A stretch of DNA of 23,217 bases from a virus: positions 1 to 23,217 of IMG/VR virus record IMGVR_UViG_3300012920_000278. One strand, written 5' to 3'. Below, one piece after another: positions 1 to 23,217 of the stretch. Both the position numbers and the translations under genes were made by a program. Below the pieces are notes generated by a model. That model made no database searches, was not told the origin of the DNA, and saw only the letters and a program-made list of their open reading frames with translations. Numbering within the stretch: position 1 is the first letter of the stretch; each line of letters starts with the position of its first letter.

Positions 1-944
1 CGGTTACCGCCACCAGTAGCAATCGTTGCTCCTAAAAATTTTTCAGCATTGAAATCATCATGGCCTGTTGAGTAGTTAGATGCTGGGTTAATAAAAGCAG
101 AATTGGCTATGTAATTATAGTTTCCATTAACATCTCGCTTTGCCACGCCGAACATACCTCTGTCTGTTATGGCATTCGTAACATCCAATTGTTCTGGCTT
201 AGCTGCCACAAACACTCCATGTGTTCTATCTACAGCTGAATGCTGGCCACCAAGAAGACCGGTAGCTGTATTCGTACTACCGAATAATCCCATACTTGTT
301 GATTGAAAATTAAGGTACCCAGCTGCAGCCGTTGTAAAGGATAATGTAAATGTTGATTGTGTAGAGGATATGGCTTGACCATCGGTCACACTAAACGTAA
401 CGGTGCCTGAAGTAGTTGTTGCAGATGCCTGATTTTTAGGTGTGATTGTAAATACATTATTTGATTGTGATAAAGTTGCCAATCCGTCAAAGTTTGTGTC
501 TGCCGTAGCAGAAAAGGTAAGAGTAGAACCACTATCAGCATCAGTTGCAGTTAATGTAACTACCGTATTAGTACCGCTACGTGATAATTTGATTACACCT
601 TCCGGTGTAAGTGAAAGAGTAGGACTTGCATTGACTGTTGCAACTGGTGCCCAAGTTGTACCAATCGAAACGTACAGTTTATTATCCGAAGTAATGTAAC
701 CAAGATTACCTTCGTTATCAAGCGCAGATGATGGTAAATCACCGATGCTATCATAACTGGTAACACCTGCTCCTCCGCCTCCACCTCCAGCACGAGCTGA
801 AACATATGCTGAATCGATTAAAGCAAGCACTGCAGCAGAATCTGTGCCACCCAAAACTTCTATAGTAGAAGAATCATAAAAGTTAGGTTCAATTTTAAGG
901 CCAGCTGATCCTAACAAAGCTGCAATATTTCTATTCTTGCTCAT
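1..944 (-). CDS. Fibre/adhesin-like virion protein, 3' end cut by the left edge
   Basis: The frame opens at the ATG at 944 (MSKNRNIAALLGSAGLKIEP) and stays open for 314 codons to base 1, so the C-terminus is missing. Layout: N-terminus like that of the 706-residue protein, a DSAAVLALIDSAYVSARAG motif (35-53), a poly-Gly hinge, NEGNLGYITSDNKLYVSIGT (about 76-96), then a cadherin-like beta domain (about 105-207; VTLTATDADSGSTLTFSATA, then FSVTDGQAISS). After it comes a part containing LLGGQHSAVDRTHGVFVAAK with no clear FG-GAP unit yet. Its middle is closest to the 633-residue protein, including the Gly hinge. It is probably another surface adhesin, located where T4 carries gp24. Confidence 0.82.
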   Translation of the reverse strand, partial: MSKNRNIAALLGSAGLKIEPNFYDSSTIEVLGGTDSAAVLALIDSAYVSARAGGGGGGAGVTSYDSIGDLPSSALDNEGNLGYITSDNKLYVSIGTTWAPVATVNASPTLSLTPEGVIKLSRSGTNTVVTLTATDADSGSTLTFSATADTNFDGLATLSQSNNVFTITPKNQASATTTSGTVTFSVTDGQAISSTQSTFTLSFTTAAAGYLNFQSTSMGLFGSTNTATGLLGGQHSAVDRTHGVFVAAKPEQLDVTNAITDRGMFGVAKRDVNGNYNYIANSAFINPASNYSTGHDDFNAEKFLGATIATGGGN

Positions 945-972
945 ATAATTTTCCTTCAAAAATACTTTACAC

Positions 973-980
973 TATTTATA
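973..980 (-). promoter_or_regulatory. T4-type late promoter box for the left-edge fibre gene
   Basis: There is an exact minus-strand TATAAATA just after the gp23 terminator, 28 bases before the ATG at 944, with GAAGGAAA as ribosome binding site. The terminator-promoter pair separates this gene from the capsid run. Confidence 0.8.
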
Positions 981-993
981 CAAAATAGAAGTT

Positions 994-1020
994 AAAAAAA
1001 GAGGCAGCCGAAGCTGCCTC
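994..1020 (-). terminator. Rho-independent terminator after gp23 (UUCG loop)
   Basis: On the minus strand an 8-bp stem GAGGCAGC/GCTGCCTC (1020-1013 with 1008-1001) closes a TTCG loop and is followed by seven T (1000-994). The C(UUCG)G tetraloop is exceptionally stable. It closes the head gene run 24 bases after the gp23 stop. Confidence 0.94.
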
Positions 1021-1043
1021 TCATTTTATTAATGTTTCGTTTC

Positions 1044-2405
1044 TTATGCGCCGAGGATGTTATCCACGCGGAAGATACGATAGTACTGGTTTGCCTTTAC
1101 TGATGAAGACAAATCATCTTGTGGTGTGGCTGTCACGAATGGATTTGGTACCATACCGTAACGAGTCTTAAAGCCAATCTTTGGCTGGAAGGTGTCCTCA
1201 CCAACCGCACGAACCATCGTTAATGGTACGTATGGGCAATAGAAGAGACCAGCGTCGTATGGGTTTGTGCCCTTATAACCGACGTTGATGTAATCTGCTG
1301 TTGCATATGGGTCAATGTATACACGCATACGACCGTTTAGAGTACCTGCAAATGTATTGCCTGTATCGTCAACGTTCAGTGTTGTATTCATTGCTGGAGC
1401 GTAGTCCAACATACCTGAAGCTGCAAGAGCTGAAGCTACGTCAGAAGAACAAACCATGAAGTTACCTTTACCACGACGTGTTTCTTTAGCAATGACGTTT
1501 GACTCACGCTCGATCTGCAGAATCAGACCTTTGAACTTTTCAACTGACCAACGACCATCTGCATCTGTTTGCAGATCGAAGATACCGTTGATAGCTGTGT
1601 TTGTCTGAAGACAACCTGTCTTAGCTTGTGAGTTGATTGAACGCACAACCTCACGGTTGATTTCAGCCATGATTTCTGTTGACAGAATGTTAGCTAGCTC
1701 TGTCTCAGCATCCAGACCATGAATTGCTTTCAGGTCCTGTGCCAATTCCAAGCTATATTCTGCTTTCAGTGCACGTGACTTTGCAGTCACAGTAGCTTTA
1801 TCGATTGTAAAGCCCATTTCAGCGAACTGCTCTCCACCTGATACACCGAGTGCTTCAGCTTCTGCAGTTGTGTATGGATCGATATTTGCTGCAGGATCTG
1901 CACGATCGTTATCGATGCTTGAATCAGCAGCTGCGTCAGTGATACCGTCAAGACCTGAAGGTCCGCCAGCTGGGTGAGAAGCTGTTGATGAGTCACCTGA
2001 GAAGTTTGAGAGTGGCTCTTGGAATAGTGCTTCTGTACCTGCGCCGCCGTTATCATTGTTATTAGCGCCTGCTTTTGTTGTCTTATAACGTGACTTCATC
2101 GCGAAGATGAGGCCAGTTGGACCAGACATTGGCTGAACACCACAAATGTCGTATGCCATAAGATTTGGCATTGCACGACGTACAAGCGCGATCAGTACTG
2201 GGTTCCAGTTCTGTACGTTTGCAACATTGTTTGTTGGTGTTTCGTTAAGCATCTGACCTTCTTCGATCAGTGCTTGCTCTTGGTTTTCAAGAACAGCTGC
2301 AGTTACAGCTTTCTTGTGATGATCTTGAATGTTACCCGCTGACTCTGAGTTCAGAACCGGGGCCCATTTTTCAATCAGCTTATCGTAAGATACTACGTTT
2401 TGCAT
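1044..2405 (-). CDS. gp23: Major capsid protein gp23 precursor
   Basis: This is the 453-residue shell protein (521 in T4), with the HK97-type fold of the T4 family. Signatures: YDKLIEKWAPVLNSE (7-21), AVTAAVLENQEQALIEE (33-49), WNPVLIALVRRAMPNLMAYD with ICGVQPMSGPTGLIFAMKSR after it (67-106), LAQDLKAIHGLDAETELANI in the middle, and C-terminal YCPYVPLTMVRAV followed by FQPKIGFKTRYGMVPNPF. A possible gp21 cut site, matching the (I/L)-x-E rule, is IEE followed by Gly50. It starts at an ATG behind GGGAGTCC, the same ribosome binding site form as gp22. A strong terminator follows 24 bases after the stop. Confidence 0.96.
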   Translation of the reverse strand: MQNVVSYDKLIEKWAPVLNSESAGNIQDHHKKAVTAAVLENQEQALIEEGQMLNETPTNNVANVQNWNPVLIALVRRAMPNLMAYDICGVQPMSGPTGLIFAMKSRYKTTKAGANNNDNGGAGTEALFQEPLSNFSGDSSTASHPAGGPSGLDGITDAAADSSIDNDRADPAANIDPYTTAEAEALGVSGGEQFAEMGFTIDKATVTAKSRALKAEYSLELAQDLKAIHGLDAETELANILSTEIMAEINREVVRSINSQAKTGCLQTNTAINGIFDLQTDADGRWSVEKFKGLILQIERESNVIAKETRRGKGNFMVCSSDVASALAASGMLDYAPAMNTTLNVDDTGNTFAGTLNGRMRVYIDPYATADYINVGYKGTNPYDAGLFYCPYVPLTMVRAVGEDTFQPKIGFKTRYGMVPNPFVTATPQDDLSSSVKANQYYRIFRVDNILGA

Positions 2406-2419
2406 TTTGGACTCCCAAA

Positions 2420-3490
2420 TTATTTTGCTTGTGTTTTTTCGATTGCTGCAAGATACTGAGCCATAGATCCTGTGGACTCAACGACTGGTGTGTCGTCATT
2501 GTCTTCTTCAATATCAGCGGACTCAGATGCTTTTTTGGTAAAATATGATTCTTTTACAGTTTCAACTTTCTCTGCGAAAGTGTCTTCTGATTCAAAATCA
2601 ATGTCTGCTACCAAATTCTTAAGTTTTTCTACTTGCGTTTCAGCAAGACCAGTTGAATGCTCACGAATAATTGCATCGCGCTTATATGTCTCTAGCTCTT
2701 CAGCCATAGCCATTGATTTTGCGATTGCATCATTGTGTGCTGTTTCCAGCTCTTCAACTTCGGCAGCTAGCTCGTCAACTAGATCGACTTTAGACTCAGG
2801 CACTTCGATGTATGATTCTGTGAACAAATCTTTCAGAGAGTTCATAAACTTCTCTGCAATTTCTGTACGCAGACCAGCTTCGACAGCGACCTTGTTGTCT
2901 TCCATCCACTGCTCAACTACGTAGTTCAGGTAGTTGTCGACCTTTTCAACGAGATCTGACTTAGTAGATTCAATTTCTTCTGCCAGTTCTTCGTTGTATT
3001 TTGTTTCGAGACGATCAACCTCTTCCATCAGCTTTGATTTAATAGCTGCTTCAAAGATTGTTTCTGCTTTCTGCTTGAACTCTTCTGACAGAGTGGCTTC
3101 ATCATTGATCAGTGCATTCAGATCTTCTGAGAAGTCAGCCTGATAGTCTAGTTCAGGTGCTTCAGCTACAAAATCCCCTTCGAATGTATCTTCATCTGTG
3201 CTTTGCATCAGAGTTGTCAATACACCAGAAAGCTTTTCTTTAGGCATGCCTTGCATTGCGCCGACAGCTGCTGACATCATGCCAGCCTTTGTCTTAGGCA
3301 TTGGATCTTGTTTTGTATTGTCGCCTTTACGAGTAGGTGCCTTTTTAGTGGCTTCACCTGCTTTATCGGTAGCTGCGACAGACTGAGCTTCGGCATTTTT
3401 AGGATCATGAGTTCCTTCTTCCACGACTTCGTCCGTTACTTCGTCATGGAGTTCAACATCCTGATCTTCGATTTGATTTTCATCAGTCAT
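2420..3490 (-). CDS. gp22: Prohead scaffold protein gp22
   Basis: The ATG at 3490 (MTDENQIEDQDVELHD) is preferred, giving 356 residues. The frame is open up to 3622, but that part lies over gp21 and lacks a ribosome binding site, whereas 3490 has GGGAG six bases upstream. This is the main internal scaffold around which gp23 assembles, and it is degraded by gp21. The protein is very acidic and mostly helical. Residues about 1-60 look disordered, and there are long coiled segments (KLMEEVDRLETKYNEELAEE, VDELAAEVEELETAHNDAIA). The stretch YVVEQWMEDNKVAVEAGLRT and the terminal MAQYLAAIEKTQ are family-like. T4 gp22 is 269 residues, so this is longer. It ends 14 bases before gp23. Confidence 0.9.
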   Translation of the reverse strand: MTDENQIEDQDVELHDEVTDEVVEEGTHDPKNAEAQSVAATDKAGEATKKAPTRKGDNTKQDPMPKTKAGMMSAAVGAMQGMPKEKLSGVLTTLMQSTDEDTFEGDFVAEAPELDYQADFSEDLNALINDEATLSEEFKQKAETIFEAAIKSKLMEEVDRLETKYNEELAEEIESTKSDLVEKVDNYLNYVVEQWMEDNKVAVEAGLRTEIAEKFMNSLKDLFTESYIEVPESKVDLVDELAAEVEELETAHNDAIAKSMAMAEELETYKRDAIIREHSTGLAETQVEKLKNLVADIDFESEDTFAEKVETVKESYFTKKASESADIEEDNDDTPVVESTGSMAQYLAAIEKTQAK

Positions 3491-3500
3491 AATTGACTCC

Positions 3501-4160
3501 CTATATTTTAGTTTTGAGTAACGAGAGGAAATTCTTAAACTCACGAACCTGTGTCTCATAGAGGTCGGCACGTGGAGCTTTCTTAATTTCAGTCTCCATT
3601 TGTTCAATGTGTTTAGCTTCAATGATGCCGTTGTTCCATACCCACTCTACACCTTCCATAACCCCATTAACAAAAGCTGAGGGTGCAGATGGATCCTGTA
3701 CGATGTCAACTGCGTTCAGGAGAAAATCATCCTTCACGTACATCGCGTCACCACGTCTTTCTAAACTTCCCATACCACGAGTCGAGACGCCTAATCGAAC
3801 GCCGCCATCGAGAAGACCTTTTACAATCTGTCCCATCGGAGTTTCCAATATAGTCGCCTTACCCACAACATCGTTACCTTTAAAATCTAGGCGTTCGATC
3901 TTGTGAGAAACTTTGTCTAAATTAACAGTCGGTCCTTCAGGGTGATTTAGTTCACCAACAGCCCGTCCCCTTTTAACTTGCTCTGTATTGTATTTGTTCA
4001 GAGCACTTTCCATGACGGGTTTTGGATATATACGACCGTTACGATTCTTTGCTTCTGCTTGCATGAAGATACCTTCGATGGCATACTTCTTATTGCCCTT
4101 CTCATCAGCCTCTGTTAAGACTTCAAGATTATTTTCAGTATATTCTGCAATCAGTTTCAT
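3501..4160 (-). CDS. gp21: Prohead core protease gp21
   Basis: This 219-residue serine protease (T4 gp21 has 212 residues; peptidase family S77) matures the prohead by cutting gp22, gp23, gp67 and itself before packaging. Family signatures: IFMQAEAKNRNGRIYP (31-46), GELNHPEGPTVNLDKVSHKI (69-88) with probable catalytic His73, VRLGVSTRGMGSL (121-133) with probable catalytic Ser126, and DIVQDPSAPSAFVNG (152-166), which holds the candidate acidic residues. Key residues appear intact. The start overlaps the preceding 70-residue gene by 4 bases, and the stop is 10 bases before gp22. Confidence 0.94.
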   Translation of the reverse strand: MKLIAEYTENNLEVLTEADEKGNKKYAIEGIFMQAEAKNRNGRIYPKPVMESALNKYNTEQVKRGRAVGELNHPEGPTVNLDKVSHKIERLDFKGNDVVGKATILETPMGQIVKGLLDGGVRLGVSTRGMGSLERRGDAMYVKDDFLLNAVDIVQDPSAPSAFVNGVMEGVEWVWNNGIIEAKHIEQMETEIKKAPRADLYETQVREFKNFLSLLKTKI

Positions 4161-4369
4161 TTTTTTAGTACCTTCACGAATTCAGTAGCTGCTTTTTCTG
4201 CTTCTGCTTTCGATCTATATTTGTCTAGTCTATCGCCGTCAATATATGCAACGAATCCAGTTCGTTCTTTGTATATCATTATCTGGATTCTACCAAGTTT
4301 TTTATTGAGGACTAATTGTCCCTCTGGTTTTCTTCCAGTTAATTCGCGAATTTGACTAAATAGTTTCAT
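4157..4369 (-). CDS. Small basic protein in the gp68 position (70 aa)
   Basis: This is a 70-residue basic protein, MKLFSQIRELTGRKPEG at the N-terminus, then two predicted strands (RIQIMIYKE, GFVAYIDGDRL) and a terminal helix (SKAEAEKAATEFVKVLKK). In T4 the gene between gp67 and gp21 is gp68, a 141-residue prohead core protein. This one is half that size and I see no clear similarity, so it is either a reduced functional equivalent or an unrelated gene. It overlaps the gp21 start by 4 bases, which argues it is translated. No clear Shine-Dalgarno was found upstream. Confidence 0.65.
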   Translation of the reverse strand: MKLFSQIRELTGRKPEGQLVLNKKLGRIQIMIYKERTGFVAYIDGDRLDKYRSKAEAEKAATEFVKVLKK

Positions 4370-4376
4370 TTTACTT

Positions 4377-4384
4377 TATTTATA
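4377..4384 (-). promoter_or_regulatory. T4-type late promoter box before the gp68-position gene
   Basis: There is an exact minus-strand TATAAATA in the 38-base gap after gp67, only 7 bases before the ATG at 4369. Transcription from it would leave almost no leader for that gene, so it may mainly serve gp21, gp22 and gp23. Confidence 0.62.
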
Positions 4385-4407
4385 CTTTTTTAAATTTTTA
4401 ATTCGAA

Positions 4408-4770
4408 TCAAGATTCTTCAGAATCTTCATCTTCTTCATCATCGGTTTCCCATTCGAGTCCTTCATCATCGTCTTCACCATCTTCGTCGTCCATATCGAG
4501 TTCGTCATCAGGATCGGGCTCTTGTAAGTCCTCATCTTCCATTTCGACCTCTTCGACATCATCATCCTCCATTTCTAGAGCTTGATCGATCTCATCATCA
4601 GTGACATCATCATCTTCTACACCATTGTAAATATTATCTGCTAAACGGATTTGTTCTTGATCTAATAGATCGTTCATCTTAACAGTCATAATTTCGCCAA
4701 ACGTTTTATTCGCTTGATTATAATCTTGATCCAATGCTCTTTGGATCAGTTCTTTCGTCATTTCACTCAT
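4408..4770 (-). CDS. gp67: Prohead core protein gp67-like (acidic)
   Basis: The 120 residues are divided into an N-terminal helical part (LIQRALDQDYNQANKTFGEI, then MTVKMNDLLDQEQIRLADNI, residues about 8-48) and an extremely acidic tail of mostly Asp and Glu (51-120). T4 gp67 (80 residues) has the same design and the same place directly after gp20. There it is a minor prohead core component cut to small peptides by gp21. The start overlaps the gp20 stop by 4 bases. Identification rests on position, layout and resemblance of the helical part. The acidic tail alone would not identify it. Confidence 0.78.
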   Translation of the reverse strand: MSEMTKELIQRALDQDYNQANKTFGEIMTVKMNDLLDQEQIRLADNIYNGVEDDDVTDDEIDQALEMEDDDVEEVEMEDEDLQEPDPDDELDMDDEDGEDDDEGLEWETDDEEDEDSEES

Positions 4771-6320
4771 CTATTATCTCCTACTGGCTTGAGCTCAAAT
4801 TTTTGTGCAGGTGCTTCCTGCTCTGGTTCTTCATCTTCATTTTCAGCCTCTTCACCGCTGATCTCTTTATCAATGCTTGCTATATCCTCATCAGACAACC
4901 GCAAAACATTTTTTTGTACCCATTCTTTTGAGAAGTATTCACCTACATAGTTTTGTACTTGATCGAGAGTCTGTAATCTTTCACGTAACATTTCAGCGTC
5001 ACGTAATTCTGTAAAGTGGTTATCACGAACATAATCAATCGTGATATCGTTTTTCCATTCTTCCCAATCTTCTTCGGTAATAATACCTTTCATCACTAAC
5101 TGTGTTTTCAAAATACCGTAAAATAAGTGTGCAAATCTATTTCTTAAACGATCAATAAATTTCTGAAACTTTAATTCGTCACGATTTACTTCAGTCGAAC
5201 GACCTAAACTAAACTGTGCTTCTTGTTCTAAACGATTGATTGGCACGTTGAGTGCACGATATACTTTCTTTTGAAAATAAATGATGTCATCGATCTGACC
5301 TAAGTTCTCACCACCTGGCAATGTGCTGATCTCAGTACCTTTACCGCCCTCACGGCGTGGCAACCAAAAATCTTCGAGTAATGACTGATGCTTGCGATCA
5401 TCTCTGATCTCACCAGTTTTCGCATCGTATACAAGCTTATTACGATACTTTGTCATGATCGACTTTAGATATTCTTCTGACTTACCACGCGGCATGTTAC
5501 CAACGTCAATATAGAAGATACGTCTTTCAGGTGCACGAGCAAGACGATAGATAACTAATGAGTCTTCCATCATACGAAGCTGGTTAATTGGCTTCAAGCC
5601 TTTATGTAAATGAGATACAATCTTCTTACGATCTTCGCTTAACAAACCAGACGTAACGTATGATACAGAATCTACAGTCATCTTAATGCCTGAGTTTGAT
5701 TGACCAGGTTTTTCTTGGAATATAAAAAACTCTTCGGTCTTATCAACTAATTTAGCACCAGTTAGTTCGTCTTTCTTATATTTTATTTTCTTGACCTTGC
5801 GCATCTTAGCTGCATCAATTGGTCGAATCTCTTGTATACCCTCTTTTGGATTTTTTTCGTTTACAACAAGATGGTGATATAAACGGCCATCAACGTACCA
5901 ACGACGATAAATGTCGTAGCCTATTTCTTTGAAGTTCAACATGCCATATATGGTGTCGAATTCTTCTTTAATTACTTTTTTGATTCTATCGGGAGCTTTA
6001 ATATTATCAAGATTAATATCAATATTTTGTTCTAATTCAGATCCACTAATAGATTCGTTAACAATATCTTCGATAGCAGCATCAACTTCTGGATGCATAG
6101 CATTGCCACGATACTTCATAATTAACTGATAATTATCTTTTGAATCGTCGCCGTCTAAATTTAGATATTGTCCATAATGTGTACCAGAAGCAGTAGCATA
6201 ACTTCCACCTTCGTCGTCCCGTGGAGGAACGATAGATGGTAGCTTCTCATCTTCTTTCTTTTTAGCCTTCTTGATTTCAAAACCAAATAAGGTTAAAGCT
6301 TTATCTGATTGTTCTGCCAT
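4767..6320 (-). CDS. gp20: Portal protein gp20
   Basis: At 517 residues it is close to T4 gp20 (524). Twelve copies form the portal vertex, starting head assembly and serving as the dock for gp17 and the neck. Portal signatures: KYRGNAMHPEVDAAIEDIVN (69-88), GYDIYRRWYVDGRLYHHLVV (134-153), RAPERRIFYIDVGNMPRGK (262-280), and IDDIIYFQKKVYRALNVPIN with RLEQEAQFSLGRSTEVNRDE after it (343-382), then KFQKFIDRLRNRFAHLFYGI. The C-terminal 30 residues are acidic. It starts at an ATG behind a weak GAGTGAAAAT site, and its last bases overlap the gp67 start by 4 (ATGA). Confidence 0.95.
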   Translation of the reverse strand: MAEQSDKALTLFGFEIKKAKKKEDEKLPSIVPPRDDEGGSYATASGTHYGQYLNLDGDDSKDNYQLIMKYRGNAMHPEVDAAIEDIVNESISGSELEQNIDINLDNIKAPDRIKKVIKEEFDTIYGMLNFKEIGYDIYRRWYVDGRLYHHLVVNEKNPKEGIQEIRPIDAAKMRKVKKIKYKKDELTGAKLVDKTEEFFIFQEKPGQSNSGIKMTVDSVSYVTSGLLSEDRKKIVSHLHKGLKPINQLRMMEDSLVIYRLARAPERRIFYIDVGNMPRGKSEEYLKSIMTKYRNKLVYDAKTGEIRDDRKHQSLLEDFWLPRREGGKGTEISTLPGGENLGQIDDIIYFQKKVYRALNVPINRLEQEAQFSLGRSTEVNRDELKFQKFIDRLRNRFAHLFYGILKTQLVMKGIITEEDWEEWKNDITIDYVRDNHFTELRDAEMLRERLQTLDQVQNYVGEYFSKEWVQKNVLRLSDEDIASIDKEISGEEAENEDEEPEQEAPAQKFELKPVGDNR

Positions 6321-6340
6321 ATTTTCACTCAGTTAGGATG

Positions 6341-6366
6341 AGAGAGGCGCGAGATTGCGCCTCTCT
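6341..6366. other. Perfect inverted repeat between gp19 and gp20
   Basis: AGAGAGGCGC and its exact complement GCGCCTCTCT flank a 6-base loop (6351-6356), giving a 10-bp GC-rich stem on either strand. Neither flank has the T-run of a classical terminator. It lies 20 bases before the gp20 start, so candidates are a partial terminator lowering portal expression after the abundant sheath and tube, or an RNA processing or stability element for gp18-gp19 mRNA. Confidence 0.7.
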
Positions 6367-6373
6367 ATCTTTA

Positions 6374-6381
6374 TATTTATG
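6374..6381 (-). promoter_or_regulatory. Possible weak late promoter (CATAAATA) at gp19 end
   Basis: The minus strand has CATAAATA overlapping the gp19 stop, one base off the TATAAATA consensus, 53 bases before the gp20 ATG. With the hairpin just downstream, transcription could be reset here. Weak evidence. Confidence 0.3.
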
Positions 6382-6904
6382 TTGTTGTGTCAGTCTCAAA
6401 ATACTGATACGCGAACGTTACCTGGAATCTTTCGATCTCATCGTTTGACGCATATGCCAAATCGATTGGTGACATATCCTGTGGGAACGAACCTCTAAAT
6501 GTGTACGTCTTGAGGATATCACCTGAACGATCGAGTTGTTCGACTTTCAGGTCTGCTTCGTATGCAATTGGTGATGTCAAACCAGTATTTGCACTATGTG
6601 CATTCATACCGTTCATCCATCTTTCCATTGAGTTGCGAACTGCAAAATCAGTATCGTTGATGATTGTGACTGTCCACACATCAAACGTACGATCACCTGC
6701 AATCTTCAACTGACGTCCACGGAATGGGACAACAATTTGTCCGACAGTGGAGCCTGGAAGTTGAGCTGTCTCACACAAAAACGATGTAAGTTCAGCGTCT
6801 CCATTTGCATAACCAGGAAAGTTAATCGTTGCTTTAAAGAGGTTAGGGCGTGCGCCACCGCCTCTTAGCTTCGACTTGAAATCATCTACTCCTAAGATAG
6901 CCAT
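6377..6904 (-). CDS. gp19: Tail tube protein gp19
   Basis: This 175-residue protein is similar in size to T4 gp19 (163). Tube signatures: N-terminal DFKSKLRGGGARPNLFKATI, then FLCETAQLPGSTVGQIVVPF with RGRQLKIAGDRTFDVWTVTI following it (residues about 43-80), RNSMERWMNGMN, then GSFPQDMSPIDLAY and the final VTFAYQYFE. It polymerises as stacked hexamers inside the sheath and conducts DNA. Its perfect Shine-Dalgarno fits the need for many copies. A 10-bp hairpin lies between it and gp20. Confidence 0.95.
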   Translation of the reverse strand: MAILGVDDFKSKLRGGGARPNLFKATINFPGYANGDAELTSFLCETAQLPGSTVGQIVVPFRGRQLKIAGDRTFDVWTVTIINDTDFAVRNSMERWMNGMNAHSANTGLTSPIAYEADLKVEQLDRSGDILKTYTFRGSFPQDMSPIDLAYASNDEIERFQVTFAYQYFETDTTT

Positions 6905-6909
6905 TTTTT

Positions 6910-6918
6910 ACCTCCTTA
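6910..6918 (-). promoter_or_regulatory. Full-length Shine-Dalgarno of gp19 overlapping the gp18 stop
   Basis: The minus strand reads TAAGGAGGT followed by six bases and the gp19 ATG at 6904. It is complementary to the 16S rRNA 3' end over nine bases, the best such site noticed in the window. The first three bases are the gp18 stop codon, so termination and reinitiation are coupled. Confidence 0.85.
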
Positions 6919-8685
6919 TACCGTGCCAACTACTTCTTCGAAGTCAACACCAGTTCGGACAGCTACAAAGTTTAGAGTGATGTAGTTGATCGAGCGGGCT
7001 GGCTTGATGAAGATATTAGCGATGAACTCATTACGGTCAACGACTGCTGGAGTATTGTTTGTTTCGTCACAGACGACGCGGAAATCGGTGATACCACGAC
7101 GACCTCTTACTTCCCGAAGAACGGGCTCGACGATGTTAACAAACTCAGCGCGAGTAAACTCGTCGTTGAATTCGAAGAGTGCTTGCTCAGCTGCTCTACC
7201 GATCGCGCGCTCTAGTACCAAGAACAAGCGACGTACGTTAATACGATCGAATGCTGATGGACGTCCAAGTTTTGTCTTATCACCGAAGAGCAATGAGCCT
7301 TGACCTGGAATGTTCGCGATTGGGTTTACGCTTGCCTTATACAGTGTATCTCTCTGTCCCTTTGTTGGGGTCCAGCTCAATGCAGTAATACCGAGATATT
7401 GACCGCGACGAGAGCCAGCAGGAGAGAACCATGGTGCACGATTAAGATCTGTTGCGGCCATAATACCTGCAGTTGAGGAAGCAGCTGGGATTTGAATGTA
7501 CTGATCGTTAAACTTATCATATACCTTTAAGAAGTTGCCATCAGCAACGAGATATGATGAATTAGTCATCTGATTTGCAGTAGCTACAATATTAGTGGTA
7601 ATTGATGCTGCGTTAGTTAAACCAACAACGTCGTCACGAGCAGGTGATGCACAAACTACACAGTCTTTACGTAGTGACTGAGCTGTTGTGATCAGATCGT
7701 TGACGATTGTTACATGATCAGTAGATGTTATCATAGACGGTGCAATCAAGAAGTCGACTTCTACGATGTCACGATCTTCGTATAAATCATATCCGTTCAA
7801 GTATTCGCTTGTAGTTAACAAACCAGAGTTTACGCCATTTTCTAAATCATGAACCTTAATGGCTCGCTCAGCATGACGTAAAATGAAATCGTCACCAGAA
7901 TCGATTGTTTGACCAGCATCTTCTCCTGGTGTATTCAAATAATCTGAATCGTGATTGACCATCTTGATAAAATCAGAACGTTCGTTGACGATATCGATTG
8001 CGTAGTTTGTGCTACCATCAGCCAGTTTAGCATCTGATGCTACTGACATAAATGGATATGTTTCTAGGACTTCACCTTTAGTACCAGTTAATAGACCGTT
8101 TCTATCAACAACAACTAGATGCATTTCATCATTTGCTGCATTACGATCTGCTGCGTATACTGATGTTTGAGGTGCTGCGTCGAATTCATCTTTGTATGCC
8201 CAATTGTCAAAGATTGTTGAGTTTGCTGAATCAGCTGGACAAATCTGAACTTCGAGGCTATTACCTAATTCACCTGCGCACTTCGCGATGAATGTGTGAC
8301 CTGTAGTGTTCAGAGTTCCATATTGATTATCAAAATCGTCATTGTTCTTTACAAGTGGTGCTGTAAGTGTGTTACTCGCTGACTGTGGTGTCGTTGAGTG
8401 TGCATTTTTGGCAGCAGCTGTGGCTTCTCGCGTTACGAAGGCTGAGCTTGAATAACGCAGGAAGTAATTAGCAGAATGCCAATCGATGGTGTTATCAGAG
8501 TCTGGAGTAGCAAACGTATTCACTAATTCGGCTTCGTTTGCAACCGCTACTCGCTCTCCGATAGGTCCCCATCTAAAGTTGCCAACAATTGCGCCAGTAG
8601 TTGACTGTACGTTTGGAACGCCACCAGTCAGATCTATCTCTTTGACGACAACCGCTGGACTTGCAGACGGTGTTGAGAGTGCCAT
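6916..8685 (-). CDS. gp18: Tail sheath protein gp18
   Basis: This is the contractile sheath subunit, 589 residues against 659 in T4. The N-terminus (SPAVVVKEIDLTGGVPNVQS, then TGAIVGNFRWGPIGE) and the C-terminal region (SAFDRINVRRLFLVLERAIG, the segment FEFNDEFTRAEFVN, and the final TGVDFEEVVGTV) are clear sheath signatures. The conserved ends form the inner domains that link subunits and hold the tube; the middle (about 90-400) is the surface-exposed variable part. It has its own late promoter, and its stop codon TAA is embedded in the gp19 ribosome binding site. Confidence 0.95.
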   Translation of the reverse strand: MALSTPSASPAVVVKEIDLTGGVPNVQSTTGAIVGNFRWGPIGERVAVANEAELVNTFATPDSDNTIDWHSANYFLRYSSSAFVTREATAAAKNAHSTTPQSASNTLTAPLVKNNDDFDNQYGTLNTTGHTFIAKCAGELGNSLEVQICPADSANSTIFDNWAYKDEFDAAPQTSVYAADRNAANDEMHLVVVDRNGLLTGTKGEVLETYPFMSVASDAKLADGSTNYAIDIVNERSDFIKMVNHDSDYLNTPGEDAGQTIDSGDDFILRHAERAIKVHDLENGVNSGLLTTSEYLNGYDLYEDRDIVEVDFLIAPSMITSTDHVTIVNDLITTAQSLRKDCVVCASPARDDVVGLTNAASITTNIVATANQMTNSSYLVADGNFLKVYDKFNDQYIQIPAASSTAGIMAATDLNRAPWFSPAGSRRGQYLGITALSWTPTKGQRDTLYKASVNPIANIPGQGSLLFGDKTKLGRPSAFDRINVRRLFLVLERAIGRAAEQALFEFNDEFTRAEFVNIVEPVLREVRGRRGITDFRVVCDETNNTPAVVDRNEFIANIFIKPARSINYITLNFVAVRTGVDFEEVVGTV

Positions 8686-8741
8686 TTTATCTTCCTTCTA
8701 AAAAATTATATGTTCCATAATACGATTAGTCAACTTGCTAT

Positions 8742-8749
8742 TATTTATA
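8742..8749 (-). promoter_or_regulatory. T4-type late promoter box for gp18
   Basis: There is an exact minus-strand TATAAATA in the 67-base gap between gp17 and gp18, 57 bases before the gp18 ATG. An AGAAGGAAG ribosome binding site follows. It would give high late transcription of sheath and tube genes. Confidence 0.8.
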
Positions 8750-8752
8750 ATA

Positions 8753-10360
8753 TTACAAATTTGGATCATATTCTATAGCCCAACCTTTGGCTAATCTGTC
8801 TTCTTCAGTTTCAATGGCTGCGATAGCTTCAGAGCCATCATCTACAAAACCGAATGGAACGATATCATCTTCCATTTCTTTAATTCTATTCTCAAACAAA
8901 AGTTTCTTCATATTAATATCTGTCATATCTAAGAAGTAACTACCAGTCGTAAAATAACCAAATAATACAAGATTCATAACTAAATCGTCATGGTTACCAT
9001 CTGTTGCTTCAAATGATTGTCCTCTTGCCTCAAACGTAGAAATCTCTAGTATGGTTTGTTCATCGACTATTTTTAATTTGCCATTTTCTAATATGTCTTT
9101 AAACGAAGAACAACCTAACCTCTTCGTCTTACGAGTGATTTCGATGCCTAATGCATTTGCTTTTGTTAATGATTCTGCATGCATATTTTCGTACTCAAGG
9201 TCATGCCATAAGCCATTACAAACTAAAGAGCCTTGATCATTTGACTCAATAACTACATATGCATTATTGTAGACTTTTGCATATTTATAGATAACATTAG
9301 GGAAGAGTAATGGAGAGATAGTGTTATTGCGATATACAGCAACCTGTGTGAATGGGCGAACGCTAATATCGATCAAATTAAATGTAGAGTAATCCTGTCC
9401 TCTTCCCTTACTCACGTCTACGGTCATCACATATTGATGATCCTTAATCGGTTCTTCGTATATGTTAAGTAAACCACCTTCGAGTGATCTGATTGGATTA
9501 CTGGCCCTCAAACTCATCAAGCATTCGGCATTTATGAGTGTATCTCCAGTACCAAAAAACGTATTACCAAATTCTTGATCAAATTGTAATTGGCTTGTAT
9601 TGCCGATGGTTTCTGCTTTCCAAGTCTCATCACGTCCAGGTACATCATGCCAGTCAACTCGAAATGGTTTGAATTGATTTACTCCTTGGACAGCTCCTTC
9701 CCAAATTTTATGAAACTGGTTACCAATTCCGTTAGCTGTCGATGTAACGATAATTTTAGTGTCTGTGCCTGCTGAAACAACTGGATACGTTGAGGTATAA
9801 AATTCTGCAGCACGCTCAACAAAAGCAAACTCATCAAGATAAAGTAGATTAACAGACATGCCACGAATAGAACTACCGGAAGTAGCAGAAGCGATAATCC
9901 TGGAATTATTACTAAATTCCAAAGATCCTTTATTAAGAGCTTTGTTACCAGGTTGTAAGAAGAATGGAATGTTCTCGAGCATAAGTGTAATGCGTGACAA
10001 CATCTCACGCGCAGTCGCGCCCTTGTTCGCCAAGACGGCCACAGTTTTTTCGGGATTAAAGAGCGCGAACCATAGTAAATACGCGCATGCTGATATTGAT
10101 TTGCCAGATTGACGACATGCGAGAACGACATTGAAACGATTCTCCTGAAAATGTTCAAACATTTTTTGTTGATAAGGATAGAGTTTAAAATTTACTAAAC
10201 CTTTATCAAGAGATATAACCTTAACATACGTCTCTGCAAAATAGATTGGATCGAGCATACATTTTTTATATTCATTGACAAGTTCAGGAGTCCAATTTTG
10301 TTGCACTCCATCACGTTTGACATTAGGATTCCCCAGATAGCTTTGTAGCTGGTTCAGCAT
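8753..10360 (-). CDS. gp17: Terminase large subunit gp17 (packaging ATPase and nuclease)
   Basis: This is the DNA packaging motor that docks on the portal and cuts the concatemer. The ATG at 10360 gives 535 residues; a TTG lies one codon upstream. ATPase domain: Walker A CRQSGKS at 82-88, Walker B LLYLDE at 172-177 (Asp176, catalytic Glu177), coupling motif TSTANG at 206-211. Nuclease domain: acidic residues in MTVDVSKGRGQDYS (Asp315), VVIESNDQGS (Glu372) and GNHDDLVMNL (Asp458/459), the RNase H-like set of T4 gp17. All key residues are present, so it should be active. It is shorter than T4 gp17 (610 residues). The stop is 67 bases before the gp18 ATG. Confidence 0.96.
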   Translation of the reverse strand: MLNQLQSYLGNPNVKRDGVQQNWTPELVNEYKKCMLDPIYFAETYVKVISLDKGLVNFKLYPYQQKMFEHFQENRFNVVLACRQSGKSISACAYLLWFALFNPEKTVAVLANKGATAREMLSRITLMLENIPFFLQPGNKALNKGSLEFSNNSRIIASATSGSSIRGMSVNLLYLDEFAFVERAAEFYTSTYPVVSAGTDTKIIVTSTANGIGNQFHKIWEGAVQGVNQFKPFRVDWHDVPGRDETWKAETIGNTSQLQFDQEFGNTFFGTGDTLINAECLMSLRASNPIRSLEGGLLNIYEEPIKDHQYVMTVDVSKGRGQDYSTFNLIDISVRPFTQVAVYRNNTISPLLFPNVIYKYAKVYNNAYVVIESNDQGSLVCNGLWHDLEYENMHAESLTKANALGIEITRKTKRLGCSSFKDILENGKLKIVDEQTILEISTFEARGQSFEATDGNHDDLVMNLVLFGYFTTGSYFLDMTDINMKKLLFENRIKEMEDDIVPFGFVDDGSEAIAAIETEEDRLAKGWAIEYDPNL

Positions 10361-10682
10361 CAATCACATCACTTTCTCTAAGCATTTTCTGTAAATCTGC
10401 AGTCGAACCAACGTAAAAGTTATTCTGTTGATTCTCTACCTGTTTTACTTCTTCTCGCTTATCCATTTCTTTTTGTTTTTTATTTAAGTCCATCAGCCGA
10501 TCATTAACGTCAGATACATTTTTGATCATGCCAGATAGGACTTCGTAAGCACGAGGGTGCTCGCTTTCGCGAGCAACCTCTATCATGTTTTCTAAGGCAT
10601 CTTTACCTTTTTCTATGAGTTCATAATATGTCTCGCGCGAATAATCGTAATCACTCGTTACATTATCTTTTTCTTTGCTCAT
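10323..10682 (-). CDS. gp16: Terminase small subunit gp16
   Basis: The chosen start is the ATG at 10682 (MSKEKDNVTSDYDYSRET), giving 119 residues. The frame is open upstream to 10763, but that part overlaps the preceding gene by 80 bases. T4 gp16 has 164 residues; this is shorter but keeps the coiled central part (YYELIEKGKDALENMIEVARESEHPRAYEVLSGMIKNVSDVNDRLMDLNKKQKEM in the family pattern, residues about 19-73). Small terminase forms a ring that recognises DNA and regulates the gp17 motor. Its end overlaps the start of gp17 by about 38 bases, as in T4, where 16 and 17 also overlap. An AAGG lies upstream of the ATG. Confidence 0.85.
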   Translation of the reverse strand: MSKEKDNVTSDYDYSRETYYELIEKGKDALENMIEVARESEHPRAYEVLSGMIKNVSDVNDRLMDLNKKQKEMDKREEVKQVENQQNNFYVGSTADLQKMLRESDVIDAEPATKLSGES

Positions 10683-10683
10683 T

Positions 10684-11961
10684 TTAATGCGCCTTAAATG
10701 TTCCTCTACCACTTGTTGGAGGACCATAATGAACTTGTCCTTCAGTCTTAATAGTAAGACCAAACTTCATCTTCGGATATGCGCCTGCTCGTGTAGCCTG
10801 CACAGCGTATGCATTTGACCAATCATCTGTACCGTCATATGATACAGAGGAATCAGACCAGATTGGCGATAAGTACATGTAATATGGATCTTCTGTGCCT
10901 TCGAGTGGTACACCTGGTCGTAAAGCATCACTTACACCAGCTGAATCATCTGCTGGATCAAATGATGAGTGACTAGCCTTCTTACCAACATTATTTGTGT
11001 CAGTTGCGTGTGCTTTTGCCCACACGCCGTTCATTCCCCAGAATAATCGATTTTCTCCGAGTGAATCTGATACTCCATCAATAGCGATCATAAGTATATC
11101 ACCCGGTTGAATCATATTAGCGGTATCGTTTTTATTTTCTACCGAAACATTTGTACGATACAGAGTTCCTTGATTCGAACCATCGAAAGTAATTAGATCT
11201 TCGTTATTACCAGTTCTATCGTCACCCGATATCATCAACAATTTCGAAACGAGATCTATACTAAATGCTCTACCAACAGCTGCTGTATCCATACCACCGC
11301 TCAGCCAATTTTCTGGAGCAATCGTTAATTGTAATCCACCAGAAGCATGTCCTTGATTTCCATCTCTACCGTGTCTACCTACAGTTGCAACAGCAGGTGG
11401 AGTATTTAAGTTAGCATCCATCAAAGTTGGTACGCTATCGATGTGTACTTCGAAATATGTACGTGTGTTGCTTTTGATAGGTTGAGATACGAGTGCTTCA
11501 CCTCCTACACCCATTGTGCCAGGTGTTGGATAGAATCCCCAGTCAAGATAAGATACACCTCCAAAGAATGCATCAGAATCAGCATTACTTCTATCAAATG
11601 TACCGCGAGCTGTAAATACATGTGATACTTCGCCATCACTATCGATGTCATGAATCAACGGTGGTACAAACTTTGTTGCTGAATACCCAAAGAAACCCTT
11701 ACCTGTATTCGGATCATTAAATGTCGTACCAAGACCTAATCCGTTTGGATTAAATGAAATCTGTCTCGACAAACCGGGGTATGCTTGAGCAAGAAGCTGC
11801 AAAAGCTGTGTATTTGTGAAAGTTGTAATATTCTGAAAATTACCAGTATTTGTACTAAGTCTTGCATTAGTTGAACTATTCGCTATGATTTGAGCAGACC
11901 AAAATCCTAGTGAAACTGTAACTGGTTTTTGAGTATAATTATCAAAAAAACTATATGGCAT
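10684..11961 (-). CDS. Virion-type protein with SPRY/concanavalin-like domain (425 aa)
   Basis: No T4 gene occupies this place between gp15 and gp16. The N-terminal 100 residues (SFFDNYTQKPVTVSLGFWSA, then a region rich in Asn/Thr) are not recognised. Residues about 165-405 have the strand pattern of a SPRY/lectin-like sandwich: TRTYFEVHID, GGLQLTIAPENW, IQPGDILMIAIDG, then NRLFWGMNGVWAKA and YYMYLSPIWSDSS. SPRY domains show the same series: a YfEV strand, a GDvIgv.iD strand, an FxxNGxxxg hairpin and a late LyP strand. The domain would fit protein or glycan binding on the virion surface. The start has GGAGAT as ribosome binding site, and the stop lies one base before gp16. The domain call is by eye and moderate; the coding call is strong. 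Confidence 0.7.
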   Translation of the reverse strand: MPYSFFDNYTQKPVTVSLGFWSAQIIANSSTNARLSTNTGNFQNITTFTNTQLLQLLAQAYPGLSRQISFNPNGLGLGTTFNDPNTGKGFFGYSATKFVPPLIHDIDSDGEVSHVFTARGTFDRSNADSDAFFGGVSYLDWGFYPTPGTMGVGGEALVSQPIKSNTRTYFEVHIDSVPTLMDANLNTPPAVATVGRHGRDGNQGHASGGLQLTIAPENWLSGGMDTAAVGRAFSIDLVSKLLMISGDDRTGNNEDLITFDGSNQGTLYRTNVSVENKNDTANMIQPGDILMIAIDGVSDSLGENRLFWGMNGVWAKAHATDTNNVGKKASHSSFDPADDSAGVSDALRPGVPLEGTEDPYYMYLSPIWSDSSVSYDGTDDWSNAYAVQATRAGAYPKMKFGLTIKTEGQVHYGPPTSGRGTFKAH

Positions 11962-11964
11962 ATC

Positions 11965-12360
11965 TTATCTCCATGTCGTAATGATTAAAGCATGGCCGCT
12001 ATCCATACCAGCTGTCGTTGTGATTGTATTTTTACCTGTCATGGTAAAATCTAAATTTTCATCTAGCAAATAACCATTCAAATATACCATGATTGTCGCT
12101 GAATCGAACAATAAGGTGTTGCCATAATTATCGGCTCCAGTAAATACAGTATCTCCAGAATCTGCTTCAAAGAAATACTTGCTAAACGAAAGAGCTCGAG
12201 ATTGTACATAAGCAGAATCTACTAAAGCTATTGTAGCCGCAGAATCTAATGAACTTGTTCCTTGAAGAGCGGTAACTCGACCATCTAGATCGGTGAAGTT
12301 GCCGTCTAGTTCAGCATGAGTAAGTTCCACTCCTTTCGTGCTTCGTAATGTGATTGTCAT
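11965..12360 (-). CDS. Small virion-type protein: one DSAYV motif plus one LNGILL-type repeat (131 aa)
   Basis: Three pieces are visible. The N-terminus has KGVELTHAELDGNFTDLDGR, a starter motif recalled from many marine phage fibre proteins. LDSAATIALVDSAYVQSR follows at about 38-55. A single beta-repeat (about 60-131) has SGDTVFTGADNYGNTLLFD and VYLNGYLLDENLDF, matching the six repeats of the large fibre at 19824-21338. It therefore looks like a miniature fibre or an adaptor that shares the fibre's building block. It starts at an ATG behind AGGAGA and ends 3 bases before the next gene. It has no counterpart between gp15 and gp16 in T4. Function unknown; a structural role is inferred. Confidence 0.75.
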   Translation of the reverse strand: MTITLRSTKGVELTHAELDGNFTDLDGRVTALQGTSSLDSAATIALVDSAYVQSRALSFSKYFFEADSGDTVFTGADNYGNTLLFDSATIMVYLNGYLLDENLDFTMTGKNTITTTAGMDSGHALIITTWR

Positions 12361-12376
12361 GTTTGTCTCCTAAACG

Positions 12377-13186
12377 TTAACTACTATCCGCAGTCGGTAT
12401 TATTCTTCTAATATAGCCATAATCTCCAGCGCTATCAGCTGATACACCTCCGCCTTGACCATCAGAATCAGCACGCGATATAATAGTTTCTACGGATATA
12501 TCTGAATCTTTCAATCCACCATCCATAATAAACATTTCTGTGTTGACTTCTGTAATGATCTTCGATTCTCTGTCGACTGGACCATAATAAGAAAGTTTCA
12601 TTTCAAACGAAAGTGTGTAAATGATAGTGCGTCGTTGTGCTATTGCTCCATCAAAATCATCTTGAAAATCTACACCAGTTATGATTACTGGTATATCTTC
12701 AACAAAATCGCTGTATAAATCAGCAAAAGGTTTTATGGTGACTGTATACTGTGGGTTAAATGTTGGCAGTATTTGTTCTACAAGTTGTAAACAGTCATCA
12801 TGAGATTTGGCATATATGTTTAATTGAAAGTTGATAGTATATGGAACAGGAGAATACATCTTCGATCTTTTTGTAATCGTCGAAGCTGGTTGATTCAATG
12901 AGCTTAACTTAGTTAATTGACGAGTTGCATCATAAGATATGCCATTAATCTCAAAAGACATTCTCGGCAACTTAACTGCTAGCTTTTCTCCACCATCCTG
13001 TAAATCTGTATTCTCGCGTATACGATCTAAATATTTTTCTTTTGGTGCATATGCAAGTGGCACCTTAATTTGATTAATTGTTTGGCCTGCACTATTATGA
13101 CGCATCACATACAAGTTATTGAACAGTCTACCAAATAAGGCTACTGCTTTCCTTGTTTTTTCATGATAGAAATATTCACCAAACAT
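12377..13186 (-). CDS. gp15: Tail sheath stabiliser and completion protein gp15
   Basis: This 269-residue protein is close to the 272 residues of T4 gp15, which forms a hexameric ring capping tube and sheath and binds the neck. Conserved features are the N-terminal MFGEYFYHEKTRKAVALFGR, then LFNNLYVMRHNSAG and IKVPLAYAPKEKYLDR, and a long central part containing MSFEINGISYDATRQL and VPYTINFQLNIYAKSHDDCLQ. It overlaps the gp14 stop by one base and has CGGAG as ribosome binding site. Assignment rests on these motifs and on the gene order. Confidence 0.92.
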   Translation of the reverse strand: MFGEYFYHEKTRKAVALFGRLFNNLYVMRHNSAGQTINQIKVPLAYAPKEKYLDRIRENTDLQDGGEKLAVKLPRMSFEINGISYDATRQLTKLSSLNQPASTITKRSKMYSPVPYTINFQLNIYAKSHDDCLQLVEQILPTFNPQYTVTIKPFADLYSDFVEDIPVIITGVDFQDDFDGAIAQRRTIIYTLSFEMKLSYYGPVDRESKIITEVNTEMFIMDGGLKDSDISVETIISRADSDGQGGGVSADSAGDYGYIRRIIPTADSS

Positions 13187-14400
13187 TATTGATTCTCCGG
13201 ATCACCAAATGGATTTGTTTCTGAGAAGTCTAAGAAATCATCTGAAACTGTACTAAAGTCATCATTCTGCTCATTTTCTGAAACTTTATTCAATTCAACT
13301 ACACTTTGTACTGTAAGACCAAGTAAACCAGTTCCACGTGATGTATTTATTATTTGTGTACCACTGCTATCACCTGAAATGAAGTTTCTAAATTTACCGT
13401 CTTCTGCACCAACATGTGTGAGATATAGACGACGACAAGAATCACCAGCAGAATCTAACTTATAGCGAACGACTTCACCTTTCATCTTCGTGCCATTTGA
13501 CAAAGTTTGATAGATATTATCACCAATCCTGTAATCACTATCAACTGTGCTGCCGCCAACGACATTGACAACTGGTATAGAATTATATCCATTGCCAGAA
13601 TCAGTGATGGTGATTGTGTTTACTCCACCATTTCCTATAGTAACTGTAGCTGTTGCACTGTCTGTAGCAAATCCATCTATTGTGATAGTTGGTTGTACGT
13701 TAAAGTAAGTTCCTCCATCAAGTATAGTAATTTGTTTAATTCTACCTGGAGATTGATTGACATAGTTGACGGCCGAATATCCGAATGCCACATAATTACT
13801 GTCATTTGCCATCGTCACATTAAATACTGGCTTTTTAGGTGCCTTCAAACATAGTTCATACTGATAAGTACTTGTGGTCTCAATACCATCAATATCGGCA
13901 ACTCCAGTATCGAAGTCTTCTCCAGTATACTCGAATAGTTGAGCACGAAGTTTAAAAACTGGTATATCTTCGATTTGATAAAATGGTTGCTCATGCTCAA
14001 CATGCATAATTTGAAACATCTTTTTTGTCAAAGGCAAATAAATAACATCACCTTCAACAGGACGTTGTGCTAACAACTCATTATCGTATCTAGCTACCTG
14101 CGCAGCCCATCTACGTCGTGATACTATAAACGTAGCTTCGTCTCTTATCTCTACTCCAAATCTCGTAAAGAGATCACCTTCACCATCAAATCCTTCTGTA
14201 TTCTCAATATACATCTCGATCTTATAAGATGAATTAAAACTAGACTCAGGATCTGCACCAAAAACAGTATCGTAATTTACTAAATCACGAGGTAAATAGT
14301 ACACATCCTGACCATAGATCTGCATAGCCTCAATAACGAGGTTTTCATACAGTTCCATTTCAGATCTGACTTTAGGTGAAAAGTAGAAGTTTCTCGCCAT
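13186..14400 (-). CDS. gp14: Neck protein gp14, with enlarged C-terminal half
   Basis: This is T4 gp14-like (256 residues in T4, 404 here). The N-terminal part, residues 1-160, has the family pattern: LYENLVIEAMQIYGQDVYYLPR, SYKIEMYIEN, the GDLFTRFG segment and PVEGDVIYLPL. The end DFSETNPFGDP is also typical. Between them lies extra material. Residues about 220-285 contain two copies of an ITIxDGGxxYxxxPxxxI beta motif (ITILDGGTYFNVQPTITI and ITITDSGNGYNSIPVVNV). It works with gp13 at the head-tail junction. The ribosome binding site (GGTAGGA) lies in the end of gp13. Its stop codon shares one base with the gp15 ATG (TAATG), suggesting coupled translation. Confidence 0.88.
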   Translation of the reverse strand: MARNFYFSPKVRSEMELYENLVIEAMQIYGQDVYYLPRDLVNYDTVFGADPESSFNSSYKIEMYIENTEGFDGEGDLFTRFGVEIRDEATFIVSRRRWAAQVARYDNELLAQRPVEGDVIYLPLTKKMFQIMHVEHEQPFYQIEDIPVFKLRAQLFEYTGEDFDTGVADIDGIETTSTYQYELCLKAPKKPVFNVTMANDSNYVAFGYSAVNYVNQSPGRIKQITILDGGTYFNVQPTITIDGFATDSATATVTIGNGGVNTITITDSGNGYNSIPVVNVVGGSTVDSDYRIGDNIYQTLSNGTKMKGEVVRYKLDSAGDSCRRLYLTHVGAEDGKFRNFISGDSSGTQIINTSRGTGLLGLTVQSVVELNKVSENEQNDDFSTVSDDFLDFSETNPFGDPENQ

Positions 14401-14401
14401 A

Positions 14402-15154
14402 TTATCCTACCATGAGAGGTGGAGGGAATGAGAAATCTTCGTGGATCCTTTCTTTCAGCCGCTCTATCTCTGCCGTTGCATCATCATACAATTGTCTACC
14501 GTTGAACGTCACACCACCAGGCAACTGGACGCCTTCAAATTTGATTAAGTTTGTACCCCACTGTTGTTTAATTAACTGAGTGGTATATTCTTTTAACCAC
14601 CAATCATTAAATACAGAAGTATTCGTTGTATCTACTAACTGATATACATCGAGAACAATAAAATCTCCAGCTTTAATATCACCGTCTTGGAAATCTCCGT
14701 GTATGTAAAGTCTATCTTCATGACGTGACCATTGAACCTGTGGTAATCCGTTCAACTTCATATCAAGTATAGAAAGATATTGCTGCATTTGTTCGTAATA
14801 TGCTAAATCACCAGCAAAATTTTGTAAGTCTGCTATATCATTTAACATCATTTGATATTTTATATCAAAGAAATTAAATGAGGTGCCAAAAGCAGAGGAA
14901 ATTGGAAACATCTTATTTACAAATAAGATATTCGTAGGAATAGGTATAAACTCGTTACTGACGTCAGTCGCTGTAATTTGATGCTTTAAGAAAGTACGTA
15001 CAGTTGCATCGAAATGATACTCTTGCCAATACTGCAAAGCCTCATCTACACGATCTTCAATCTGATCTTCATCGACGTTAATCTCGAGAACTGGATCCCC
15101 AAGTTTTCTTTTACAATATTCGATTAAGTCTTGTCTACTAGCAGGAGGTGCCAT
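14402..15154 (-). CDS. gp13: Neck protein gp13 (head completion)
   Basis: This 250-residue protein corresponds to T4 gp13 (309 residues in T4), which with gp14 forms the neck below the portal and closes the filled head for tail joining. Recognisable features are the N-terminal RQDLIEYCKRKLGDPVLEIN, then DQIEDRVDEALQYWQEYHFD, and the C-terminal KFEGVQLPGGVTFNGRQLYD, all typical of exo-T-even gp13. No membrane segment or signal peptide is present. It starts at an ATG behind CGGAGA and sits directly before gp14, with only one base between its stop and the gp14 ATG. The position as first gene of the 13-14-15-16-17 series supports the assignment. Confidence 0.88.
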   Translation of the reverse strand: MAPPASRQDLIEYCKRKLGDPVLEINVDEDQIEDRVDEALQYWQEYHFDATVRTFLKHQITATDVSNEFIPIPTNILFVNKMFPISSAFGTSFNFFDIKYQMMLNDIADLQNFAGDLAYYEQMQQYLSILDMKLNGLPQVQWSRHEDRLYIHGDFQDGDIKAGDFIVLDVYQLVDTTNTSVFNDWWLKEYTTQLIKQQWGTNLIKFEGVQLPGGVTFNGRQLYDDATAEIERLKERIHEDFSFPPPLMVG

Positions 15155-15185
15155 TATAGTCTCCGATTTTTAAAAATCTTTGGAC

Positions 15186-15193
15186 TATTTATA
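15186..15193 (-). promoter_or_regulatory. T4-type late promoter box for gp13
   Basis: There is an exact minus-strand TATAAATA in the 43-base gap before gp13, about 32 bases upstream of its ATG, followed by a CGGAGA ribosome binding site. It probably drives the neck-terminase run (gp13 to gp17). Confidence 0.78.
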
Positions 15194-15197
15194 TGTT

Positions 15198-17318
15198 TTA
15201 GGATCCTGAGTCGAACCAATTAAATCCGTCGTTCCCACCAGTTGAGTAGTTATAATTATTTGCGGTCGCAACAATTACGTTATTGTCCATGATAAGCGCA
15301 CCATTAAAATTTCCTACAGAACTGCTGCTACCAGAGGTGCCACCACCAGCCATTCCGGTATTTGTCACATCACCTTGAATTATGTTAGTTAATGAATATT
15401 GAGCACTGTCTAAGTTGTAAATATAAATCTGGCCAGCGCCGGCACGTATTTCAGTGCCGTCAGCAGACTCTGCTGATCCGTAAGGAGCACCTACAATAAT
15501 TGTATTTCCATCGGCAGACACGTCAAGAGAAATGCCGAAGTACCTGTTTTCGACGCCTGACCTATTTCCAGCAGAGTCTGGATATAACTCTTGAAATAGA
15601 CTATATGCATCTGATCCAGTTGCTCCATCACTATCTCTTTTCCATATCTGAACTCCGCCAGTGTACAAGTTATTTCCTGGATTTTGGTTGGCATCTGCGT
15701 TTACTGCAAATTGATTCGAGTTCGATCCTGGCGGATACATACCTGTAGTCGGTCTTAAAGTCGGAATTGACCATGCAATAGTTTCAGCATCGCTATCCAT
15801 CGAAACTGTCATAGATTGTGAAAAAGCATTACCGTTTCCAGAAATAAATTTGCTAGCATTAGACCCCGAATTTACAGGCCAAAGCTTTTGTTGATATTCC
15901 CACATGTCACCATATACACCAACTCTTTTGTAAACATAGCACGCTCCAGTCCTTATATTAGTTCGAGGAACAGTAGATCCATACGAGGCAGAAGTAGCTG
16001 CCATCCAATTTCCGTCTGAAGATACAGAAACACTCATACCAAATTTTGAAGATTGAACAACATCTGGGCATTCAATAACTTGTTGAACGGCTGGATTCCA
16101 AGTTGTTCCAGTTCCAGTTCTACTAAAACAAATTAAAGCACCCGCGTAAGATAGACTGTTTGAATACCAATAAGGATCGCCTAAAACCCAGTAAGTTCCA
16201 GTCTTGTCCGTGTCCATTTCACCTATTTGATCCATATCGTTATTGATAGATGAAGTTGGAAGAGATCCAAAGGTACTTTGTACATAAGTATTTAATTGAT
16301 AATTCGTAGCGGTATTAAGTAAGGTACGATTTGGATATGCTCCTTCTACTTTTCCAATTCGTAAAGTATGAGAAGGCCTGTTATCAGTGGTCATTGCAAA
16401 ATAATCTCCGCCTATAGCCACTGCAGCCCCACATTGCCAGTTTCCATTGCCTAAAGATGGTCTATGCCATAGACCGTTCCAATTTCTAGAATTATCATCC
16501 CAAGTGTGCAGTTCAATACTTCCATAATTACTATAGCCGTTTGAGCTTTGTGAGAAAGGAGCACCTGAAATAAACTCGATATAGCCGGGGGCTTTATTCT
16601 TTTTCAATCTATGAAATGACTCTTTGTTAGTACCTTGACCCGCAGGTGTATTATGCAATTTAAAATTGAATGTAGGTGAATTCCATTGTGGTGCAAAGCT
16701 ACCATCTGCATTTTGACCTGCTGTGCCAAAATTAAGTTTGAGATCTCGAGATATTGATGAAATTGCAACTCCGTCATTAACGTTAAACGTTAATCTGGTG
16801 GTCGTAGTTGTGGCTGATCCTTGTGCTTTAGGTGTTACAACAAATCGAGCAGAATCATTTGCTTGTGTTAAAGTACCAGACGCTAGTCCACTGAAATCAC
16901 CATCTGAATCCACAGTAAATGTAAGTGGATTTGTACTGTCATTTCCAGTTATGATAAATGTGGTAGTAGTAACTCCATCTTTAGCTAAACTAATTGTTCC
17001 TTGTGGTGTTACTGTAATTGTAGGATCTTCATTCGTCAATTCGTTCTTAAACCAATTTATTCCATTAGAAAAGTAGAATCGATTCTGATTTTGAGCATAA
17101 TAAATTGTTCCTTCATTATCACTCGCATTAGGAAGAACATTAGCTGCAGATATCACTTCAACACCAGGAGCTGAACGATTTGCTATATAATTAGAATCAA
17201 TTATTCCAATCACTTGAGCTGAATCTGTCCCTTCGTTTTGTGCAAGTAGTCTTAAGCTACCAGTGTTAGCAGCTTCAGTAGCTCCAAGAATTTGTGCAAT
17301 ATCTCTACTTCTTGACAT
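15198..17318 (-). CDS. Fibre/adhesin-like virion protein, paralogue with FG-GAP-like repeats (706 aa)
   Basis: The ATG at 17318 is preceded by AAAGGATAAG and, 19 bases upstream, by an exact late promoter box. The N-terminus MSRSRDIAQILGATEAA matches that of the left-edge protein (MSKNRNIAALLGSAG). A DSAQVIGIIDSNYIANR motif follows at 32-48, a conserved EGTIYYAQNQNRFYFSNGINWF segment (69-90), a cadherin-like beta domain (about 98-197) and propeller-like repeats (about 240-690). Clear repeat cores are SKFGMSVSVSSDGNWMAATS (424-443) and NRYFGISLDVSADGNTIIVG (591-610), the latter followed by AP and a GQIYIYNLD strand. The protein is probably a virion surface adhesin or fibre. It ends 43 bases before gp13, so it could decorate the neck or tail, but this is not shown by sequence. 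Family assignment is confident at domain level only. Confidence 0.8.
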   Translation of the reverse strand: MSRSRDIAQILGATEAANTGSLRLLAQNEGTDSAQVIGIIDSNYIANRSAPGVEVISAANVLPNASDNEGTIYYAQNQNRFYFSNGINWFKNELTNEDPTITVTPQGTISLAKDGVTTTTFIITGNDSTNPLTFTVDSDGDFSGLASGTLTQANDSARFVVTPKAQGSATTTTTRLTFNVNDGVAISSISRDLKLNFGTAGQNADGSFAPQWNSPTFNFKLHNTPAGQGTNKESFHRLKKNKAPGYIEFISGAPFSQSSNGYSNYGSIELHTWDDNSRNWNGLWHRPSLGNGNWQCGAAVAIGGDYFAMTTDNRPSHTLRIGKVEGAYPNRTLLNTATNYQLNTYVQSTFGSLPTSSINNDMDQIGEMDTDKTGTYWVLGDPYWYSNSLSYAGALICFSRTGTGTTWNPAVQQVIECPDVVQSSKFGMSVSVSSDGNWMAATSASYGSTVPRTNIRTGACYVYKRVGVYGDMWEYQQKLWPVNSGSNASKFISGNGNAFSQSMTVSMDSDAETIAWSIPTLRPTTGMYPPGSNSNQFAVNADANQNPGNNLYTGGVQIWKRDSDGATGSDAYSLFQELYPDSAGNRSGVENRYFGISLDVSADGNTIIVGAPYGSAESADGTEIRAGAGQIYIYNLDSAQYSLTNIIQGDVTNTGMAGGGTSGSSSSVGNFNGALIMDNNVIVATANNYNYSTGGNDGFNWFDSGS

Positions 17319-17336
17319 CTCTTATCCTTTTGACTT

Positions 17337-17344
17337 TATTTATA
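17337..17344 (-). promoter_or_regulatory. T4-type late promoter box (TATAAATA)
   Basis: There is an exact minus-strand TATAAATA in the gap between the 633- and 706-residue genes, ending 18 bases before the ATG at 17318. The position and the match to the T4 gp55/gp33-dependent late consensus support a late promoter. Confidence 0.72.
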
Positions 17345-19246
17345 TTACGCTGAGTCATACAATTTATTTAGAACACCGTTGTAATACGGACTTGAAGCTA
17401 CTCCAACATCTGTAATGAATTTAGCTTTACCGTAGTATCCAATTGGTATATAACCATGTCCGTACGCATTATTCCGACTACCTTCAACCCAGTTACGAGC
17501 AAGAAACTGTCCTCCCGAAGAATCTTGACTGTAGAACATTCCTACTCCACTGATGCCACTTCTTCCTGATGTTTTATAATTGGTATCAGTAGGAGCTCCA
17601 ATAAAAACTGCATTGCCTTGACCGTTTATGCAAACTGTAGTTCCAAAATAATTATTTTCTGCCCTATAGTCATAGTTCTGAGAGGATGGATCACCAATGC
17701 CCTCAAACTCAACCGGATGTAAAGTCTGAAAATGATTCCAAGTTGTACCTGATCTTTTATAAATTAGTGCAGCTCCTTGTACATACTGTGTAGTTGAATA
17801 TCTACTAGGAGGGTGGCCACCTATTATGAGTGTGTTACCATCATCACTTATTCCGATATCATATCCCCAATATATCGCAGCCGCATCAACGCCATTCGGT
17901 ACTCGATTCCAGTTAGAATTATGAGCATTAACAGCCGCGGTAGTAAAAAGATTGTCCCAATCTGAAACCTGTGGTTGAATTGATGCCTGAATTGCAAACT
18001 CATTAGAACCGGCACTATCTCTTGTAAATACATGAACTTTACCGTATGTTGACGCTGAAAACGGTGTTGGACCTTCTGCATAAGATTCACCGACAGCTAA
18101 AGTTAATCCATCTTCTGTCATTGCTAACGAATTTCCAAATCGATTATTTGGTCCTGCCTGAGGAGATGGAATCTCCTGGACTTCTGACCATGTATCTGCT
18201 CCATCATCTTTGCGATAAATAAATATTCTTCCAGATCCACCACCATTTTTGCCATCGAGTCCATGACCCATTACAACTATATCTCCAGATGAATCACATG
18301 CTAGTGGAACTCCATATGTATACGAGAAAGACTGATTAATATCGGCCGGCGGATCAAATGCATTTGCAGGTAGATTTGACAATGACGATCCATTAATTTT
18401 CCAAGCATACGGTTTATTATAAGTTGTAGCAGTTGTGGATGTATAACACGCAAAAATATAATTACGACTACATGCCATAGCCCCGTAAGCTGTTCCATAG
18501 TATTGATCAGTTCTGCCAGAAACGTCGTTGATGCTATGATAACTTCGGTATGTCCAAATACCATTAACGAGCTGATACCAGCCAAAGGCTCCATATTGTG
18601 ATGGATGATAACTATTACCAATCATCATCACGCCAGCGGCTCTACACACTGCATAATTTGTACCACACTGTGCACTATGACCTCCTGCACCTAAGTCGGT
18701 TTCTTGTATTGTTTCATAAGTTGGTCCACCAGTACCAAAGAGAAGTCTTAGTGTTCTTTGTGAAGATGCAATCGACTGTCCATCAGAAACTCTAAAAGTC
18801 AACTGAGAAAAGTTAGTAGTGGCGGCTGCTTGACTTTTAGGAGTGATTGTAAACACAGAGGAATCTTGTGATACTGTACCGAGACCACCGAAATTACCAT
18901 CAGATTCTACAGAGAAAGTTAATGTAGCGCCTGAATCTGCGTCAGTCGCAGTGAGTCTGACAGTTGTCGATGTAGTATCAGTTGCAAGAATAATAATGCC
19001 TTCAGGAGAAACTGAAAGAGTAGGATCTTGATTTACAACTGCCATCGGAAACCATGCATCTCCGATTGACACATAAACTTTATTTGCATCATCTACATAA
19101 GCGAGACTACCTTCGGCTCCGGAAGAAGGAGGTAAAGAAGCTAGAGTATTGTAAACCGTGATTCCAGCACCTCCGCCTCCACCACCGCCCGTAGCAGCAT
19201 CGACTGCTGAATCAACTAAACCTCGTATTGATGTAAGTGTTGCCAT
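17345..19246 (-). CDS. Fibre/adhesin-like virion protein with cadherin-like domain and FG-GAP-like repeats (633 aa)
   Basis: The ATG at 19246 follows the upstream stop within 2 bases, so translation is probably coupled. The Shine-Dalgarno is weak (GAGAAC). Layout: short N-terminal helix with a degenerate DSA motif (1-18), a seven-Gly linker (20-26), a short conserved stretch with YVDDANKVYVSIGDAWFPM (50-69), a cadherin/PKD-like beta domain (about 73-170; LTATDADSGATLTFSVESDG), then propeller-like repeats (about 190-575). Repeat signatures are NRFGNSLAMTEDGLTLAVG, GYDIGISDDGNTLIIGG and NYFGTTVCINGQGNAVFIGAP, each followed by a strand such as GKVHVFTRD or GAALIYKR. This is the FG-GAP/integrin-alpha-type pattern, found in carbohydrate- or protein-binding surface proteins. 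It is paralogous to the 706-residue gene and the left-edge gene. A role in host recognition is inferred. Confidence 0.8.
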   Translation of the reverse strand: MATLTSIRGLVDSAVDAATGGGGGGGAGITVYNTLASLPPSSGAEGSLAYVDDANKVYVSIGDAWFPMAVVNQDPTLSVSPEGIIILATDTTSTTVRLTATDADSGATLTFSVESDGNFGGLGTVSQDSSVFTITPKSQAAATTNFSQLTFRVSDGQSIASSQRTLRLLFGTGGPTYETIQETDLGAGGHSAQCGTNYAVCRAAGVMMIGNSYHPSQYGAFGWYQLVNGIWTYRSYHSINDVSGRTDQYYGTAYGAMACSRNYIFACYTSTTATTYNKPYAWKINGSSLSNLPANAFDPPADINQSFSYTYGVPLACDSSGDIVVMGHGLDGKNGGGSGRIFIYRKDDGADTWSEVQEIPSPQAGPNNRFGNSLAMTEDGLTLAVGESYAEGPTPFSASTYGKVHVFTRDSAGSNEFAIQASIQPQVSDWDNLFTTAAVNAHNSNWNRVPNGVDAAAIYWGYDIGISDDGNTLIIGGHPPSRYSTTQYVQGAALIYKRSGTTWNHFQTLHPVEFEGIGDPSSQNYDYRAENNYFGTTVCINGQGNAVFIGAPTDTNYKTSGRSGISGVGMFYSQDSSGGQFLARNWVEGSRNNAYGHGYIPIGYYGKAKFITDVGVASSPYYNGVLNKLYDSA

Positions 19247-19247
19247 A

Positions 19248-22200
19248 TTAGTTCTCTGTTAATATCCAACCGTTCGAGTCATTGTAATATACAAGACCGA
19301 TCGCGGCTCGGTTAATGTTAATAATTAGATCACTATCACTGCCTAAAATCTTTTGTGTACTCTGAATAGTGATATTGTTTGTTGCTGCATTGCCAGATCC
19401 ATCTATGATTCTTACTTCATCACCTAATGTCGCTCCAGCTTGTAAAGTTATGACTTTACCTGACGTTTTAGTATTTACTATCTTGCGATCACCAGGCACT
19501 GCGATAAACGATGATGCAGCTTCAGTCCAAGTTAATCTTTCGTTTATAGCTGAATCTGCAACCGTACTAGCCGCTGCAGTTGCAAGAGGTGTAATTTGTG
19601 CTGAGTCTAAGCCAGCAGTAATCGTAATCGTTTTTGTTCCAGAACCATTGCCAGTTGCTACAACTCCACTACCGACAAAATCAAGAGTAGTTGCTGAAAC
19701 TGTTAGCGGTGTACCTTCATTCGCGATTGTGAATCCAACTGAAGCACCTAAACGAGCAGCAACATAAGCTGAATCAACGAGAGCAAACATATCGTTTGAG
19801 TCAAGTCCAGGTAATGGTGAATTACCTAAGAACCTTTCAACCAGTAGAATGTCTCCTGAGTCTGCAGCTTCTGTAAGTACTACACTATTACTATTCGTAG
19901 CTGTAAAATCTGATGAACTTAAAAGCAAACCGTTAAGGTACACAGCCAACTTTCCAGGATTATATTCTAAATTTACACCGTTGTTATCGTTTCCTGAAAA
20001 TACTGTTTGATTAGAAGTTGCAGTATATTCGAACTGAGTTCGTGTTAAGGGAAGCTGTATGCCACCATCAAATACGATATCTCCATAAGCTACAAATTGA
20101 ACATCATCACCTAATAAAGCTGGTTGATTCAATGTAAATGAGAAGGTGTCTGTTGCAGTATAATCTGTTGGAGCAAGTAAGATACCATTTAGATAGACAA
20201 GCTTTGATCCAGCAGGAGAATATCTAAGTTCTTTTCCGTTCAGATCAATTCCGATAAACTTTGTCTGCGCAGAGTCTGCTGTATAATAATAAGCTGTCGC
20301 TCTATCATTAGCAGAGGTAAAGACAGATACGATATAAACATCACTGCTTACTGAAGTTCCGCTGACTGTTATACTAGTACCGTTTGCAGTTGTATAATCA
20401 CTTGAGCTTAATAATATACCATTCTTATGGACTTGCACTTGATTATTACCAAATGCCATACTATTTCCAGTAAGAACTGCTGTACCAGTTAGACCAGTAA
20501 ATTTATATTCTCGATAATTAACACCTGCAATATTATTTGATATAGTATTGACAATTGATAAGAAATCATCAGAGTCTGCAGCAAGTGTCAATGTTATCGA
20601 AGTATTAGTTGCTACATAGTCATTTGTTTCAGAAAGTAAAATACCATTTAAATATACCTCAGAGATACCATTTGCAAGATTTAAATTTGTACCTTTATCA
20701 TCAGCACCTGTAAATACTGTCTGGCCAGAATCTGCAGTAAATTCATATGAATTAGAAAACAGTGTCGATTGACCCGTTCTACCAGTTGTTTCAATAACTG
20801 TTAAAGAATATCCGCTATCTGCTGCTTCTGTTAATGTGATTGCACTACTAGTTGCAGTAAAGTCAGTAGTATCTTCGAGCAAAATACCATTTAGATAAAC
20901 TTCGATATGATCTGTCGATACAGACAAAACATTGCCAAACTTATCGCTATCTGTAAATATAGTTTGACCTGAATCTGCTTCATAAATGAATTTTGTTACT
21001 GAAAGAATGCCAGTGGTTATATCTTCAATTCTTGATGAAATATAACTTGAATCAATAGTTGCATTTATTAGAGTGAGTGTTGCTGCTGAATCGACTCCGC
21101 TTGCAGGAGTAATTGCTGTATGCTCAAAGATCTGTAAAGTATCGTTTGAATCAGCACCAGTTACTAGTGTGATTGTGCTACTGTCTGTTTCTACATAGTC
21201 ATCAGTTTCAACAAGGAGAATACCATTTAAAAAGACTTGTGTATTAGATAAATGTTTCTCATAGCTTAATGTGGTACCATTATCATCAGCTCCAGTAAAT
21301 ACTGTTTGGGCCGCGGTGGCAGTATATGTAAATACATCGATTGCATTAGCAGCATCGCCGCTTCCACCACCGCCTCCACCAGAGTTAGTAGATGGATTAA
21401 AAGTAAATACTCCAGTTGAGTTATCATATGATAGTTGTCCACCGCCTGACGCTGTACCTGTAGTTACAGATATGCCTTGCCTTGCAGTAGCGAGAGTAAT
21501 ACCAGCTCCAGTGTATCGTGCTGTGATATAATTTGAATCAACTAAATTGATAACGGCGGCAGAATCGAGGCCACCACCTCCTCCTCCACCACCACTACTA
21601 CGAGCAGCTACATAAGCTGAATCGACTGTTGATGTAATGAGAGATATAGTTGCAGCAGAATCAACTCCTGCACTCGTAATGTCACTCAGTAACGCAAACG
21701 TACCACTTGAATCTGGTAAATTGATTATATTATCAGCAGTAGGATTGATCGCTTGAATTTTAGTTTCATTATTATTTGTCGAATCACCTTCGAATGCGAT
21801 ACTAGTAATACTGTTAATATTCTGATCAAGTTCTAATGTAACGTTATTAGCGGCAATGCCTGCATTAATTTGGCCAGTAGTTCCTAAGAACGTTAATGTT
21901 TCTGTTGCGCTGTTAAACGTATGTGTACCAGTATTAGCCGCTAGACCGAAAGTTGTTCCTGGTGTTCTTGCTGCAACGTACGCGCTATCAACAACACCTT
22001 CAACACGAGCATTTGTATAATATAAGTTTGTACCTTCTGCAAGATCAGTAGTTGTAAATCCTGTAAAGTTACGAGTTTGCACGAAGATTGCATTACCCAT
22101 ATAGCCATGATTTGCACACTGATAATGTAGAACTGGAGGAGTTGCGTCTGTAATTTCAATTTCTACATACGAACCATTTTGCCCAGCTGATATGCCGCTT

Positions 22201-23217
22201 GTAGTCACGCCTGCAGTATATTGAGTCGTCTTACCAGCATCATAATAGAATTGAATTGGATGCGATCCATTTGTTACATTTGATTGGTCAAAGCGATACT
22301 TATTACCTGGAACCATCTGAATAAATGGTGATTCCATGCCATTAACTGTGTACCCATTTGAAGAACCTTGACCTTCATAACGGTGTGCAGTTGTCTTTGA
22401 ACCAACTGAAACTGTAAATACTGTAGCATCAGAATCATGCACATACATAATTCTTTCAAGATTCTTAATACCTTCAGTGCTTATTGTTTCGTCAAAGATA
22501 TCGATAACTTCTGCAGAATCAAGTATATTCGGTCTATTATTTAGATTATTATAATTTAGATAATATGTTCCGTCTTGACCATCAAGTTCGTCAGCATTTA
22601 TTCCCAGCGCATCAATAGTTGCTTTATCAACAGTAGGTATAGTAGGAGTAGATGTGAAGTTATTATAGTTTAGATAATATGATCCATCTTGACCATCGAG
22701 AGTATCAGCGTCGATTCCTTCGACAGTTTTTATATAGTTGGAATCAACGATTGATAATACCTGTGCAGAGTCTACAGTTGATACTCTCGCGTTAATATAC
22801 GCAGAGTCGATAAGTGCTATGACTTCAGCAGAATCGAGTAATTGATCGAAGTTTAGCTGTCTAGCTCTTACATAAGCAGAGTCGACTAACGCAATCACTT
22901 CTGCTGAATCGACTGATATTCCTCTAACTTGATCTGAATCGAGATAATGTGTTTGACGTGCTTGAACATATGCTGCGTCGATTAGATTTATCGCGTCTGC
23001 GCTATCGAGAAATGGTGCTTCTGATATACGCGCAAGCACATAAGCAGAATCAACTTTATCTTCAACAAAATTATTGATTGTAACATTAACTGTATTGTTA
23101 GAATCATCAAACGCAGCTCCGATATCTGAGTCTACACGGGTCTTTGTATAGTATAAGTTTGTGCCTTCACTAAGATCTGAAGTAGACTTAGCGGCAAAAT
23201 CAGCATCGAATCCTAAC
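19248..23217 (-). CDS. Large multi-domain tail fibre/virion structural protein, 5' end beyond right edge
   Basis: The frame is open to the right edge, giving at least 1322 visible residues. A GTG at 23039 could be taken as the start, but the frame continues upstream through LSEGTNLYYTKTRVD and a further DSAYVLAR motif, so that GTG is internal. Numbering residues from that GTG: DSAYV-type motifs at about 11-105, two LDGQDGxYYLNYNN units (113-129, 151-166), a cupredoxin-like domain (198-323), DLAEGTNLYYTNARV (332-346), a fibre module ending in LPDSSGTFAL (441-450), two poly-Gly linkers (483-490, 554-559), six LNGILL beta-repeats (568-1072) and a C-terminal beta domain (about 1170-1263) of a kind common in phage fibres. 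Low aromatic content, Asp/Ser/Thr/Gly richness and repetition fit a long trimeric fibre. It is likely a receptor-binding or whisker-type fibre located before the neck genes, but which virion part it forms is unknown. It ends 1 base before the next ATG. Confidence 0.85.
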   Translation of the reverse strand, partial: LGFDADFAAKSTSDLSEGTNLYYTKTRVDSDIGAAFDDSNNTVNVTINNFVEDKVDSAYVLARISEAPFLDSADAINLIDAAYVQARQTHYLDSDQVRGISVDSAEVIALVDSAYVRARQLNFDQLLDSAEVIALIDSAYINARVSTVDSAQVLSIVDSNYIKTVEGIDADTLDGQDGSYYLNYNNFTSTPTIPTVDKATIDALGINADELDGQDGTYYLNYNNLNNRPNILDSAEVIDIFDETISTEGIKNLERIMYVHDSDATVFTVSVGSKTTAHRYEGQGSSNGYTVNGMESPFIQMVPGNKYRFDQSNVTNGSHPIQFYYDAGKTTQYTAGVTTSGISAGQNGSYVEIEITDATPPVLHYQCANHGYMGNAIFVQTRNFTGFTTTDLAEGTNLYYTNARVEGVVDSAYVAARTPGTTFGLAANTGTHTFNSATETLTFLGTTGQINAGIAANNVTLELDQNINSITSIAFEGDSTNNNETKIQAINPTADNIINLPDSSGTFALLSDITSAGVDSAATISLITSTVDSAYVAARSSGGGGGGGGLDSAAVINLVDSNYITARYTGAGITLATARQGISVTTGTASGGGQLSYDNSTGVFTFNPSTNSGGGGGGSGDAANAIDVFTYTATAAQTVFTGADDNGTTLSYEKHLSNTQVFLNGILLVETDDYVETDSSTITLVTGADSNDTLQIFEHTAITPASGVDSAATLTLINATIDSSYISSRIEDITTGILSVTKFIYEADSGQTIFTDSDKFGNVLSVSTDHIEVYLNGILLEDTTDFTATSSAITLTEAADSGYSLTVIETTGRTGQSTLFSNSYEFTADSGQTVFTGADDKGTNLNLANGISEVYLNGILLSETNDYVATNTSITLTLAADSDDFLSIVNTISNNIAGVNYREYKFTGLTGTAVLTGNSMAFGNNQVQVHKNGILLSSSDYTTANGTSITVSGTSVSSDVYIVSVFTSANDRATAYYYTADSAQTKFIGIDLNGKELRYSPAGSKLVYLNGILLAPTDYTATDTFSFTLNQPALLGDDVQFVAYGDIVFDGGIQLPLTRTQFEYTATSNQTVFSGNDNNGVNLEYNPGKLAVYLNGLLLSSSDFTATNSNSVVLTEAADSGDILLVERFLGNSPLPGLDSNDMFALVDSAYVAARLGASVGFTIANEGTPLTVSATTLDFVGSGVVATGNGSGTKTITITAGLDSAQITPLATAAASTVADSAINERLTWTEAASSFIAVPGDRKIVNTKTSGKVITLQAGATLGDEVRIIDGSGNAATNNITIQSTQKILGSDSDLIININRAAIGLVYYNDSNGWILTEN
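19824..21338 (-). repeat. Six LNGILL beta-repeats (about 70 residues each) in the large fibre
   Basis: Six units of about 69-76 residues lie at approximately 21338-21111, 20996-20784, 20750-20538, 20513-20307, 20297-20073 and 20036-19824. Each follows the pattern YxxTAxSxQTVFTGxDxxG, about 10 variable residues, vYLNGILL, then DYxAT and SITLTxAADSGDxL. The fourth unit is the most diverged (HKNGILL, no QTVF). Units 1 and 2 are separated by a DSAATLTL...DSSYISSR motif. A seventh copy forms the C-terminal half of the 131-residue protein at 12360-11965. The units are probably stacked beta domains of the fibre shaft. Confidence 0.85.
22071..22448 (-). other. Cupredoxin-like domain inside the large fibre gene
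   Basis: This stretch encodes about 126 residues that read like a small blue-copper fold: a strand pair, then PFIQMVPGNKYRFDQSN, then SHPIQF, then YVEIEI, then LHYQCANHGYMGNAIFV. Candidate type-1 copper ligands are His (codon 22260-22262), Cys (22116-22118), His three residues on, and Met three further. The pattern is H-x47-C-x2-H-x2-M. The C-x2-H-x2-M spacing is that of amicyanin, and the His-to-Cys distance resembles plastocyanin. All four ligands are visible in the sequence. Assignment to cupredoxins follows from family knowledge, and copper binding in the virion is inference. Confidence 0.72.
22546..22716 (-). repeat. Two direct copies of a 114-bp unit (LDGQDGxYYLNYNN)
   Basis: The DNA beginning at 22546 and the DNA beginning at 22660 match closely over about 50 bases, 114 bases (38 codons) apart. 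Both encode LDGQDG(S/T)YYLNYNN. The motif is recalled from many phage fibre proteins. The high nucleotide identity suggests a recent internal duplication. Confidence 0.75.
22725..23054 (-). repeat. Cluster of DSAxVIxLIDSAYVxAR motifs
   Basis: Five near-tandem copies of an approximately 19-residue motif occur here, such as VDSAEVIALVDSAYVRARQ and LDSAEVIALIDSAYINARV, plus weaker forms. Further single copies occur downstream in the same protein, in the 131-residue protein, in the 706-residue protein and in the left-edge protein. A helix-turn-helix-like or coiled trimer-capping element is possible, but the function is unknown. Confidence 0.8.

Follow-up and report, generated by a model that had tools for sequence, protein, structure and literature searches.

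A candidate adaptor and adhesin pair encoded between genes 15 and 16 of an uncultured T4-like phage

In the T-even phages, gp37 and gp38 are encoded by a fibre gene and, directly after it, by a separate gene for the adhesin which that fibre carries; the gene immediately following a fibre gene can also be that of a chaperone. Fibritin, as described in passages of PMC3797505, has a conserved N-terminus of 50 residues on the neck, a coiled shaft and an exchanged C-terminus, and two extra ORFs lie downstream of it in Aeh1. A further group of described systems is formed by the XD-domain adaptors T4 gp10, CBA120 TSP4 and G7C gp66, where the XD unit is a dock for other trimeric fibre proteins; in both gp10 and TSP4, such binding sites are XD2 and XD3 (sections of PMC8825819). 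SPRY domains have been found in jumbo phages in association with tail fibres and further parts of the virion (extracts of PMC7824862).

The locus compared here with these systems belongs to the virus record IMGVR_UViG_3300012920_000278 of IMG/VR, in a stretch of 23,217 nt called the window below. The window spans a structural gene module from a marine T4-like phage, carried on the minus strand in the order large fibre, two FG-GAP proteins, gp13, gp14, gp15, m131, s425, gp16, gp17, and gp18 through to gp23. Names were given through Pfam or PHROGs for gp13 to gp16, by alignment to Phage C48C1 for gp17 and gp18, and by order for the rest. The features considered are the following.

12377 to 13186, minus strand: gp15, tail sheath stabiliser, the flank before m131 in gene order (Pfam PF16724, T4-gp15_tss, 8e-68; PHROG 227)
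11965 to 12360, minus strand: m131, putative adaptor fibre gene, 131 aa (ORF, 15-sequence family alignment, structure model of mean pLDDT 76)
12262 to 12360, minus strand: residues 1-33 of m131, conserved N-module, presumed attachment part (family alignment and locus comparisons)
11968 to 12192, minus strand: residues 57-131 of m131, beta unit with a predicted XD / T7 gp17-N fold, presumed docking part (Foldseek and VIA)
10684 to 11961, minus strand: s425, predicted SPRY-fold protein and presumed adhesin, 425 aa (ORF, 17-sequence family alignment, fold matches)
10323 to 10682, minus strand: gp16, terminase small subunit, the flank after s425 in gene order (PHROG 445, 1.1e-39)
19839 to 21341, minus strand: six more m131-type units in the large fibre, residues 626-1126 of a frame open from 23216 (profile i-Evalues from 1.8e-8 to 5.4e-23, also found by tblastn)

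The two genes and their predicted products

An earlier note on this DNA had placed two genes between gp15 and gp16, at 10684 to 12360, and the ORFs confirm these coordinates exactly. The close spacing and ribosome binding sites that it described were also found: the gaps are 16 nt between gp15 and m131, 3 nt between m131 and s425 and 1 nt between s425 and gp16, with SD-like motifs ahead of m131 (AGGAG) and of s425 (GGAG). As it had further claimed, the insertion is absent in T4, where genes 15 and 16 are separated by 8 nt with nothing inserted, as they are in T2. Both genes are considered real: IMG/VR contigs carry homologues at the corresponding position, with identities to s425 as low as 25-33%. 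Elsewhere in the window, the proteins encoded at 15198-17318, 17345-19246 and 1-944 have an N-terminal domain in common (38-47% identity in parts), and the first two bear FG-GAP repeats according to Pfam.

The product of m131 consists of the conserved N-module of 33 residues, helices and the beta unit. Its structure model, computed from 15 sequences, has a pLDDT of about 90 over residues 57-131 and is poor ahead of residue 57. Comparison of the unit with VIA gave matches to a KP1 baseplate (gp10-like) chain (Z 9.7, 72 residues, rmsd 1.9), CBA120 TSP4 (Z 8.6), HRP29 (8.4), T7 gp17-N (7.5) and T4 gp10 (7.0), the alignments to the KP1 chain, TSP4 and T4 gp10 spanning 64-72 residues; such Z values are, according to the tool's own note, only slightly above those of unrelated small domains, and the weight lies in the consistency of the phage fibre matches. 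The beta unit is predicted on this basis to have the XD-type fold of gp10 and TSP4, and the reading of m131 as a small fibre gene, also made in the earlier note, is supported. The fold of the unit would be common to m131 and the XD-domain adaptors T4 gp10, CBA120 TSP4 and G7C gp66, but these are larger and located at the baseplate, whereas m131 is smaller, is encoded beside gp15, has a different N-terminus and contains one unit only.

In outline, m131 resembles fibritin. A short conserved N-terminus, a helical part, an exchanged C-terminus and a neighbourhood of neck genes are features of both, and the extra ORFs downstream of Aeh1 fibritin (as given in passages of PMC3797505) add to the likeness. 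This resemblance comes without sequence kinship: the best BLASTP E value between m131 and T4 wac is 0.065, for these two sequences compared alone and aligned out of register, which is no meaningful match, and m131 is for this reason not filed as a fibritin. Identity with fibritin is ruled out by this comparison together with gene position, m131 being located after gp15 and T4 wac before gp13; m131 differs, moreover, in carrying an XD-type unit.

For s425, the model from 17 sequences is of low confidence (mean pLDDT 49.9, pTM 0.59), but its fold matches agree. The best Foldseek match in the PDB reached 3.2e-5, and ranks 1 to 22, 19 of them at E<=1e-3, are SPRY-type by title or known structure. 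With VIA, the best Z was 11.3 (165 residues, rmsd 3.2 A) and the 50 matches listed are SPRY-type by title or known structure, while a viral structure library returned, among other matches, B30.2/SPRY proteins of an uncultured phage and of RSL2. The profile of the 17 sequences had SPRYD7 as its sole PDB match (E 0.26, not significant alone), and Pfam SPRY (PF00622) did not match s425 or its 17 relatives (window protein included) at E<=1. A SPRY beta-sandwich is supported by these fold predictions. The SPRY part of the earlier description of a SPRY/lectin-like protein of 425 residues is supported by fold (Foldseek 3e-5, VIA Z 11.3). In addition to lacking that match, s425 differs from SPRY / B30.2 domains, including those of RSL2 and of uncultured phages with which its predicted fold is common, by 66 extra N-terminal residues that are conserved in the s425 family.

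Searches of Pfam and PHROGs returned nothing useful for m131, for s425 or for the 17 s425 relatives (window protein included). Among 50,697 phage records, m131 matched 23, mostly through the beta unit in pelagiphage fibres and never over 80% of its length; tblastn of s425 and its distant relatives L058 and L060 in the same records gave no match. Scanning genome contigs with the s425 family profile produced 13 stretches that fit a pattern and no relative. A search of the window's record for Pfam SPRY gave nothing, but neither did its 14 controls, and it carries no weight.

Distribution, pairing and joint exchange

With gp15 as bait, 33 IMG/VR loci were obtained (some of the contigs are duplicates), of which 27 contain both flanks. 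The m131 and s425 pair is present in 3 of these 27 (L004-L006), a short gene with the m131-type N-module alone in another three (L007, L008, L026), a gene of 188-192 aa in 11, several small ORFs in one (L031) and no inserted gene in nine, two of which (L035, L036) have a gap of 321 nt holding an apparent gp15 end. The sole 188-192 aa gene tested, that of L010 (6780-7349), encodes a 2OG-Fe(II) oxygenase according to Pfam, and the other ten are alike by eye. The gp15-gp16 junction is, on account of these differing contents, a variable spot, and the pair does not belong to the core. Neither of the two outcomes that the earlier note had set against itself, a fold unlike SPRY or lectin and universal presence of the pair in close relatives, was observed. 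No gene separates gp15 from gp16 in Phage C48C1, whose gp15 gave the best match in the phage collection, and in the cyanophages S-P4, S-RIM2 and Syn1 additional genes come after gp16 instead. The variable site itself is probably already known: Millard and colleagues reportedly described in 2009 a hyperplastic region of cyanomyoviruses, which is the subject of their title, between g15 and g18.

The m131 family was examined with the m131 alignment as bait. Relatives are encoded in 267 stretches, and the best 80 of these 267, corresponding to 79 loci, were kept. In most of these 79 loci the N-module gene comes directly after a recognisable gp15, a figure that shows the placement of the N-module and not its frequency, since the loci were picked for it. 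Six of them (L108, L113-L116, L118) have an additional N-module gene, placed between gp14 and gp15. The first 33 residues are conserved and the remainder is variable, the N-module being followed by a beta unit, by coiled 'DSAYVxAR' stretches, by Gly-rich parts or by short ends such as 'FADFQSRIAAL'; a conserved N-terminus with an exchanged C-terminus, as in fibritin, is therefore found across the family.

The beta unit and s425 are closely paired. The 79 loci contain 87 N-module genes, 13 of which were dropped, six being truncated at the contig end and seven having <700 nt downstream (among those dropped, the gene of L066 contains the unit and is followed by the beginning of an s425 relative). 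The 74 genes counted comprise 22 with unit and s425, one with the unit but no s425 relative (L068), none with s425 but no unit, and 51 with neither; that is, an s425 relative is found downstream of 22/23 unit-bearing genes versus 0/51 with other payloads. After clustering of similar genes (n=45), the same four classes hold 13, 1, 0 and 31. The p-values of 6e-18 and 2e-10 both overstate the significance, because the loci are in part related and thus not independent, and because some of them also served to train the profiles. The unit and s425 also co-vary beyond the core genes: over 17 taxa, the distance correlation was 0.90 between unit and s425, 0.53 between unit and core and 0.61 between s425 and core, and the partial correlation of unit and s425 given core was 0.86, a value reached by 0/2000 permutations.

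Joint replacement is seen in a single clear case. Between L001 and L004, nucleotide identity is 93% in gp13, 95% in gp16, 93% at the start of gp17, 79-80% in gp15 and 92% in the N-module; the linker (64%), the unit (63%) and s425 (56-62%) are much less similar. The locus nearest to L004 in linker (84%) and unit (79%) is L042, which is further from it in gp13 (80%) and gp16 (78%); the s425 proteins are 65% identical between L004 and L042 and 56% between L001 and L004. Fast divergence alone would not explain this crossed pattern. In L004, linker, unit and s425 were replaced together, and the N-module and flanks were kept. The window and L001 show no sign of exchange with respect to each other (unit 86%, s425 80-84%). 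Exchange is not restricted to this cassette, since the middle of gp14 is only 48% identical between L001 and L004.

Possible placement and role of the pair

The reading preferred here, with about an even chance of being right, is that m131 and s425 together make up an appendage of the virion that can be exchanged, an adaptor displaying a SPRY-fold adhesin. The m131 protein would be a short, probably trimeric adaptor, anchored to the particle by its N-module, with the neck or the tail top as the likeliest site; its XD-type beta unit would hold s425, and s425 would bind something on the host surface. This arrangement would be like that of the T-even gp37/gp38 pairs, the adhesin gene directly following that of its carrier fibre, although the proteins and the place are different. 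The predicted folds of unit and s425, the replacement in L004 and the N-module copy next to gp15 speak for this reading, and co-occurrence and co-variation of unit and s425 give indirect support to docking. The weak s425 model, the missing Pfam SPRY match and the unit without s425 in L068 speak against it. Location and function of this kind, also suggested in the earlier note, are plausible.

The first alternative places the pair at the baseplate or the long tail fibre and takes its gene position as no more than a convenient landing site. Baseplate proteins are known to contain XD units, and s425 could dock on the large fibre of the window phage, as this contains six m131-type units. In the 13 records searched, all of them fragments, the N-module start was nevertheless found once per record, always in the gene next to gp15 and never in the fibre genes (10 of the 13 also contained one s425 relative each). 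This single copy next to gp15 points to a site close to gp15 more than to one in the fibre network, and the neck-adjacent placement recurs, including the six cases between gp14 and gp15; mounting at baseplate or fibre is judged unlikely.

Binding of the N-module to gp15 only is weakened by L087 and L105, which belong to other, non-T4 phages and carry N-module genes near portal and capsid genes, so that the N-module is not specific to gp15. The same two loci speak for the pair being a weak general binder, for instance of polysaccharide, on head or collar and not deciding host range. This is quite improbable, as relatives have exchanged the pair, which points to selection acting on its binding target.

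The least probable alternative, that s425 is not a virion protein and acts in the cell or as a fibre assembly chaperone, draws on the oxygenase gene at the equivalent junction of other relatives (unrelated metabolic genes also land there, so gene position alone is no proof of a virion role) and on the chaperone genes that can follow fibre genes, but s425 is tightly paired with the fibre-like m131, and neither it nor its relatives matched a chaperone family in PHROGs.

If the virion appendage reading is correct, marine T4-like phages would have an adhesin slot away from the baseplate, and it would be explained how an adhesin can be swapped with the particle staying intact, the conserved N-module and gene 16 bounding the piece that is exchanged. 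It would also place a SPRY-fold protein in a virion context with a named partner and make a concrete adaptor/adhesin pair available for testing. More tentatively, and with the odds somewhat against it, many uncultured marine T4-like phages may have, on the tail top, an additional apparatus for recognition that is encoded beside gene 15: a fibritin-like adaptor slot in which unit and adhesin, SPRY-fold or other, are traded as one cassette with the anchor staying. No description of the pair was found in the open-licence literature; adaptor design, coupling of unit and s425 and cassette exchange go beyond the earlier note, as does the variability of the site, where metabolic genes are found too.

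Other variation near genes 13 to 16

An end peptide like 'TLKAEVAASTDFADFQSRIAAL' is present in L031 (position 4039), L033 (3754), L034 (3742), L007, L072, L074, L083 and L104. Among these loci it terminates short N-module genes after gp15, and a similar end occurs on the gene just before gp13, the T4 wac position, in cyanophage-like contigs. After gp15, L032 and L034 have ORFs that appear, by eye only, terminal-oxidase-like and 6-phosphogluconate-dehydrogenase-like. In L069 (1997-4730), two tandem N-module fibre genes, each followed by a gene of 104-108 aa, lie between gp15 and gp16.

The middle of gp14 (13560-13799) has 46-61% nucleotide identity between close relatives, versus 78-79% in the first 200 residues. 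Of 85 loci, with duplicates counted, 20 have a split gp14 (for example L001:2858-4776, L002, L007, L052, L063, L068, L074, L081 and L084): the ORF of the N-part ends, and another ORF, in a frame shifted by two, overlaps or adjoins its stop and bears an extra stretch and the gp14 C-part. In the window, gp14 is one ORF.
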